From positions 1,739,534 through 1,803,533 of the forward strand of contig NZ_SOBT01000008.1 in NCBI RefSeq assembly GCF_004364935.1: a DNA stretch of 64,000 bases, in the 5' to 3' direction. Position numbers and translations under genes: made by a program. Each line of letters opens with the position of its first letter. The stretch's first letter is position 1. This document shows positions 1 through 64,000 of this stretch, in pieces. This DNA comes from Panacagrimonas perspica. GTDB taxonomy: Bacteria; Pseudomonadota; Gammaproteobacteria; Nevskiales; Nevskiaceae. The notes beneath the pieces were generated by a model, which saw nothing but the letters and a program-made list of their open reading frames with translations, did no database searches and was not told the origin of the DNA.

Positions 1-1420
1 CGGTGACCAGCGCGATGAACGCGGAGAAGGCCTGCGCGTGCGGCCCGAACGTCCCCGCGTAGGCCGCCACCGACAGCACCGAGGCGATCAGCATGCTGCC
101 GACGCCCACCGGGTTGATGTCGTACAGATGGGCGCGCTTGAACTCGATGCCCTTCGGCGAAAAGCCCAGCGGCTTGTTGACGACCAGGTCCGCCACCAGC
201 GCACCGACCCATGCGATGGCGATGTTCGAATACAGGCCCAGCACCTTCTGCAGCGCCGCGAAGACGCCCAGCTGCATCAGCAGCAGCGCGATGCCGACGT
301 TGAACACGACCCAGACCACGCGACCCGGATGGCTGTGCGTGACACGGGCGAAGAAATTGGACCAGGCCAGCGAGCCGGCGTAGGCGTTGGTCGTGTTGAT
401 CTTGAGCTGGCTGAGCACGACCAGCAGCGTCATCGCGATCAGCGCGAGCTGCGGCGACGAGAACACGTAGCCGTAGGCGTGCAGGTACATCGTCGCGGGT
501 TCCAGCGCGTGCGCCGCCGGCACCAGGTGCTTCATCGCGACGAACGCCAGCAGTGCACCACCGAGCATGCGCAGCGCACCGAAGCCGATCCAGCCCGGAC
601 CCGCGATCAGCAGGCTCGCGGTCCAGGCCTTGCGGTTCTCCTTGGTGCGCTCCGGCAGGAAGCGCAGGAAGTCGATCTGCTCGCCCACCTGCAGCACCAT
701 CGACAGCACCAGGCTCGCCGCCGCGCCGAACATCAGCAGGTCGAAGCCCGCGCTGCCGTTGCCGATGAACGAAGGCAGTTCGGCCACGAGATCCGGCGAC
801 TTCGCGAACACGAAGACATACGGCGCCGCCAGCAGGATCAGCCACAGCGGCTGCGTCCAGGCCTGGAAGCGGTTGATCAGCGTGATGCCGTGCGTCACCA
901 GCGGGATCACGACCAGCGCGCTGACGAGATAGGCGATCGTCATCGGCATCTCGAAGCAGAGCTTCAAGGCCAGCGCCATGATCGTGGCTTCGAGCGCGAA
1001 GAAGATGAACGTGAAGCTGGCGTAGATCAGCGAGGTGATCGTCGAGCCGATGTAGCCGAAGCCCGCGCCGCGCGTCAGCAGGTCCATGTCCAGGCTGTAC
1101 TTGGCGCCGTACCAGCTGATCGGCAGGCTGACCAGGAAGATCACGACGCTGCCGAACACGATGGCCCAGAACGCGTTGGTGAAGCCGTAGCTGAGCAGCA
1201 GCGCGGCGCCGACGGCTTCGAGCAGCAGGAAGGCGATGGATCCGAACGCGGTGTTGGCCACGCGCAGCGGCGACCACTTGCGGAAGGAGCGCGCCGTGTA
1301 GCGCAGCGCGTAGTCCTCGATGGTCTCGTTGGCGACCCAGGTGTTGTAGTCACGACGCACTTTCACGATCCGCTGGATCGCAGGTGCGCGCTCACCGGTG
1401 GTCGAGATCGTGGAGGCCAT
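1..1420 (-). CDS. NCS1-type nucleobase:cation symporter-like permease (partial, runs off left edge)
   Basis: Reading leftward from the ATG at 1418-1420, one open frame continues to the window edge (about 473 residues, no stop). The N-terminus carries RRDYNTWVANETIEDYALR, the soluble segment typical of NCS1 (purine/cytosine/allantoin) permeases. It is followed by many hydrophobic segments with conserved-looking stretches such as RGAGFGYIGSTITSLIYASF. It should sit in the inner membrane and import a nucleobase or related nitrogen compound with a cation. It lies divergent to the urease operon, so a nitrogen-scavenging role is an inference. Relatives are known in which such a permease domain is followed by a histidine-kinase half. 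Whether that holds here cannot be seen, because the C-terminus is outside the window. Confidence 0.8.
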   Translation of the reverse strand, partial: MASTISTTGERAPAIQRIVKVRRDYNTWVANETIEDYALRYTARSFRKWSPLRVANTAFGSIAFLLLEAVGAALLLSYGFTNAFWAIVFGSVVIFLVSLPISWYGAKYSLDMDLLTRGAGFGYIGSTITSLIYASFTFIFFALEATIMALALKLCFEMPMTIAYLVSALVVIPLVTHGITLINRFQAWTQPLWLILLAAPYVFVFAKSPDLVAELPSFIGNGSAGFDLLMFGAAASLVLSMVLQVGEQIDFLRFLPERTKENRKAWTASLLIAGPGWIGFGALRMLGGALLAFVAMKHLVPAAHALEPATMYLHAYGYVFSSPQLALIAMTLLVVLSQLKINTTNAYAGSLAWSNFFARVTHSHPGRVVWVVFNVGIALLLMQLGVFAALQKVLGLYSNIAIAWVGALVADLVVNKPLGFSPKGIEFKRAHLYDINPVGVGSMLIASVLSVAAYAGTFGPHAQAFSAFIALVT

Positions 1421-1632
1421 GCTGTTGCTGGTGGACCCGGCACCCCATGCGCCGGATGCAGGGACACGGCGCAATAAGCGGGCCGTCCGGCTACGCGCCG
1501 CATACGTCAATCGACGTATCACGCGACCGCGGGCCAGCCCTCAAGGTCGGCCTGCTCCTGTTTGGCGCAGTCCTTGCGCTACAGCCTCGAACCCGCACCA
1601 CCAGGGAATGCTGCGCAGGCTCCGGACCGACA

Positions 1633-1690
1633 GTCGGGGCTGACGCCCCTCCTACAGACAGAGCCTTTGTAGGAGGGCGTCAGCCCCGAC
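1633..1690. repeat. Palindromic repeat, family B (copy 1)
   Basis: Inverted repeat with arms GTCGGGGCTGACGCCCCTCC-TACA and TGTAGGAGGGCGTCAGCCCCGAC around a loop of about 12 nt. A second copy is at 19001-19058. It lies in the 321-bp gap between the permease and hupE, the divergent promoter region of the urease operon. I see nothing else recognisable in that gap. Confidence 0.85.
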
Positions 1691-1741
1691 AGGACCTGCG
1701 CGTACTCTTCGACGTATCTCCGCCCGCTAAGCGAACCCGCC

Positions 1742-2323
1742 ATGAAAAGCATCCGACTGCCTGCGCTGATCCTCGCTCTCGCCTTCGCCGGAATGGCACA
1801 GGCCCATCCCGGCCACGGCGATACCCGCTTCTTCACCGGCCTGCTGCATCCGGTGACCGGCCTCGATCACGTGCTCGCGATGCTCGCCGTGGGCCTGTGG
1901 GCCGGTCTGCGCGATCGCGCCGCCACTGCGGCGTCGGCGCTGGTGTTGCCGGGCCTGTTCGTCGCCAGCGCGGCGCTGGGAACGGCGCTCGGACTTGCCG
2001 GACTGTTCAACGCCAGCATCGAAACCGCGGTGGCCGCCTCGCTGCTGCCGATGGGCATCGCGCTGCTGTGCGGCGTGCGCAGCCATCATCTGGTCACGCT
2101 GACCTTGGTGCCGCTGTGCGGCGTCTTTCACGGCGGCGCGCACGGCGCCGAACTCGCCGGCCTGGCCGGTGCAGGCGCCATCACCGGTTTCCTGCTCGGC
2201 ACCGCGCTGCTGCATGCCGCCGGTGTTGCCGTCGCACTGGCGCTGCCGTCGACGCGCCGCCGGCTCGCGATTGCCGGCTACGGCGGCGGCCTCGCGGCCG
2301 CGAGCCTCTGGCTGCTGGCCTGA
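1742..2323 (+). CDS. hupE: HupE/UreJ family nickel/cobalt membrane protein
   Basis: This 193-residue protein has a cleavable signal peptide (about residues 1-21, ending AQA). It is followed by HPGHGD at 22-27 and HPVTGLDHVLAMLAVG from residue 36, the His-rich metal signature of the HupE/UreJ family. The remainder is a series of hydrophobic helices. Family members are secondary permeases for Ni2+ or Co2+. As the first gene of the urease operon it is best read as supplying nickel for the urease active site. The start is the ATG directly before the signal peptide; no strong ribosome binding site is seen. The name ureJ would be equally suitable. Confidence 0.88.
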   Translation: MKSIRLPALILALAFAGMAQAHPGHGDTRFFTGLLHPVTGLDHVLAMLAVGLWAGLRDRAATAASALVLPGLFVASAALGTALGLAGLFNASIETAVAASLLPMGIALLCGVRSHHLVTLTLVPLCGVFHGGAHGAELAGLAGAGAITGFLLGTALLHAAGVAVALALPSTRRRLAIAGYGGGLAAASLWLLA

Positions 2324-2352
2324 GTCCCGTTCCGCTCACCCGGTCCGATCCC

Positions 2353-3237
2353 GTGGCACGCGCCTTGTTCGACGCTCTGCCAGCCGCCGTCGAGGCGCCC
2401 GCGCCTCCGCGGCCGGCTCGTGTCTGGGCGGCCGAGTTGAGCCTTCGCCTCGAACGTCGCGGTGATCGCACCGTTCTTGCGCACGCGCACCACCGTGGAC
2501 CGCTGCGCGTGCAGAAGGCGCTGTACCCCGAGACCGAGGGCCGCGCAGACGTGCTGATCCTGCACCCGCCGGCCGGCATCGCCGGCGGCGATCACCTGAG
2601 CTTGCACGTGGAGCTGACCCCGGGCGCACAGGCCCGGATCACGACGCCGGGCGCGGCCAAGTGGTACCGCGCGAGCGGACGCGCGGCCTTTCAGGACACG
2701 CACCTGAAAATCGCCGACGGCGCCGTGCTCGAGTGGCTGCCGCAGGAGGCGATCGCCTTCGACGGCGCCCAGCCCTGCACCCGAACGGACATCGACTGCA
2801 CCAAGGACGCGCGTGGCTGCGGCTGGGACCTGTGGATGCTCGGACGCCTCGCTGCCGGTGAAACCTTTGCCAGCGGCGAGCTGCGTCAACGCACCCGGCT
2901 GCGTCGCGACGGTCGTCTGCTGTGGAGCGAGCGCATCCGGCTCGCTGCCGACGATCCTCTGCGCCGCTCGCCGCTCGGATGGAACGACGCGGGCGTCATC
3001 GGCAGCTTCTGGATCATCGGCCTGCCCAACGACGAGAGCCTGCTCGCCTCCTGCCGCGAAATCGCCGAGCCGGGCGTACAGATCGGCATCACGCGGTTCG
3101 AGCACGGCTTGTGGATCGCGCGTGCGCTCGGACACTCCGCGGAGAAGGTGCGTACCGCGCTGACGCGCATCTGGTCGCAGGTCCGTCCGACGCTGTGCGG
3201 CGCGACCGGCGTGCCGCCGCGGATCTGGGCGACGTAG
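2353..3237 (+). CDS. ureD: Urease accessory protein UreD
   Basis: Matches UreD (UreH), the scaffold that binds apo-urease and, with UreF and UreG, delivers nickel. Recognisable family blocks are ILHPPAGIAGGDHL, ITTPGAAKWYRA, LEWLPQEAIAFDGA and the C-terminal IWSQVRPTLCG. No ATG is available near the N-terminus. I chose the GTG at 2353, giving 294 residues; a TTG at 2365 or an earlier alternative codon is possible. The frame is open further upstream, but that part only overlaps hupE and resembles nothing. A 116-bp gap before ureA has no gene. Confidence 0.88.
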   Translation: MARALFDALPAAVEAPAPPRPARVWAAELSLRLERRGDRTVLAHAHHRGPLRVQKALYPETEGRADVLILHPPAGIAGGDHLSLHVELTPGAQARITTPGAAKWYRASGRAAFQDTHLKIADGAVLEWLPQEAIAFDGAQPCTRTDIDCTKDARGCGWDLWMLGRLAAGETFASGELRQRTRLRRDGRLLWSERIRLAADDPLRRSPLGWNDAGVIGSFWIIGLPNDESLLASCREIAEPGVQIGITRFEHGLWIARALGHSAEKVRTALTRIWSQVRPTLCGATGVPPRIWAT

Positions 3238-3353
3238 ACGTGATGTCCACCACTCCTCTCATCACCCTGCCCTCCGCATCCGCGGTGGATTCCCTCCTCT
3301 TCCGCCATCGCGGGCCCGAGGCGTACGACTCGCTGTCGCGAGCATAGACATCC

Positions 3354-3656
3354 ATGGAACTGACCCCACGCGAGAAGGACAAGCTGCTGCTGTTCACGGC
3401 CGGCCTGCTGGCCGAACGCCGAAAGGCACGCGGCCTGAAGCTCAACTATCCCGAGTCGATCGCGTTCATCTCGGCAGCGCTGCTCGAGGCCGCGCGCGAC
3501 GGCCGCAGCGTCGCCGACCTGATGAGCTACGGCACGACCTTGCTGACGCGCGACGACGTCATGGACGGCGTGGCCGAGATGATTCCGGATATCCAGATCG
3601 AGGCGACGTTTCCCGACGGAACGAAGCTGGTCACCGTGCACAACCCGATCGTCTGA
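3354..3656 (+). CDS. ureA: Urease subunit gamma
   Basis: A 100-residue protein of exactly the family length. It begins [23 protein letters not shown] and ends with [14 protein letters not shown], both diagnostic of UreA. It is the smallest structural subunit of the cytoplasmic (UreABC)3 nickel urease that hydrolyses urea to ammonia and carbamate. It is followed after 15 nt by ureB. Nothing unusual is seen in its sequence. Confidence 0.96.
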
Positions 3657-3671
3657 GCAAAGGGCCTACCC

Positions 3672-4088
3672 ATGATTCCAGGTGAACTGCTGATCGACGA
3701 TGGCGAGCTGTTGCTCAACACCGCGCGCAAGACGCAGGTGATGACGATCGCCAACACCGGCGACCGACCGATCCAGGTGGGGTCGCATTACCACTTCTTC
3801 GAGACCAACACGGCGCTGCGCTTCGATCGCAAGGCGACGCGGGGTTATCGCTTGAACATCGCGGCCGGTACCGCGGTGAGATTCGAGCCGGGACAGGAGC
3901 GCAGCGTGGAGCTGGTCGAGCTGGCGGGAGATCGCGTGGTGTACGGATTCAATGCATTGGTGTCGGGGCCGCTCGACGCTAAAAAACAATCCAACCGTAG
4001 CCCGGGTGCAACCCGGGGTTCACGCCCATCGACGAAGAAAAACCCCGGGTTGCACCCGGGCTACGCGAAGCGGAAGACCCCACGATGA
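3672..4088 (+). CDS. ureB: Urease subunit beta with repeat-encoded C-terminal tail
   Basis: Residues 1 to about 102 are a standard UreB (MIPGELL..., [39 protein letters not shown]). UreB normally ends about there (roughly 101-106 residues). This protein has 138. Residues about 109-132 are a direct translation of a family A palindromic repeat (3996-4065), read in the frame that avoids the TAG in the repeat. The tail is basic and rich in Gly, Pro and Arg. The stop overlaps the ureC start by 4 nt (ATGA), so coupling to ureC is kept. The tail is probably neutral and exposed; that is inference. Confidence 0.93.
3996..4065. repeat. Palindromic repeat, family A (copy 1), inside the 3' end of ureB
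   Basis: Two inverted halves, CGTAGCCCGGGTGCAACCCGG and CCGGGTTGCACCCGGGCTACG. Each half is itself a hairpin (CCCGGGT-GCA-ACCCGGG). It is fully translated as part of UreB. Confidence 0.95.
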
Positions 4089-5896
4089 GCGCCTCCATCA
4101 CCCGCCGTGCCTACGCCGAGATGTTCGGCCCCACCGTCGGCGACCGCGTGCGCCTCGCCGACACCGACCTGCTGATCGAAGTCGAGAAGGACTACACCTT
4201 GCTCGCCGGTTCCTACGGCGAGGAAGTGAAATTCGGCGGCGGCAAGGTCATCCGCGACGGCCAGGGCCAGTCGCAGCGTCCGGCGAAGGACTGCGCGGAC
4301 ACCGTCATCACCAACGCGCTGATCGTCGATCACTGGGGCATCGTCAAGGCCGACATCGGCATCAAGAACTCGCGCATCGCGGCGATCGGCAAGGCCGGCA
4401 ATCCGGACATCCAGCCCGGCGTGAACATCATCATCGGCGCCGGCACCGAGATCATCGCCGGCGAAGGCATGATCATCACCGCCGGCGGCATCGACAGCCA
4501 CATCCACTTCATCTGTCCGCAGCAGATCGAGGAGGCGCTGATGTCCGGCGTCACGACGATGATCGGTGGCGGCACCGGTCCGGCCACCGGCACGTTCGCG
4601 ACCACCTGCACACCCGGACCCTGGCATCTCGAACGCATGCTGCAGGCCGCGGACGCCTACCCGATGAACATCGGCTTCCTCGGCAAGGGCAACGCGAGCC
4701 AGGCCGCACCGCTGCTCGAACAGATCAAGGCCGGCGCGATCGGCCTGAAGCTGCACGAGGACTGGGGCACCACGCCGGCCTCGATCGACTGCTGCCTGTC
4801 CGTTGCGGAGGACACCGACACGCAGGTCGCGATCCACACCGACACGCTCAACGAGTCCGGCTTCGTCGAGGACTCCGTGAAGGCGTTCAAGGGCCGCACG
4901 ATCCACACGTATCACACCGAAGGCGCCGGTGGTGGCCACGCGCCGGACATCATCAAGGTCTGCGGCGAGAAGAACGTGCTGCCGTCGTCGACCAATCCGA
5001 CGCGGCCGTACACCGTCAACACGCTCGACGAGCATCTCGACATGCTGATGGTCTGCCATCACCTCGACGCCAGCATCGCCGAGGACGTGGCCTTCGCCGA
5101 GTCGCGCATCCGCAAGGAGACCATCGCCGCCGAGGACATCCTTCACGACATCGGCGCGTTCTCGATGATCTCGTCGGATTCACAGGCCATGGGCCGCGTC
5201 GGCGAAGTGATCATCCGCACGTGGCAGACCGCCCACAAGATGAAGACGCAGCGCGGATTCTTGCCCTCTCCCCCGGGGAGAGGGCCGCGCGCAGCGGCTG
5301 GGTCCCAGCGCGGGAGTGACTCAATGTCACTCCCGCGTAAACCCAACCTGGGTGAGGGACAGTCTCCCGCTCGACACGACAACTTCCGCGTGAAGCGCTA
5401 CATCTCCAAGTACACGATCAACCCCGCGATCGCCCACGGCATCGCGCACATCGTCGGCTCGGTCGAAGTCGGCAAGTGGGCCGACCTCGTCGTCTGGAGG
5501 CCCGCGTTCTTCGGCGTGAAGCCCTCGCTGATCCTCAAGGGCGGTTGCATCGCCGCCGCCGCGATGGGCGATCCGAACGCCTCGATCCCGACGCCGCAGC
5601 CCGTGCATTACCGGCCGATGTTCGCGGCCGCTGGCGGATCGCTCGCCCGCTGCTCGCTCAGCTTCGTGTCGCAGGCCGCCGTGAAGGCCAGGGTGCGCGA
5701 GCGCTACGGCCTGCAGAAGGACGTCGTCGCCGTCAAGAACTGCCGCAAGATCGGCAAGCGCGACATGGTCCACAACAACCTGATGCCCGACATCTCGGTG
5801 GATTCGGAGACCTACGAGGTCATCGCCGACGGCGAATCGCTGACCTGCGAACCGGCCAGCGTGTTGCCGATGGCGCAACGCTATTTCCTGTTCTGA
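4085..5896 (+). CDS. ureC: Urease subunit alpha with an in-frame repeat insertion
   Basis: Catalytic urease subunit. All active-site residues are present: H139 and H141 ([10 protein letters not shown]), carbamylated K222 (GLKLHEDWG), H251, H277 ([12 protein letters not shown]), flap C324-H325 (MVCHHL) and D365 ([12 protein letters not shown]). The protein has 603 residues against about 567-570 for the family. The excess lies between KMKTQRG (ends 391) and [17 protein letters not shown] (starts 432), where relatives have only a short PGD-type loop. This segment, about residues 392-430, is encoded by a family E palindromic repeat (5263-5357). It is in frame and all catalytic residues are unaffected, so activity is plausible but not certain. 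The gene overlaps ureB by 4 nt. Confidence 0.95.
5263..5357. repeat. Palindromic repeat, family E (copy 1), inside ureC
   Basis: Begins CCCTCTCCCCCGGGGAGAGGG and ends GGGTGAGGG. It contains a perfect nested hairpin, CGGGAGTGAC-TCAAT-GTCACTCCCG, at 5311-5335. The ends and the internal CGCGCGCAGCG match the copy at 37609-37649, showing that the extra ureC sequence is a dispersed element. Confidence 0.85.
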
Positions 5897-5910
5897 TGCA
5901 CACGCCCGCA

Positions 5911-5977
5911 CGGTGCGCTCCGCGCACCAAATCTCCTCTCGTCGAACCGACGCCTTGGTGCGCAAAGCGCACCCTAC
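5911..5977. repeat. Palindromic repeat, family C (copy 1)
   Basis: Inverted halves CGGTGCGCTCCGCGCACC and GGTGCGCAAAGCGCACCCTAC in the gap between ureC and ureE. It ends 4 nt before the ureE start. The same family is found at 63710-63780. Confidence 0.8.
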
Positions 5978-5981
5978 GCTG

Positions 5982-6542
5982 ATGCTCAGACTCGACCGCC
6001 TGCTCGCTCCGGAAACGCCGGATGGCGCCACGCGCCGCCTCACGCTGCGCTACGCCGAACGCTGCAAGAGCCGCCTGCGCGTCGAACTCGACGACGGCAC
6101 CGAGGCCGGATTGTTCCTGCCGCGGGGAACCGTGCTGCGCTCCGGTGACCGGCTCGCCGCCGAAGACGCCGCCGTCGTCGTCGAGATCCGCGCCGCAACC
6201 GAAGAGCTCTACGAAGTCCGCGCCACGCACGACGCCGTCGACCCGCACTTCGACCTGCTGCGCGGCACGTATCACCTCGGCAACCGGCACGTCCCGGTCC
6301 AGCTCGCGCCGGGACGTCTGCGCCTGGAGCGCGACACCGTGCTGCGCGAACTGCTGCTGCGCCTCCGGCTCGATGTCCGCCATGTCGAGGCGCCGTTTGA
6401 ACCGGAGGCCGGCGCCTACGGCGGTGGCCATCGGCACGATCACGACACGACCGGCGGCATGCTGGGCGAATCGCTGTCGCGCGAAGCCCACGCAGCGACG
6501 CCCGACTTCGCGTCCATGCGTTTCCAGCCGCTCGGCCGATGA
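5982..6542 (+). CDS. ureE: Urease accessory protein UreE
   Basis: A 186-residue nickel metallochaperone. The N-terminal domain (RLTLRYAERCKSRLRVELDDG, GLFLPRGTVLRSGDRL) and the C-terminal domain (RGTYHLGNRHVPVQLAPGRL) match UreE. The tail carries a short His-rich stretch, GGGHRHDHD, for Ni2+ binding. I chose the ATG at 5982, which gives the normal N-terminus. An upstream ATG in frame would translate the family C repeat and is unlikely. The end overlaps ureF by 4 nt (ATGA). Confidence 0.93.
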   Translation: MLRLDRLLAPETPDGATRRLTLRYAERCKSRLRVELDDGTEAGLFLPRGTVLRSGDRLAAEDAAVVVEIRAATEELYEVRATHDAVDPHFDLLRGTYHLGNRHVPVQLAPGRLRLERDTVLRELLLRLRLDVRHVEAPFEPEAGAYGGGHRHDHDTTGGMLGESLSREAHAATPDFASMRFQPLGR

Positions 6543-7192
6543 GCCTCGCCGCGCTGCTGCAGCTGGCGAGTCCCACATTGCCGGTGGGCGCGTACAGCTA
6601 TTCGCAAGGCCTGGAGAGCGCCATCGACGCGGGCCACGTGCGCGACGAAGCCACGGCGCTGCGCTGGATCGCCGATGCGCTGGAACTCGTGCTCGCACGC
6701 TACGAGGCGCCGGTGTGGTTGCGCCTGCATCGCGCGTTCGCGTCCGGCACGTCCGACAACGCGATCGAATGGAACGAGGACGTGCTCGCCACGCGCGAGA
6801 CGCAGGAGCTGCGCGCGGAGTCGGTCCAGATGGGCTATTCGCTGGCGCAGCTGATGCGCACGCTGGGTCACGCCTTCCCGCTCGACGTTGAGACAATCGC
6901 CTATCCGACGGCGCACGCCTGGGCCTGCAGCTGCTGGCAGATCGACGAACACCAGGGCCTGGTCGCGTACCTGTATGGCTGGGCCGAGAACCAGGTGATG
7001 GCCGCGCTCAAGACGGTGCCGCTCGGCCAGTCCGCCGGCCAGCGCCTGCTGCTGGCGCTACGCACATCGATCGACGCGAGCGCGAAGACCGCATCGAGCC
7101 TGTCCGACACCGACCTGAGCACGCAGACGCCAATGCTCGCGATCCTCAGCAGCCTTCACGAAACGCAGTATTCACGCCTGTTCCGGAGCTGA
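6539..7192 (+). CDS. ureF: Urease accessory protein UreF
   Basis: A 217-residue all-helical accessory protein. The diagnostic start [21 protein letters not shown] and the C-terminal [19 protein letters not shown] are both present. UreF joins UreD and apo-urease and is thought to act on the GTPase UreG during nickel insertion. It overlaps ureE by 4 nt and is followed by ureG after 4 nt, so translational coupling is likely. Confidence 0.95.
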
Positions 7193-7196
7193 CCGC

Positions 7197-7817
7197 ATGA
7201 CCGATCTCGCCGCTTCCAATCCCCTGCGCGTCGGCGTCGGCGGCCCCGTGGGCTCGGGCAAGACCACGCTCGTCGAGGTCTTGTGCAAGCGCATGCGCGA
7301 CCATCACCAGCTCGCGGTGGTCACCAACGACATCTACACCAAGGAAGACGAGCGCCTGCTGGTCGCGGCGCAGGCCCTGCCGGCCGAACGCATCATGGGC
7401 GTGGAGACCGGCGGCTGTCCGCACACGGCGATCCGCGAGGATGCCTCGATCAACCTCGAGGCGGTGGACCGCATGAGCAAGCGCTTCCCTGACCTGGACC
7501 TGATCTTCATCGAGTCCGGCGGCGACAACCTCGCCGCGACGTTCAGCCCGGAGCTTTCCGATCTGACGATCTACGTGATCGACGTGGCCGGCGGCGAAAA
7601 GATTCCGCGCAAGGGCGGCCCCGGCATCACCAAGTCGGACCTGCTGGTGATCAACAAGACCGACCTTGCGCCGTACGTGGGCGCCTCGCTCGACGTGATG
7701 GCGCGCGATGCGCAGCGCATGCGCGGCGACAAGCCCTTCGTTATGACCAATCTGAAGACCGGCGTCGGACTCGACGTGGTGATCGCGTTCATCGAGAAGC
7801 AGGGGATGCTGGTCTGA
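7197..7817 (+). CDS. ureG: Urease accessory GTPase UreG
   Basis: A 206-residue SIMIBI-class GTPase. The Walker A loop GPVGSGKT is at residues 16-23, the nickel-binding Cys-Pro-His at 74-76 ([11 protein letters not shown]), and the guanine-specificity motif NKTD follows VIN. It powers nickel delivery through the UreD-UreF complex. It is the last gene of the operon. A family A repeat begins 10 nt after its stop and lies between it and the convergent next gene. Confidence 0.97.
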
Positions 7818-7826
7818 TCATCCACC

Positions 7827-7895
7827 CGTAGCCCGGGTGAAACCCGGGGTTTGACTCGCATATGGAGCGCGGCCCCGGGTTTCACCCGGGCTACG
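7827..7895. repeat. Palindromic repeat, family A (copy 2)
   Basis: Halves of the GTGAAAC type (CCCGGGTGAAACCCGGG and its inverse) between the convergent ureG and transglutaminase-like genes. It could act as a bidirectional transcription barrier, but it has no T-tract. Confidence 0.95.
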
Positions 7896-7919
7896 GGGCT
7901 ACCGATGTCGCCGTCCGCT

Positions 7920-8726
7920 TCACACCACCTCGTCCGTCCACACCTTGAACCCCGCCAGCGTGTTCTCGCCGAACGCCGTGCTGATCGCCACGTCGGCGGC
8001 GTCACGCCCGCGCGCAATCAGCACGCGACCGATGCGCGGCTGGTTGTTGCGGGCATCGAAGGTGTACCAGGTGCCGGCGAGATAGGCCTCGAACCAGCCG
8101 GAGAAATCCATCGGCCCGTACGGCGGCGGCATGCCGATGTCGCCGAGATAGCCGGTGCAGTAGCGCGCCGGAATGTTCATGCAGCGACAGAACGCGATCG
8201 CCAGATGCGCGTAGTCGCGGCACACGCCGACGCCGGAGTTGTAGGCCTCCAGCGCGGTCCTGCTGGAACTGGCGTGCTCGTAGCCGAACTTGATGTGCTG
8301 CTGCACGAAGTCGCAGATCGCCTGCACGCGCGGCCAGCCCAGCGGCGTGTGCGAGAACAGTTTCCAGGCGATGTCGGACAGCCGGTCGGTCTCGCAGTAA
8401 CGGCTGCCGAGCAGGAAGACCAGCGTGTCCTCGGGCAGCGAGAAGATCTCGTGCTGCCAGGCATTCGGTACGACCGGCTCCGGCGCGCCGGTATCCCGCA
8501 CGATCGTGTCGCCGGTGAACCGTATCCTGCCTTGCGGCGCGACCAGTCGCGTGCACCAGTTTCCGAATCCGTCGCGATAACCCGCCAGCGGGACCGGTGG
8601 ATCGGCGACGATGTGATCCGGGCTCACCATGTCGGACGCGCGGCTGTAGTGCACGTTCAACGTGAGAATCATCGGTGTCGGCTTCGGCAAGTCGTACACC
8701 AGCTCGTAACCCACCCGAATCTGCAT
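7920..8726 (-). CDS. Transglutaminase-like family protein
   Basis: A 268-residue soluble protein with a transglutaminase-like core. The nucleophile region is NSGVGVCRDYAHLAIAFCR, and the downstream strand is SGWFEAYLAGTWYTFDARNNQPR. In classical members the Trp of that strand is preceded by His; here, as in a known subgroup, the catalytic His is replaced (SGW). Activity as a peptidase or amidase is therefore uncertain. A GAGGAG ribosome binding site precedes the ATG. The N-terminal 80 residues are the usual beta-rich region. No signal peptide is seen. Confidence 0.82.
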   Translation of the reverse strand: MQIRVGYELVYDLPKPTPMILTLNVHYSRASDMVSPDHIVADPPVPLAGYRDGFGNWCTRLVAPQGRIRFTGDTIVRDTGAPEPVVPNAWQHEIFSLPEDTLVFLLGSRYCETDRLSDIAWKLFSHTPLGWPRVQAICDFVQQHIKFGYEHASSSRTALEAYNSGVGVCRDYAHLAIAFCRCMNIPARYCTGYLGDIGMPPPYGPMDFSGWFEAYLAGTWYTFDARNNQPRIGRVLIARGRDAADVAISTAFGENTLAGFKVWTDEVV

Positions 8727-8812
8727 GCCAGCTCCTCGTCAAGAACTGCAGCGCGCGGGAGGCACGCCGATCGGGTTCATGGCCAATGGACGCACGAACC
8801 GCGCCGCATGGC

Positions 8813-9604
8813 TCAGACCATGTCCGGCATCGCGCCGATCTGCTTGAACATGCTCGCCAGCCGGCCCGCCCAGGTCTTCTGTCCCGCTTCGTCGGCGATC
8901 AGGTCCTGGCGGATCTCGAGGCCGACGTGCGCGATCTTGCGGGCTTCGCCATGCGTCGGCAGCGTGTAATCGCTGTCCTCCTCGATGGCGTAGGGCTCGT
9001 TGTCGCCGACCAGCAGGCGATCGTCACGCTTGAGCAGGGCCAGCAGCGCCTTGGCCATGCGCGCGTCGCTGCGATACATCACGCCGACATGCCATGGCCG
9101 CGCTTCGCCACGAAAGCTCGGCGTGAAGCTGTGGATCGAGACCAGCAGCGTCTTGCGCCGGTCCCGCTGGCGCTGATCGATGTGCTGGCGCAGCGCGTCG
9201 TGATACGGCGTGAAGATCTCGTCGACGCGTTCGGCGACGGCCGCGTCGTCGAGGTTCTCGTTGGCGGCGATCTGCACCCACTCGCTGCGCGTCGGGATGG
9301 AATCCGGCGCCGTCAGCGGACGATTGCAGTCGATGGCCAGCCGCGAATAGTTCTGCAGCAGCAGCGGCGCTTCGAGGCGGTCCGCCAGCATCCGCGCGAC
9401 GCCGGCCGCGCCGATGTCCCAGGCGATGTGGCTCGACAGCTCGGTCTCCGATAGATCCAGCGTTCCCAGTGCCGCGGGAAGGCGCCGGCTCGCGTGATCG
9501 CAGACGAGCAGATAGTCGGAGCCGCCGTCTTCGCGCACCCACTCCACCGCCGCGGGCTCGTCGTGGGCGATCAGGGTATTCGAACGGGTTTTCTTCTTCG
9601 TCAT
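8813..9604 (-). CDS. N-formylglutamate amidohydrolase family protein
   Basis: A 263-residue member of the FGase family. Visible hallmarks are LLVCDHASRRLPAAL near residue 32, the acidic HIAWDIGAAG, LAIDCNRPL and LVSIHSFTP. The founding activity hydrolyses N-formyl-L-glutamate in histidine degradation. No hut genes are nearby, so the substrate may differ. It is an isolated leftward gene after an 86-bp gap to the transglutaminase-like gene. Confidence 0.82.
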   Translation of the reverse strand: MTKKKTRSNTLIAHDEPAAVEWVREDGGSDYLLVCDHASRRLPAALGTLDLSETELSSHIAWDIGAAGVARMLADRLEAPLLLQNYSRLAIDCNRPLTAPDSIPTRSEWVQIAANENLDDAAVAERVDEIFTPYHDALRQHIDQRQRDRRKTLLVSIHSFTPSFRGEARPWHVGVMYRSDARMAKALLALLKRDDRLLVGDNEPYAIEEDSDYTLPTHGEARKIAHVGLEIRQDLIADEAGQKTWAGRLASMFKQIGAMPDMV

Positions 9605-9629
9605 GTTGCGGGGTGCATTTTCAAGAGGA

Positions 9630-10001
9630 TCAGGCTGCGGGTTTCTTGCGCTCGATCTCGACGCTCTCGTTGATGTTGACCGGGATCGAGTACCCGCTCA
9701 TCTGCACACCGAGTTGCGTGAGTCCCGCGACGATGCCGCGCAACGTCACGCGGCTGCCCTTGGTCGCGATGCCGCTGCCGCTGCGCGCCAGCAAGGTCTC
9801 GAAACGATCGGTGAACAGGCTGCGATCGCGCTGGGCGCTGCCGCTGGAGACTTTTCCGCGGGCCCAGTTCTGCGCCATGTTGAAATCCTGCGACGTCGCC
9901 GCGAATCCGCCGTTCGGCAGCTTCACCAGGATGAAATCGCCATAGCGGGCGGTACCGCCGCCACCGAGGGCACTGACCAGCAGCGTTTTGGGAAGAGACA
10001 C
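9630..10001 (-). CDS. Conserved hypothetical protein
   Basis: I do not recognise a family. The coding part is a 123-residue protein from a GTG at 9999-10001 with GGAG about 6-9 nt upstream. The open frame continues further upstream, but that part is the mirror of the HNH gene region. The product starts as MSLPKTLLVSALGGGG and includes ARYGDFILVKLPNGGFAATSQDFNMAQ. It contains no Cys, signal peptide or membrane segment. It lies 25 nt upstream of the amidohydrolase gene and is probably co-transcribed with it. Confidence 0.6.
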   Translation of the reverse strand: MSLPKTLLVSALGGGGTARYGDFILVKLPNGGFAATSQDFNMAQNWARGKVSSGSAQRDRSLFTDRFETLLARSGSGIATKGSRVTLRGIVAGLTQLGVQMSGYSIPVNINESVEIERKKPAA

Positions 10002-10194
10002 GGACGGCTCCGGCGATGGCAGGGCTGCTGGGATCGGCGGCCAGGGTGCAATGCTGGAGGCGTCTGCAAGGATCGCGGTATGCAGTGAAGTACCGCGCCA
10101 GCGGACAGTATGCGCGCAATGCCAAAAGGGCGGGCTCATCCGTCCCGGCACGAACACCGCTTGCCGGACGATTCTGGAGAAACGCCCTCCGCGC

Positions 10195-10605
10195 TTACTC
10201 AGGCCTCGCGGGTTCGGGTTTTTTGCAGGCTGCGGACGCCCACTCGACGATGCCCTTCTCGGTCGCCCAGGGCGGATGCCAGCTTCCTTCGTCCATCCGC
10301 TGGCGGACCATCGCGCGATACGACAGATGATCGAGCGGCTGAACGCCCTCCTCGTCGTGACGCTGCACATTGCAGAACCGGCAGGCCGCGACGACGTTCG
10401 ACTTCGCATTGGGACCGCCGTCGCGCCGCGCGACCAGGTGCTCCGCGGTGCACTGGAACCGCGCAGCCTGCTCGGCGCTGAGCCCGAAGCGCACGAGGAA
10501 CGGCGCTGCGTCCCGGAGCCACATCAGCGCGTCGCAGTAGTGACAGCGCATCTTCTGCCGGCGCGCCGCCGCACGCCTGAGCCGGAACACCTCGAGCCTG
10601 ACCAT
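10195..10605 (-). CDS. HNH endonuclease-like protein
   Basis: A 136-residue protein with a zinc-binding HNH-type module: a first knuckle MRCHYCDALM, then TAEHLVARRDGGPNAKSNVVAACRFCN, which carries the His, Asn and second Cys pair. The arrangement matches small stand-alone HNH nucleases common on bacterial chromosomes. The role is unknown; no phage, restriction or toxin partner is nearby. It starts at an ATG 24 nt after the preceding leftward SDR. Confidence 0.78.
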   Translation of the reverse strand: MVRLEVFRLRRAAARRQKMRCHYCDALMWLRDAAPFLVRFGLSAEQAARFQCTAEHLVARRDGGPNAKSNVVAACRFCNVQRHDEEGVQPLDHLSYRAMVRQRMDEGSWHPPWATEKGIVEWASAACKKPEPARPE

Positions 10606-10629
10606 CGGTGACGGACCCGATCGGAGCGC

Positions 10630-11382
10630 TTACCCGCGGCCCACCAGCGGCATGCCGGTGGCGGCCACTGTCATGCTCAGCACGTTGGCGTCGAGCGGCA
10701 GTTGCGCCATGTACAGCACCGCGTCGGCCACGTGCGTCACGTCGAAACTCGGCTCCGCACGGCGGCTGCCGTCGGCCTGCAGCGCCTCGCGTCCGAGTTT
10801 TCCGAGCAGCTCGGTCACGGTGTTGCCGATGTCGATCTGGCCGCAAGCGATGGCATGCGCACGTCCTTCGAGCGCCAGCGACTTGGTCAGTCCGGTGATC
10901 GCGTGCTTGGAGACCGTGTAGGCCGTCATGTGCGGCCGCGGCGTCTGCGCGGAGACCGATCCGTTGTTGACGATCCGGCCGCCCTGCGGTCGCTGGTTCT
11001 TCATCATCCGGAACGCGGCCTGTGCGCACAGGAACGCGCCGGTCACGTTCGTCGCGAGCACACGCTGGAAATCCTCGGCCGCCAGTTCCTCGACCGGGCC
11101 CGGCGTGCCGCTGATGCCAGCGTTGTTGAAGAGCAGATCGAGACGGCCGCATTCGGATTCGATGCGGCCGAACAGCTTCGTTACCGCTGTGGCATCTGCG
11201 ACGTCCGCTTCGACGACGAGGCTGCAGGCGGCGCCGGCCTCGTGCGCCACCGCATCGAGCAGCGACTTGCGGCGACCGCAGAGCACCACCCGGTAACCGG
11301 ACGCGGCCAGTCGAAGGGCAACGGCGCGACCGATGCCGGAGCCGGCACCGGTGACGAGTGCGATTCGCGAAGAAGAGGTCAC
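10630..11382 (-). CDS. SDR family oxidoreductase
   Basis: A 250-residue classical short-chain dehydrogenase. The cofactor loop is TGAGSGIG, the NNAG motif is in FNNAGISG, and the catalytic Ser is in NNGSVSAQ with Tyr and Lys in AYTVSKHA. An Arg-containing pair after beta-2 (GRRKS) suggests NADP(H). The substrate is not predictable. The start is a GTG at 11380-11382. It is followed by the HNH gene with a 24-nt gap. Confidence 0.87.
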   Translation of the reverse strand: MTSSSRIALVTGAGSGIGRAVALRLAASGYRVVLCGRRKSLLDAVAHEAGAACSLVVEADVADATAVTKLFGRIESECGRLDLLFNNAGISGTPGPVEELAAEDFQRVLATNVTGAFLCAQAAFRMMKNQRPQGGRIVNNGSVSAQTPRPHMTAYTVSKHAITGLTKSLALEGRAHAIACGQIDIGNTVTELLGKLGREALQADGSRRAEPSFDVTHVADAVLYMAQLPLDANVLSMTVAATGMPLVGRG

Positions 11383-11449
11383 GGTGAACCTGCCGGGATC
11401 GGAGCCGCGATCCTAACCGCGCATCGCGGCCGCGGCACGAGACCCGCCG

Positions 11450-12205
11450 CTAGGCGCTGTGCCCGCCGTCGACGCCGAGGATCTGCCCGTTCACATAGGT
11501 CGCGCCGGGAGACAGCAGGAAATCGAACACCGAGGCGATCTCTTCGGCCTGCCCCATGCGTCCCAGCGGCGTGTTGCCCACGCAGGTGTCGAACACGTGC
11601 TTGGCCGGGCCGGTGAGCTTGTCGAGCAGTTCGCGCACCAGGCCCGCGTCGATGACGCCGGGCGCGATGCCGTTGCAGCGGATGTTGTGCGGACCCATCT
11701 CGCGCGCAACCTGCTTGAGCAACGCGGCCACGGCGGCCTTGGGTCCGCCGGACAGGCCATCGAGATCCAGCGTGCGCAGCATCGCGGTCGTCAAGGTCAG
11801 CACGATCGCGCCGCCGCCGGTGGCCTTCATCGCCAGCGATCCGTGCTTCAAAATGTTGAACGAGCCGAACACGTCGATCTCGTAGATGCGCTTGAAGTCT
11901 TCTTCCCTGGCCTCGGTGATGGGACCGAGCGGCACCCAGGGTCCGGTCACCGACGCGATGCCGTCGAGGCCGCCCCAGCGCGACGCCGCGCCGTCGATGA
12001 AGCGCTTCACCGATTCGCTGTGCTGCATCTCCACCTTCGCGATCTCGGCCGAGCCGCCGGATGCCTTCACGTCCTCGGCGATCTGGCGCGCCTTGTCGGC
12101 ATTGCTCGCATAACCCAGGGTCACCGGCACGCGTGCGCCGATCCTTCGTGCAACGGCTTCGCCCAGCCCGCCGGTCGCGCCAAAGATCGCGATGCCCTTG
12201 CTCAT
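11450..12205 (-). CDS. Atypical SDR family protein lacking the catalytic tyrosine
   Basis: A 251-residue Rossmann-fold protein starting at an ATG with AAGGAG upstream. The cofactor loop is GATGGLGEAV and the C-terminus (LLSPGATYVNGQILGVDGGHSA) is typical of the SDR superfamily. Where classical members have YxxxK, this one reads SGGPK (in DGLSGGPKAAV), so the lysine is kept but the tyrosine is Ser. The usual Ser site reads LTLTTAM. It may be a divergent oxidoreductase or a non-catalytic binding protein. It lies downstream of the AraC gene in the same direction, with an inverted repeat at 12250-12284 between them. Confidence 0.8.
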   Translation of the reverse strand: MSKGIAIFGATGGLGEAVARRIGARVPVTLGYASNADKARQIAEDVKASGGSAEIAKVEMQHSESVKRFIDGAASRWGGLDGIASVTGPWVPLGPITEAREEDFKRIYEIDVFGSFNILKHGSLAMKATGGGAIVLTLTTAMLRTLDLDGLSGGPKAAVAALLKQVAREMGPHNIRCNGIAPGVIDAGLVRELLDKLTGPAKHVFDTCVGNTPLGRMGQAEEIASVFDFLLSPGATYVNGQILGVDGGHSA

Positions 12206-12249
12206 GGTCCTGCTCCTTCGATCGTCGCGGATGACGCTGACGACGACTT

Positions 12250-12284
12250 GATATCGCACGGGCGTGCCGGCGTCTTGCGATATC
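12250..12284. promoter_or_regulatory. Candidate operator (inverted repeat)
   Basis: Perfect 9-nt inverted repeat GATATCGCA ... TGCGATATC with a 17-nt spacer, in the 119-bp gap between the AraC gene and the SDR at 11450-12205. It lies 45-79 nt upstream of the SDR start. It is a plausible binding site for the adjacent regulator. Confidence 0.4.
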
Positions 12285-12324
12285 CGGCTATCGACTGCGG
12301 CGTTGCGCCGCAGCGCTGAGCGCC

Positions 12325-13281
12325 TCAGTGCGTCGAAGCGTCCGCGCGGTACTCGGTCGGCGAACGACCTACGGCGGCCCTGAACACGCGGCTGAAGTGC
12401 GCGAAGTCGTTGAACCCGGCGCGCAGCGCGATCTCGCCGACGCGCTGATGTCGCAGCGCGGGATTTTGCAGATCCTGCCGGCAGCGCTCGATGCGCTGCT
12501 GCAGCAGGTAGCGTCCGAAGCTCGTGCCGTCGAGCTGAAACAGCCGGCTCAGGTAGCGCACGCTGACACCCGCCGATGCGGCGACGCCATGCAGGTCCAG
12601 CGCGGGATCGGAAAGCCGCTCACGCAGGTGTTGCTTGATGCGCGCGAGCAGCACGGCCTGCTGCGTGCCGGCATCGGACTTGCCGCCTGCGGCTTCCGCG
12701 AGCACGCCGGTGAACAGGTTCAGGGCGCTTTCGGCGATGGCGCGGCGCTGCACGTCGCCCAGCGATTCGGCATGCGAGGCGCAGGACATCAGGAACTCGC
12801 CTGCGACACGCGCCAGCCCACCATGCGCGCCCTCGATCTTGCGGCCGAGCACGCACTCGGGCGAACCGAAGCGCTGCCGCAGCACATCGTGCGGCACGTG
12901 CAGCACGATCTCCGTCACGGCGTCCTGGTACTCCACCGAATACGGCTCGCAGTTGTCGAGCAGGATCAGATCCCCCGGCGACAGCACGTTCTCGATGTTG
13001 CGTTCGCGAACGCGTGCATGGCCGGCGGCCTGGTAGCACAGGTAGAAGCGCGGCTTGCAGGCACGCGCGATGTCGGAGGCGCGCCGGTCGATGCGCTGCT
13101 GGCCGGCGTCGATGCGCGAGATCTCGGTCTGCGCGAACGCATCCGTGGCGATGCTGCCGCGAAAGGCCTCGCCGATCGTCGACTCGCAGTGCGCCTGCAC
13201 GAAGGTCTGCGACACCATCTCCTGCCAGAACGCGACGCGCTGGCGTGGGGCGACATGTTCGGTCGTCAGTACCTGCAGCAT
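12325..13281 (-). CDS. AraC family transcriptional regulator
   Basis: A 318-residue regulator starting MLQVLTTEHVAPRQRVAFWQEMV, the start of an AraC-binding-like domain of the FeaR/NphR type. The C-terminal two-helix-turn-helix DNA-binding domain runs from about residue 215 (GVAASAGVSVRYLSRLFQ ... IALRAGFNDFAHFSRVFRAAVGRSPTEYR). An alternative ATG 30 nt upstream exists. It may act on the following leftward SDR gene or on the divergent bicupin gene; the sequence does not decide. Confidence 0.88.
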   Translation of the reverse strand: MLQVLTTEHVAPRQRVAFWQEMVSQTFVQAHCESTIGEAFRGSIATDAFAQTEISRIDAGQQRIDRRASDIARACKPRFYLCYQAAGHARVRERNIENVLSPGDLILLDNCEPYSVEYQDAVTEIVLHVPHDVLRQRFGSPECVLGRKIEGAHGGLARVAGEFLMSCASHAESLGDVQRRAIAESALNLFTGVLAEAAGGKSDAGTQQAVLLARIKQHLRERLSDPALDLHGVAASAGVSVRYLSRLFQLDGTSFGRYLLQQRIERCRQDLQNPALRHQRVGEIALRAGFNDFAHFSRVFRAAVGRSPTEYRADASTH

Positions 13282-13361
13282 GACCGGGCTCCTGATCCTT
13301 CCTGCCCGCATTGTGGCTCCGAAGATGAGCCGGCAGAAGTCCCGCCCGACGGACCACCCCG

Positions 13362-13428
13362 CGTAGCCCGGGTGAAACCCGGGGCATCCGTTCGATCAAA
13401 CGGGATCCCGGGTTTCACCCGGGCTACG
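13362..13428. repeat. Palindromic repeat, family A (copy 3)
   Basis: GTGAAAC-type halves in the 251-bp divergent region between the AraC gene and the bicupin gene. Confidence 0.95.
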
Positions 13429-13532
13429 GGCCCCGTGCGCGCCTGCACAAGCAATCGTGCGTTTTCAGGCAAGCGGCGCCTCGCGCCCTTGCCGATCATC
13501 CGTCCCACATCCCTGACGGACGGAGAACAGCA

Positions 13533-14399
13533 ATGGGCGTCAACGACGCGGCGGTACAGGTCGATACCTCGAAGCACAAGGTTCACGGCGGCAACCAGAA
13601 CCCGCCTGCGGATCAGTGGGTTCCGTTCGAATGGAACGAGCCCCGCCTGGGCAAGCAGGTGCACGGCGAGATTGCGATCGCGCGGGCGTTCGGCACGTCC
13701 GGATCGCTGAGCGCCGGCTTCTGGCGCACCGGTCCGACGTCGCCCGGCGCCTCGGCCGACGGCTCGCACCGCGTCATCTACTCGGCGCCGCTGGGCGACG
13801 AAACCGCGGTGGTCCTCGATGGTTCGGCCACGCTGACCGTGACCTCCACCGGCAAGCGCTACGAGGTCGGCCCCGGCTCGATCATCAACAGTCCGAAGAA
13901 CCTCGAGGTCCAGTGGGACCTGCGCGGGCCGGCGTTCAAGAAGTACTGGTGCATCTTCGACGGCACGCAGGCCACGCCGAACCCGCCGACGGACCTGCTG
14001 ATCGGCAATGTCAGCGACAACCCGGCGGACTGGCAGGACTACCACTTCACCGAGCCCAAGGAAGGTCCGCAGGTGGCCGGCGAGCTGTTCTTCATCCGCC
14101 CGGGCGGCTCCACCGGCACGATGATGAGCGGCCTGTGGCGCGCCGGAAAAGGCATCTCCTCGACGAACCTGAAGCCCTGCGGCGAGATGATGACGCCCTA
14201 CACCGGCGTGCTCGGCGACGAGACGATGTTCCTGCTCGAAGGCCAGGTCGAGATCATCGAGACCGTCAGCGGCAAGCGGCACTCGTTCCGTGCCGGTGAC
14301 GTCGTCGGCCTGTCCTCGGGCATGCACATCACCTGGGTGTCGAAGGGCCCGTTCGTGAAGAAGCTGTGGGTGATCACGCGCGACGTGCTGCCCGGCTGA
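13533..14399 (+). CDS. Bicupin protein (two cupin_3-like domains)
   Basis: A 288-residue protein made of two similar halves of the ureidoglycine-aminohydrolase-like cupin type (cupin_3/DUF861). The first half includes GDETAVVLDGSATLTVTSTGKRY and SIINSPKNLEVQW; the second includes GDETMFLLEGQVEIIETVSG and GDVVGLSSGMHITWVSKG. No signal peptide is present. The metal ligands of enzymatic cupins are not obvious in either half, so a sugar/ligand-binding or cryptic enzymatic role is open. It is a single gene behind its own 251-bp upstream region and followed by a compound repeat. Confidence 0.78.
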   Translation: MGVNDAAVQVDTSKHKVHGGNQNPPADQWVPFEWNEPRLGKQVHGEIAIARAFGTSGSLSAGFWRTGPTSPGASADGSHRVIYSAPLGDETAVVLDGSATLTVTSTGKRYEVGPGSIINSPKNLEVQWDLRGPAFKKYWCIFDGTQATPNPPTDLLIGNVSDNPADWQDYHFTEPKEGPQVAGELFFIRPGGSTGTMMSGLWRAGKGISSTNLKPCGEMMTPYTGVLGDETMFLLEGQVEIIETVSGKRHSFRAGDVVGLSSGMHITWVSKGPFVKKLWVITRDVLPG

Positions 14400-14403
14400 A
14401 GAC

Positions 14404-14541
14404 CGTAGCCCGGACGAAGTCCGGGATTCCCGTTCGATCGAACGAGGAAATCCCGGGCTTCGCTCGACACCGTAGCCCGGGTGAAACCCGGGATGGCTGC
14501 TCGGCATGCAGGCGACAACCCCGGACTTCGTCCGGGCTACG
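14404..14541. repeat. Compound palindromic repeat, family A (copies 4a/4b)
   Basis: Four half-sites in a row: CCCGGACGAAGTCCGGG, a degenerate CCCGGGCTTCG half, CCCGGGTGAAACCCGGG, and a final CCGGACTTCGTCCGGGCTACG. It looks like one element inserted into or beside another. It lies between the convergent bicupin and thioesterase genes. Confidence 0.9.
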
Positions 14542-14549
14542 TCGCTACG

Positions 14550-14975
14550 TCATTGCCCGTAGTAGCGGTAGATCCCGCTGGTGCGCGACACGATCTCGCC
14601 GTCGGCCGTGATGAGCGCCTGCACGAACAGCATCGTGCGGGTGGCCTTCACCAGCGTCGTATCCGCCTCGATCCAGCTGCCTGCGGGCGCCGCCGCGACG
14701 TAATCCACGGTGATCGAGATCGTCGGCGTGTGCGGCTGGCGAATCGGGATGCCGCGAATGATCGCGAGCACCAGGGTATCGGCGAACGTCGCCATCGCAC
14801 CGCCGTGCAGGACGCCGATCGGGTTCAGGTGATGCGGGCCCATGCGGAAGCCCAGCTTCTGCTCGGTCTCGTGCCGATAGATCAGGCCGAACGCGGTGTT
14901 GAATCCGGAGTCGAGTTCGAGCGCGACGAATCCGGCCGGGATGTCGCCTGCCGCTGCGAGGCTGGAAGCGCTCAT
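14550..14975 (-). CDS. PaaI-type hotdog thioesterase
   Basis: A 141-residue hotdog-fold protein. The family signature is HHLNPIGVLHGGAMATFADT, with the catalytic-helix Asp, then ISITVDYVAAAPAGSWIEAD. Such proteins hydrolyse acyl- or aryl-CoA thioesters in the cytoplasm. It has no operon partner: the upstream 144 bp to cobQ contain no recognisable feature, and the downstream end abuts a family A repeat. Confidence 0.85.
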   Translation of the reverse strand: MSASSLAAAGDIPAGFVALELDSGFNTAFGLIYRHETEQKLGFRMGPHHLNPIGVLHGGAMATFADTLVLAIIRGIPIRQPHTPTISITVDYVAAAPAGSWIEADTTLVKATRTMLFVQALITADGEIVSRTSGIYRYYGQ

Positions 14976-15119
14976 CGCAGACCTGCCGGATGAGCGCGGA
15001 AAGAAATGGCGGTGACGGTGCAGGCGAAGACGACGAGCATCGGGTTCAGGTCAGCGGAAGGGATGATCCGAGCATGACGCATCCGCCGCGGACGGTCAGC
15101 CCTCGCTTTCCGATCGCGC

Positions 15120-16589
15120 TCAGGCGAATTCCAGATCCAGCATCGAGAACACGCGGCGCAGATCCAGATGCTGCTCGACCGCATCGGCGAGGCAATCCAG
15201 CGCCGCTTCGCGCTGGGCCGCGACATCCAGCGGCGCCGCATCGTGCAGGCCAGCCCAGCGCAGCAGAAGGTTCAGCGCCTGCGGCGTGTCGAACAGGCCG
15301 TGCAGATAGGTGCCCAGAATCCGGTCGTCTTCGGATCGCGCGCCGTCGAAGCGCTCGCCGATCCGCACGAGCGGACGGTCCAGGCCGCGCCCGCTGCTGA
15401 CGCCGGCATGGATCTCGTAGCCCTGCAGCGACGTCCGCTCGCCGTGCAACGAAAGTTCGCCTTCGACGTTGCGCAACTGCTTGTCCGGCTCCAGACGTGT
15501 GCTCACCTCCAACCATCCGAAGCCCGCGCTCTGACCCGGCTGGCCCTCGATGCCTTCCGGATCCGCGATCGAATGGCCGAGCATCTGGAAGCCGCCGCAG
15601 ATTCCCAGCACCTTGCCGCCGTAGCGGAGATGCCGCTCCAGGTAGGCCTGCCAGCCGTGGACCCGCAGGTGTGCCAGGTCGGCCCGCACCGACTTCGACC
15701 CCGGCAGGATCACGAGGTCCGCCGGTGGCGGCGCATCGCCCGGGCCGACGAATCGAAGATCCACCTGCGGATGCCGCACCAGCGCATCGAAGTCGGTGTG
15801 ATTGCTGATGCGCGGCAACACCGGCACCACGATGCGCAGCGCAGCGCCCGGCTTGGCCGCGCCGTCGGCGCGGATCGCGTCCTCGGCGTCGAGGTTCAGG
15901 CCCTGCAGGTAGGGCAGCACGCCGAGCACCGGCTTGGCGGTGCGCGATTCGAGCCAGCGCAGGCCCGGTTCGAGCAGCGCGATGTCACCGCGGAAGCGGT
16001 TGATGACGAAGCCCTGCACCCGCGCCTGTTCGCTCGGCGACAGCAGCTCCAGCGTCCCGACGAGATGCGCGAACACGCCGCCGCGATCGATGTCCGCGAC
16101 GACGATCACCGGGCAGTCCACCGCTTCGGCGAAACCCATGTTGGCGATGTCGTTCGCGCGCAGGTTGATCTCGGCCGGCGAACCGGCGCCCTCGACGACG
16201 ATCGCGCGGTACATCGCCGACAGGCGCGCGTGCGAGTCCAGCACGGCGTCCATCGCGACGCGCTTGTAGTCGTGGTAGGCGCGGGCATCGAGATTCGCGA
16301 TCGCCCTACCCTGCACGATGACCTGCGCGCCGGTGTCGCTGTTCGGCTTGAGCAGGATCGGGTTCATGTCGGTGGTCGGCGCGATGCCGGCGGCCTGTGC
16401 CTGCAACGCCTGCGCGCGACCGATCTCGCCGCCGTCCGCCGTCACCGCGGAATTCAGCGCCATGTTCTGCGGCTTGAACGGCGCCACCGCGATGCCGCTC
16501 CGGTGCAGCACGCGACACAGGCCGGCCACGAGCGTCGTCTTGCCGGCGTCGGAGGTCGTGCCCTGCACCATCAGGCTGCGGCCGGTCAT
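15120..16589 (-). CDS. cobQ: Cobyric acid synthase
   Basis: A 489-residue glutamine-dependent amidotransferase that amidates side chains of adenosylcobyrinate in cobalamin synthesis. The N-terminal ATPase domain has [19 protein letters not shown] and [10 protein letters not shown]. The C-terminal class I glutaminase domain has the nucleophile loop [10 protein letters not shown] and the late His in GTYLHGLFD. The start ATG overlaps the stop of the BtuF-like gene by 4 nt (ATGA). No other cobalamin genes are in the window, so this pair may be part of a salvage locus. Confidence 0.95.
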
Positions 16590-17416
16590 GGCGTCGACGG
16601 CCGTTCCGTACCGACCGCGGCCGCTGCGATCAGCGTGTGAAGTTGCCGCAGTCCGTCGGTAAGCGCCGCCGGTCCGGGCTGCAGGATGTCGCAGGACTTG
16701 ATCTCGCGAAGCTGCCCGTTGCGCACCGCAGGAATCGCGTCCCAGCCGGAGCGTGCGGCCACTTTCTCCGGGCTGAATTTCTTGCCGCACCAGGACCCGA
16801 CGATCAGGTCCGGCGAGCGCCGGATCACCTCGTCGGTGTCCGCGATGATCCGCTGCTTGGCGCCGGGCTCGACGCTCAGATCCGCGAAGCAGTCCCGACC
16901 GCCGGCGATCTCCACCAGTTCGGCCACCCAGCGGATGCCGGAGATCATCGGCTCGTCCCACTCCTCGAAATAGACGCGGGGATGCCAAGACAGCTGGCGG
17001 CCCGCCTCGGCCACCGCGTCGACGCCGGCGCGAAGCTCGTCGATCAGGATCTGCGTGCGTTCGACGGCGCCGACCAGCGCGCCGAGCGTGCGGATGAATT
17101 CGAAGATCTGCGCGACGCTGCGCTGGTTGAAGATGTGAACGGGAATGCCGGCGCGGACGAGGTCGGCGGCGATGTCGGCCTGAAGGTCCGAGAACCCGAG
17201 CACGAGATCCGGCGCGAGCTCGCGGATGCGCTCGATCTTCGCGCTGGTGAACGCGCTGACCTTGGGCTTCTCCTTGCGTGCCTGCGGCGGCCGCACCGTG
17301 AACCCGGAAATGCCGACGATGCGATGTTGCTCACCCAGCAGGTACAGCGTCTCCGTCGTCTCCTCGGTGAGGCAGACGATGCGTTGCGGACCGCGAGGGA
17401 CGAAGGGCGAGCTCAT
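16586..17416 (-). CDS. BtuF-like cobalamin/iron-siderophore-binding protein without signal peptide
   Basis: A 276-residue member of the periplasmic-binding-protein fold used by BtuF and siderophore-binding proteins: [28 protein letters not shown] at the N-terminus, [13 protein letters not shown], and [12 protein letters not shown]. The start MSSPFVPRG has no hydrophobic signal sequence, and none appears in the open frame upstream, so the protein looks cytoplasmic. The coupling to cobQ (4-nt overlap) points to corrinoid handling. A GTG or ATG further upstream would translate a family A repeat and is unlikely. Confidence 0.85.
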
Positions 17417-17459
17417 GGAGCGAGCGGAGTAGACGGGGCCGCAAGGATAACGGCGCCCC

Positions 17460-17529
17460 CGTAACCCGGACGAAGTCCGGGGTTCCCCTCGCAAACCTAA
17501 CGGCAATCCCGGGTTTCACCCGGGCTACG
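17460..17529. repeat. Palindromic repeat, family A (copy 5), chimeric halves
   Basis: The left half is of the GACGAAGTC type (start CGTAACCCGG, one base off consensus) and the right half of the GTTTCAC type, so the two halves belong to different subtypes. It lies upstream of the BtuF-like gene. Confidence 0.9.
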
Positions 17530-17602
17530 AGGGACGGTTCCACGCCCTCGGCGTCGACGTCTCGGTGGCTTCGTATCCGGCCGCCGAATCGACCGAGGCC
17601 AC

Positions 17603-17672
17603 CGTAGCCCGGGTGCAACCCGGGGTTCCCCTCACAAACCGGGCAGCAATCCCGGACTTCGTCCGGGCTACG
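17603..17672. repeat. Palindromic repeat, family A (copy 6), chimeric halves
   Basis: Left half CCCGGGTGCAACCCGGG, right half CCCGGACTTCGTCCGGG. The right end supplies the TAG stop codon (17668-17670) of the leftward Old Yellow Enzyme gene. The 73 bp between this copy and copy 5 hold no gene. Confidence 0.92.
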
Positions 17673-18957
17673 GGCGGTTCCACGCCCCGAGCGTCGCCGT
17701 CTCGTTGGCCTCGTATCCGGCCAGCGCTTCCGCCAGGCTCATGTCGAGATTCGGCTCCTTCCCGTCGCCCATGCGGATCAGCTGCAGGCAATACCAGCCG
17801 AGCTGGCCGAAGGACTCGAGCACCTTGTGCGTCGCATCGTCGGTGTCCGGACCGAACGCGTCGCGCGGCAGGCTGAGCTGGCGCTCCATCGCGGGCAGGC
17901 CGGTGGCCTCGCCTCGCAACAGCTTCGCGCCGCAGTCCTCCGGATCGGTGCAGATCGGGCGGCCGACGCCGACGACATCGCAGTCGCCGCTGGCCAGGGA
18001 CTCGTCCATGACCGACAGGCTGCGCATGCCGCCGGTGATCATCAGCGGCATCTTCACCAGCGGACGGACCTGCTTCGCGTAATCGAGGAAGTAGGCCTCG
18101 CGCGCCGCGGTGCTGGCCGACACCTTGCGGCCCGTCGCGGCCGCCTCGTCGCCCATGCCGACCATCTGCATCTGCTCGTAGTTGCCGCCCGAGATCTCGA
18201 GCAGGTCGAGGCCGGCATCGCTGAGCCAGCGCACGACCTGCATCGACTCCTCGGGGCCGAAGCCGCCGCGCTGGAAGTCCGCGGAGTTGAGCTTCACCGA
18301 GATCGGGAAGTCCGCACCCACCGCCTTGCGCGTCGCGGCCAGCGTTTCCATCAGCACGCGCGCGCGGTTCTCGAGGCTGCCGCCGTACTCGTCCTGGCGA
18401 TGGTTGGCCAGCGGGCTCAGGAAGTTCGAGAACAGGTAGCCGTGCGCGGCATGGATCTGCACGCCGGTGAAGCCGGCCTCGCGCGCGGTGGTGGCCACGT
18501 GCACGAAGCGACGCGTCACGTCCTTGATCTGCGCGACCGTCATTTCCTGCGCCTCGCCGGGCGCGGCCAGCGGCATCGGCAGCGTGATGGCGGAAGGCGC
18601 GAGTGGCTTGGCGTTGATGCCGGCCGAGGTCTGGCGGCCCGGGTGATTGATCTGCATCCAGAAGTGCGCGCCGTCGCGCGTGCCGATGCGGGCGAGCTTG
18701 CGCAGCTCGTCGAGCCCGCCGTTGCCGTCGATGACGATGTTGCCCGGCCGTTCGAGCTGGCGGCGATCACCGTGGACGTTGCCGGTGAGCATCAGGCCGA
18801 AACCGTTCTTCGCCCAGCGCTCGTAGAGCCGGTAGTGACGCTCCGTCACGCGGTTCATCGAATCCGCGAGCCCCTCCGTCATGGCGGCCTTGGCGAGGCG
18901 GTTCTTCAGGACGGCGCCACAGGGCAGGCGCAGCTCGGACTGGATCGAAACGGTCAT
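17668..18957 (-). CDS. NADH:flavin oxidoreductase (Old Yellow Enzyme family)
   Basis: A 429-residue FMN-binding TIM barrel. Family motifs are LKNRLAKAAMTEGLAD at the N-terminus, FWMQINHPGRQTSAG (the NHPGRQ active-site loop), GVQIHAAHGYLFSNFLSPLAN and NHRQDEYGGSLENRAR. The C-terminal phosphate-binding region is MITGGMRS and DVVGVGRPICTDPE. It probably reduces activated C=C bonds with NAD(P)H. It starts at the ATG at 18955-18957. It forms a leftward pair with the NTF2-like gene upstream. The stop codon TAG is part of family A copy 6. Confidence 0.9.
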   Translation of the reverse strand: MTVSIQSELRLPCGAVLKNRLAKAAMTEGLADSMNRVTERHYRLYERWAKNGFGLMLTGNVHGDRRQLERPGNIVIDGNGGLDELRKLARIGTRDGAHFWMQINHPGRQTSAGINAKPLAPSAITLPMPLAAPGEAQEMTVAQIKDVTRRFVHVATTAREAGFTGVQIHAAHGYLFSNFLSPLANHRQDEYGGSLENRARVLMETLAATRKAVGADFPISVKLNSADFQRGGFGPEESMQVVRWLSDAGLDLLEISGGNYEQMQMVGMGDEAAATGRKVSASTAAREAYFLDYAKQVRPLVKMPLMITGGMRSLSVMDESLASGDCDVVGVGRPICTDPEDCGAKLLRGEATGLPAMERQLSLPRDAFGPDTDDATHKVLESFGQLGWYCLQLIRMGDGKEPNLDMSLAEALAGYEANETATLGAWNRP

Positions 18958-19000
18958 GCAGGAAAACTCCGTGAGCGTGGGATTCGGTTTGCGGTGATGG

Positions 19001-19058
19001 GTCGGGGCTGGCGCCCCTCCTACAGGTCTTGGAATTGTAGGAGGGGGCGTCACCCGAC
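19001..19058. repeat. Palindromic repeat, family B (copy 2)
   Basis: Matches copy 1 at 1633-1690 (GTCGGGGCTGGCGCCCCTCC-TACA ... TGTAGGAGGGGGCGTCACCCGAC) with a few changes. It lies between the NTF2-like gene and the Old Yellow Enzyme gene. Confidence 0.85.
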
Positions 19059-19077
19059 AAGGCGTTCGCGATGCGCC

Positions 19078-19479
19078 CTAGCCCTTCAGGACATCGGCGG
19101 TGTGCATCGTGTCCAGGTATTCCTTGACCGACGAAATCTTGCCGTCGCGGATCGTGATCAGGAAGTGATAGAAATTGTTGTACGTGCGGCCATTGGCGAG
19201 CACACCGAGCGACTCGGCTTCCACCGCCACCTTGTCGCCCTCGGCCACCATGCCCGACGGCGTGATCGCCAGGCCGTCCTTGGACGTCGGCACCAGGCTC
19301 ATCAGCAGCTCGCCGATCTCGGCCTTGGTCTTGGTTCCGCAGATCGGGAACAGGTCGGGCTTGCCGCCGATCCACCACGTCGCATCCGGCGTCAGCGTGT
19401 CCAGCACCTCCTTGACTTCCTTGCGCTTGAAGTGCGCGAAGAATTCGGCGACCAGCTTCTTGTTGGCTTCGATGCTCAT
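19078..19479 (-). CDS. NTF2-like (SnoaL-type) protein
   Basis: A 133-residue alpha+beta barrel protein of the NTF2/SnoaL superfamily: NKKLVAEFFAHFKRKEVKEVLDTLTPDATWWIGG at the N-terminus and YHFLITIRDGKISSVKEYLDTMH at the end. A GGAGAG ribosome binding site stands before the ATG at 19477-19479. Members are isomerases, dehydratases or accessory ligand-binding proteins, so the chemistry is not predictable. It is the first gene of a leftward pair with the Old Yellow Enzyme. Confidence 0.85.
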   Translation of the reverse strand: MSIEANKKLVAEFFAHFKRKEVKEVLDTLTPDATWWIGGKPDLFPICGTKTKAEIGELLMSLVPTSKDGLAITPSGMVAEGDKVAVEAESLGVLANGRTYNNFYHFLITIRDGKISSVKEYLDTMHTADVLKG

Positions 19480-19705
19480 GGCTCTCTCCAGTTGTCGGGG
19501 ATGACGTGTTCGGACCCGCAGCTTTCCCGAAAGTCCGCGCCGGCCGCACCTGCGGACGAACCCTCGAATCGGGTCCTGCGCGAAGCCCATCACCCGTATG
19601 ATCTCGACATTGCGGACGACACAAAGGTTCGAGATAGCCAGTCGACGCAAGTGAGGCACTCCGGCCACCGCCGGATCACCCAGCAAGCCGGAGGAGAAAA
19701 CGGCG

Positions 19706-21904
19706 ATGACGCAAGCTGCAACGGCGACCGCTACGGTCGACAAGAAGATCTACTGCGGGATCTGCGAGGCCGCCTGCGGCCTGATCGCGACCGTCCAGGA
19801 CAACGAGGTCCTCAAGCTGCGCGGCGATCCCGACCACCCGCAGTCGCAGGGTTTCATCTGCCCCAAGGGCGCCTCGTTCTCGTCGATCCGCAACGACCCG
19901 GACCGCGTGCTGCGCCCGCTGCAGCGCCAGGCCGACGGCACGTTCAGGGAAGTGGACTGGGACGTCGCGCTCGACGACATCGGCCAACGGCTGGGCGCGG
20001 TGATCAAGGCGCACGGACGTGAATCGGTCGGCGTATTCCTGGGCAACCCCAACGGCTGGAACTACGGCGCCTTCCTGTGGCTGGTCGGCATGGCCGCGGC
20101 GCTGAAGACCAAGCACTTCTACACGGCGTCGTCGCTGGACATCAACAACTACTGGGTCGTCGGACACCTGCTGTACGGACGCAACCTCGCCAACCCCTTC
20201 CCCGACATCGCGCACACGCAGTTCTTCGTCGTGCTCGGCTCCAACCTCGTCGTCAGCCACGGCAGCATGATGACCGCGGGTCGCGTGAAGGAAAAACTGC
20301 AGGGCATCGTGGATCGCGGTGGTCGCGTCGTCGTGGTCGATCCGCGTCGCACCGAGACCGCGCAGAACTTCGAGTGGCAGCCGATCACGCCCGACGGCGA
20401 TCCCTGGCTGGTCGCGGCCATGCTCAAGACGCTGTTCGACGAGAACCTCGTCGACACGGCAGGGCTGAAGGAAAAGACCAGCGGTTGGGAGTCCCTGCCC
20501 GCGCTGCTGTCCGGCATCACGCCGCAGCGCGTCGAGGCCGAGACCGGCATGTCGTACGCGGCCATCCAGCAGCTCGCGCGCGACTTCAAGGCCGCGCCGT
20601 CCGCCGTGATGTACGGCCGCTGCGGCGCCTCGCTCGGGCCTTTCTCCACGCTGACGAAATACCTGATCGACGTCTTCAACATCGCCAGCGGCAATTTCGA
20701 CCGCCGCGGCGGCTGGGTCTTCGGCCGCCCGATGATCGATCTCGAACTGTTCACGCACCTGTTCAAGGTGGACGGCTACGACCGCTGGCGCACGCGCGTC
20801 GACAATTTCCCCGAAGTGCTCGGCAGCGCCCCGCTCGCCTGCATGCCGCGCGAGATCCGCACGCCGGGCAAGGGCCAGATGCGCGCGCTGCTGATCGGCG
20901 CCGGCAACATCGCGACGACGTCCTGCGCCTCCAACGACATGCGTGATGCGCTGGGCGAACTGGATCTGATCATCTCGCTCGACCCCTACGTCACCGAGAC
21001 CAACCGCCAGGCGCATTACATCCTGCCGCCGACGCTGTGGATCGAGCGCGACGGCATGCCGGTGTTCTCGCAGTCCCACAACACGGTGCCGCACGCGCAG
21101 TGGGCGCCAGCCACCGTGCAGCCGCGCGGCGAAGCGCGCCACGACTGGTGGATCATCGACCAGATCTGCAAGCGCATCGGCCTGGTGCCGTCCGGATCGC
21201 GCGTCGCGCAGTGGCTGGGCAAGCTCGGCATCCGGCTGTCGCCGGGCACCGTGGTGGACCTGTTCATGCGCATGGCGCCGGAGGGCGACTGGTTCGGGCT
21301 GCGTCCGAATGGCCTGAGCCGCAAGAAGCTCTACGCCACCGGCGGGCCGATCAAGCTGCAGGACGATCCGCCGGTGGGTGTCTGGCGCAAGAAGGTCCAT
21401 CACAAGGACAAGAAGGTCCACCTGCAGCACGCGATCATCATCGAGGAGATGCGCCGCATGCTCGCGCGCGCACCGAGCACCAGCGAGGCCTTCCCGCTGC
21501 GCCTGATCAGCCAGCGCGAACTGCAGTCGCAGAACTCCTGGCTGCACAACTCGCCGCGGCTGATGACGGCCAACCGCGTGCATCGCCTGCGCATGAATCC
21601 GAACGACGCCGCGCGCTTCGGACTGCACGAGGGCGACACCTGCACCGTGACCTCCGCGCACGGCGCCATCACTTCGCCGATCCATCTGACCGACGAGATG
21701 ATGGAAGGCGTCGTCGCGCTGCCGCAGTCCTGGGGCCATCGCGGCGGCTGGAAGCACGCGGTCGCCGCCGGCGGCAGTTCCTACAACGAGCTGACGTCGA
21801 ACGCCGTTCAGGACATGGACCTGCCGTCGGGCAATGCCGTGCTCAACGGCATCGCGGTGCGTGTCCAGCGCGTTGCCGCTTCGGCTGCGCAGCAAGCCGC
21901 ATGA
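19706..21904 (+). CDS. Molybdopterin-dependent oxidoreductase
   Basis: A 732-residue protein of the DMSO-reductase superfamily. The N-terminal [4Fe-4S] motif uses C17, C20, C24 and C52 (YCGICEAACG ... FICPKG). The bis-MGD-binding regions include VVVDPRRTETA and a C-terminal molydopterin dinucleotide domain with SWLHNSPRLM and LHEGDTCTVTSAHGAI. There is no Tat signal, so it is cytoplasmic. It has no obvious electron-transfer subunit beside it. The substrate is unknown. Gene start has GGAGGAG upstream. It is divergent from the NTF2-like gene across 226 bp. Confidence 0.9.
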   Translation: MTQAATATATVDKKIYCGICEAACGLIATVQDNEVLKLRGDPDHPQSQGFICPKGASFSSIRNDPDRVLRPLQRQADGTFREVDWDVALDDIGQRLGAVIKAHGRESVGVFLGNPNGWNYGAFLWLVGMAAALKTKHFYTASSLDINNYWVVGHLLYGRNLANPFPDIAHTQFFVVLGSNLVVSHGSMMTAGRVKEKLQGIVDRGGRVVVVDPRRTETAQNFEWQPITPDGDPWLVAAMLKTLFDENLVDTAGLKEKTSGWESLPALLSGITPQRVEAETGMSYAAIQQLARDFKAAPSAVMYGRCGASLGPFSTLTKYLIDVFNIASGNFDRRGGWVFGRPMIDLELFTHLFKVDGYDRWRTRVDNFPEVLGSAPLACMPREIRTPGKGQMRALLIGAGNIATTSCASNDMRDALGELDLIISLDPYVTETNRQAHYILPPTLWIERDGMPVFSQSHNTVPHAQWAPATVQPRGEARHDWWIIDQICKRIGLVPSGSRVAQWLGKLGIRLSPGTVVDLFMRMAPEGDWFGLRPNGLSRKKLYATGGPIKLQDDPPVGVWRKKVHHKDKKVHLQHAIIIEEMRRMLARAPSTSEAFPLRLISQRELQSQNSWLHNSPRLMTANRVHRLRMNPNDAARFGLHEGDTCTVTSAHGAITSPIHLTDEMMEGVVALPQSWGHRGGWKHAVAAGGSSYNELTSNAVQDMDLPSGNAVLNGIAVRVQRVAASAAQQAA

Positions 21905-21952
21905 CGACGAGGGTGCGCCCCGTGGAGGGCCGCGGCGACGCGGTATCGCCAC

Positions 21953-22024
21953 CGTAGCCCGGGTAAAACCCGAGGCTTGCGCCCGATCGTCGAGAAAAAG
22001 CCCCCGGGTTGCACCCGGGCTACG
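21953..22024. repeat. Palindromic repeat, family A (copy 7)
   Basis: Left half slightly decayed (CCCGGGTAAAACCCGAGG), right half CCCGGGTTGCACCCGGG. It lies between the molybdopterin oxidoreductase gene and the FAD-binding oxidase gene. Confidence 0.92.
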
Positions 22025-22065
22025 CTGACACCCGGGCGCCCGCCAGGATTCGCAGGAGACATCGC

Positions 22066-23439
22066 ATGACCCCTCTCATCGAAGCCCTGCGCACCGTCCT
22101 CGGCGCCGACGCCGTACTCGAAGCCGCGCAGATCGCGACGCGCGCCAGCAGCTACTGGGATCCCACCCCGATGCGCGCCGCGGCGCTGGTGCGGCCTCGC
22201 AGCACCGCCGAGGTCTCGACGGCGCTGCGTCTGTGCCAGGAGCGCGGGCAAGCCGTCGTCACGCACGGCGGCCTCACCGGCTGCGTCGAAGGCGCCACCA
22301 CCGACGAGACGGTGCTCGTGCTGTCGCTCGAACGCATGACGCGCATCGAGGAGATCGACCCGATCGGCCGTACCGCGACGGTCGAGGCCGGCGTGGTGCT
22401 GCAACGCCTGCAGGAGGCCGCGACGGAACAGGGACTGCTGTACCCGGTGGACTTGGGCGCACGCGGCTCCTGCACGATCGGCGGCAACGTGGCGACCAAT
22501 GCCGGCGGCATCAACGTGATCCGTCACGGCATGACGCGGCAGCGCGTGCTCGGCCTCGAAGCGGTCCTCGCCGACGGCACCATCGTGTCGTCGATGAACC
22601 GCATGCTGAAGAACAACGCGGGCTACGACCTCAAGCAGCTCTTCATCGGCAGCGAAGGAACGCTCGGCGTCGTGACGCGGGTCGTCGTGCGGCTCGAAGA
22701 GGCGCCCATCAGCCGCAACAGCGCGTTGATCGCACTGGAAAGCTTCGAGGCCGTGACCGGCATGCTCAAGCGCGTGCAGCGCGGACTCGGCGCGCAGCTC
22801 AACGCCTACGAGGTGATGTGGGGCGACCACTACCGCGCGGTGACGGTGCCGGGCGCCCACCGCGCGCCGCTCGATCGCGGCCACGCGTTCTACGTGATGC
22901 TGGAGACCGAGGGCGCGCAGCCCGAGGCCGACGGCGCGGCGTTCATCGGCGTGATGCAGCAGGCACTCGAGGACGGCACCGTGATCGACGCCGTGATCGC
23001 CAAGTCCGACAGCGAGCGCGCCGAACTGTGGAAGATCCGCGAGGATTTCACGGAGCTCTACCGCACACCGCCGGTGTTCCTCTACGACGTGAGCCTGCCG
23101 ATCCGCGACATGCAGGCGTACGTGACCGACGTGCTCGCGCGGCTCGGTGCGCGCTGGCCGAAGGGCTTCTGCCAGGTCATGGGACACATCGGAGACGGGA
23201 ACCTGCATCTGTTCGTGCATCCGGGCGTCGACGACCCGACGCTGCACGCGCAGTCGGACGAGGACGTCTACGGCGCGCTGATTCCCTTCGGCGGATCGAT
23301 CTCCGCCGAGCACGGCATCGGCACCGAGAAGCGCGGCTATCTTTCGATCTCGCGCTCGGCCGAGGAGATCGCACTGATGCGCACGCTCAAGCGCAGCCTG
23401 GATCCGAAGAACCTGTTGAATCCGGCAAAGGTGCTGTGA
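22066..23439 (+). CDS. FAD-binding oxidase (D-2-hydroxyacid dehydrogenase/GlcD type)
   Basis: A 457-residue protein of the VAO/PCMH-FAD superfamily. The FAD-binding N-terminal domain shows VVTHGGLTGCVEGA, GARGSCTIGGNVATNAGG and NNAGYDLKQLFIGSEGTLG. The C-terminal domain ends with the metal-binding GHIGDGNLHLF and SISAEHGIG motifs of D-lactate, D-2-hydroxyglutarate and glycolate dehydrogenases. The likely reaction is oxidation of a D-2-hydroxyacid. The ATG at 22066 has AGGAGAC before it. Translation further upstream would include the repeat. Confidence 0.9.
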   Translation: MTPLIEALRTVLGADAVLEAAQIATRASSYWDPTPMRAAALVRPRSTAEVSTALRLCQERGQAVVTHGGLTGCVEGATTDETVLVLSLERMTRIEEIDPIGRTATVEAGVVLQRLQEAATEQGLLYPVDLGARGSCTIGGNVATNAGGINVIRHGMTRQRVLGLEAVLADGTIVSSMNRMLKNNAGYDLKQLFIGSEGTLGVVTRVVVRLEEAPISRNSALIALESFEAVTGMLKRVQRGLGAQLNAYEVMWGDHYRAVTVPGAHRAPLDRGHAFYVMLETEGAQPEADGAAFIGVMQQALEDGTVIDAVIAKSDSERAELWKIREDFTELYRTPPVFLYDVSLPIRDMQAYVTDVLARLGARWPKGFCQVMGHIGDGNLHLFVHPGVDDPTLHAQSDEDVYGALIPFGGSISAEHGIGTEKRGYLSISRSAEEIALMRTLKRSLDPKNLLNPAKVL

Positions 23440-23476
23440 GACGTCGGCGCGCCCCGTCGCGAACGCGGCCGACCCG

Positions 23477-24859
23477 CTAGCGCGAACGCAGCGCCCAGGC
23501 CGATCGATAGCCGTACTCGCGATCCAGCCGCTCGACGATCTTCTTCGCGGCGGCCTCGTTGTCGAGGCCGCTGATGACGGTGCGAAACGACGGCGCGCCG
23601 CGAACGAGATCTTCGCGCAGCGCGACTTCGAATCCTCCGCCACGAAGCCTCTGGGCCAGTGCCTTGGCGTCCGCCGGATCCGAGAACGAGGCCACGTTGA
23701 CGATCCAGCGCTCGGACGAGCCCGATTGCGGGATGCGTGCTGGTGCTGGTGCTGGTGCTGGTGCTGGTGCTGGTGCTGGTGTTGGTGTTGGTGTTGGTGT
23801 TGGTGTTGGTGTTGGCGCTGGTGCTGGTGCCGATGCCGACGCCGATGCCGATGCCGATGCCGATGCTGATGCTGATGCCGCTTTGGCTGCCTCGTCGACG
23901 CGCGGCAGCAGTTTCCCGGTTCCTTCGACGATGCCGCCCGGAGCCGCGGCCTTTTCCGCGAGCGCGACGGGCGGCGGCGAAAGCTTCGGCCCGTGCTTCT
24001 CGCCATGGGGCGCAGCAGGCCGCGGTTCGACGACCGCGGGAAGCGAACCGGCGGTCCCCGGCTTCGAGGCTTCGGGCGCATTCCAGTCCGGCACCATCGC
24101 GATCGACCGGAGCAGGATCGGACCCGAACCGCTGAGCCCCTCCAGAGCGACGCACTGTCCTGCGCCCAGATGACCGGCGGCGCCCCAGTCCGATCCCAGC
24201 GTGACATCGCCTTCATAGGCGCACGCGATCGCGACGCCGGTCGGGCCGGCAGCGTTCTCGAAGAAGAAACGCCCGGGCTGCAGCTTGGTGCGCAGATCAC
24301 CCAGCAGGACGTTGGTGGCGCCTCGACGTTCGCCGATCTGCACGCCGAGCGTGCCGGCGTCCACGCGCAGGTTCAGGTCAGGGCCGGCGCGGCCGGCCCA
24401 GTTCGCCGAGAAGCGAGCCTGCGCGCCGAGGTCCAGGTTCAAGCCGTCAGCCGTCGACAGCGTCGCCCTCGCTTTCGGCTCCAGGCTGATCGACTGCCCG
24501 GCGCCAACCGCCTGGCCTGCACGCAACCGCTGCCGGCGATCATCCGCCGCGAGCCAGACGATGCCCTCGATCTCCTTCGCCCTCAGCCCGAGTTCTCGCG
24601 GATCGGCGGGCACCGGCACATTCGCCGTGGACGCCGCCGCACGCGTCCTGGGCGCGCTCGTGCTCTTGGGCTGACCCTCTGCAGTGGCCGATTCGGCCTC
24701 GCAGACGACCGGCAACAGTCCAACGAGAGTCAGGACGAGGATTGCGATCGCTCCGCGGAGCCCTTGCAGCGTCCGCGCAGGACGAATACCGGGCGCGCAG
24801 CGGTCTGCAATCGGACCGCGATCGATCGCGCACCCCTCGAGGGTGATCCCACCGCGCAT
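23477..24859 (-). CDS. SPOR-domain envelope protein with microsatellite-coded linker
   Basis: A 460-residue protein in three parts. First comes a single hydrophobic membrane segment near the N-terminus (AIAILVLTLVGLLPVVC). Next is a FecR-like beta-rich region (GQSISLEPKARATLSTADG ... LRVDAGTLGVQIGE). Last is a C-terminal SPOR domain (WIVNVASFSDPADAKALAQRL) of the kind that binds denuded peptidoglycan glycans. Between them lies a linker of Ser-Ala, Pro-Ala and Pro-Thr dipeptides, encoded by 142 bp of hexamer repeats (23739-23880). The start is uncertain; an in-frame ATG 90 nt upstream is possible. A role in cell-envelope or division-site sensing is inference. Confidence 0.78.
   Translation of the reverse strand: MRGGITLEGCAIDRGPIADRCAPGIRPARTLQGLRGAIAILVLTLVGLLPVVCEAESATAEGQPKSTSAPRTRAAASTANVPVPADPRELGLRAKEIEGIVWLAADDRRQRLRAGQAVGAGQSISLEPKARATLSTADGLNLDLGAQARFSANWAGRAGPDLNLRVDAGTLGVQIGERRGATNVLLGDLRTKLQPGRFFFENAAGPTGVAIACAYEGDVTLGSDWGAAGHLGAGQCVALEGLSGSGPILLRSIAMVPDWNAPEASKPGTAGSLPAVVEPRPAAPHGEKHGPKLSPPPVALAEKAAAPGGIVEGTGKLLPRVDEAAKAASASASASASASASASAPAPAPTPTPTPTPTPTPAPAPAPAPAPAPARIPQSGSSERWIVNVASFSDPADAKALAQRLRGGGFEVALREDLVRGAPSFRTVISGLDNEAAAKKIVERLDREYGYRSAWALRSR
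23739..23880. repeat. Hexanucleotide tandem repeat (coding microsatellite)
   Basis: About 23 hexamers: GCTGGT units, then GTTGGT, GCTGGT again, and GCCGAT/GCTGAT units on the + strand. On the coding strand they encode (Ser-Ala)n, (Pro-Ala)n and (Pro-Thr)n. All units are 6 nt, so gain or loss keeps the reading frame. Confidence 0.95.
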
Positions 24860-25104
24860 TGGCCCTGCCCTCTCGTAACGCGCTTCTCGAGCGCGAAATC
24901 CCCAGAAGTGCCGGGCAGGTGCGGAGGCGCCTCCCGGCCCGTGCATCATGCACGGGCCGGGCCGTCCGAGACAGCGCCAGCCGTCGTCGACGGTGACGTG
25001 CGTCGCGTCCGGACGCTCTGCGCCTTCTCGTGTGCCTCACGGGCAGAGGGCTGGGGTGAGTCGCGAACGCCCCCCGGTCGAAGCGCGGCAAGGAACCCGA
25101 AGCG

Positions 25105-25157
25105 CCTGCCCCTCACCCCGGCCACCCCATCTGGTGAAGCCGCATGGGGAGGGCAGG
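25105..25157. repeat. Probable family E palindromic repeat (copy 2, reverse orientation)
   Basis: CCTGCCCCTCACCCC at the left and GGGGAGGGCAGG at the right enclose an internal inverted repeat CACCCCATCTGGTGAAGCCGCATGGGG. The ends resemble the inverse of the copies at 5263 and 37609. It lies in the 318-bp gap between the SPOR and GST genes, which holds nothing else I recognise. Confidence 0.45.
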
Positions 25158-25177
25158 AAACTCCGGCGATGCCCCCC

Positions 25178-25891
25178 TCAGATCTCGAACCGATCCTTCA
25201 TCCGCTTCATGTACGCCACCAGATTGGGCTTGGTGGCACCGTAATCCCTGGTGTCGAACGAGAACGGGGCGTCGATGATGTGTCGCAGGATCGACAGCAC
25301 CGAGGCGTCGATCCAGCGCGGCCGGTCGCCCATGAAGTATTGGCGCTCGCCGAGATGGTTGCTGAGGGCGTCGATGTCGGCACGCACACGGGCGTACAGC
25401 GCCTCCGACGACAGGCGCGTCCAGCCGGCGTTGACATAGCCCTTGAGCACGCGGGCGCGCCAGGCGTCGCCGAAGGCCTGCACCTCGGGCGACAGGTTTT
25501 CGGTGCCGGCGATCATGCAGAGATAGCGGTGCCAGTCGCCGTCGTCGCAGTAGCGCGGCTGGACCACGGTGATCCAGTAGAGGTGCTCGTCGATCAGCCG
25601 GTTGAACGCGAGCATCGTGGCGGCCTCGCGCGGCGTGACGCCCATGCCGAGCGTGTCGCCGTAGCGGTTGCGCAGGTGATCGATGATCTGCGTGGAATCC
25701 GCCAGCACGGTACCCTCGTCATCGATGAAGGGCACCTTGCCGTTGGGGCTGTCGCGATCGAGCTGCGAAAGATCGGTGGGCTTGAACTCGAACGGCAGCC
25801 CCGCGAGCGTCAGGTAGTAGGCCACCTTGGTGGTCATCGGGCCCAGACAGGGAACGGTCCAGCCCGGCACGCTGCCGTACAGGTAGATCAT
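25178..25891 (-). CDS. Glutathione S-transferase family protein
   Basis: A 237-residue protein. The N-terminal thioredoxin-like fold runs IYLYGSVPGWTVPCLGPMTTKVAYYLTLAGLPFEF, followed by GKVPFIDDEGTVLADSTQIIDHL (the cis-Pro and Glu/Asp-Ser glutathione-site motif). A helical C-terminal domain follows, with RWIDASVLSILRHII. It resembles the metaxin/FAX-like group of GSTs. The start chosen is the ATG at 25889-25891; upstream in-frame codons look non-coding. The substrate is unknown. Confidence 0.85.
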   Translation of the reverse strand: MIYLYGSVPGWTVPCLGPMTTKVAYYLTLAGLPFEFKPTDLSQLDRDSPNGKVPFIDDEGTVLADSTQIIDHLRNRYGDTLGMGVTPREAATMLAFNRLIDEHLYWITVVQPRYCDDGDWHRYLCMIAGTENLSPEVQAFGDAWRARVLKGYVNAGWTRLSSEALYARVRADIDALSNHLGERQYFMGDRPRWIDASVLSILRHIIDAPFSFDTRDYGATKPNLVAYMKRMKDRFEI

Positions 25892-25975
25892 GTTCTCCCC
25901 CCTCGCGCGAGCTGCGGTGATCGCGAGGGAAGAATGGACCGGGCGTTTCAGGCGGGACAATGCGGGTGGCTACCC

Positions 25976-26050
25976 CGTAGCCCGGGTGCAACCCGGGAAT
26001 TTTTCATGGCACGAGGGACGGGCGACATCCCGGGTTGCACCCGGGCTACG
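25976..26050. repeat. Palindromic repeat, family A (copy 8)
   Basis: Halves CCCGGGTGCAACCCGGG and its inverse. Its right end supplies the TAG stop (26046-26048) of the leftward acyl-CoA dehydrogenase gene. Confidence 0.95.
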
Positions 26051-27206
26051 GGGTGGCCTTGCGACCCGCGACCAGATCCCGACCGATCAGGTGCTTCATC
26101 ACCTCGATCGCGCCGCCGGCGATCTTGCCGATTCGCGCGTCGGCGTAGGCGCGGCCGATGGCGCTGTCCAGCGAGTAACCCTGCTCGCCGAAGAACTGCA
26201 GGCACTCGTCGACGACCCGGCAATGCAGGTTGGTGACGTACATCTTCACCATCGCGGCGTCGATGTCGCTGAGCTGGTCCGCGATGAACTGCTCGATGCA
26301 GCGATCGGTCATCACGCGCGCGACGACGATATCGGTCTGCAGCTCGGCCAGCGTGAACTGCGCGGACTGACGCTCGCCCGCCGATTCCTCTTCCAGCGTC
26401 TGCTGCGCGAGCCGCTCGATCGTCCAGCCGATCACCGCTTCGCAGACGGCCGTGGAGCGGATCGCCTGCGCGAGCCGCTCCTGCGCGAGCTTGTGCATCA
26501 TCACCTTGAAGCCCCTGCCCTCGCCGCCGACGAGATTGCCCGCCGGAACGCGCACGCCTTCGAAGAACAGTTCCGAGGTGTCCTGCCCGCGCAGGCCGAG
26601 CTTGGGCAGCTTGCGTCCCTTGATGAAGCCCGCACGCGTGGCCTCGACGACGAACAGGCTCACGCCATGCGCGCCGGCGCCGCTGTCGGTCTTGGTGGCC
26701 AGCATCACGAAGTCGCAGAGCCGGCCGTTCGAGATGAAGGTCTTCTGGCCGTCGATGATGTAGTCGTCGCCGTCGCGCACGGCACGCGTGCGGATGGCCT
26801 TCACGTCGCTGCCCGCATGCGGCTCGGTGATGCCGAGCGCGCCGATGATCTGGCCGCGCACCATGCCCGGCAGCCAGCGCTTCTTCTGCTCCTCGCTGCC
26901 GAACACCGTCAGATACGAGGACACCATGTCGACGTGGATCATGAAGCCCGGCGCCGTCACGCCGGCGCGTCCGAGCTCCTCGTAGAACACGACGTTGTGC
27001 AGGTAGTCGAGTCCGGGTCCGCCGTATTCGACCGGCACCGAGCAGCACAGCAGCCCCGCCTCGCCCGCCGCGGCCCAGACTTCGCGCGGGACTTCGCCGG
27101 CCTCCTCCCAGGCGCGATGGAACGGCGTGATGCGCTGTGCGATGAAGCGCCGCGCGTGCGCTCGGAAGGCCTCGTGCTGCTGCGAGAACAGATCGCGCTT
27201 GAACAT
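26046..27206 (-). CDS. Acyl-CoA dehydrogenase
   Basis: A 386-residue FAD enzyme of the ACAD family. Motifs are ALGITEPHAGSDVKAIRTRA and TFISNGRLCDFVMLATKT in the FAD-binding region, and YVTNLHCRVVDECLQFFGEQGY followed by YADARIGKIAGGAIEVMKHLIGR near the C-terminus. It forms an alpha,beta double bond in an acyl-CoA and passes electrons to ETF, whose genes are at the right end of the window. It starts at the ATG at 27204-27206. The TAG stop codon is the outer end of a family A repeat. The neighbouring leftward gene encodes a DUF7064-like protein. Confidence 0.93.
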   Translation of the reverse strand: MFKRDLFSQQHEAFRAHARRFIAQRITPFHRAWEEAGEVPREVWAAAGEAGLLCCSVPVEYGGPGLDYLHNVVFYEELGRAGVTAPGFMIHVDMVSSYLTVFGSEEQKKRWLPGMVRGQIIGALGITEPHAGSDVKAIRTRAVRDGDDYIIDGQKTFISNGRLCDFVMLATKTDSGAGAHGVSLFVVEATRAGFIKGRKLPKLGLRGQDTSELFFEGVRVPAGNLVGGEGRGFKVMMHKLAQERLAQAIRSTAVCEAVIGWTIERLAQQTLEEESAGERQSAQFTLAELQTDIVVARVMTDRCIEQFIADQLSDIDAAMVKMYVTNLHCRVVDECLQFFGEQGYSLDSAIGRAYADARIGKIAGGAIEVMKHLIGRDLVAGRKATP

Positions 27207-27228
27207 GATGCTGCGGGGAATCCGGCGA

Positions 27229-28221
27229 CTAGGACGAGGCCTGCATCGCCTCGAGATTGCGCTGCGCGATGCCATCCATGCTCAGGATGTCCTGCACGAC
27301 GCCGTAGCCGGTGCGGCCGTCCGACGTGGTCCACTGGTGCAGCGTATTGCTGATGTGCAGGCACAGGTAGCAGAGCCATGCGCCGCCGGCGATGCCGCCA
27401 CCGCGCATGGACACCGTACCGCCGGAAGCGTCGGTCACGTCCACTTCCATCGAGACCCCGAGAATCCCGACACGATCCGACGCGACCTTCGCCTTCACGA
27501 TCGGGCTCACCTTGCCGTCGCGCAGCACGTAACCGTGCGCGAGTTCGTACTGGCTGCCGCGCGGTGCGAACGGCTTGAAGTGCAGGATCATGTGGACGGT
27601 GAGGTCCTTGCCGAAGCTCGCGTGCATCCAGCAGAACGTGTGCATGTCGTGCTCGGGTCGCGGGCCCCAGCTGTGGTCCATCGTGTCGACGCAGTCGATC
27701 CGGTACGTCTTGCCGCCCAGCTTGAGTTCGCCCGTCACGTGCGCGGTCTGGTCGAAGTGGCCCTTGTAGCCCTCGCCGAATCCCGACCCCGCGGCCTGCG
27801 CAGAGGCATCGCCGTGGGCACGCGCGTTCTGGCTGGCGTCGTGGATGTCGAACGGGTCCATCAGGTCCACGTAGTCGATGTGCAACTCGGTGCCGTTGCG
27901 GCCCTTGTAGTCGATCCGGTAGTCCCGCGGTGCGTTGATGGCCTTCACATGCATGCCGTTGGGCAGCGCGTAGTCGGCATAGCTCTTCGGCATCGGCAGA
28001 TGCTCGGTGACGTCGTAGTGCACCACGTTCATGCGATCCGTGGCCAGCCCGCGATACACGATGAACTCGGAGACGCAGACGCCGAGGCCGGCGCGCACGA
28101 CGGTGTAGACGGTGCCGAGCAGACGCTCCTCGGGAATGTAGAAGCTGAAGAAGTTGGTTTCCGCCCACTCGTGATTCACGCCCGCGGCGTGGTGGAAATC
28201 CATGTCTCGGGCAGTGATCAC
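27229..28221 (-). CDS. Uncharacterised protein of the DUF7064/DUF7065 type
   Basis: A 330-residue protein starting at a GTG with AGGAGA 8 nt upstream. I see no catalytic motif I can name with certainty. The region DTMDHSWGPRPEHDMHTFCW resembles the DHSWGPR box of lipocalin-like proteins related to carotenoid 1,2-hydratase/AttH. The whole looks like the DUF7064 plus DUF7065 proteins found beside acyl-CoA dehydrogenases in terpenoid- or steroid-degrading bacteria. It lies 22 nt upstream of the acyl-CoA dehydrogenase gene and is divergent from the MFS gene across 227 bp, so a catabolic accessory role is likely. Confidence 0.65.
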   Translation of the reverse strand: MITARDMDFHHAAGVNHEWAETNFFSFYIPEERLLGTVYTVVRAGLGVCVSEFIVYRGLATDRMNVVHYDVTEHLPMPKSYADYALPNGMHVKAINAPRDYRIDYKGRNGTELHIDYVDLMDPFDIHDASQNARAHGDASAQAAGSGFGEGYKGHFDQTAHVTGELKLGGKTYRIDCVDTMDHSWGPRPEHDMHTFCWMHASFGKDLTVHMILHFKPFAPRGSQYELAHGYVLRDGKVSPIVKAKVASDRVGILGVSMEVDVTDASGGTVSMRGGGIAGGAWLCYLCLHISNTLHQWTTSDGRTGYGVVQDILSMDGIAQRNLEAMQASS

Positions 28222-28448
28222 GGTGCGCTCTCCTGTTGGGCGGTCGATTCTTCCGGTGGCCTGCGCGCGACGACGCGCGGCCTGCCGCATTCTGTCTCCA
28301 GCCGGGAGGCGATCGACCGCGATCAGGGGATCGCCCTTAGTCCTCGTCGCCGTGCTTGACGGCCCTCGCCGTTCCCGGGACTCTCGCCCCATCCGAAGAA
28401 CGACGCCCTGACCGGGCGCAATCCCGACCCTCCTCAGGAATCACGCAC

Positions 28449-29777
28449 GTGGCAGCTTCCGCGGCGCCGTCGGCTTACCCGCGTCCCCTGATCGCCTGGT
28501 GCACGGTCGGGCTGCTCACGCTGGCGTACATCCTGTCGTTCATCGACCGCCAGATCATGAGCCTGCTGGTGGCGCCGATCCGGCGCGACCTCGGGATCAG
28601 CGACACGCAGATGAGCCTGCTGATGGGCTTCTCGTTCGCGGTGTTCTACACGCTGTGCGGTATTCCGCTCGGCCGCCTCGCGGACGTCGCCAGTCGCCGC
28701 TGGATCGTCACCTGGGGCGTGGCCTTCTGGAGTCTGGCGACCGCGGCCTGCGGGCTCGGCCATCACTACTGGCAGTTGTTCCTGGGCCGGGTCGGCGTGG
28801 GCATCGGCGAGGCCGCCTTGTCCCCCGCCGCGTACTCGCTGATCACCGACAGCTTTGGGCCGGAGCGTCGCGCGACGGCCATCAGTGTCTTCGCGACGGG
28901 CATCTTCATCGGCACCGGCATGGCCTACGTCCTGGGCGGCCTCGTCGTCGGATTCGCGGCGGAGCAAGGCGAGACGATCCTGCCGCTGGTTGGCGCGACG
29001 CGTCCCTGGCAGCTGGTCTTCTACCTGCTGGGCGGGATCGGCCTGCTGTTCGCGTGGGTGCTGCTGCTGATCCGCGAGCCGCTGCGCCACGGCACGCCCG
29101 CCGGCGCATCGCCGATTCCGCTGCGCGAGGTCTTCGGGACGCTGGCACGTCACCGGCGCACGGTGGTGCTGCACAACTTCGGCTTCGCCGGCATCGCGCT
29201 GGCGCTCTATTCGGTCAACGCCTGGATTCCGAGCGTGTGGCAGCGCGTGCACGGCTGGGAGATCCGCGACGTCGGCCTGGTCTACGGCACCATCGTCTGC
29301 TTCGCCGGCGGCTTCGGCATCGTCTTCGGCGGCTGGCTGGCGGACCGCTGGCGGTCGCAGGGCATGAGCGACGCCACGCTGCGCGTCGGCATGCTCGGCG
29401 GGTTGATCGGGGCTCCGCTGTCGCTCGCGATGGCCTTCATGCCCAACGGCACCGCGCTGGCGGTGCTGATGATCCCGGTCACGATCTTCATCGCCATGCC
29501 GCTGGGCGTGGCCGCCAGCGCCATCCAGGACCTCGTGCCGAACGGCATGCGCGGGCAGACGTCGGCGATCTACCTGTTCGTCGTCAACATCGTCGGACTG
29601 GGCTTCGGCCCGACGGCGGTCGCCCTGCTCACCGACCGTGTGTTCGCCGACGACGCCAGCGTGCACCTGTCGCTCGCCATCGTGACCTGCGCCGCGCAGC
29701 TGCTGGCGTTCGTGCTGCTGGCACGCGGCCGCATCCATTACCGCGCGAGCCTGCTGCAGATCGAGGGGCGGAGCTGA
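28449..29777 (+). CDS. MFS transporter (spinster-like)
   Basis: A 442-residue membrane protein with about twelve hydrophobic segments. The loop between helices 2 and 3 is GIPLGRLADVASRRW and the matching loop in the second half is GGWLADRWRSQG, both MFS hallmarks. The start LAYILSFIDRQIMSLLVAPI resembles the spinster-type group often found with aromatic or steroid catabolism genes. The chosen start is a GTG at 28449 with CAGGA upstream; an ATG at 28356 is possible but adds a non-typical hydrophilic N-terminus. It is probably an uptake system for the compound degraded by the adjacent genes. Confidence 0.88.
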   Translation: MAASAAPSAYPRPLIAWCTVGLLTLAYILSFIDRQIMSLLVAPIRRDLGISDTQMSLLMGFSFAVFYTLCGIPLGRLADVASRRWIVTWGVAFWSLATAACGLGHHYWQLFLGRVGVGIGEAALSPAAYSLITDSFGPERRATAISVFATGIFIGTGMAYVLGGLVVGFAAEQGETILPLVGATRPWQLVFYLLGGIGLLFAWVLLLIREPLRHGTPAGASPIPLREVFGTLARHRRTVVLHNFGFAGIALALYSVNAWIPSVWQRVHGWEIRDVGLVYGTIVCFAGGFGIVFGGWLADRWRSQGMSDATLRVGMLGGLIGAPLSLAMAFMPNGTALAVLMIPVTIFIAMPLGVAASAIQDLVPNGMRGQTSAIYLFVVNIVGLGFGPTAVALLTDRVFADDASVHLSLAIVTCAAQLLAFVLLARGRIHYRASLLQIEGRS

Positions 29778-29894
29778 GGCGTTGACCGGCGGCGCTCACC
29801 TGTGGGAGGGGCGGTCGGGCGGCACGACCGTTCGATCCAAGACCGCGCGGATCCGGCACGACAAGATTGCACAACCCCTTGGAGGAGCTTCGCC

Positions 29895-30419
29895 ATGTCC
29901 CAGGATCAGTTCGATACCTACATCAGCCGCAACGCGAAGGTCGATGAACTGCAGCAGTTGCCGGAGGCCGTGCAGAAGGCGCTGAACGACCATTGCGAGC
30001 AGTACAAGCAAGATCCGGAAGCCGCCCACATCTGGGATCCGATCGTCATCGGCGTGCCGGGCGGGCCCGTGAAGAACCTGATGCTGACCTACACCGGGCG
30101 CAAGACCGGCCGCACCTTGCACACGGTGCTGCAGTACTACGAGCGCGACGGCAAGTTCCTGGTCGTCGGATCGCGCGGCGGCACCGAGGAACATCCGTTG
30201 TGGTTCCTCAACCTGCAGGCGAATCCACAGTGCCACATCCAGGTCGCCCGCCGCGGATTCCGCGCGATCGCGCGCACGCTGGAAGGGGCGGAGCACGAGC
30301 GCGTGTGGCCGTCGATCGTCGATGAGCAGCCGACGCAGGGCATGTACCAGGCGCGCACGAGCCGCCGCATTCCGCTGGTCGTGATGGATATCATCGACGA
30401 AGACGTCAGCGGCGGCTGA
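29895..30419 (+). CDS. Nitroreductase/quinone-reductase (DDN-type) family protein
   Basis: A 174-residue protein with the split beta-barrel signature of the DDN family: MLTYTGRKTGRTLHTVLQY, GKFLVVGSRGGTEEHPLWFLNL and ANPQCHIQVARR. Mycobacterial members use F420, but relatives outside that group have unknown cofactors. A GGAGGAG ribosome binding site precedes the ATG at 29895. The gene follows the MFS transporter in the same direction. Confidence 0.85.
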   Translation: MSQDQFDTYISRNAKVDELQQLPEAVQKALNDHCEQYKQDPEAAHIWDPIVIGVPGGPVKNLMLTYTGRKTGRTLHTVLQYYERDGKFLVVGSRGGTEEHPLWFLNLQANPQCHIQVARRGFRAIARTLEGAEHERVWPSIVDEQPTQGMYQARTSRRIPLVVMDIIDEDVSGG

Positions 30420-30484
30420 TCGCACGTAGAGCGCGCATAGTCAGACGGCGGCGGGCGCCTCGCTAGCGCGTCGGAGACGGCACG

Positions 30485-31465
30485 ATGGATATCAAGCAAC
30501 TGCGTTACTTCGTCGGCATCGCCGACTCCGGCAGCCTGATGAAGGCAAGCGAGCGGCTGCACGTGGCGCAGCCGGCACTGAGCGTGCAGCTCGGCAATCT
30601 GGAGAGCGAGCTCGGCGTGGCGCTGATGCAGCGCAACAGCCGCGGCGTCGAACTCACGGCCGAGGGCAAGGAGCTGTACGAGCGGGCGACGACGATCCTC
30701 AAGTACCACCGCGAGACGATCGAAAGCATCAAGGGACGCCAGACGCGCACCAGCGGGACGGTCTCGCTGGGCATCCCGTCCTCGGCCTCGCCGATGCTGG
30801 CGCCCCTGCTCTACGACCGCGTACGCAAGGAGCTGCCGAACATCTCGCTGTACATCACGGATGCCAGTACCGCGTCGTTGTACGAGTGGCTGCTCGAAGG
30901 GCGCCTGGACCTCTCGATCCTGTTCAGCCTGCCGGAAGACACGCCTTGCGAGGTCATCCCGCTCGGCGTGGAGGAGTTCTGCCTGGTCGGCCGTCACGAC
31001 GGCAAGCCGTACGCGCCGACGATCGACTTCGAGCGCCTGTTCGATCACCCGCTGGTCATGCCCTGCCGGTCGTCGACGTGGCGCAAGATCCTGGACGACG
31101 TCGCCGAGCGCTTCGGCCGGCGCCTCGAATCGCCGATGGAGACCGAGTCCGCCAGCGTGATGAAGGCCGTCGCGATGTCCGGGCAGGCGTTCTGCCTGCT
31201 GCCGGCTTCTTGCGTAGAAGAGGAGAAAGCGCAGGGCATCTTCAGGGTCCAGCGCGTCGTCAACCCGGAGTTTCGCGGCGTGTTGTCGCTGGCCGGCATG
31301 ACCACGGCCGTGGCCCATCCGGCGCGACGCGCCGTACGGGATCTCGTCGTCGACGTCGTGAAGAAACAGGGCGCGTCGATGAGCGGCGTGGACGCGGGCG
31401 ATCTGAGCAGTGCGACACCGGTCCTTCGGGCCGTGCCCGGCCGTGTGCCGCCCGCATCGAACTGA
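30485..31465 (+). CDS. LysR family transcriptional regulator
   Basis: A 326-residue LTTR. The N-terminal winged helix-turn-helix spans MDIKQLRYFVGIADSGSLMKASERLHVAQPALSVQLGNLE. The effector domain begins near residue 92 (GTVSLGIPSSASP). The C-terminus is extended and Pro/Ala-rich. It may control the MFS/acyl-CoA dehydrogenase genes to its left or the catabolic cluster to its right, but no binding site can be assigned. It ends 23 nt before a family A repeat. Confidence 0.9.
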   Translation: MDIKQLRYFVGIADSGSLMKASERLHVAQPALSVQLGNLESELGVALMQRNSRGVELTAEGKELYERATTILKYHRETIESIKGRQTRTSGTVSLGIPSSASPMLAPLLYDRVRKELPNISLYITDASTASLYEWLLEGRLDLSILFSLPEDTPCEVIPLGVEEFCLVGRHDGKPYAPTIDFERLFDHPLVMPCRSSTWRKILDDVAERFGRRLESPMETESASVMKAVAMSGQAFCLLPASCVEEEKAQGIFRVQRVVNPEFRGVLSLAGMTTAVAHPARRAVRDLVVDVVKKQGASMSGVDAGDLSSATPVLRAVPGRVPPASN

Positions 31466-31488
31466 GGTCGCAGAGCCCTTTTCGCCCC

Positions 31489-31558
31489 CGTAGCCCGGGT
31501 GCAACCCGGGATCACCGCTCGCATTGCGAGGAAAACCCCGGGTTGCACCCGGGCTACG
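31489..31558. repeat. Palindromic repeat, family A (copy 9)
   Basis: Halves CCCGGGTGCAACCCGGG and its inverse, between the convergent LysR and SDR genes. Confidence 0.95.
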
Positions 31559-31568
31559 CAGGCTGCTG

Positions 31569-32351
31569 CTACTGACCTTCGAGCGCCTGCTTGCCCGCGA
31601 GCATCCCGCCGTCGAGCAGGTACGTGCCGCCCGTCGAATAGCTCGCCTGATCGCTGGCAAGAAACCCGATGAAGTTCGCGACCTCCTCGGTGCGCGCCAG
31701 CCGCTTCATCGGAATGATCGCGACGCTCTTCTCGCGCACGTTGGCCACGCCCTTCTTCGTCATGATCTCTTCGACGGAGCGCAGCAGCGGCGTGTCGCAG
31801 GGACCGGGGTTCACGCAGTTCACGCGGATGTTGTGGCGCGCCCATTCGAGCGCCGCGGTCTTGCACAGGCCGACGACGGCGTGCTTGCTCGCGGTGTAGC
31901 CGACGATGCCCTCGTTGCCGCGCAGGCTTTCGGTGGACGCCGTGATGACGATCGAGCCGCCGCCGACCTTCTTCAAGTGCGGGAACAGGTACTTCAGGCC
32001 CAGCATCACGCCGCGCACGTTGACCGCCATGACCTTGTCGAACACCGCCATGTCCAGGTCCTGGATCGGCTTGCGCTCGTGCGGGATGCCGGCGTTGAGC
32101 ACGCCGATGTCGAGCCGCCCGTGGTGCGCGGCGGCCGCATCGATGGCCGACTTCATGCCCGCTTCGTCGGTGACGTCGCAGGTGTGCGTGCTGACCTTGT
32201 CGCCGAGTTCGGCGGCCATCGTCTTCAGCGCGTCCGGATCGCGGTCGAAGATCGCGACCCTGGCGCCCATCGCGACGAGACGTCGCACGGCAGCGGCGCC
32301 GATCTCGCCTGCGCCACCCGTGACGATGGCGACCTTGCCTTCGAGGCTCAT
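31569..32351 (-). CDS. SDR family oxidoreductase
   Basis: A 260-residue classical short-chain dehydrogenase: TGGAGEIG cofactor loop, FDRDPDAL (an acidic residue after beta-2, favouring NAD), LNAG, and the ITASTESLRG ... GYTASKHA catalytic Ser-Tyr-Lys set. It is the most distal gene of the leftward catabolic cluster and is 31 nt downstream of the alpha/beta hydrolase gene. It is a good candidate for oxidising a secondary alcohol in the pathway; that is inference. Confidence 0.9.
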   Translation of the reverse strand: MSLEGKVAIVTGGAGEIGAAAVRRLVAMGARVAIFDRDPDALKTMAAELGDKVSTHTCDVTDEAGMKSAIDAAAAHHGRLDIGVLNAGIPHERKPIQDLDMAVFDKVMAVNVRGVMLGLKYLFPHLKKVGGGSIVITASTESLRGNEGIVGYTASKHAVVGLCKTAALEWARHNIRVNCVNPGPCDTPLLRSVEEIMTKKGVANVREKSVAIIPMKRLARTEEVANFIGFLASDQASYSTGGTYLLDGGMLAGKQALEGQ

Positions 32352-32382
32352 GCGGATTCCCGGTGCAGATGCGTGAAGAACA

Positions 32383-33291
32383 TCAGCCGACCTTGAGCTG
32401 GCGTCGCAGCCATTTGCCGGCGTTCGCGAGCGTCGTATCCGCCGCGCGCGAGCGTCCCGCCATGAACGGGTAGACATGCTGCTGCCCGGGACCGAATTCG
32501 AGCGTCGCGTCGACACCGGCCGCGCGCGCCTTCTCGACGATCTGGCGGGCGTCGTCCTCGAGCACTTCCGCATCGCCCACGGCGACGAACAGCGGCGGCA
32601 GGCCCTTGAGGTCCGCGTGCAGCGGATTGGCCAGCGGGTTGGTGCGCGAGGCGCTGCCTACGTAGAGGCCGGCCATCATCACGCTGGTCTCGCGCCTGAT
32701 GAAGACGTCGCTCTCGGCGTTGGTCTGGAAGCTCTTGCCGTTGCTCTCCATGTCGAGCCAGGGCGAGAACGTGACGATCGCGGCGGGCAGCGGCATCTTG
32801 AGTTCGCGCATCTTCAGCGCGCTGGAGAGCGCGAGATTGCCGCCGGCCGAGTCACCTGCGTGCGCGGTCGCCTCGGGCTTGAAGCCCTGCTTGCGCAACC
32901 ATTCGTGCACCTTGATCGCGTCCTCGATCTGCGCCGGGAACGGATTCTCCGGCGCAAGCCGGTAGTCGATGACCAGCGCCAGCACGCCGGCCTGCTTGGC
33001 CAGGTGCGCAGCGACCTTGCGATGGCTGGCCGCCGAGTTGGTGACGAAGCCGCCGCCGTGCGTGTAGACGATCACGCGGTCCTTCGCGGCGCCCGTAGGG
33101 CGTGCCCAGATCGCGTGGATGCCGCCCGCATCGACCTCTTCGTAGGTGACGTCGGTCGGCTCGGCCGACAGGCTCTGCAGGTCCTCGAGCAGCAGTCGCA
33201 GGCTGTCCAGTCCCATGTTCGGGTTCGACGCGAGTGATGCGGCGATCTTGCCGCCCATGTCGTACAGCGCGTTCTTCTCGGCCTTGGCCAT
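32383..33291 (-). CDS. Alpha/beta hydrolase, hormone-sensitive-lipase group
   Basis: A 302-residue esterase of family IV. The oxyanion-hole motif is THGGGF, the nucleophile elbow is GDSAGGNLA, the catalytic Asp is in FVAVGDAEVLEDDA, and the His is in GQQHVYPF. It could hydrolyse an ester or lactone made by the monooxygenase gene upstream in the cluster. The ATG is at 33289-33291. A family D repeat lies between it and that monooxygenase gene. Confidence 0.9.
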   Translation of the reverse strand: MAKAEKNALYDMGGKIAASLASNPNMGLDSLRLLLEDLQSLSAEPTDVTYEEVDAGGIHAIWARPTGAAKDRVIVYTHGGGFVTNSAASHRKVAAHLAKQAGVLALVIDYRLAPENPFPAQIEDAIKVHEWLRKQGFKPEATAHAGDSAGGNLALSSALKMRELKMPLPAAIVTFSPWLDMESNGKSFQTNAESDVFIRRETSVMMAGLYVGSASRTNPLANPLHADLKGLPPLFVAVGDAEVLEDDARQIVEKARAAGVDATLEFGPGQQHVYPFMAGRSRAADTTLANAGKWLRRQLKVG

Positions 33292-33330
33292 TTTCTCTCT
33301 CCTTAGCAGTTTCGTTCTGACAAGACTTTC

Positions 33331-33479
33331 ACCGCAAAGGCGCAAAGGGAAAAGAAAGGTCGCAAAGGCATTTATGAGTGCGATCCTGGACGGGCGAGCA
33401 TCACCGATGAGGTCTCATCTTTAAATGCAGTTTTTCGCGTTTCTTTGCGTCCTTTCTTTTCCCTTTGCGCCTTTGCGGT
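33331..33479. repeat. Long inverted repeat, family D (copy 1)
   Basis: Left arm ACCGCAAAGGCGCAAAGGG, running on through AAAAGAAAGG; right arm is its inverse ending CCCTTTGCGCCTTTGCGGT. The arms are about 40 nt with a spacer near 70 nt. A second copy is at 42957-43111. The base composition (A-rich) contrasts with the surrounding high-GC DNA. It lies between the esterase and monooxygenase genes. Confidence 0.93.
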
Positions 33480-33533
33480 TAATCGGCCCGGAATCGGTGT
33501 TCACTCCCCCGGCAGAATCATCCGGTGGATATC

Positions 33534-35177
33534 TCAGCTCGCAGCGGCACGCGCGCTGGCCTTCTCCGGCGCCGAGAACGTAAATCCCGGGAAGCCCATG
33601 TCGACGCTCTCGTCGAGCTCCTGGAAGTACATCGGCGCGCCGCCGAAATAGAACAGCACGCTGCGCGTCTTGCCCGGGATGTTGTTGCCCATCATCCAGC
33701 TGTGCACCGCGTGGTCACCCTTGTCCATGACCGTCATCGAGAACAGCTTCTGCACGTGCTGCACCCAGCCCTCGACGCCCTCGGGCGTGGCCTCGATCAC
33801 GATCTCGCCGTCGCGGCGCGCCTTCTGGATGATCTTGCCGATCCACTCCACGCCCGAGTTGATGATGATCGGGATGTTGGCGAACGGGGTCTGCGGGCCG
33901 GAGATCATGAACAGGTTCGGGAACCCGTCCACCGTCGTGCCCATGTGCGTGCGCGGTCCGTTGGCCCAGGTCTCCTTCATCGTGCGCCCGTTGCGGCCGC
34001 GCACGTCGATCGAGGTCAGCGCACCGGTGCCGCCGTCGAAGCCGGTGGCGAAGATGATGATGTCGGCTTCGTACTCCTGGCCATCGACCACCAGGCCCTT
34101 GGGCGTGATGCGTTCGATCGGCGTGTCCTTGACGTCCACCAGGCTCACGTTGGGACGGTTGAAGGTCTCGTAGTAGAAATGGCCGAGCGGCGGCCGCTTG
34201 AGTCCGAACTGGTAGTGCGGGCTCAGGATCGCGGCGGTCTTCGGATCCTTGACGACCGTGTGGATCTTGTTGCGGATGTACGCCGCCGCCGCCTCGTTGC
34301 ACTTCGGATTGACCAGCATGTCGGCGAAGGTCTCGAAGATGAAGCGGAAGCCCCCCACCTCCCAGCCGCCGTCGAAGATGCGCTGCTGCTGCTCGGGCGT
34401 GTAGTCGTCGAACATCTGGTTGCACGGCGCCATCGGGAACGCGAACGGATTGGTGCGCGTCCAGTTCCACATCTGGTCGTAGTTGGCGCGGATGCCTTCG
34501 CGCTGCTCCTCGTCGATGTAGTGGTTGCGGCCCGGCATCACGTAGTTCGGCGTGCGCTGGAACACCGTCAGGTGCCCGGCCACCTGCGCCACCACCGGAA
34601 TGATCTGCACGCCGGTGGCGCCGGTGCCGACCAGCGCCACGCGCTTGCCGGCGAAGTCCACCTTGTGCCGCGGCCAGCTCGACGAGCGAAGCACTTCGCC
34701 CTTGAACGTTTCGAGGCCCGGGAACGGCGGCATGTACGGCACCGTCAACACGCCGGAGGCCGAGATCAGGTACTGGCAGGTGGCCGTCTCGCCCTTGTCG
34801 GTCGTCACCTTCCACTGGTTCGCCGCCGCGTCGAAGTGCGCGCTCTGGATGCGCGTGCTGAACTGCATGTCGCGACGCATGTCGTGCTTGTCGACCACCT
34901 TGCGCAGGTAGGCGAACACTTCGGTCCACGACGGCATGCGCTCCTTCCAGTCCCAGGTCTGCAGTATCTCGTCGTCGAACTGGTAGCAGTAGCACCAGGC
35001 CTCGGAGTCGGTACGGGCGCCCGGGTAGCGGTTCCAGTACCAGGTGCCGCCGACATCGGTGCCGGCCTCGAAGACCTTGGTCTTCAGGCCGATCTTGCGG
35101 AACTCGTGGAGCGCGCGGATTCCGCCGAATCCGGCGCCGATGATGATGGCGTCGTAGTGCTGCGGGGTGTTCGACAT
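33534..35177 (-). CDS. Flavin-containing monooxygenase, Baeyer-Villiger-like, altered fingerprint
   Basis: A 547-residue protein with two Rossmann motifs, IIIGAGFGGIRAL (FAD) and VALVGTGATGVQ (NADPH), and the GGTWYWNRYPGAR box of Baeyer-Villiger monooxygenases. The fingerprint FxGxxxHxxxWP reads F158-K-G-E-V-L-R164-S-S-S-W168-P, so the key His is Arg. Since that His is normally important, Baeyer-Villiger activity is uncertain; N-oxidation, S-oxidation or another hydroxylation is possible. The gene is in the leftward catabolic cluster next to a CoA-transferase gene. Confidence 0.88.
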   Translation of the reverse strand: MSNTPQHYDAIIIGAGFGGIRALHEFRKIGLKTKVFEAGTDVGGTWYWNRYPGARTDSEAWCYCYQFDDEILQTWDWKERMPSWTEVFAYLRKVVDKHDMRRDMQFSTRIQSAHFDAAANQWKVTTDKGETATCQYLISASGVLTVPYMPPFPGLETFKGEVLRSSSWPRHKVDFAGKRVALVGTGATGVQIIPVVAQVAGHLTVFQRTPNYVMPGRNHYIDEEQREGIRANYDQMWNWTRTNPFAFPMAPCNQMFDDYTPEQQQRIFDGGWEVGGFRFIFETFADMLVNPKCNEAAAAYIRNKIHTVVKDPKTAAILSPHYQFGLKRPPLGHFYYETFNRPNVSLVDVKDTPIERITPKGLVVDGQEYEADIIIFATGFDGGTGALTSIDVRGRNGRTMKETWANGPRTHMGTTVDGFPNLFMISGPQTPFANIPIIINSGVEWIGKIIQKARRDGEIVIEATPEGVEGWVQHVQKLFSMTVMDKGDHAVHSWMMGNNIPGKTRSVLFYFGGAPMYFQELDESVDMGFPGFTFSAPEKASARAAAS

Positions 35178-35278
35178 GACGGACTCCTGAAACCGAAGGG
35201 CAATGACGCAGACGTTAATGAACGAAGAGGCGCGGCGCTTGTATGGACCGGCTCATCGATGAGGATGCGGGTGTTGGC

Positions 35279-36484
35279 TCAGGCTTTCGACGCGAGCCGG
35301 CCGATCGTCTCCGCCGGCAGATCGGTGAAGGTCTCGAGCACGCGCCGCGTATCGACGCCGAGCCGATGGCTGGGCTCCAGCGGACGCTGCTCGACGCCGT
35401 CGTACTGCATCGGCGAACGCTGGACCACGATGGAGCCGTAGTCCGGATGTTCGATCCGCGCCAGCGCGCCGCGGGCGTGCATGTTGCGATCGTTCATGAC
35501 TTCTTCGAGGTTGCGCACCGGCGCCGCCGGCACCGCTGCGGCGATCAGTTTCTCGAACAGCGCCTGCGTCTCCATCGTCACGGTCCAGGCGCCGATGACC
35601 TCATCGACCAGATCCATGTGCTCGACGCGCAGCTTGAGCGTCTGCAGGCGCGCATCGGCCGAAAGATCGGGCCGTTCCATGACCTGCGTCAGCCGCTGCC
35701 AGTGGGCGTCGCCGACGCAGATCAGCGCGATCCAGCCGTCCGCCGTCGGATAGACGTTGTAGGGGCTTTCGGCCAGCCCGCCATGCCGGTTGCCGGTGCG
35801 CGCGAGCGTCGACTCGCCCTTGGTGAACCAGTGCATGCCCAGGTTCGACGACAGCGACGCGTAGATCGCGTCCTGCATCGACACCTCGAGGCGGCGCGCG
35901 ATGCCAGTGCGCTCGCGTTCGTACAGGGCCGTGGCGATGGCGCCGTACAGATGGATGCCCGCGAAGAAATCCGCGATCGCCGGACCGCATTTGACCGGCG
36001 GACGATCCGGGAACCCGGTGACGTGCATCGCCCCCGACATCGCCTGCACCGTGAGATCCATCGCCGGGTACTGCGAATAGGGACCGTTGCGCCCGAAGCC
36101 GGAACTGGAGGCGTAGATCAGCCGCGGATTGGCTTCACGCAGCGAGGCGTCGCCGAGTCCGAGCTTGTCCATGACACCCGGCGCGAAGTTCTCGACCAGC
36201 ACGTCGGCTTTTTTCGCGAGCGCACGCAGCGCCTGCTTGCCGTCCTCGCTCTTGAGGTCGATCTGCAGCGACTCCTTGCAGCCGTTGAGCATCGCGAACG
36301 GCAGCCCCGCTCCGCCGACGACACCGCGGCGTCTCAGCGGTTCGCCACCCGGAGGCTCGACCTTGAGGACCGTGGCGCCGGCCAGCGCGATCAGGTACGT
36401 CGCATAGGGTCCGTTGTAGATCTGCGTCAGGTCGAGGACGAGCAGACCCTGCATCGGCAACGCGGAAACGTCGGGAAGATTCAT
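35279..36484 (-). CDS. Class III (CaiB/BaiF type) CoA-transferase
   Basis: A 401-residue member of the formyl-CoA transferase family: GLLVLDLTQIYNGPYATYLIALAGATVLKVEPPGG at the N-terminus, SLQIDLKSEDGKQALRALAKKADVLVENF, and YPAMDLTVQAMSG around the catalytic Asp. It moves CoA to a carboxylic acid, so it could activate the acid produced by the pathway for beta-oxidation. The start is 11 nt from the end of the ADH gene, and translation is likely coupled. The start ATG is at 36482-36484. Confidence 0.92.
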   Translation of the reverse strand: MNLPDVSALPMQGLLVLDLTQIYNGPYATYLIALAGATVLKVEPPGGEPLRRRGVVGGAGLPFAMLNGCKESLQIDLKSEDGKQALRALAKKADVLVENFAPGVMDKLGLGDASLREANPRLIYASSSGFGRNGPYSQYPAMDLTVQAMSGAMHVTGFPDRPPVKCGPAIADFFAGIHLYGAIATALYERERTGIARRLEVSMQDAIYASLSSNLGMHWFTKGESTLARTGNRHGGLAESPYNVYPTADGWIALICVGDAHWQRLTQVMERPDLSADARLQTLKLRVEHMDLVDEVIGAWTVTMETQALFEKLIAAAVPAAPVRNLEEVMNDRNMHARGALARIEHPDYGSIVVQRSPMQYDGVEQRPLEPSHRLGVDTRRVLETFTDLPAETIGRLASKA

Positions 36485-36495
36485 GAAGGGATCGA

Positions 36496-37551
36496 TCAGC
36501 AACGAACGAGCACGGAGCGGCCCGTCACGCGTCCGGCCTTGAGGTCCAGCAGCGCCTGGTTCACGTCGTCCACCGGGCAGCACTGCACCGGCGTCGGCTT
36601 GAGCTTGCCGCTGTTGGCCAGCGCCAGCACCTCGCGAAGATCGGCCGGCGTGCCGGTGTTGCTGCCGCGGATCGTCAGTGCACGGAAGATCATGCCGGCC
36701 AGCGACAGCGGCAACTCTCCACCGGCGACGCCGACCATCACGAGCGTGCCGCCCTTGGCCAGGATCTCGAACGACACGCGCGCGGTGTCGTCGTTGTTGA
36801 CGAAATCGAGCACGGCCGACGCCGGACCGCCGCAGGCCGCGGTGATGCGTCCGGCAAGACCCTCGGGCGAGCCGTCGACGGCTTGTCGCGCGCCGGCTTC
36901 GAGCGCGGCGGCGCGCTTGGCAGGATCGAGATCGATCGAGACGATGTTGCGATGGCCGAAGGACTGCAGCATCGCGATGCCGAGCAGCCCGAGTCCGCCG
37001 GCGCCGATCAGCACGACGGGCTTTTCCGGCGCCAGCTTCGGCAGCTTCTTGACCGCCGACAGCACGCTCAGGCCCGAGCACGCGTATGTGGCGGCCAGCG
37101 CCGGATCCACGTTGCCGGGGTCGGCGAGATAGCGCGAGTGCGGCACGACCACGTGCGAGCCGAAGCCACCGTTGCGGACCACGCCGATCGAGCGCTGCGC
37201 GGTGCACAGGTTGTCGTCACCGGTGGCGCAGGCTTCGCAATTGCCGCAGCCCAGCCAGGGATAGACCACGCGCACGTCACCGACCTTCACGCCGGTGGCA
37301 TCGGGCCCGAGCTTGGCGACGCGGCCCGCGATCTCGTGCCCGGGTGCGCGCGGCAGTTCCACGCCGCGATCCGCGAGCTTCATGATCTTGCCGCCGCCCA
37401 TGTTGTATTCGCCCTTCCAGAAGTGCAGATCGGAATGGCAGATGCCGCAATGCGTGACTTCGACGAGCACCTCGGAGCCCTGCGGCTCGGGCGTCGGCAG
37501 TTCGAAGGATTCCAGCGGCGCGCTTGGCTTGACGACCATCCAGGCTTTCAT
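36496..37551 (-). CDS. Zinc-dependent alcohol dehydrogenase
   Basis: A 351-residue MDR-family ADH. The catalytic-zinc region reads HCGICHSDLHF and PGHEIAGRV, the structural-zinc Cys cluster reads CGNCEACATGDDNLC, and the NAD site reads GAGGLGLLGIAM. An acidic residue in SIDLDPAKR favours NAD. In a pathway such as cyclohexanol breakdown, an enzyme of this type (ChnD) oxidises the hydroxy acid. The assignment to that step is inference from its neighbours. Confidence 0.93.
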   Translation of the reverse strand: MKAWMVVKPSAPLESFELPTPEPQGSEVLVEVTHCGICHSDLHFWKGEYNMGGGKIMKLADRGVELPRAPGHEIAGRVAKLGPDATGVKVGDVRVVYPWLGCGNCEACATGDDNLCTAQRSIGVVRNGGFGSHVVVPHSRYLADPGNVDPALAATYACSGLSVLSAVKKLPKLAPEKPVVLIGAGGLGLLGIAMLQSFGHRNIVSIDLDPAKRAAALEAGARQAVDGSPEGLAGRITAACGGPASAVLDFVNNDDTARVSFEILAKGGTLVMVGVAGGELPLSLAGMIFRALTIRGSNTGTPADLREVLALANSGKLKPTPVQCCPVDDVNQALLDLKAGRVTGRSVLVRC

Positions 37552-37608
37552 GATTTCTTCTTCTCCAGTCCGTCGTTCGTTCTATTGGGACTTTCTAAAA
37601 ATGGCTTA

Positions 37609-37649
37609 CCTCTCCCCCCGGGAGAGGTCGCGCGCAGCGCGGGTGAGGG
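37609..37649. repeat. Palindromic repeat, family E (copy 3)
   Basis: CCTCTCCCCCCGGGAGAGG, then CGCGCGCAGCG, then GGGTGAGGG. It is the simple form of the element found expanded inside ureC. It lies in the 144-bp gap between the second esterase gene and the ADH gene. Confidence 0.85.
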
Positions 37650-37695
37650 CGCGAGGCGAAGCCGAGCGTCGGCGGCGCTCCAGGGGGCCGCGGTC

Positions 37696-38649
37696 CTACT
37701 CGCACAGCGCCCGTCGCAGCGCCTCGACCTCGTCGCGCGCCAGCGCCTTCGCACAGCGCGCATCGGCGACGAGATTGAAGGCGTGGAACGCACCGGCATA
37801 CACGTGCAGTTCGAGCGCGACACCGGCATCCACGAGCCGTGTCGAGAACACCAGATCCTCGCTCGCGAACAGATCGATCGAGCCGAGCGCCATGAACGTC
37901 GGCGGCAGCCCGGAGACGTCGGCCGCACGCGCCGGCACGGCGAACGCCGGTGGCGCCTTGCGATCGTGCCCGCTCAGCAACGACGACCAGCCGTAGCGAT
38001 TGGCGCCCGCGGTCCACACGAACCGTCCATTGAACGCGTGATCGCCGGTGCGGTCGTCCAGCATCGGGAACAGCAGGTGCAGATGCGCGATGCGCTCACG
38101 ACGCTCGGCGTGCTCGCGCAGCGCGAGCGAGACCGCGAGGCCGCCGCCGGCGCTGACACCGCGCACGGCGAGCCTGGTCATGTCGAGGCGCCGTTCGCCG
38201 GCCTTGGCGTGCAGCCATCGCAGCGACGCCGCGGCATCATCGAGTGCCGCCGGATGCGGATGCTCGGGCGCCAGGCGGTAATCCGGCGCCAGGCCCACCA
38301 CACCGAGCGTGGCGGCGAACGTACGCAGCGCGCGGTCATCGCGCTGCGCGGTGCCGGCGACGTAGCCGCCACCGTGAAGATCCAGCACGACGGGCCGCAG
38401 CGAAGCGCCATTTCCCGCAGGCGGTTCGTACAGCAGCGCCGACACGGCCGGAGCGCCGTTCAGCCCCGGCAACTCGATGCGCGTCACCTTCACGCCGGCA
38501 TCGTCGGTGCCCAGTGCGGCCGGCACGCCGGACACGGCGGTGCGCACCGCCGGCAACGTCGTGTCGGAAAGATTCGACAGGTCCGGCAGCAGGCCGATGA
38601 CGGCCCGCAGATCCGGATCGACGAGCGACAGGTCGGGCCCGATCGTCAT
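37696..38649 (-). CDS. Alpha/beta hydrolase (esterase)
   Basis: A 317-residue esterase of the hormone-sensitive-lipase group: oxyanion loop DLHGGGYVAG, DYRLAPEHPHP, nucleophile elbow GVSAGGGLA, catalytic Asp in ALGSIDLFASEDL and His in AFHAFNLV. Its start overlaps the stop of the monooxygenase gene by 4 nt, which suggests that it hydrolyses the ester or lactone made by that enzyme. This monooxygenase-hydrolase pair is like chnB-chnC in cyclohexanol degradation. Confidence 0.92.
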   Translation of the reverse strand: MTIGPDLSLVDPDLRAVIGLLPDLSNLSDTTLPAVRTAVSGVPAALGTDDAGVKVTRIELPGLNGAPAVSALLYEPPAGNGASLRPVVLDLHGGGYVAGTAQRDDRALRTFAATLGVVGLAPDYRLAPEHPHPAALDDAAASLRWLHAKAGERRLDMTRLAVRGVSAGGGLAVSLALREHAERRERIAHLHLLFPMLDDRTGDHAFNGRFVWTAGANRYGWSSLLSGHDRKAPPAFAVPARAADVSGLPPTFMALGSIDLFASEDLVFSTRLVDAGVALELHVYAGAFHAFNLVADARCAKALARDEVEALRRALCE

Positions 38650-40298
38650 GCGGCTGCCCTCGCCTGCGCCGGCTTCAGCACGAAGCCCTTGTACCCGGCC
38701 GCGACCACTTCCTCGCACTTGCCGCGGTACGCGCCGACGCCGCCGATGTACGGCAGGAACATGCGTGGCTTGCCCGGGATGTTGGCGCCCATGTACCACG
38801 AGGCCGCCTGCGGATAGAGCGTGGTGTTGGCCACCTCGCGCACGTGATCGACCCACGCGTCCTGCGCATCCTGCGAGGCCTCGATCGTGGCCAGGCCCTT
38901 GCTGCGCAGGTGGTCGACGCAGTCGACAATCCAGTCGACGTGCTGCTCGATCGACGTGACCATGTTGCTGAGCACCGACGGACTTCCCGGCCCGGTGACG
39001 GTGAACAGGTTCGGAAAGCCCGCGACCATCAAGCCGAGATAATTGCGCGGACCTTCCGCCCACACCTTGCGCAGCGACTGGCCGTCCGTCGTGCCGATGT
39101 CCATCGCCAGCAGCGAGCCAGTCATCGCGTCGAAGCCGGTCGCGCAGATCAGCACGTCGGCCGGATATTCCTGGCGCGACGTTCGCACGCCGTTGGCCGT
39201 GATCGTCTGCAAGGGTTCTTCGAGCAGGTCGATCAGCGAGACGTTGTCGCGGTTGTAGGTCGGGTAGTAATCCGTATCCAGGCAGATGCGCTTGGTTCCG
39301 ATCGGATAGCTCGTCGGCATCAGCTTTCGCGCCGTCTCCGGGTCACGGATCGTGGCCGCGATCTTGTCGCGCACGAACTGCGCAGCGAGTTCGTTGGCTT
39401 CGCGGACCTTCACCAGGTCGGTGTAGGCGTGCATGAAATTCGCGCCGCCGATCTTCCAGCGCCGCTCGAACTCCGCCCGGCGGACTTCCTCCGGTGTCGC
39501 CAGCGCGGGCACGGTGGCGTATTCGTAGGTGGCGCCACTGCGCGAGCGACGCAGGTATTCGCGCCGTTCGGGATAGGTCGCCTTGACCTGCTCGACCTCT
39601 TCCGGCTTCAGCGGATGGTTGCCCGCCGGAAGGCTGAAGTTGGGCGTGCGCTGGAACACCGTCAGGTGCGCTGCCTGCTGCGCGATCACCGGAATCGCCT
39701 GGATGGCGGACGAACCGGTGCCGATGACGGCGACGCGCTTGCCGGTGAAATCCTGCGGCTCGTGCGGCCAGCGGCCGGTGTGCAGCACCGGACCCGCGAA
39801 ATCGGACAGGCCCGGCAGGTTCGGAATGCTCGACGTCGACAGGCAGCCCGTCGCCATCGCGACGAATCGCGCCTGCAACGTCGAGCCGTTCTCGGCCTGC
39901 ACCGTCCAGCGTTCGGCGTCGACGTCGTACGTGGCGGCTTCGACCCGCGTGTTGAAACGGATGTCGCGCTTCAGATCGAAGCGCTCGGCGACGTGTTCGA
40001 GATATTTCAGGATCTCGGGCTGCGCGGCGTAGCGCTCGGTCCAGTTCCACTCCTGCTCGAGCGAATCGTCGAACGAGAACGAGTACTCGACGCTGGGCAC
40101 GTCGCATCGCGCACCGGGATAACGGTTCCAGTACCAGGTGCCGCCGACATCGTCGGCGGCTTCCAGCACCACGGCCGAGAAGCCGGCGCGCCGCAGGCGA
40201 TGCAGCAGGTACAGGCCGGAGAAACCGGCGCCGACGACGACGACGTCGAACGTGCCGGAGGCAGATGCGGAGGGCTGGGAGATCGTCATGACACTCAC
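38646..40298 (-). CDS. Baeyer-Villiger-type flavin monooxygenase
   Basis: A 550-residue NADPH/FAD monooxygenase. It has VVVGAGFSGLYLL, GGTWYWNRYPGARCD, and the complete fingerprint F167-A-G-P-V-L-H173-T-G-R-W177-P, then VAVIGTGSSAIQ. It converts a ketone into an ester or lactone. The start chosen is a GTG that overlaps the ALDH stop by 4 nt (GTGA); an ATG lies 9 nt further in. It is flanked by an esterase gene and an ALDH gene, as in known ketone-degradation clusters. Confidence 0.93.
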   Translation of the reverse strand: MSVMTISQPSASASGTFDVVVVGAGFSGLYLLHRLRRAGFSAVVLEAADDVGGTWYWNRYPGARCDVPSVEYSFSFDDSLEQEWNWTERYAAQPEILKYLEHVAERFDLKRDIRFNTRVEAATYDVDAERWTVQAENGSTLQARFVAMATGCLSTSSIPNLPGLSDFAGPVLHTGRWPHEPQDFTGKRVAVIGTGSSAIQAIPVIAQQAAHLTVFQRTPNFSLPAGNHPLKPEEVEQVKATYPERREYLRRSRSGATYEYATVPALATPEEVRRAEFERRWKIGGANFMHAYTDLVKVREANELAAQFVRDKIAATIRDPETARKLMPTSYPIGTKRICLDTDYYPTYNRDNVSLIDLLEEPLQTITANGVRTSRQEYPADVLICATGFDAMTGSLLAMDIGTTDGQSLRKVWAEGPRNYLGLMVAGFPNLFTVTGPGSPSVLSNMVTSIEQHVDWIVDCVDHLRSKGLATIEASQDAQDAWVDHVREVANTTLYPQAASWYMGANIPGKPRMFLPYIGGVGAYRGKCEEVVAAGYKGFVLKPAQARAAA

Positions 40299-41767
40299 TG
40301 CGTGTTGAGCCAGACCGTCTTGGCGGTCAGGTATTCGTCGATGTGGAACGGTCCGCCCTTGACGCCGTATCCACTCGATCGCGTGCCGGCCATCGGCACG
40401 CTCGGATCGGTGACGCCGTAGCAGTTGGCCCAGGCCATGCCGACCCTGAGCTCGGACGTGACGCGATGAACGCGACCGACATCACGGCTCCACAGCGCAC
40501 CGGCGAGTCCGTAGCTGGTGTCGTTGGCGAGGCGGATCGCCTCCTCCTCGGTGTCGAACGGAATCGCGGCGAGTACGGGGCCGAAGACTTCCTCGCGCGC
40601 GATGCGCATGTCGTTGTGCACGTCGGCGAGCACCGTGGGCGTGACGAAGTAGCCGTTCGCCAGCGGTCCGCCGACGCGATCGCCGCCGGAGACGAAGCGC
40701 GCGCCCTCCGCACGTGCGACGTCGAAATAATTCGCCACGCGATCGAGCTGCGCGCGCGATGCCAGCGGGCCGAGCTGCGTCGAAGGATCCAGGCTGTCGC
40801 CGACGCGCAATGCGCGCCCTGCTGCCGCGACCTTCTCGATGAACGTGCCGTAGATCGAGCGCTCCACCAGCAGTCGCGTGCCGGCGTAGCAGACCTGCCC
40901 GGTGTTGTTGAAGCAGCCCATCGCGGCGCCCACGGCCGCCGCATCGAGGTTGGCATCGGCGAAGACGATGTCCGGCGACTTGCCGCCCAGTTCCACCGAC
41001 ACGCGCTTGAGATTGCTCGCGGAGGCCTCGACGATCCTGCGACCGGTCGCGGTGGATCCCGTGAACGTCACGCGATCCACGTCCATGTGCGCGGCCAGCG
41101 CCGAGCCGGCGGTCGGGCCCGGGCCCGGCACCACGTTGATGACGCCGGGCGGCACGCCGGCCTGCGTCAGGATCTCGGCCATCATCAGCGCCGACAGCGG
41201 CGCTTCCTCGGCCGGCTTGAGCACGAGCGTGCAGCCGGTGGCCAGCGACGGGCAGATGCTCCAGAGCTGCGTGATCAGCGGCCCGTTCCACGGAATGATG
41301 GCGCCGACGACGCCCAGCGGCTGCTTCAGCGAATAGCTCATGAACTCGCCGGGCACGGAGTTGGCGAACACCGTGCCGCGCGGCTGCACCGCCTGCGACG
41401 CGTAGAAGCGGAACGCGAGCTGGATCCAGCGGCGGAACGTCGAGGTGCGCGCGATCGGCGCGCCCATGTCGAGCGTCTCGAGCAGCGCGAGCTCTTCGAA
41501 GCGCTCCTCGATCGCCGCGAGAACCTTGTGCATCAGGTTCTGGCGATCGAGCGGCTTGAGCTTGCGCCAGTCGCCGTTGAAGGCCTTGCGCGCGGCGGTG
41601 ACCGCGGCATCGATGTCCTCGGCGCCGCCTCGCGCCACCTTCGTCAGCAGCGCGCCGGTGGAAGGGTTGACGCAGTCGAAGGTCTCGCCGGAGCGGGCCT
41701 GGACCCATTTGCCGTCGATGAACAGCGGAAGAACGGGGCGGCTCAGGAACGGATGCGATGTCGACAT
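40295..41767 (-). CDS. Aldehyde dehydrogenase
   Basis: A 490-residue NAD(P)-dependent ALDH. Cofactor-binding and catalytic motifs are IIPWNGPLI, FTGSTATGR, the Glu in ELGGKSPDIVF and the Cys in NNTGQVCYAGTR. AAGGAG precedes the ATG at 41765-41767. It is the first gene of the leftward cluster, directly behind a 331-bp divergent region with three palindromes. It would oxidise the aldehyde made by an alcohol dehydrogenase in the pathway. Confidence 0.94.
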   Translation of the reverse strand: MSTSHPFLSRPVLPLFIDGKWVQARSGETFDCVNPSTGALLTKVARGGAEDIDAAVTAARKAFNGDWRKLKPLDRQNLMHKVLAAIEERFEELALLETLDMGAPIARTSTFRRWIQLAFRFYASQAVQPRGTVFANSVPGEFMSYSLKQPLGVVGAIIPWNGPLITQLWSICPSLATGCTLVLKPAEEAPLSALMMAEILTQAGVPPGVINVVPGPGPTAGSALAAHMDVDRVTFTGSTATGRRIVEASASNLKRVSVELGGKSPDIVFADANLDAAAVGAAMGCFNNTGQVCYAGTRLLVERSIYGTFIEKVAAAGRALRVGDSLDPSTQLGPLASRAQLDRVANYFDVARAEGARFVSGGDRVGGPLANGYFVTPTVLADVHNDMRIAREEVFGPVLAAIPFDTEEEAIRLANDTSYGLAGALWSRDVGRVHRVTSELRVGMAWANCYGVTDPSVPMAGTRSSGYGVKGGPFHIDEYLTAKTVWLNTQ

Positions 41768-41840
41768 GCGGCGTCTCCTTCTCTTTGTTTCGCGTCTGAT
41801 GCGCGTTGATCGATGATCCCGTAAGCATCGCGGCGCGACC

Positions 41841-41854
41841 AATACGGATCCGTT
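41841..41854. promoter_or_regulatory. Candidate operator site 1
   Basis: AATACGGATCCGTT, with an ACGGATCCGT palindrome core, 74 nt upstream of the ALDH start. It resembles sites 2 and 3 in the same divergent region. Confidence 0.4.
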
Positions 41855-41860
41855 CTGGCT

Positions 41861-41881
41861 GGGATACCGGTTTCGTATCCC
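41861..41881. promoter_or_regulatory. Candidate operator site 2
   Basis: Perfect 7-nt inverted repeat GGGATAC-CGGTTTC-GTATCCC. Its core ATACCGGTTTCGTAT matches site 3 in most positions. It may overlap the ALDH promoter. Confidence 0.5.
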
Positions 41882-41989
41882 GATGTCGTTCATGCCTGCA
41901 CGTTGCACGTTGTGCAGTGCAGCGAAGCAGGTTCATCGATGGTTGCAGCGCGCGCATTCCACGACTACTTCCGATTTGCTCTGCCTCCG

Positions 41990-42004
41990 ATACGGATTTC
42001 GTAT
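41990..42004. promoter_or_regulatory. Candidate operator site 3
   Basis: Inverted repeat ATACG-GATTT-CGTAT, 94 nt upstream of the divergent SDR gene. Together with sites 1 and 2 it suggests one regulator for both directions. The 331-bp region contains no other recognisable feature. Confidence 0.45.
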
Positions 42005-42098
42005 GGCACGCGCCCCGGGACACGTGCTCTTATCCAGCCTTCCCGACGCGCCGCCACGGCGGCGTGACAACGACCGAAAACAAATCGAGGTGACGTGC

Positions 42099-42908
42099 AT
42101 GGACCCGAAGTCAAACGATCCTTACCGAGTCGACGGCAAGGTGGCGCTCGTCACCGGCGCAGGCCGCGCGGACGGACTCGGCGCCGCGATTGCCGCCGCT
42201 CTGGTGGCCGGCGGTGCGCGCGTGCTGATCTCCGACATCAATCCCGGCGGCGAAGACGTCGCCGCATCGCTGGGCAGCACGTCGACATTCGTCCGGCAGG
42301 ACGTCACGAGCGAAGCCGACTGGGAGCGCACCGTCGCCGTAGCGGTGGATCGCTTCGGCGGTCTCGACATCGTCGTCAACAACGCCGGAATCGAACTCGC
42401 AGGATTCTTCGCCGACATGGACGTCGACGATTTTCGCAAGCAGATGGAGGTCAACACGACCAGCGTCTTCCTCGGCATCAAGCACGCGATCCGCACGATG
42501 CGGCCGGGTGGCGCGGCCGGACGCGGCGGCGCGATCGTCAATCTCTCGTCGATCGGCGGCATCAAGGGCGCCGCGGGCCTGGGCGCCTATTGCGGCAGCA
42601 AGGGCGCCGTGAGGCTGATGACCAAGGCCGCCGCGGTCGAGTGTGCGCGCCTGAAATACGGCATCCGCGTGAACTCGGTCCACCCCGGCCTGATCAAGAC
42701 CGACATGGGCATCCAGACGCTCAAGGCCTACGTGAAGATGGGCCTGCTGCCGAACGAAGAAATCGCGGAAAAAGCCGTCGCGTCCCGTTATCCGCTGGGC
42801 CTGGGCAGTGTCGCGGACGTGGCGAACGCGGTGCGATACCTGGCTTCGGAAGCCGGACAGTGGCAGACCGGCGCCGAGCTGGTCGTCGATGGGGGGGTGA
42901 ACGCTTAG
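42099..42908 (+). CDS. SDR family oxidoreductase
   Basis: A 269-residue short-chain dehydrogenase. It has TGAGRADGLG as an extended cofactor loop, SDINPGGE (acidic, NAD-like), NNAG, and NLSSIGGIKG ... AYCGSKGA as the Ser-Tyr-Lys set. GAGGTGA precedes the ATG at 42099. It is divergent from the ALDH-led cluster and shares its 331-bp regulatory region. A function as the first alcohol-to-ketone oxidation step is plausible. Confidence 0.9.
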   Translation: MDPKSNDPYRVDGKVALVTGAGRADGLGAAIAAALVAGGARVLISDINPGGEDVAASLGSTSTFVRQDVTSEADWERTVAVAVDRFGGLDIVVNNAGIELAGFFADMDVDDFRKQMEVNTTSVFLGIKHAIRTMRPGGAAGRGGAIVNLSSIGGIKGAAGLGAYCGSKGAVRLMTKAAAVECARLKYGIRVNSVHPGLIKTDMGIQTLKAYVKMGLLPNEEIAEKAVASRYPLGLGSVADVANAVRYLASEAGQWQTGAELVVDGGVNA

Positions 42909-42956
42909 CGGAGCTGCGCCGTCGGCAGCTGATCCGGCGGTCGGACCTTCAAAGCT

Positions 42957-43111
42957 CACCGCAAAGGCGCAAAGGGAAAAGAAAGGACGCAGAGAAAGAT
43001 AAAAAGGAAAACCTCGTAAACGGGGCAAACAGCGGAGCTTTCGGGACGCGCAATGCCGGCGTTACCGATGCTCTTTGCGCCCTTTCTTTTCCCTTTGCGC
43101 CTTTGCGGTGA
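42957..43111. repeat. Long inverted repeat, family D (copy 2)
   Basis: TCACCGCAAAGGCGCAAAGGG at the left, CCCTTTGCGCCTTTGCGGTGA at the right, with purine-rich arms as in copy 1 and a spacer of about 70-80 nt. It fills most of the 243-bp gap between the convergent SDR and rluF genes; nothing else is seen there. Confidence 0.93.
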
Positions 43112-43151
43112 ATTCGTGCAGTCGACGAACGAAAGCCCGCCGAGCATCCCG

Positions 43152-43874
43152 TCAGGCGTTCGCCGCACCGAACCGCTTCGGCAACAGGCCGCGCAACTCT
43201 GCGTCCGTGAGATCGCGCCACTTGCCGACCTTCAACCCGCCAAGATCGATGTTGACGACGCGCAGTCGCTGCAGGCGCCGCACGTCGTAGCCGAACACCG
43301 CGCACATGCGGCGGATCTGGCGGTTCAGGCCCTGGGTCAGCGTGATGCGGAACACGCGCGGCGCGACGACCTTCATCGTGCAGGGTTTGGTGATGACGTC
43401 GAGCTCGGGCAGCTTCACGCCCGCAGCCATGCCCTGCAGGAAGGCCTCGTCGACCGGCTTGTCGACCGTCACGACGTACTCCTTCTCGTGATGGTTCTCG
43501 ACGCGCAGGATCTCGTTGACGATGTCGCCCTGGTTGGTCAGCAGGATCAGGCCTTCGGACTCCTTGTCCAGACGACCGATCGGGAAGATGCGCTCGCGGT
43601 GACCAATGAAGTCGATGATGTTGCCGGCGATGTGCCGCTCGGTCGTGCACGTGATGCCGACCGGCTTGTTCAGCGCGATGTAAACCGGCTTGCGCTTGGC
43701 GCCGATGGTCTTGCCGTCGACGGCGACGATATCGCCCTCGCCGACGCGCGTCCCCAGTTCGGCCTTCGCGCCGTTGACGCTGACGCGACCGGCCTCGATC
43801 CACGCGTCGGCCGCGCGACGCGAGCAGACGCCCGTCTCGCTGATGTACTTGTTGAGCCGCATGCCGTCCGGCAT
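43152..43874 (-). CDS. rluF: 23S rRNA pseudouridine synthase, RluF type
   Basis: A 240-residue protein with an N-terminal S4 RNA-binding domain ([31 protein letters not shown]) and an RsuA/RluB-E-F catalytic domain. The catalytic Asp is in [19 protein letters not shown], followed by [13 protein letters not shown]. The arrangement best fits RluF, which modifies U2604 of 23S rRNA; RluB/E is the alternative. Its start overlaps the flavin monooxygenase stop by 2 nt (TGATG). Confidence 0.85.
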
Positions 43875-45205
43875 CAGCGTGCGAAGAACTGGTTTTCCGG
43901 ACGCGGCAGGCCCAGGTGCTCGCGCAGCGTCTTGCCGGTGTACTGCTTGCGGAAGATGCCGCGGCGCTGGAGCTCGGGCACGACGAGATTCACGAAGTCG
44001 TCGAGACCGGCCGGCAGGTACGGGAACATCACGTTGAAACCGTCCGAGGCTTTCGTGACCAGCCACTCCTCCATCTGGTCGGCGATCGTGCGCGGCGTGC
44101 CGACCATCGAAAGGCCGGGATAGCCGCCGACGCGCTGCGCGAGCTGGCGCACCGTCAGGTTCTCTTCTTTGGCCGCCGCGATGACCAGGGCGCGCTGCGT
44201 CTTGCTCTGGTTGCTCTCCGGAATCTCCGGTAGCGGCGCGTCCGGATCGAATTTCGACGCGTCGGTGCCGATCATGATCGACAGCGAAGCCAGGCCCGAG
44301 TCGTAGTGCACGAGACTGTCGAGATGCAGGCGCCGGCGGCGTGCCTCTTCCACGCTGTCGCCGACGACGACGAAGCAGGCCGGCAGGATCTTCAACCGGT
44401 CCGGCGGCCGCCCGACGGCGGCCATTCGCGCCTTGATGTCCGCGTAGAACGAGCGAGCGTCCTCGATCGTGCCGGCAGCGCCGAAGATCACTTCGGCCGT
44501 CTCGGCCGCGAGCTGGCGGCCAGGTTCCGAAGCACCGGCCTGCACGATCACCGGCCAGCCCTGCACCGGCCGCGCGATGTTCAGCGGACCACGCACGGAC
44601 AGGTACTGGCCCTTGTGATTGAGCGTGTGCAACCTGGCCGGATCGAAGTACAGGCCGCTGTCGACATCGCGCACGAACGCGTCGTCCGCCCAGGAGTCCC
44701 ACAGGCCGGTGACCACGTCGAAGAATTCGCGGGCGCGCTTGTAGCGCTCCCCGTGCTCCATGTGGTCGTCCATGCCGAAGTTCAGCGCGGCATCCGGGTT
44801 GGACGTCGTGACGATGTTCCATCCGGCGCGCCCTTCGCTGATCCAGTCCAGCGACGCGAACTTGCGTGCCACGTGATACGGCTGTTCGAACGTCGTCGAG
44901 GCCGTGGCGATCAGCCCGATGCGCTCGGTGGCCGTGGCCAGCGCCGGCAGCAAGGTCAGCGGATCGAACGACGTCACCGTGTGGCTGCGCTTGAGCGCTT
45001 CGGTGGGCATGTTCAACACGGCCAGGTGATCGGCCATGAAGAACGCGTCGAAGCAGCCGCGTTCGAGCGTGCGCGTGAAATCGCGCAGATGTCCGAAATT
45101 GAAGTTGGCATCCGCGAACGCGCCGGGGTAGCGCCATGCGCCGGTGTGGATGCTGACGGGGCGCATGAAGGCGCCGAGGTGAAGCTGCGGTTTGTCCTGG
45201 CTCAT
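43874..45205 (-). CDS. FMN-dependent monooxygenase, NtaA/SnaA/DmoA family
   Basis: A 443-residue class C flavin monooxygenase of the bacterial luciferase superfamily. Family features: ending of the first strand in [49 protein letters not shown], and a C-terminal [13 protein letters not shown]. Members use reduced FMN from a separate reductase to attack nitrilotriacetate, dimethyl sulfide, alkanesulfonates or similar. No reductase gene is beside it. The substrate is unknown. Its coupling to a pseudouridine synthase is probably fortuitous. Confidence 0.9.
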
Positions 45206-45237
45206 CGCGTGAATTTACCGCGAAGGCCGCGCCCACC

Positions 45238-45307
45238 CGTAGCCCGGACGAAGTCCGGGGCCCGTTCGATCTATTTACAGACGATCCCGGACTTCGTCCG
45301 GGCTACG
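45238..45307. repeat. Palindromic repeat, family A (copy 10)
   Basis: Both halves are of the CCCGGACGAAGTCCGGG subtype. It lies upstream of the leftward flavin monooxygenase gene and before the tRNA region. Confidence 0.95.
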
Positions 45308-45348
45308 GCGGCGCCATATTTTTCGGCGCGCCCGGGACCAGCCGCCCT

Positions 45349-45354
45349 TACAAT
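45349..45354 (+). promoter_or_regulatory. -10 box of the first tRNA copy
   Basis: TACAAT, 10 nt before the first tRNA copy. The same TTACAATG(C) string precedes the second copy (TACAAT at 45514-45519), which suggests that the tRNA and its promoter were duplicated together. Confidence 0.5.
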
Positions 45355-45364
45355 GCCGCCCGAT

Positions 45365-45477
45365 GCGCCCTTAGCTCAGCTGGATAGAGCATTAGGCTTC
45401 GAACCTAAGGGTCGGGAGTTGCTCGCTACGCTCACGCCAACGCGCTTTCGCGCTTTTGGTCGAATCTCTCAGGGCGC
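45365..45477 (+). pseudogene. Disrupted tRNA-Arg(UCG) copy with 40-nt insertion in the T-loop
   Basis: Positions 45365-45420 are identical to the intact tRNA below, up to the TT of the T-loop. A 40-nt insertion (45421-45460) follows, and the sequence then resumes with CGAATCTCTCAGGGCGC. The terminal ACCA is replaced by TGGC. The insertion contains the stem CCAA-CGCG-CTTT-CGCG-CTT-TTGG. Because the T-loop is interrupted and CCA is missing, I call it a pseudogene. Confidence 0.85.
45421..45460 (+). repeat. Hairpin insertion, family F (copy 1)
   Basis: 40 nt containing GCTCGCTACGCTCACGCCAA and ending CTTTTGGT, inserted in a tRNA T-loop. It is closely similar to 45650-45692. Confidence 0.85.
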
Positions 45478-45528
45478 TGGCGAAGTGTTACGCATCGGTG
45501 AGACGGTCACCTTTACAATGCAGGTCAT

Positions 45529-45605
45529 GCGCCCTTAGCTCAGCTGGATAGAGCATTAGGCTTCGAACCTAAGGGTCGGGAGTTCGAATCTCTCAGGGCG
45601 CACCA
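45529..45605 (+). tRNA. tRNA-Arg (anticodon TCG)
   Basis: Complete 77-nt cloverleaf: acceptor GCGCCCT/AGGGCGC, D-stem GCTC/GAGC, anticodon stem TTAGG/CCTAA with loop CTTCGAA (anticodon TCG, decoding CGA), T-stem GGGAG/CTCTC with loop TTCGAAT, and an encoded CCA end. A TACAAT -10 box lies 9 nt upstream. It is the only intact tRNA in the window. Confidence 0.97.
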
Positions 45606-45641
45606 ATTTTTCCATGCCGTACGCCGGAGATTCTCACTCCC

Positions 45642-45713
45642 GGGGAGTTGTTCGCTTCGCTCACGCCAACGCGCGCGTTGCGCGCTTTTGGTCGAATCTC
45701 TCAGGGCGCACCA
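45642..45713 (+). pseudogene. tRNA-Arg 3' fragment with 43-nt insertion in the T-loop
   Basis: Begins in GGGGAGTT (5' T-stem strand), has a 43-nt insertion (45650-45692) at the same T-loop position as the first copy, and continues CGAATCTCTCAGGGCGCACCA, identical to the intact tRNA end. The 5' part of the tRNA is absent. Confidence 0.8.
45650..45692 (+). repeat. Hairpin insertion, family F (copy 2)
   Basis: Shares CGCTCACGCCAACGCGC and CGCGCTTTTGGT with copy 1. The apical part differs (GCGCGC-GTT-GCGCGC) but still pairs, so the hairpin is preserved. Confidence 0.8.
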
Positions 45714-45731
45714 CTTTTTTTGTAGTACATC

Positions 45732-45765
45732 AACGCGCTTGGGTCGAACCTCGCGGGGCTCACCA
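45732..45765 (+). other. Degenerate tRNA 3'-end-like fragment
   Basis: AACGCGCTTGGGTCGAACC followed by TCGCGGGGCTCACCA. It looks like a decayed copy of the insertion end plus a tRNA 3' end, just upstream of the VIT-family gene. Confidence 0.4.
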
Positions 45766-45821
45766 TCTTCAGGCCGGGCCGAACGGGGGATTCCCGCCCC
45801 TCGCCTATCAGGACCTTGCCC

Positions 45822-46517
45822 ATGCCTTCCTTGCACCACGAGAACCATCGGGCCAGCAGCGTGGGCTGGTTGCGAGCCGCGGTGCTGGGTGCGAACGACG
45901 GGATCATTTCGGTGGCCAGCCTCGTCATCGGCGTCGCTGCGGCGGAAACCGCGAGCCAGGGCGTTCTGGTGACGAGCGTGGCCGGGTTGGTGGCCGGCGC
46001 AATGTCGATGGCCGCGGGCGAATACGTGTCCGTCCGCACGCAGGCGGATGCCGAGACCGCCGACCTGAACCGCGAGACGCGCGAGCTGGCGGACGAGCCG
46101 GAGCGCGAGCTGGCCGAACTGGAGACGATCTACCGCAGCCGTGGACTGGATCCGGATCTGGCGCGCCGCGTCGCCGAGCAGCTGACCGCGAAGGACCCGC
46201 TCGGAACGCACGCCCGCGACGAACTGGGAATCACCGAAGCGCTGCGCGCGCGACCCCTCCAGGCTGCGCTGGCGTCGGCCGCCGCGTTCTCCACCGGTGC
46301 GCTGGTCCCTTTGGCCACGGCCTGCATCGCGCCGTTCGAACATGTCGCCACGCTGTGCGCCGGCGCCGCCCTGCTCGCGCTGGTGACGCTGGGCGCCATC
46401 GCGGCGCGCGCCGGTGGAGCGCCAGTGCTTCGCGGCGCGCTCCGCGTCGGATTCTGGGGCGCGCTCGCGATGGGATTCACGGCCCTGATCGGAGACGCCG
46501 TCGGCGCGCTGCTCTAG
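45822..46517 (+). CDS. VIT family (CCC1-like) Fe2+/Mn2+ transporter
   Basis: A 231-residue membrane protein. The N-terminal helix region GWLRAAVLGANDGIISVASLVIGVAAA and the metal-binding GAMSMAAGEYVSVRTQADAE match the VIT1/CCC1 family, which exports or stores Fe2+ or Mn2+. A cytoplasmic helical domain (about residues 82-140) and three C-terminal hydrophobic segments follow. I start at the ATG at 45822, with AGGA about 9 nt before; a TTG at 45816 is possible. The stop codon lies at the foot of a large hairpin. Confidence 0.92.
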   Translation: MPSLHHENHRASSVGWLRAAVLGANDGIISVASLVIGVAAAETASQGVLVTSVAGLVAGAMSMAAGEYVSVRTQADAETADLNRETRELADEPERELAELETIYRSRGLDPDLARRVAEQLTAKDPLGTHARDELGITEALRARPLQAALASAAAFSTGALVPLATACIAPFEHVATLCAGAALLALVTLGAIAARAGGAPVLRGALRVGFWGALAMGFTALIGDAVGALL

Positions 46518-46565
46518 GAGCCTGGGCGGTAGGAACCGTGCGCGTTCCTACCGCCCGGGCTCCTA
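46515..46565. terminator. Large hairpin, possible terminator of the VIT gene
   Basis: 22-nt arms TAGGAGCCTGGGCGGTAGG-AAC and GTTCCTACCGCCCGGGCTCCTA with one mismatch and a 7-nt loop. It starts at the VIT stop codon (TAG) and has no T-tract. It may be a terminator or another palindromic element. Confidence 0.5.
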
Positions 46566-46668
46566 GCAGCAGGCGACAAGTCGTCGAACCGCCACGCGGT
46601 TACCCTTGCGGTTCCGATCCTTCCGCCGGATCGCCACACATATCCGGCCTCAGACTTCGATTCTCGAC

Positions 46669-47475
46669 ATGTCCTCTGTTTCTGCCAGCGCCCCACCCGC
46701 CGCCCGTCTCGCCGCCACCATCCTGCTGCTGCGCGACGGCGAACAGGGCATGGAAGTGTTCATGGTCGTGCGCCATCAGCAGATCGACTTCGCGTCGGGT
46801 GCGCTGGTGTTCCCGGGCGGCAAGCTGGCGCCCGGCGATTCCGAGGCTCGCACGCACGCGCGCTGCACCGGCGTCGAGGGCCTGAACAAGGACGAGATCG
46901 CGCCGCGCGTCGGCGCGATCCGCGAAGCCTTCGAGGAATCCGGGATCCTGCTCGCCAGGCCGGCCAAGGGCGGGGCTATCGGCGCCGAGCGGCTCGCGGC
47001 ACTCGGGACGCGCTACCGGCGCGGACTGGATCGTGGCGAGATCGCCATCGCCGACATGCTGGAGACCGAGGACCTGGTGCTGGATTGCGGCGGGCTCGTG
47101 CCGTTCGCGCACTGGGTGACGCCGACGTTCATGCCCAAGCGCTTCGACACCTACTTCTTTCTCGCCGTCGCGCCCCCCGACCAGGTCGGCGTGCACGATG
47201 GTCACGAAACGGTCGACTCCGCGTGGCTGACGCCGCCGACGATCGTGCTGGATGAACTGGCCGGCCGCCGCACGCTGGTGCCGGCGACGATGCTCAACGT
47301 CAAGAAGCTCGGATTCAGCGTGTCGGTGAAGGACGCGCTGGCGGCGGCCAAGGCCAAGCCGGTCGTCACCGTCCAGCCGGTGCTGGAGAAGGGACCCGAC
47401 GGCAAGGGGCTGCTGAGGATTCCGCAGGAAGCCGGTTACGGCGTGTCGGAATTCACGATGGATATTCCGTCGTAA
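46669..47475 (+). CDS. NUDIX hydrolase (NUDT19/CoA-diphosphatase-like)
   Basis: A 268-residue protein. The N-terminal strand ATILLLRDGEQGMEVFMVVRH is followed by a NUDIX box split by an insertion: FPGGKLAPGD, then about 30 residues, then RVGAIREAFEESGILL. Split boxes like this are found in the NUDT19 group, whose members hydrolyse acyl-CoA or similar diphosphates. The start is the ATG at 46669; an earlier ATG adds an unlikely N-terminus. Confidence 0.85.
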   Translation: MSSVSASAPPAARLAATILLLRDGEQGMEVFMVVRHQQIDFASGALVFPGGKLAPGDSEARTHARCTGVEGLNKDEIAPRVGAIREAFEESGILLARPAKGGAIGAERLAALGTRYRRGLDRGEIAIADMLETEDLVLDCGGLVPFAHWVTPTFMPKRFDTYFFLAVAPPDQVGVHDGHETVDSAWLTPPTIVLDELAGRRTLVPATMLNVKKLGFSVSVKDALAAAKAKPVVTVQPVLEKGPDGKGLLRIPQEAGYGVSEFTMDIPS

Positions 47476-47527
47476 GCGACGGGTGATCGCGGTGCGGACG
47501 ACGTCCGGGCCGCGAAGGATCAGCGTG

Positions 47528-47596
47528 CGTAGCCCGGACGAAGTCCGGGATCTGTCTCATTGATCGAACGGGAATCCCGGACTTCGTCCGGGCTAC
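47528..47596. repeat. Palindromic repeat, family A (copy 11)
   Basis: CCCGGACGAAGTCCGGG and its inverse, between the convergent NUDIX gene and the small hypothetical gene. Confidence 0.95.
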
Positions 47597-47614
47597 ATCA
47601 GGATCAGACGGCCT

Positions 47615-47839
47615 TCAGTGCACCGTCGCCGACGTCGGCATCACGACCGGAGGACGCGCCGCCGCCTGACGGGCCAGCAAGGCGCCATAGCCCATGGCCG
47701 CCTTCTCCCAGCGCTCGCAGGAGTCGAGCACCCAGGCCGGCAGCACGCCGGCATCGACAGCGCGCTCGATGCGCATGCGCTCCTGCAGAACCTGCTCCGC
47801 CACATCCTTGAGGGTCACGTCGCCTTTGGGTTCGCTCAC
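47615..47839 (-). CDS. Small hypothetical protein
   Basis: A 74-residue protein from a GTG at 47837-47839 with AGGAG 9 nt upstream. The sequence is mixed charged and helical (VTLKDVAEQVLQERMRIERAV), with one Cys in WVLDSCERWEKAA. I do not recognise the family. Codon use and the good ribosome binding site support a real gene. It lies between a family A repeat and another hypothetical gene in the same direction. Confidence 0.55.
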   Translation of the reverse strand: MSEPKGDVTLKDVAEQVLQERMRIERAVDAGVLPAWVLDSCERWEKAAMGYGALLARQAAARPPVVMPTSATVH

Positions 47840-47958
47840 GTCGGGTGTCTCCTGCCTGGTGCAAACCATCATGAATCGGCCGGCAGGTTTTTCCCGTCCA
47901 CCGGAGGACGGCCGGTGTCCGGCGAGCTACAGGCGGTCGCGCCCGATGCGAGGACGCC

Positions 47959-48450
47959 TCAGGCGCCGCCGGTCCAGCAACCGCGCTCCGTGCCTTGCGA
48001 GGTCACCGCACCCATCTCGCGCTCGAGATCGGCGGACTCCCAGGCGGAGTGCGGCTTGCGCATGCTCTCGCGCAGGCGATCGCGCGCCAGGCGCAGCGAC
48101 TTGCAGGCGTCCGACTCGGTGACGTGGGTGACCGGCGCGGCGAAGCTGTCGCGCGCGATCGGCTTGGCCTTCTCGAGCGGCGCTTCCTTCATCTCCTTGC
48201 GCTCGCCCATGAACCTCTCGCCCGGACGCAGGCCGCCGCCCGAACCGTCCGCGGCCATCTCGCCGGATTCGGTCATCACGGCGCCTTCGGCGCCCTCGCC
48301 GATCGGGTGCTGGTGCACGTAGAAGATCGCCCCCAGAACGCACAGGCCCAGCGCCACGATCAGGCCCAGGGCGGCTCCGTCGCCGCGCGCCTCATCACCG
48401 CGATCCAGTCGTTCGCGCTTCGGGGCCCGCAGGGGATCAGCTTCGTTCAT
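47959..48450 (-). CDS. Hypothetical membrane-anchored protein
   Basis: A 163-residue protein with a hydrophilic charged N-terminus of about 25 residues, one hydrophobic segment (ALGLIVALGLCVLGAIFYV, about residues 27-45) and a polar C-terminal part, probably periplasmic, with two Cys. I do not recognise a family. It has no clear partner; the next leftward gene is the small hypothetical one after 119 bp. Confidence 0.6.
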   Translation of the reverse strand: MNEADPLRAPKRERLDRGDEARGDGAALGLIVALGLCVLGAIFYVHQHPIGEGAEGAVMTESGEMAADGSGGGLRPGERFMGERKEMKEAPLEKAKPIARDSFAAPVTHVTESDACKSLRLARDRLRESMRKPHSAWESADLEREMGAVTSQGTERGCWTGGA

Positions 48451-48590
48451 CGTCGGATCTCACGTTCGATACGCAAAGTTAACACCGGACCCCTGTCGAA
48501 AGTGAGAGGGCCCGGGCTTTGGGTCAAAATGTCGGGCTTCGGCGAGGCTTCGGCCGGTCGAAACCCCTACATACAGTCAGGAGACATCCC

Positions 48591-49046
48591 GTGGCAGGTC
48601 TTTATTTCGAGGAATTCACCGTCGGCCAGAAATTCGTCCACTCGGTGCGGCGCACGGTCACGGAGGCGGACAACGTCTTCTTCTCGGCGCTCACCCACAA
48701 CCCGGCCGCGCTGCACATCGACGAGCAGTACTGCAAGGAAAACTCGGAGTTCGGCCAGCGCATCGTCAACAGCTGCTTCACGCTGGGCCTGATGGTGGGC
48801 GTCACGGTGCAGGACACCACACTGGGCACGACGGTGGGCAACCTGGGCTGGGACGAGGTGCGCTTCCCCAAGCCGGTGTTCCATGGCGACACGCTGCGCA
48901 CCGAGTCCGAAGTGCTGGAGATCCGCGAATCGAAGAGCCGGCCGCAGAACGGCATCGTGATCTTCATCCATCGCTGCTACAACCAGCGCAACGAGCTGGT
49001 CGGACACTGCAAGCGCTCGGCGCTGATGCTGCGCAAGCCCAAGTAA
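48591..49046 (+). CDS. MaoC-like hydratase/dehydratase
   Basis: A 151-residue hotdog-fold protein. The R-specific hydratase signature is recognisable: [28 protein letters not shown], then [14 protein letters not shown] in place of the usual N-P-x-H-x-D, and [15 protein letters not shown]. It probably hydrates an enoyl-CoA. The start is a GTG with CAGGAGAC upstream. It is a stand-alone gene ending 11 nt before a family A repeat. Confidence 0.88.
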
Positions 49047-49057
49047 GACACTCATCC

Positions 49058-49126
49058 CGTAGCCCGGACGAAGTCCGGGGTTGCGCTACGTATTCGAGGG
49101 GAACCCCGGACTTCGTCCGGGCTACG
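49058..49126. repeat. Palindromic repeat, family A (copy 12)
   Basis: GACGAAGTC-type halves between the convergent MaoC-like and nlpD genes. Confidence 0.95.
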
Positions 49127-49133
49127 GGTGCGG

Positions 49134-50183
49134 CTAATTCGCGGCGGTCTTCGCCGGCAGGTAGGGCACCGGATCCACCGGCTGCCCACGCTCGCGGATC
49201 TCGAAGTGCAGCACCGGCTTATTCTCCGGCCCCAGGCCCAGCTCCGCGATCGCCTGCCCGCCCTGCACCATCTGCCCCTCGTTGACCAGGCGCGTGCGGT
49301 TGTAGCCGTAGGCCGACAGCCGCAGATCGTCGTGCTTGATGATGATCAGCTCGCCGTAGCCCTTGAGCGCCGATCCGCTGTAGACGACCTTGCCCGGCGC
49401 CGCTGCGTACACCGGCTGGCCGATGTCGCCGGCGAAATCCAGGCCCTTGGAGCCGGCTGCGAGGTTGTATCCGCGCACGACGACGCCGTTGGTGGGCCAC
49501 TGCCAGCGATAAGGTCCGCCTGATTCGCTGGTCAGCGGAGGCGGCGGCAAGGCGGGTGCCGTCGCGACGACAGGAGGCGCCGCAACCGGTGACGCACTGC
49601 CGGCGGCGGCCGGCATCGAACCCGAGGGCGGCGCGGGCATCATCGTCACCTGGCCCTGGGCGATCGGCGGACTCGCCATCGACGACTGTCCGAGCGCCGG
49701 TGGCGGCACGCCGAAGGTCTCCGTCGGCAGCGCCATGGGCTTGGGCCGCGGTCCGGGTGCGCGTCCCGGTGGGAGTGGCGGCGGCGCGACGCCGATCACT
49801 TCGGTCGGCAGCGTGACCGGTCGCAGGGCCGGCGCGGGCGTGGTGTCGTCGGGGTGCGAGACGATGTCGCCCTCGATCAGCGAAGGCCGCGGCGGCTGCG
49901 ACAGCCGAAGGACCTGACCGGGGCGGATCAGGTAGTTCGAGCCGATGCCGTTCCAGCTTGCCAGCTCGCGAAAATCCAGGCTGTTGCGAAACGCGATCGA
50001 GTACATCGTGTCGCCCTGCCGCACCATGTATTCCTGCGCGCCGACCGGCCGCTCCGGAAGCACCGGTGCGACCGACTGGTTGGCCAGTTCGTGCTCCGAG
50101 GGCGGATTCCAGGACAACAGGCCGGCGCAACCGGCCAGCAACAGCGCAGGCGCGAGGACGACGAGTGTGGGCTTGAGCGTCAT
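49134..50183 (-). CDS. nlpD: NlpD-type lipoprotein with LysM and LytM/M23 domains
   Basis: A 349-residue lipoprotein. The lipobox LLLAGC places the lipidated Cys at residue 19. A LysM domain follows (about residues 52-95, YMVRQGDTMYSIAFRN), then a long Pro/Ala-rich linker and a C-terminal M23-like domain (about 255-345). The M23 zinc ligands are lost (SKGLDFAGD in place of HxGxD, and VLHFEI in place of HxH), as in NlpD and EnvC, which activate amidases instead of cutting. The position after surE-pcm-dedA supports nlpD. The start overlaps the dedA stop by 4 nt. Confidence 0.9.
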   Translation of the reverse strand: MTLKPTLVVLAPALLLAGCAGLLSWNPPSEHELANQSVAPVLPERPVGAQEYMVRQGDTMYSIAFRNSLDFRELASWNGIGSNYLIRPGQVLRLSQPPRPSLIEGDIVSHPDDTTPAPALRPVTLPTEVIGVAPPPLPPGRAPGPRPKPMALPTETFGVPPPALGQSSMASPPIAQGQVTMMPAPPSGSMPAAAGSASPVAAPPVVATAPALPPPPLTSESGGPYRWQWPTNGVVVRGYNLAAGSKGLDFAGDIGQPVYAAAPGKVVYSGSALKGYGELIIIKHDDLRLSAYGYNRTRLVNEGQMVQGGQAIAELGLGPENKPVLHFEIRERGQPVDPVPYLPAKTAAN

Positions 50184-50803
50184 GGAGCGAGGTCCTGCGC
50201 GGCCTTGCCCCGGCCGCGATGTTTGAGAATGAACCAGACGACGAAAATCGCCAGCAGCACGAGCGCACCGATCCCCACCTCGTGCGTGTACTCCGCCACC
50301 GCCGCGAGGACCGGCTGCCCGAAGAAGTAGCCCAGCGCGACCAGCACGCCACACCACAGCGTTGCGCCGAGCGAGGTCAGCAGCATGAACGGCGCCAGGC
50401 TCATGCCGAACATGCCGGGCGGAATCGAGATGAGATGGCGGATGCCGGGAATGAAACGCCCGACGAAGGTCGCGACATTGGCGTTGCGCAGGAACAGCCG
50501 CTCCGCGTCGTGATAGGTCTTCGCGCTGATCAGGAAGTACTTGCCGTAGTTCAGCAGGAACGCCTTGCCGACGTACTTGCCGAGCGCGTAGTTGGCCGAG
50601 GCCCCGATCAGCGACCCGAACCCGCCGGCGAGCGCGGCCAGAAAGGGGTTCAGCTCGCCCTGCGCGGCGCGATAGCCGGCCGGAATCATCACCAGCTCCG
50701 ACGGCACCGGGAACAGACTGGACTCCAGCGCCATCAGGAAGACGATCTCGGTGTAGCCCAGGTGCGCGACCGCGTCCTTGATCCAGAGCGTGAAAGCATC
50801 CAT
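50180..50803 (-). CDS. DedA family membrane protein
   Basis: A 207-residue integral membrane protein of the DedA/VTT group: FLMALESSLFPVPSELVMIPAGY, then FGSLIGASANYALGKYVGK, then FVGRFIPGIRHLISIPPGMFGM. Members act as lipid scramblases/undecaprenyl-phosphate flippases. The position between pcm and nlpD is typical for the gamma-proteobacterial order. The start is uncertain: ATG at 50803 (chosen) or 50830. Confidence 0.88.
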   Translation of the reverse strand: MDAFTLWIKDAVAHLGYTEIVFLMALESSLFPVPSELVMIPAGYRAAQGELNPFLAALAGGFGSLIGASANYALGKYVGKAFLLNYGKYFLISAKTYHDAERLFLRNANVATFVGRFIPGIRHLISIPPGMFGMSLAPFMLLTSLGATLWCGVLVALGYFFGQPVLAAVAEYTHEVGIGALVLLAIFVVWFILKHRGRGKAAQDLAP

Positions 50804-50877
50804 GTCAGCGACCGGCACCCCAGCCTGCATTGCGCGTCAGCGCGTGTCCCCTCGAAGCAGGCGGCGCGGCGTGCACG

Positions 50878-51600
50878 CTAGATCTTGCCCGTCAGCAGCG
50901 GCACGAAACTGACGGCGCCCAGATCGCGCTCCGTCGTCCCTCGCGCCGTGCGCTCCACGAGGCGCAGCGATTGCGCACCGGGCGGGCCCACGGGTATCAC
51001 CAGCCGGCCGCCCGGTGCCAGCTGATCGATCAGGGTGGCCGGAATCTCCGCGCCACCCGCCGTGACGATAATGCCGTCGAACGGAGCGTACGTCGGCCAG
51101 CCGAGCGTGCCGTCGGCGTAGCCGAAGTGCACGTTGCGGAACCCCAGCTTCGCCAGCCGCGTGCGGGCGGCCTCGGTCAGCGGGCGGATGCGCTCGACGG
51201 TGAAGATCGTCTCCACCAGCGCCGACAGCACCGCGGTCTGGTAACCACTGCCGGTGCCCACTTCGAGAATGCGCTTCGGCGACCCGCCACCGAGGACGGC
51301 CTCGGTCATCAGGGCGACGATGTAGGGCTGCGAGATGGTCTGCGCGTGACCGATCGGCAGCGCCCGGTTCTTGTACGCCTCGCTCTGCAACGCCTGCTCG
51401 ACGAACTGGTGACGCTCGATGCGGGTCATCACCTCGAGCACGCGCTCGTCGCGGATGCCCTGGTTGCGCAGCTCGTCGATCAGGGCCTTGCGCACCTTGG
51501 ACGAGGTCATGCCCAGTCCGCGGCTGTGATGGTGTTGCGTCGCTCCGCTCACTGGCTCTCCCCGGACGAAGAAAGCACGCGAGTCGATGCCGTGGGCCAT
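50878..51600 (-). CDS. pcm: Protein-L-isoaspartate O-methyltransferase
   Basis: A 240-residue SAM-dependent enzyme that repairs L-isoaspartyl residues in aged proteins. Motif I is ILEVGTGSGYQTAVLS, and YKNRALPIGHAQTISQP and FDGIIVTAGGAEIP are family blocks. The ATG at 51600 has GGGAG 8 nt upstream. Starting at the internal ATG at 51510 would give 210 residues, closer to E. coli Pcm. It lies between surE and dedA as in many gamma-proteobacteria. Confidence 0.93.
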   Translation of the reverse strand: MAHGIDSRAFFVRGEPVSGATQHHHSRGLGMTSSKVRKALIDELRNQGIRDERVLEVMTRIERHQFVEQALQSEAYKNRALPIGHAQTISQPYIVALMTEAVLGGGSPKRILEVGTGSGYQTAVLSALVETIFTVERIRPLTEAARTRLAKLGFRNVHFGYADGTLGWPTYAPFDGIIVTAGGAEIPATLIDQLAPGGRLVIPVGPPGAQSLRLVERTARGTTERDLGAVSFVPLLTGKI

Positions 51601-51664
51601 TCGCCCATCTCCCGCACCCCGCCGCGGCAGTTGTCACTGCCGCTGCCACCGTGTCGATGTCCGG

Positions 51665-52414
51665 TCATACGAGGTTGCGTGCCCAGACGGAGAGCCGCTC
51701 CATGGCGGCATAACGGGTCAGGTCCACCAGCAGCGGCGTGATCGATACGCGGTTCTGGCTGACGGCATGGAAATCGGTTCCGTCGCCCGCGTCGCCCCCG
51801 CTGCCGGCGGCGCCGATCCACCAGATCGGACGCCCGCGCGGATCCTGGGACGGAATCACCGGCTCGGCGCGGTGCCGGTTGCCCAGCCGCGTGACCTCGA
51901 AGCCGCGAAGCTGGTCGTAAGGGACGTCGGGCACGTTGACGTTGAGGATGACGTTCTCCGCCAGCGGATCCAGCCGCAGCCGTTCGATCACCTGCTGCGC
52001 CACGCGTGCCGCCGTCTGGTAGTGCTGCGGGTCCGGCGAGCAGCAGGACACTGCCACCGCCGAATAGCCCAGGAACCGGCCTTCCATCGCCGCGGCGACG
52101 GTGCCCGAATACAAGGTGTCGTCGCCCAGGTTCGATCCGCAGTTGATGCCGGAGACGACCATGTCGAAGGGCTGGTCGAGCATCCCGGTCAACGCCAGGT
52201 GCACGCAGTCGGTCGGCGTGCCGTCGACGCAGCGCGTACCGTCCGCGTGGGTCTGCACGCGCACCGGCATCGAGAGCGTCAGCGAATTGCTGGCGCCACT
52301 GCGGTTGCGGTCCGGGGCCACGACCGTGACCTCGTGATGCAGGCTCAACTGGTTGCGCAGGCTGACCAGCCCGGGGGCGGTGCAGCCGTCGTCGTTGGAA
52401 AGCAGGATGCGCAT
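51665..52414 (-). CDS. surE: 5'/3'-nucleotidase SurE
   Basis: A 249-residue divalent-cation-dependent nucleotidase. The N-terminal metal motif is ILLSNDDGCTAPGL, followed by VVAPDRNRSGASNSLT and VSGINCGSNLGDDTLYSGTV. The gene heads the surE-pcm-dedA-nlpD run, which in Gammaproteobacteria often precedes rpoS. No rpoS is present here after nlpD; the MaoC-like gene follows instead. Confidence 0.95.
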   Translation of the reverse strand: MRILLSNDDGCTAPGLVSLRNQLSLHHEVTVVAPDRNRSGASNSLTLSMPVRVQTHADGTRCVDGTPTDCVHLALTGMLDQPFDMVVSGINCGSNLGDDTLYSGTVAAAMEGRFLGYSAVAVSCCSPDPQHYQTAARVAQQVIERLRLDPLAENVILNVNVPDVPYDQLRGFEVTRLGNRHRAEPVIPSQDPRGRPIWWIGAAGSGGDAGDGTDFHAVSQNRVSITPLLVDLTRYAAMERLSVWARNLV

Positions 52415-52515
52415 GAGAGAAACCGCAAAGTAAGTGAGTAGTTTATCCGCCCCGGCCGGATCGTTTTCGCAATCCGGTCGCCGCCGACGGGCACAGGAGG
52501 AAAACTTCTCCCAAA

Positions 52516-53085
52516 ATGGCGTCAGGACCGACCCCTGCTGTCCCTGTGAAGCCGACCTTGCCCGACGACGATTGCCAGGACTTCGCCTCCGCGATGCGCG
52601 ACGTGCGGCAACTCACGCCGAGCCAGCGCGTTTCGGTGCGTCCTCCGGCGCCGGACCCGCAGCCGCGCTACAGCCGTGCCGACGAGGCCGCCGTGCTGGC
52701 TGAACTGCTGGCCGGGCCCGACCCCGACGCGTTCGAAACCGGCGACACGCTCAGCTACCAGGCCGAGGGCGTGCAGGACCGCGTGCTGCGCCAGCTGCGG
52801 CGAGGCGGCTTTCGCCTCGACGCCGAGCTCGACCTGCACGGCCTGAATCGCGACAAGGCGCGCACAGCGGTGGCGCTGTTCTTCACCGACTGCCGCGCTC
52901 GTGATCATCGCTGCGTGCGCATCATCCACGGCAAGGGACACGGGTCACCGAACTCCGGCCCGGTGCTCAAGCGCGAACTCGACGGCTGGCTGCGCAAGCT
53001 GCGCGATGTGCTGGCGTTCTGTTCGGCGCGTCCACAGGACGGCGGCAGCGGCGCGATCTACGTCCTGCTGCGTCGCGCCCTCTGA
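52516..53085 (+). CDS. Smr domain protein
   Basis: A 189-residue protein with a Smr (small MutS-related) domain at the C-terminus: the LDLHGLNRDKA and IIHGKGHGSPNSGPVLK motifs contain the DLHG and HGKG signatures. The N-terminal half is a polar region typical of SmrA/SmrB. Related SmrB cleaves mRNA at collided ribosomes. It is divergent from surE across 101 bp. The downstream dehydrogenase starts 8 nt later. Confidence 0.9.
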   Translation: MASGPTPAVPVKPTLPDDDCQDFASAMRDVRQLTPSQRVSVRPPAPDPQPRYSRADEAAVLAELLAGPDPDAFETGDTLSYQAEGVQDRVLRQLRRGGFRLDAELDLHGLNRDKARTAVALFFTDCRARDHRCVRIIHGKGHGSPNSGPVLKRELDGWLRKLRDVLAFCSARPQDGGSGAIYVLLRRAL

Positions 53086-53093
53086 TTCCCGAC

Positions 53094-54059
53094 ATGAAGA
53101 AGAAAAAGAAGATCCTGCTGACCGACTACGCGTGGTCCGACCTGTCGCTGGAGCGCCAACGCGTCGAAGCCGACGGCCACGTCCTGATCAATACGCACAA
53201 GGCGCACCCGCTGCCCGAGGTGATCACCGCGCTCTGCGCCGAGCATCGTCCGCAGGCGGTGATGACCTGCTGGGGGATCGTCACCGCCGAGGCGATCGGC
53301 CACTGCGAGGACCTGGAGATCGTCGCACGCGTCGGCGTGGGCCTGGACAACATCGATCGCCGTGCCGCGGCGGCACGCGGCGCGCTGGTCACCAACGTGC
53401 CGGACTACTGTGCCGAGGAAGTGTCCGACCACGCGGTGGCGCTGCTGCTGGACTGGGCGCGCGGCATCTCGTTCAACAACGCCGAGGTCAAGGCCGGCAC
53501 CTGGGATCCGTCGCGCGCCACGCCGCACCGCGTGCGCAATCTCACCGTCGGCATCGCCGGATTCGGCCGCACCGGGCGGCTGGCCGCGAACAAGCTGCGC
53601 GGCTTCGGCTGCACGCTGATCACGTACAGCCGCACGCGCGCGCCGGATCATCCGGCCGATGTCGAGTGGGTCGATTTCGACGGCCTGCTGACGCGCAGCG
53701 ACGCCATCCTCGTGCTGCTGCCGCTGGCCCCCGAGACGCGTTACCTGTTCGACGCGAAGGCGCTGTCGCGCATGAAGCGCGGCAGCCTGCTGGTCAACGT
53801 CAGCCGCGGGCCGCTGGTCGACAACGCGGCGCTGATCGCGGCGCTCGACGCCGGAACGATCGGGGCCGCCGCGCTCGACGTGGTGGACGGCGAGCCCTCG
53901 CCACCCGCCTTCGTCACGGGCCATCCCAAGATCGTCGCGACGCCGCATATCGCGTTCTCCTCACCGGCCGCGGTGGAGGAACTGCGGCAGCGGTCGGTGG
54001 AGGAAGTCCTGCGCGTGCTGGCGGGCCAGGCGCCGCGGAATCCGGTGGCGCCGCCGTAA
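53094..54059 (+). CDS. D-2-hydroxyacid dehydrogenase
   Basis: A 321-residue NAD-dependent enzyme of the D-isomer-specific family. The Rossmann loop is VGIAGFGRTGRLA, the catalytic Arg is in LVNVSRGPLVD, the Glu in VDGEPS and the His in TPHIAFSS. The N-terminus is Lys-rich (MKKKKKILL). Substrates in the family include glycerate, phosphoglycerate and phosphonates; none can be assigned. It is probably co-transcribed with the Smr gene. Confidence 0.9.
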   Translation: MKKKKKILLTDYAWSDLSLERQRVEADGHVLINTHKAHPLPEVITALCAEHRPQAVMTCWGIVTAEAIGHCEDLEIVARVGVGLDNIDRRAAAARGALVTNVPDYCAEEVSDHAVALLLDWARGISFNNAEVKAGTWDPSRATPHRVRNLTVGIAGFGRTGRLAANKLRGFGCTLITYSRTRAPDHPADVEWVDFDGLLTRSDAILVLLPLAPETRYLFDAKALSRMKRGSLLVNVSRGPLVDNAALIAALDAGTIGAAALDVVDGEPSPPAFVTGHPKIVATPHIAFSSPAAVEELRQRSVEEVLRVLAGQAPRNPVAPP

Positions 54060-54064
54060 GCCAT

Positions 54065-54139
54065 ACAGCCCGGGCGTTGAATCCAGCGAAGCCAGGTGCG
54101 CGGATTCAGAGGGGGATCCCGGGTTTCACCCGGGCTACG
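54065..54139. repeat. Palindromic repeat, family A (copy 13), left half decayed
   Basis: The right half (CCCGGGTTTCACCCGGGCTACG) is intact; the left half is reduced to CAGCCCGGGCG and is otherwise degenerate. It lies between the convergent dehydrogenase and ispF genes. The remaining 115 bp of this 195-bp gap show no feature. Confidence 0.8.
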
Positions 54140-54254
54140 GGGATGGGTCTCCGCACGGCTATCCGTCGAACGCGCTTCGTTCAGGTCGTTTCGGTCTGCC
54201 TGGCAAATCCGCGGTCATCGATCCAGCGCGTGATCGACCCGTGGCGACGCATGC

Positions 54255-54917
54255 CTACGCGCTGCGATCGCCGCGCAATGCGATCAGCACCACGGCGTGA
54301 CCCGCCATGCCTTCCTTGCGGCCGATGTGGCCCATGCGCTCGTTGGTCGTGGCCTTCACGTTCACAGCGCCGGGCGACACGCGCAGGTCCTCGGCCAGCC
54401 GCGCGCGCATCAGGTTCACGTGGGGCGCAACCTTCGGCACTTCGGAGATCAAGGTCAGATCGGCGTTGACGACCGCATAGCCCAGGTCATCCACGCGCGC
54501 GACGACATCGCGCAGCAACTCGCGGCTGTCGACGCCCTTGAACTTGGCGTCGGTGTCCGGGAAGAACTTGCCGATGTCGCCCAGCGCACAGGCGCCGAGC
54601 AGCGCATCGCACAGGGCATGGATCAGCACGTCGCCGTCGGAGTGGGCGATCAGCCGCCAGACACAGGGAATCTGCACACCGCCGAGCGTGACGCCGTCGC
54701 CGGCTTCGATCCGGTGGGCGTCGTAGCCATGGCCGATGCGGAACGCGAGATCCGGCGGCCCGGCGTCGCGCGATCGGGGCCGGAACACCCTCGTCACCGG
54801 CGCCGCGACGGCCGAGCGCTTCTTGGCGGAGGACGATCGCGCGACCTGCTTCTTCGGTGCACCGGCCCGCGCGGACGCGGAACGTCGCTTGTCGCCGTCG
54901 GCCGGCTTGCGACTCAA
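54255..54917 (-). CDS. ispF: 2-C-methyl-D-erythritol 2,4-cyclodiphosphate synthase with basic N-terminal extension
   Basis: The enzyme core of about 160 residues starts at FRIGHGYDAHRIEAGDGVTLGG and includes LIAHSDGDVLIHALCDALLGA and VNVKATTNERMGHIGRKEGM, all diagnostic of IspF in the MEP isoprenoid pathway. Upstream there is no ATG. A TTG at 54917 overlaps the ispD stop by 4 nt and yields 220 residues with a Lys/Arg/Ser/Ala-rich leader of about 60 residues. GTG codons at 54797 or 54788 would give about 180 or 177 residues. The leader could be a remnant of an IspDF-type fusion linker. Confidence 0.88.
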   Translation of the reverse strand: MSRKPADGDKRRSASARAGAPKKQVARSSSAKKRSAVAAPVTRVFRPRSRDAGPPDLAFRIGHGYDAHRIEAGDGVTLGGVQIPCVWRLIAHSDGDVLIHALCDALLGACALGDIGKFFPDTDAKFKGVDSRELLRDVVARVDDLGYAVVNADLTLISEVPKVAPHVNLMRARLAEDLRVSPGAVNVKATTNERMGHIGRKEGMAGHAVVLIALRGDRSA

Positions 54918-55633
54918 GGCTGCGACTCCGCATGACCGAGCCAGAACTCGGCCAGCAACAGGTCTTCCGGATACGTGACCTTGAGATTGCTCTCGCGGCC
55001 GCGGATTAGGCGCGGCTTGTAGCCGGCACGTTCCATCGCGCTGGCCTCGTCGGTGACTTCGAGATTGCGCTCTTCGCATTCGCCCAGCGCCTGGCGCAGC
55101 AGGTCCAGGCGGAAGAGCTGCGGCGTCTGTGCGCGCCACATCAGCGATCGGTCCAGCGTGCCGGCGACCTTGCCCTTCTTGGCTTTCTTCAGCGTGTCGG
55201 TGACCGGCATCGCGAGCAGGCCGCCGTGCTTGTCGTCGGCCTCGTCGCGCAGGCGTTCGAGGTCGGACCAGTCCAGGCAGGGTCGCGCGGCGTCGTGAAC
55301 CAGCACGAACACGTGCTCGAACCCGCGGGTGCGGTCGGCCACGCATTCGAGTCCGGCGAGCACCGACTCGGCGCGCGCCGAACCGCCGGTGGTGAGGACG
55401 ATCTTGGGATGCCGTGCGATCGGCAGCCTGGCGTAATCCTGATCGGACTTGGCCAGCACCAGCACCACGCCGTCGATCCAGCCGGAATCGAGAAACGGCG
55501 CCACGCTCCATTCGATCAGCGATCGCCCGCGCAGCGGAAGGTACTGCTTGGGCTTGTTGATCCCCATGCGGGCACCGCCACCGGCAGCTGGAATCACCGC
55601 CCAGTAGCGCGGCGCCTTGCCATTGGATTTCAC
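54914..55633 (-). CDS. ispD: 2-C-methyl-D-erythritol 4-phosphate cytidylyltransferase
   Basis: A 239-residue nucleotidyltransferase of the MEP pathway. The CTP-binding loop is VIPAAGGGARMGINKPKQY, followed by VHDAARPCL, AMPVTDTLKK and WRAQTPQLFRLDLLRQAL, then VTDEASAMERAG. It forms a CDP-ME product that the IspE/IspF steps use next. It lies 55 nt downstream of ftsB, the usual gamma-proteobacterial order. Confidence 0.95.
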   Translation of the reverse strand: MKSNGKAPRYWAVIPAAGGGARMGINKPKQYLPLRGRSLIEWSVAPFLDSGWIDGVVLVLAKSDQDYARLPIARHPKIVLTTGGSARAESVLAGLECVADRTRGFEHVFVLVHDAARPCLDWSDLERLRDEADDKHGGLLAMPVTDTLKKAKKGKVAGTLDRSLMWRAQTPQLFRLDLLRQALGECEERNLEVTDEASAMERAGYKPRLIRGRESNLKVTYPEDLLLAEFWLGHAESQP

Positions 55634-55688
55634 GCGGGAGCCCGGGGCCTCGATCGAAGGGAGACGTCGCGCCGGGCCGGAACAGCCG

Positions 55689-55964
55689 CTACTGCACGAC
55701 GAGGTAGAAGGTTTCGCCCGGCTTGATCATGCCCAGCGTCGTGCGGGCACGCGCCTCGATGGCGGCCTGGCCCGACTTGAGATCCTGCACCTCGGCGTCG
55801 AGCTCGGCATTGCGTACCGCCAGCTGCTGGTTCTCGGCGTGGGCCGCGTCGGCCTGCTCGAGCAGGCGCGTCCGGCTGCTCACGCCATCGTCCGACACCC
55901 AGAGTCGCCACTGCAGACCGGTGAAGATCAGGGCGAGGATGACGATGATGGCGGGCTTGAGCAT
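55689..55964 (-). CDS. ftsB: Cell division protein FtsB
   Basis: A 91-residue protein with one N-terminal membrane segment (about residues 4-20, PAIIVILALIFTGLQWRLW) and a periplasmic coiled coil (about 30-70). It ends with ARTTLGMIKPGETFYLVV, the typical FtsB C-terminus. It bridges FtsL and FtsQ in the divisome. It lies between eno and ispD, as in E. coli and relatives. Confidence 0.93.
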   Translation of the reverse strand: MLKPAIIVILALIFTGLQWRLWVSDDGVSSRTRLLEQADAAHAENQQLAVRNAELDAEVQDLKSGQAAIEARARTTLGMIKPGETFYLVVQ

Positions 55965-55988
55965 GGCGCTGACGCGCTCCGGATCCGG

Positions 55989-57368
<1,380 letters not shown>

Positions 57369-58616
57369 CTACGCCCGTTGGCGCCAGAATGGCCGCATCA
57401 GGCTGCGCGGATGCCGTAGCCAGCTCACCTCGCAAGCCAGCCGAACCCACCAATGAGTCCCCTGCGTGGCGCCAACGGACGGCCGACGAAGCTGCTCGCG
57501 GTACTGGCGCCACTTCACGCCGCGATCGGGTCCGCTGATCACCCTCGTCAAGTGGCCCACGTGGAACGGCACCTTGCGGCGCCATTGGATGTCGTTTCGC
57601 GGCGCCGCCTGGACCGGCAACGATTCTCCCAGCGTCCCGCGGTACCAAAGCCAGGGCAGATCGTTACCGCGTGCCACGTCGCAGCTGATCATCTGGTACG
57701 CCCGCGGGTTGAGGTCGATGGCCAGGCGACGATCACCGTCCACCAGCATCTCGACCTCGAACAATCCGTGGCGGACGAATCCGCCGGCGATTCGTCGTCC
57801 CTCCGCAAGGCTCCTCGCGTCCAGCTCCGAGACGAAGCAGGTACCGATACCGATGCCGGGCGGAAACTGTTCGGTCTTGCGCACCGCGGCGTCGGCGACG
57901 ATTCCCGTCCGCCGATCGCGCAGGCCGCAAAGCGAATGCACCGTTCGTCCCGCTGCCGGCAGGAACTGTTGCACCATCGGCCAGCGCAGTTCCGGGTACC
58001 GCACCATCAAGGGTTCCTGTCCGGGTACCGCATCGCAAGGGCGAAAGTCGCGGAGGAACTGCTCCCTGCTGTCGACGACCGAACCCCGGTAGGCCATCCC
58101 GATGCCCAGATGCGAGCGGGGCTTGATGATCACCGGGTAAGGCAGTTCTTCTGCAAGCTCCGCGGCGTCTTCGAGGGATTCCGGATACCAGGTCCGCGGG
58201 ACATCGATCCCGAGTTCGTCGCAGCGCCGGTTGAAGCGCGACTTGATCAGGACCGTTTCGATTTCCTCGACGGTATGGATCGTGTCCCGAACTTCGGGCG
58301 GGAAATCGTCCCGCAGCACAGCGCAGTGGTAGGCGAGCAGGTCGGACGTCGGCGCGACCCGCGTGATCTCTCCAGAACGGAGCTTCTGCTGCAGCCAGGC
58401 TTGAAAGGCGGCGAAGTCGACCGGGTCGGGGCAACGCCCGGTCCCGGCGCAATAGGGAGACCAGCGACCCGGCGGGAATCTGCCGGTGCTGTAAACGTGG
58501 ACGGGAACGCCGCGATCTCCGAGCGATGAAAGAACAGTCAGAGACGACGGAAACTCGGTGTCGAAGATCGCTACAGCTGCGAACAGCAACGAACGGGCCT
58601 GCTCAGTCAGCGCCAT
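57369..58616 (-). CDS. ATP-grasp domain protein
   Basis: A 415-residue protein of the ATP-grasp superfamily. The nucleotide-binding Lys is in YPVIIKPRSHLGIGM, and the Mg-binding end is LAIDLNPRAY. The N-terminal domain (AVAIFDTEFPSSLTVLSSLGDRGVPVHVYSTG) resembles those of carboxylate-amine ligases that work on small molecules. The product is unknown. It separates eno from kdsA, which are often neighbours together with pyrG. Its start codon lies in a long inverted repeat (58611-58657). Confidence 0.85.
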   Translation of the reverse strand: MALTEQARSLLFAAVAIFDTEFPSSLTVLSSLGDRGVPVHVYSTGRFPPGRWSPYCAGTGRCPDPVDFAAFQAWLQQKLRSGEITRVAPTSDLLAYHCAVLRDDFPPEVRDTIHTVEEIETVLIKSRFNRRCDELGIDVPRTWYPESLEDAAELAEELPYPVIIKPRSHLGIGMAYRGSVVDSREQFLRDFRPCDAVPGQEPLMVRYPELRWPMVQQFLPAAGRTVHSLCGLRDRRTGIVADAAVRKTEQFPPGIGIGTCFVSELDARSLAEGRRIAGGFVRHGLFEVEMLVDGDRRLAIDLNPRAYQMISCDVARGNDLPWLWYRGTLGESLPVQAAPRNDIQWRRKVPFHVGHLTRVISGPDRGVKWRQYREQLRRPSVGATQGTHWWVRLACEVSWLRHPRSLMRPFWRQRA

Positions 58617-58657
58617 AAGCCATTGTCGGTACGGTGTAAGACCGACAGCTTATGGCG
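58611..58657. promoter_or_regulatory. Inverted repeat overlapping the ATP-grasp start codon
   Basis: CGCCATAAGC-CAT-TGTCGGT and ACCGACA-GCTTATGGCG form 17-bp arms with a 3-nt bulge and a 10-nt loop. In the mRNA, the ATG of the ATP-grasp gene is within the stem, so translation could be controlled by this structure or by a dimeric repressor. Confidence 0.6.
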
Positions 58658-58745
58658 TCGAAACGGGCGGTGCCTGAACGTGCCGTTCAGTCAAAGCGAA
58701 AGGCACGCACCGCGGACGAACCCAAAGAAGCTTGAGGCAGGCTCC

Positions 58746-59582
58746 CTAGCTCTTCAGCGAAGATTCCAGCAGAGGCTTGCGCTTGACCACGCGATCGAGC
58801 TCGACCAGCGTTTCGAGCAACCCCTCGATTTCCTTCAGCGGCAGCGAATTCGGCCCGTCGCACAGCGCCGAATCCGGATCCGGGTGCGTCTCCATGAACA
58901 GCCCCGCCACGCCCGCACCGACGGCCGCACGGGCCAGCACGGGAATCATCTCGCGCATGCCGCCCGAGGCGTTGCCCTGCCCGCCCGGCAGCTGCACCGT
59001 GTGCGTGGAATCGAACACCACCGGCGCGAACTTGCGCATGATCGCCAGACCGCGCATGTCGGCCACGAGGTTGTTGTAGCCGAAGCTGAAGCCGCGCTCG
59101 CAGAGCATGAACTGGTGCGGCGCCACCGCCGTCATCTTCTCGATGACGTTGCCCATCTCCCACGGCGACATGAACTGGCCCTTCTTCACATTGATGGGCC
59201 GGCCGCTCATCGCCCACTTCTGCATGAAATTGGTCTGGCGGCACAGGAAGGCCGGCGTCTGGATCACGTCGATGACGGCCGCGACCTCGTTCACAGGGGT
59301 GTCCTCGTGCACGTCGGTGAGCACCGGCACGCCGATCTGCTTCTTCACGTTCTCCATGATCTTCAGGCCGCCTTCGAGGCCCGGTCCGCGGTAGCTCTTG
59401 TGCGAGCTGCGGTTGGCCTTGTCGAAGCTGCCCTTGAAGACGTAGAGGATGCCGAGGCGATCCGCGATCGCCTTGATGTGGCCCGCCACCTCGATCGCCA
59501 GTTCCTGCGATTCGAGCGTGTCGGGGCCGGCGATGAAGAAGATCGGATGTTCGATGCCGATGTCGCGTCCGAGCAGTTTCAT
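58746..59582 (-). CDS. kdsA: 3-deoxy-8-phosphooctulonate synthase (KDO-8-P synthase)
   Basis: A 278-residue enzyme joining PEP and arabinose 5-phosphate for lipopolysaccharide KDO. Motifs are [52 protein letters not shown] and [21 protein letters not shown]. The first loop reads AGPDTLES: residue D21 is at the position that is Cys in metal-dependent enzymes and Asn in metal-free ones. The other metal ligands (His in DSTHTVQ, Glu in METHPDP, Asp in CDGP) remain. Confidence 0.93.
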
Positions 59583-59711
59583 GTCGATTCGGGATGGAGG
59601 CGGGAGATGGTCAGCATAAAGGATAGTCCCCCGCCTGCGGCCGCCGACGGTTGCCGGGATTACCCGTGGGCCTTCGCTAAACTCGACGCGTTCCCTCCTC
59701 ACGGTGTCCCC

Positions 59712-60506
59712 ATGTCCGACTCTCCCGCTGCCACGCCGATCCTGAGCACGACGGACGGCGGCGTCCTGACGCTGCGCTTCAACCGACCCGACAAGAAGAA
59801 CGCGATCCTGCAGTCGATGTACTCGGCGCTGGCCGATTCCATCAACGCCGCGGCGAGCGATCCTTCGGTGCGCGTACTGGTGATCGCGGGCGGCACCGAC
59901 GCGTTCTCGGCCGGCAACGACATGGTCGACTTCATGAAGGCGGCGCAAGCCGGCGGCAGCGGCGGCGACTCGCCGACGATCCGCTTCATGAATGCGCTGG
60001 CCGCATTCCCCAAGCCGGTGCTGGCGGCCGTCAACGGGCTGGCCATCGGCATCGGCGTAACGCTGCTGCTGCACTGCGACCTCGTCTACGCCGGCGAGAA
60101 CGCGCGCTTCACGATGCCGTTCGTGAACATCGGCATCGTTCCCGAATACGCCTCGACGTACCTGATGCCGCGCATCATGGGGCACGCGCGCGCGATGGAG
60201 ATGGTGCTCTTCGGCGAGCCGTTCACCGCCGCGCATGCGCGCGAATGCGGAATGGTCAACGAGGTCCTGCCGGATGCGGACGTCGAAGCCCGTGTCGCGG
60301 AACGCGCGAAGAAGCTGGCGCAGCAGCCGCCCAATGCCATCCGCACATGCAAGAAGCTGATGAAGCGCTGGACCGAGAAGACGGTGACCGAGGCGATCCC
60401 GATCGAGTCCTTCCACTTCGGACCGATGCTGTCCAAGCCCGAAGCGCAGGAGGCCATCGGCGCCTTCCTGCAGAAGCGCAAGCCGGACTTCTCGAAGTTC
60501 AGCTGA
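59712..60506 (+). CDS. Enoyl-CoA hydratase/isomerase family protein
   Basis: A 264-residue crotonase-fold protein. It has [39 protein letters not shown] (oxyanion-hole NH region), and [27 protein letters not shown] (second oxyanion strand). A usual catalytic Glu pair is not complete: the second site reads [15 protein letters not shown]. It hydrates or isomerises enoyl-CoA. It is divergent from kdsA and is followed by the TIGR03084-like gene after 7 nt. Confidence 0.9.
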
Positions 60507-60513
60507 GCGTTTC

Positions 60514-61317
60514 ATGTCCGGCTTCCAGGAAGCGGTGGATCTGCGCGACGAGTGCGCATCGCTCACCGCGCTGCTTCGCACGCTGAGGTCCGGGGACTGG
60601 CAGCAGCCCACACCGTTCAAGAGCTGGACGCCGTGGGATGTCGTGGCGCACCTGCACCTGTCCGACCTGTGGGCGCGCGCCTCGCTGCGCTCGCCGGCGG
60701 ATTTCAAGGCGGAGGTCGCGCCGCTGTTCGCCGCCATCCAGCGGCGCGTGAGCCTGCGCGACTTCACGCGCGAGCGCTTCGCCGGGGTCGAGGGCGCGGC
60801 ACTGCTCGATGCCTGGTCGGCCTGCCTGGACGCCCTGTGCGCGGACCTAGCGCGGACCGATCCGAAAGCCCGGCTCGCGTGGTTCGGACCCGACATGGGC
60901 GCGCGCATGTTCGCCACCGCGCGCTACATGGAAACCTGGGCGCACGGGCAGGACATCTACGACCTGCTCGGCAAGGCCCGCGTCTACACCGACAGCCTGC
61001 AGTCCATCGCGACGCTCGGCGTGCGCACGTACGAGTTCTGCTTTCGCAATCGTGGGCAGACGCCACCGGCGCCCACTCCGTACGTGCGACTCGTCGCGCC
61101 GTCGGGCGCCATCTGGGAATGGAACGAGCCCTCGGACACCGATCGCGTCACCGGGCTGGCAAGCGAGTTCTGCCACGTCGTCACGCAGAACCGGAACATT
61201 GCCGATACCGGCCTGCAGGCGGTCGGCGATCCGGCACAGCGCTGGATGGCGGTTGCGCAGTGTTTTGCCGGGCCACCTGAAAATCCGCCTCCACCCGGTT
61301 CGCGAATCGCCCCGTAG
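60514..61317 (+). CDS. TIGR03084-type DinB/maleylpyruvate isomerase-like protein
   Basis: A 267-residue protein with an N-terminal four-helix bundle of the mycothiol/DinB-like metal-binding type ([33 protein letters not shown]), where the His residues may bind a metal. The C-terminal half ([18 protein letters not shown] ... [11 protein letters not shown]) matches the wHTH-like/SCP-like region of the TIGR03084 family. No activity is established for this family. Its TAG stop codon is the outer end of a family A repeat. It is probably co-transcribed with the enoyl-CoA hydratase. Confidence 0.8.
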
Positions 61318-61382
61318 CCCGGCCGAAGTCCGGGACTCTCGAGCTCGACGGATGTGCGATCCCGGACTTCGTCCGGGCTACG
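61313..61382. repeat. Palindromic repeat, family A (copy 14)
   Basis: Left half CCCGGCCGAAGTCCGGG, right half CCCGGACTTCGTCCGGG. Its left end supplies the TAG stop (61315-61317) of the upstream gene. Confidence 0.95.
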
Positions 61383-61523
61383 ACGGGCGTCCCCGACTCT
61401 CATCTCCAAAAACGATTCGCCGGACGTGTCGATTCCGGTCGACGTCATTCGTCGTCCAGATGAGGCGCGAATCAGCGCCCGCCGGTTTCCGACCGAAGCC
61501 GTTCAACAGAACTGGAGAGCCGT

Positions 61524-61877
61524 ATGGACTATGTCGATGGTTTCGTCGCCCCCGTGCCGACCGCAAAGCGCGAGGAATATCGCGAATTCGCCGAGAAAGC
61601 CGCTGCGATATTCCGCAAGCACGGCGCCTCGAGGGTGGTCGAATGCTGGGGCGACGACGTGCCGGAAGGAAAGCTCACGTCGTTCCCGATGGCGGTCAAG
61701 CTGGAAGCGGGTGAAACCGCGGTGTTCTCGTGGATCACCTGGCCGTCCCGCGCCGCGCGCGACGAGGGCATGAAGAACGCGATGGCGGAACCGGGCTTCC
61801 AGCCCGGCGCCAACCCGATGCCGTTCGACGGCAAGCGCATGATCTTCGGCGGCTTCCAGATGATCGTGGATCACTGA
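61524..61877 (+). CDS. DUF1428 domain protein
   Basis: A 117-residue protein matching the DUF1428 family of small cytoplasmic dimeric alpha+beta-barrel proteins: MDYVDGFVAPVPTAKREEY at the N-terminus, VVECWGDDVPEGKLTSFPMAVKL in the middle and PFDGKRMIFGGFQMIV at the end. The function is unknown. It is preceded by a 206-bp gap containing a family A repeat and followed by a hairpin terminator. Confidence 0.9.
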   Translation: MDYVDGFVAPVPTAKREEYREFAEKAAAIFRKHGASRVVECWGDDVPEGKLTSFPMAVKLEAGETAVFSWITWPSRAARDEGMKNAMAEPGFQPGANPMPFDGKRMIFGGFQMIVDH

Positions 61878-61890
61878 AGCCGCGCCCACG

Positions 61891-61923
61891 AAAAAGGCCC
61901 TGTCGATGACAGGGCCCTTCTTC
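61891..61923. terminator. Bidirectional Rho-independent terminator
   Basis: Stem GGCCCTGTC-GAT-GACAGGGCC (61896-61916). On the minus strand it is followed by TTTTT, serving etfA; on the plus strand by CTTCTTC, serving the DUF1428 gene. It lies between these convergent genes. Confidence 0.85.
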
Positions 61924-61986
61924 GCAACTCATCCGGAAAATTCCGAATGCGCTACCGGCGCATCGGGATTCCCCTGCGCAAGATCG

Positions 61987-62922
61987 TCAGACCTTGCCGG
62001 TCAGCTCGGGGACGACCTGGAACAGATCGCCGACGAGACCGAAATCGGCCACTTCGAAGATCGGCGCCTCGGCGTCCTTGTTGATTGCCACGATCGTGCG
62101 GGCGTCCTTGATGCCGGCCAGATGCTGGATCGCACCCGAGATGCCGATGGCGATGTACAGCTCCGGCGCGATGATCTTGCCGGTCTGGCCCACCTGCATG
62201 TCGTTGGGCACGTAGCCCGAGTCGACGGCGGCACGCGAAGCGCCCACGCCGGCGCGGAGCTTGTCCGCGAGGTCGTAGATGATCTTGAAGTTTTCGCTGC
62301 TGGCCAGCGCACGGCCGCCCGAGACGACGCGGTTGGCCGACTGCAGTTCCGGACGATCCGACTTCTGCGCTTCGAGATTCACGAAGCGCGTGTGCGTGGG
62401 AATCGTCGCGGACACGCTGGCCGATTCGACCGCCGCACTGCCGCCCTGCGCCGCAGCCTGGAACGAGGCCAGGCGCACGGTGCCGAGAATCAGCGGGCTG
62501 GCCGGGGCTTCGACCGTGGTGATCGCGTTGCCGGCGTAGATCGGACGATCGAACGACGTCGGCGAATTGACGGCCATGATGTCGCTGACCTGCTGCACGT
62601 CGAGCTTGGCGGCCACGCGCGGGGCGAGGTCCTTGCCGAACGTGGTGCCCGGGAACAGCACGTGGCTGTAGCCCTTCGCGAGTTCGACGATCTGCGGTGC
62701 GAGCGCAGCGGCGAGCAGATGCTCGTTGGCGGCGTTGTTGACCGTCAGGACCTTGGTGACGCCGGCGATCTTGGCGGCCTCGGCGGCGACGGCAGCGCCG
62801 TCGACGGCGAACACCGCGACGACGACTTCACCGCCGATGGCGACGGCAGCGGACACGGTCTTGGAAACAGCTGCGCTGAGCTTGCCGTCGGCGTGCTGCG
62901 CAATGACGAGAACTTTGGACAT
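61987..62922 (-). CDS. etfA: Electron transfer flavoprotein subunit alpha
   Basis: A 311-residue subunit. The C-terminal FAD domain carries [50 protein letters not shown] and [26 protein letters not shown], highly diagnostic of EtfA. With EtfB it accepts electrons from acyl-CoA dehydrogenases and passes them to ETF-quinone oxidoreductase. It lies 29 nt downstream of etfB. Confidence 0.97.
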
Positions 62923-62951
62923 GATTTCGAATTCCTGTTGAGAGCGGGCGC

Positions 62952-63698
62952 TTAGAGCAGGCCCTTGCCCTTGAGCGCGGCAACGAGTTCATCGACGGTC
63001 TTGACCACGATGCCCTTGGAGCGCTTCGGCGGCGCCGACGTCTTGGTGGTCTTCAGTCCGGCGCCCGGCGTGACGCCCAGCGACGAGAAGCTCTGCACGT
63101 CGATCGGCTTCTTCTTGGCCTTCATGATGTCCGGCAGCTTGAGATAGCGCGGCTCGTTGAGGCGAAGATCGGCGGTGATGACGGCCGGCAGATCCACTTC
63201 CAGCGTCTCGAGACCGGCGTCGACTTCGCGCGTCACGGTGGCCTTGTTGCCGTCGAGCTCGACCTTGGACGCGAACGTCGCCTGCGGCAGGTCGAGCAGC
63301 GAGGCGACCATCTGGCCGGTCTGGTTGGCGTCGTCGTCGATGGCCTGCTTGCCGGCGAAGAACACCTGCGCGCCTTCCTTCTTGAACGCGGCGGCCAGGG
63401 CCTTGGCGGCGGTCAGCGGCTGGATCTCGCCTTCTTCCTTGATGTGGATGGCGCGATCGGCACCGAAGGCGAGCGCGGAGCGCAGCGTCTCTTCGTTCTT
63501 CGCACCACCGACCGTGATCGCGATGATCTCGGTGATCTTGCCCTTTTCCTTCAGACGGACCGCTTCTTCCATCGCGATCTCGTCGAACGGATTCATCGAG
63601 TGCTTGACGCCCTCGGTCACGACACCGGATCCGTCCGGCTTGACCTGGATGCGGACGTTGTAATCGACCGCTCGCTTGACGCTGACAAGTGCTTTCAT
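62952..63698 (-). CDS. etfB: Electron transfer flavoprotein subunit beta
   Basis: A 248-residue subunit of EtfAB: MKALVSVKRAVDYNVRIQVKPDGSGV, HSMNPFDEIAMEEAVRLKEKG, and FFAGKQAIDDDANQTGQMVASLL, then VTREVDAGLETLEVDLPAVITADLRLNEPRYLKLPDIMKAKKKPI. It is the AMP-binding partner of EtfA. It is followed by etfA in the same direction. A family C repeat lies just upstream. Confidence 0.97.
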   Translation of the reverse strand: MKALVSVKRAVDYNVRIQVKPDGSGVVTEGVKHSMNPFDEIAMEEAVRLKEKGKITEIIAITVGGAKNEETLRSALAFGADRAIHIKEEGEIQPLTAAKALAAAFKKEGAQVFFAGKQAIDDDANQTGQMVASLLDLPQATFASKVELDGNKATVTREVDAGLETLEVDLPAVITADLRLNEPRYLKLPDIMKAKKKPIDVQSFSSLGVTPGAGLKTTKTSAPPKRSKGIVVKTVDELVAALKGKGLL

Positions 63699-63709
63699 TG
63701 CTTCCCTCT

Positions 63710-63780
63710 GTAGGGTGCGCCCAAGCGCACCGTTTCTCTCTGTGTTCTCGTCGCGGAAAGGTGCGCGGAGCGCACCCTAC
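63710..63780. repeat. Palindromic repeat, family C (copy 2)
   Basis: GTAGGGTGCGC-CC-AAGCGCACC at the left and GGTGCGCGGAGCGCACCCTAC at the right. The right end supplies the TAG stop (63777-63779) of the leftward ETF-quinone oxidoreductase gene. Confidence 0.9.
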
Positions 63781-64000
63781 ATATTTGCGTAGTTGGGGCC
63801 GCCGGAGCCTTCGGGCGCCACCCAGGTGATGTTCTGAGCCGGATCCTTGATGTCGCAGGTCTTGCAGTGCACGCAGTTCTGCGCGTTGATCTGGAAGCGC
63901 TTGGCGTCGCCCTCGCCCACCACTTCGTACACACCCGCCGGGCAGTAACGCTGCGCCGGCTCGTCGTACAGCGGCAGGTTCTTCGCGATCGGAATGCTCG
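63777..64000 (-). CDS. Electron transfer flavoprotein-ubiquinone oxidoreductase (C-terminal part)
   Basis: The last 73 residues of an ETF-QO, entering from the right edge. They end with the ferredoxin-like [4Fe-4S] region [15 protein letters not shown] ... [18 protein letters not shown] and the typical terminal [16 protein letters not shown]. The enzyme is a membrane-bound flavoprotein that passes electrons from EtfAB to ubiquinone. The final codon is followed by TAG contributed by a family C repeat. The N-terminal part is outside the window. Confidence 0.93.

Follow-up and report, generated by a model that had tools for sequence, protein, structure and literature searches.

RtT-like tail repeats beside tRNA-Arg(UCG) of Panacagrimonas perspica and a probable dead copy of the tRNA split in the T-loop

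The tRNA-Arg(UCG) locus of Panacagrimonas perspica (5.4 Mb in 16 contigs) is best read as an intact tRNA gene with RtT-like tail repeats and a second, full-length copy (copy 1), most likely a dead tRNA that arose through duplication and an exchange with the repeat. We give this reading a probability of roughly two in three. RtT is a poorly understood bacterial repeat, reportedly described in 1991 by Bosl and Kersten. Units with the same anatomy, with ends tailored to the host tRNA, and tRNAs split in a like manner were found in other genomes. The window, that is, the whole stretch of 64,000 nucleotides analysed, had been the subject of a preliminary description whose coordinates, sequences, 40-nt and 43-nt inserts at the same point of the T-loop, and decayed fragment are right to the base. 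It missed that the anatomy is that of a described repeat, the RtT of E. coli, and the arrangement is not unique to the window: related units occur at other tRNAs and in other genomes. The features of the locus are as follows.

45365-45420, + strand: copy 1, 5′ body of tRNA-Arg(UCG) through ..GGGAGTT (the 5′ strand of the T-arm and the opening bases of the T-loop), inside a direct repeat of 58 nt shared exactly with the intact gene.
45421-45460, + strand: T-loop insert of copy 1, 40 nt, a short core, apparently reversed; CGCTCACGCCAACGCGC is common to both inserts.
45461-45477, + strand: copy 1, 3′ strand of the T-arm and acceptor strand (CGAATCTCTCAGGGCGC), CCA lost (sequence; Rfam tRNA match).
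45529-45605, + strand: intact tRNA-Arg(UCG), anticodon tcg (ARAGORN; tRNA census).
45626-45633, + strand: anti-T3 (GGAGATTC), which can pair with GAATCTCTC at 45694 (minimum-energy and centroid folds).
45637-45649, + strand: anti-T5/T5 pair (CTCCC-GGGGAGTT), in which the string GGGAGTT of the tRNA occurs for the second time (direct repeat; the pair is in the centroid structure only).
45650-45692, + strand: insert of the downstream unit (3′ fragment), 43 nt, a short core, apparently reversed (sequence).
45693-45713, + strand: copy of the tRNA 3′ tail with CCA (CGAATCTCTCAGGGCGCACCA; exact 14-nt tail match).
45732-45765, + strand: probable remnant of a further unit, core end and decayed tail CACCA (sequence, by eye).

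Copy 1 and the intact gene region are identical over 58 of 58 nt (45363-45420 against 45527-45584). The intact gene, which starts 51 nt beyond copy 1, is the only UCG gene among the 44 tRNAs called in the genome. On its 3′ side the order is GGAGATTC-TCA-CTCCC-GGGGAGTT, the 43-nt insert, the full tail with CCA to 45713, and the decayed piece. The latter is probably a third unit because it retains AACGCGCTTGGGTCGAACC...CACCA, which resembles the end of a core. Among 132 Rfam tRNA matches in three congeneric genomes, copy 1 was the only one longer than 95 nt. The gene preceding copy 1 encodes a luciferase-like monooxygenase (Pfam), a relative of which also precedes the tRNA gene of the congener used for comparison, G001 (sequence likeness, by eye), and the string upstream of copy 1, TTACAATGCCG, is similar to that upstream of the congener's gene, TACAATGCCG. 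This shared neighbourhood suggests that the split copy sits at the original place, the intact gene being the second copy. Scanning around the tRNA copies of the window for promoters revealed no sigma-70-like one. Just 5′ of copy 1 lies a perfect inverted repeat, CCGTAGCCCGGACGAAGTCCGGG (45237-45308; arms of 23 bp, spacer of 26 nt), which looks like a separate palindromic repeat. Elsewhere in the window, an Rfam match to 5_ureB_sRNA (123 bits, 4249-4535, minus strand) possibly reflects merely conserved ureB coding sequence on the opposite strand.

The two inserts are closely related at their borders. On the left, the inserts with their GGGAGTT agree at 30 of 32 nt between copies 1 and 3, starting exactly at GGGAGTT, and on the right the inserts with the tail agree at 31 of 32 nt. 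The exact 17-nt core string occurs in the genome at this locus only, other matches there carrying two mismatches. Both inserts are predicted to form hairpins of similar shape, as the preliminary description had noted, but its conclusion of a conserved hairpin with unconserved sequence is drawn from two GC-rich sequences, since the folds are no more stable than those of dinucleotide shuffles (z of -0.29 for the 40-nt and -0.18 for the 43-nt insert; 74/200 and 82/200 shuffles folded as well). Stretches shifted by 2 and 1 bases gave a comparable result, and the fold of the whole window unit was no better than shuffles either (z -0.49). A terminator role for the insert hairpins was considered and rejected (one hairpin, with two overlapping sites, against 0.8 expected). 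The intact 58-nt body of copy 1 and its Rfam tRNA score, still 48.5 bits although the alignment passes over 45 nt in the T-loop, would suit a functional tRNA with a T-loop intron removed from the RNA. We regard this as extremely improbable: copy 1 has lost its discriminator together with CCA, its insert folds no better than shuffles, an intact gene follows at such a short distance, and bacterial splicing of that kind is not known.

The window unit shares the plan of RtT. It lies 3′ of a tRNA, includes a tail copy with CCA, and has anti-T3 and anti-T5 before the core, at 45626-45649, where they can pair with T3 and T5. Nonetheless, the Rfam covariance model RF00391 gave no match in the window or, under strict filters, in the genome of P. 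perspica, and a second model, R1, did not find the units of the window locus. R1 is a covariance model made from 25 units of relatives, with E. coli excluded. In the P. perspica genome it gave eight matches (E 0.008 to 7.3), none of them a unit; seven had no tRNA in the locus, and for the eighth a tRNA lay about 760 bp off on the other strand. Since both models fail while the anatomy is shared, the window units are an RtT-like shortened variant and were not filed as RtT members.

Among relatives such units are widespread. In 100 genomes, those of P. perspica and relatives, the Rfam RtT search matched 23, 12 of them above the cut-off and P. perspica not among them, and 27 of 30 loci fetched from Rfam RtT matches (two pairs overlap) held a copy of a called tRNA's tail. 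R1 recovered all four E. coli copies (E 8e-27 to 3e-22) and, at E up to 1e-4, matched 71 of 184 gammaproteobacterial genomes, at least six of which had supplied units to R1, and 68 of the 165 genera sampled. The RNAalifold structure of R1 has only 14 pairs and MAFFT misaligned hairpins 1 and 3; therefore, R1 served as a search profile, with no claim of covariation for all helices. It includes the tail, so that plain tRNA 3′ ends reach 18.6 bits; the matches used for the counts below score at least 22.4 bits.

The ends of the units were compared with the adjacent tRNAs. R1 was run on 94 chosen loci, mostly picked for RtT matches, and gave 154 matches, of which the best 150 were aligned; removal of within-genome repeats left 139 distinct units in 50 genomes. 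A same-strand tRNA lay upstream in the fetched piece for 114 of the 139 units, and none was called for the other 25. Over the 14 nt of the tail, mismatches to the upstream tRNA numbered 0 in 82 units, 1 in 9, 2 in 5 and 3 to 8 in 18 (n = 114). Thus, 96 of 114 tails were within two mismatches of the upstream tRNA and 18 were unlike the nearest one. The unit's own tRNA had strictly the closest tail in 95 of 114 cases, was tied in 6 and worse in 13, and, set against tRNAs elsewhere that serve the same amino acid, it was the closer in 99 of 113. Since the units behind R1 had themselves been selected by their tails, the count was repeated in the 31 genomes that had contributed none to R1, where 57 of 67 tails were within two mismatches.

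The inverted part of the unit follows the host as well. In 74 units, one per genome and tRNA, the anti-T3 of the own host preceded the core in 38 (not found in 36), against a mean fraction of 0.10 for other hosts, and the own-host anti-T5 in 53, against 0.31. The ends of the units are thus mostly the T-arm and tail of the neighbouring tRNA, across isotypes. In the reading we favour, a unit would consist of an inverted T-arm copy, then the 5′ strand of the T-arm, the hairpin core, and the T-arm 3′ strand with acceptor strand and CCA, and its ends would either be copies of the adjacent tRNA or be kept identical to it. By analogy with what was proposed for E. coli RtT, the units may be co-transcribed with the tRNA and processed. 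Inspection by eye showed tRNA and unit separated by a terminator-like hairpin with a T-run at three loci (L024, L038 and L154), at L038 in both repeats. The intervening hairpin disfavours routine co-transcription at these loci, and read-through may be required for RtT RNA.

Whole tRNAs split in the T-loop were found outside the window. When the core was left out, 3 of the 139 units became a tRNA (in genomes G076, G190 and G194), each 5′ of an intact gene with the same anticodon and each without its CCA end, as in copy 1 of the window. The split tRNA of G076 is a tRNA-Gln whose 5′ flank is repeated before the intact gene, that of G190 is a tRNA-Gln present three times in tandem at a spacing of 213 bp ahead of the intact gene, and that of G194 is a tRNA-Ser(CGA). 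The window is the fourth genome with such a tRNA. A same-strand scan of 200 loci with a tRNA found second tRNA bodies in eight cases including the window, all eight upstream of the intact gene; four of them were decayed or broken elsewhere (L078, L177, after the anticodon; L085, L115). The second bodies of L177 (oriented 815-965) and L078 (oriented 1121-1271), both tRNA-Ser(GCU), are broken by similar sequences (GGGGTGAGT..GACC..) in two genomes; perhaps this is another hairpin element with a different site. At L159/L084 (G062), which has two tRNA-Gln, a tRNA-Gln call of 90 nt that precedes the intact gene contains, in its variable-loop region, GCCGCAGGCGCGATAATCC, which is like the 3′ end of an RtT core.

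The site of the split is explained by the anatomy of the unit, because the T-arm 5′ strand lies just before the core and the 3′ strand just after it. A promoter-tRNA block would have been duplicated, one duplicate would have swapped its end with a unit inside the common string GGGAGTT, so that the core lands exactly in the T-loop, and selection would have retained one intact gene. The duplicated 5′ flank is directly visible in G076 and G190, and for the window locus we infer both the end exchange and a reversal of the core.

Related units also occur within the genus. ARAGORN calls in fetched pieces (44 tRNAs of P. perspica and 43 of G001) were scanned up to 450 bp behind each tRNA for its 14-nt tail with at most two mismatches. 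Tail copies were found behind Arg-UCG, Gly-CCC, Thr-GGU and Ser-UGA in P. perspica (4/44) and behind Arg-ACG and Ser-GGA in G001 (2/43); with the tails of other tRNAs as control, 53 of 7112 pairs matched, from which 0.65 would be expected for the 87 tRNAs against the six observed. The unit behind tRNA-Gly(CCC) of P. perspica (L118) is closely related to that with the 17-nt core of the window. It has GTTCGCTGCGCTCACGCC in common with the Arg-ACG unit of G001 (L047), and both have CGCTCACGCC in common with the window inserts. The minimum-energy fold of L047 lacks the anti-T3/T3 stem. A family-wide pattern search matched 2 of 58 genomes and was judged too strict because it missed the Gly unit of P. 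perspica itself. One pattern searched in genome contigs matched only in the congener's MAG, the exact pattern had no match in viral contigs, and in BLAST searches against plasmids and E. coli the matches listed covered tRNA bodies and not cores.

The window cores seem to run in the reverse orientation. The antisense score of the 43-nt insert against RtT cores was equalled in 15 of 1000 shuffles and in 8 of 1488 pieces of the window, and that of the 40-nt insert in 138 of 1000 and 83 of 1490. Of the reversed core, the window inserts hold GGCGTGAG-CGAAG-CGAA only. Since the direct antisense test on the inserts is weak, their reversal is argued through the genus. The antisense core scores of L047 and L118 were equalled in 1/300 and 0/300 shuffles. 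The Ser-GGA unit of G001 (L154) is a forward unit, its core scoring in sense above 294 of 300 shuffles, and it contains the exact reverse complement of TTCGCTGCGCTCACGCC. R1 aligned it end to end, yet at 17.6 bits, about the score of a plain tRNA end; weak single matches of this kind are therefore no proof alone. Two further loci, L032 and L034, of the same family match RtT cores in antisense with scores of 40.7 and 42.0 against about 20 and 22 (0/300 shuffles each), and R1 matched L034 on the opposite strand (E 1.3e-4).

Cores were also compared across tRNAs in 72 units, one per genome and tRNA. Mean identity was 0.737 for different tRNAs of the same genome (46 pairs), 0.696 for the same anticodon in other genomes (277 pairs) and 0.674 otherwise (2233 pairs). 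When genome labels were shuffled within anticodons the mean was 0.672 (sd 0.009), and 0 of 2000 trials reached the observed value. The Ser-GCU and Arg-CCG cores of G093 have an identity of 0.915, and their anti-arms and tails differ as their tRNAs do. The comparison suggests that cores move or are homogenised between the tRNAs of a genome.

These results bear on the suggestion in the preliminary description that a small palindromic element targets tRNA genes. In one form of this idea, the core would be mobile but non-autonomous and would enter tRNA T-loops in either orientation with a long one-sided target duplication, of promoter and tRNA body on the left or of tail and trailer on the right; one intact tRNA would therefore always remain. 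It accommodates split tRNAs on the upstream side as well as units on the downstream side, the position of the second tRNA bodies in all eight cases, cores that are alike within a genome while the ends stay host-specific, the antisense scores of L032 and L034, and the reversed TTCGCTGCGCTCACGCC that links L154 (Ser) to L047 (Arg) in the same genome and to L118 (Gly) in P. perspica. However, no transposase or integrase was linked to the units, gene conversion between loci would homogenise cores too, and the nearest core was in the same genome for 11 of the 39 units that had both choices (same anticodon elsewhere 11, neither 17). We consider such insertion somewhat unlikely. That RtT cores at large are mobile T-loop hairpins in both orientations, and RtT RNA the footprint of a tRNA-gene parasite found across the Gammaproteobacteria, is a tentative idea and on balance a doubtful one. 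What stands of the earlier suggestion is that related cores occupy the T-loop split of tRNA ends, at numerous tRNAs and across many genomes; the likeness of cores within a genome agrees with targeting, but local duplication plus gene conversion could produce a like result.

The other suggestion made there was of att-site remnants, left by integrases whose recombination in the T-loop restores the tRNA 3′ end, and it is very improbable. Direct repeats from the T-loop to the 3′ end are what tRNA integrases leave, and both these repeats and their spacing in the window suit such scars. The units differ from them in adding an inverted T-arm and a homologous hairpin core, at many tRNAs, and the whole tRNAs that are broken precede the intact one. 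Integration does not predict this. A look for linked integrase genes, also proposed in the preliminary description, found no integrase domain among 13 neighbouring ORFs or ORF parts (Pfam; 8 of the 13 had no Pfam match).

Under our favoured reading, of tail repeats with a duplicated and exchanged tRNA, annotators should treat tRNA genes with T-loop inserts beside such repeats as likely dead. The nature of RtT also becomes testable, be it a mobile element, a processed trailer or a recombination hot spot. The portions of the open-access literature consulted, including part of PMC5217627, contained no report of host-tailored ends, mobility of RtT, reversed cores or split whole tRNAs. Excerpts of earlier work describe RtT in Pasteurellaceae as seen on Northern blots and by RNA sequencing (PMC4986893), a 175-bp variable repeat in Salmonella rtT (PMC2658671), and a tandem GA motif in RtT (PMC7657543). 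The RtT-like units at two loci (L033 1321-1414 and L038 1330-1424, both minus strand) had sub-threshold Rfam matches to the Aggregatibacter sRNA AaHKsRNA22 (RF02902; 27.7 and 23.1 bits, gathering 39.8), which may be an RtT relative.

Compared with known systems, the window units are closest in plan to the RtT/RttR repeats of E. coli tyrTV (RF00391). Both lie 3′ of a tRNA, carry a tail copy with CCA, and have an anti-T-arm followed by a T-arm split by a hairpin core, in tandem copies; the tyrT-tyrV repeats of MG1655 read anti-T3, anti-T5/T5, hairpins, CGAATAATCC..CCACCA. The differences are that the window core has 40-43 nt instead of about 70, is seemingly reversed, and in sense lacks the CCCGAAGGG-YGAG-hairpin-CGA order of RtT, and that the window units follow a tRNA-Arg and have no Rfam match. 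The other gammaproteobacterial RtT units, mostly at Tyr, Gln, Ser and Arg with few at Thr and Pro, likewise have mostly host-tailored tails, whereas their cores are forward, longer and recognised by R1. BIME/REP elements are short palindromic repeats too, and an attenuator cluster with rtT-similar members was assigned to BIMEs, according to the part of PMC2965389 consulted. Units of the window type differ from them in lying behind tRNA genes and in mostly ending in the tails of these genes.
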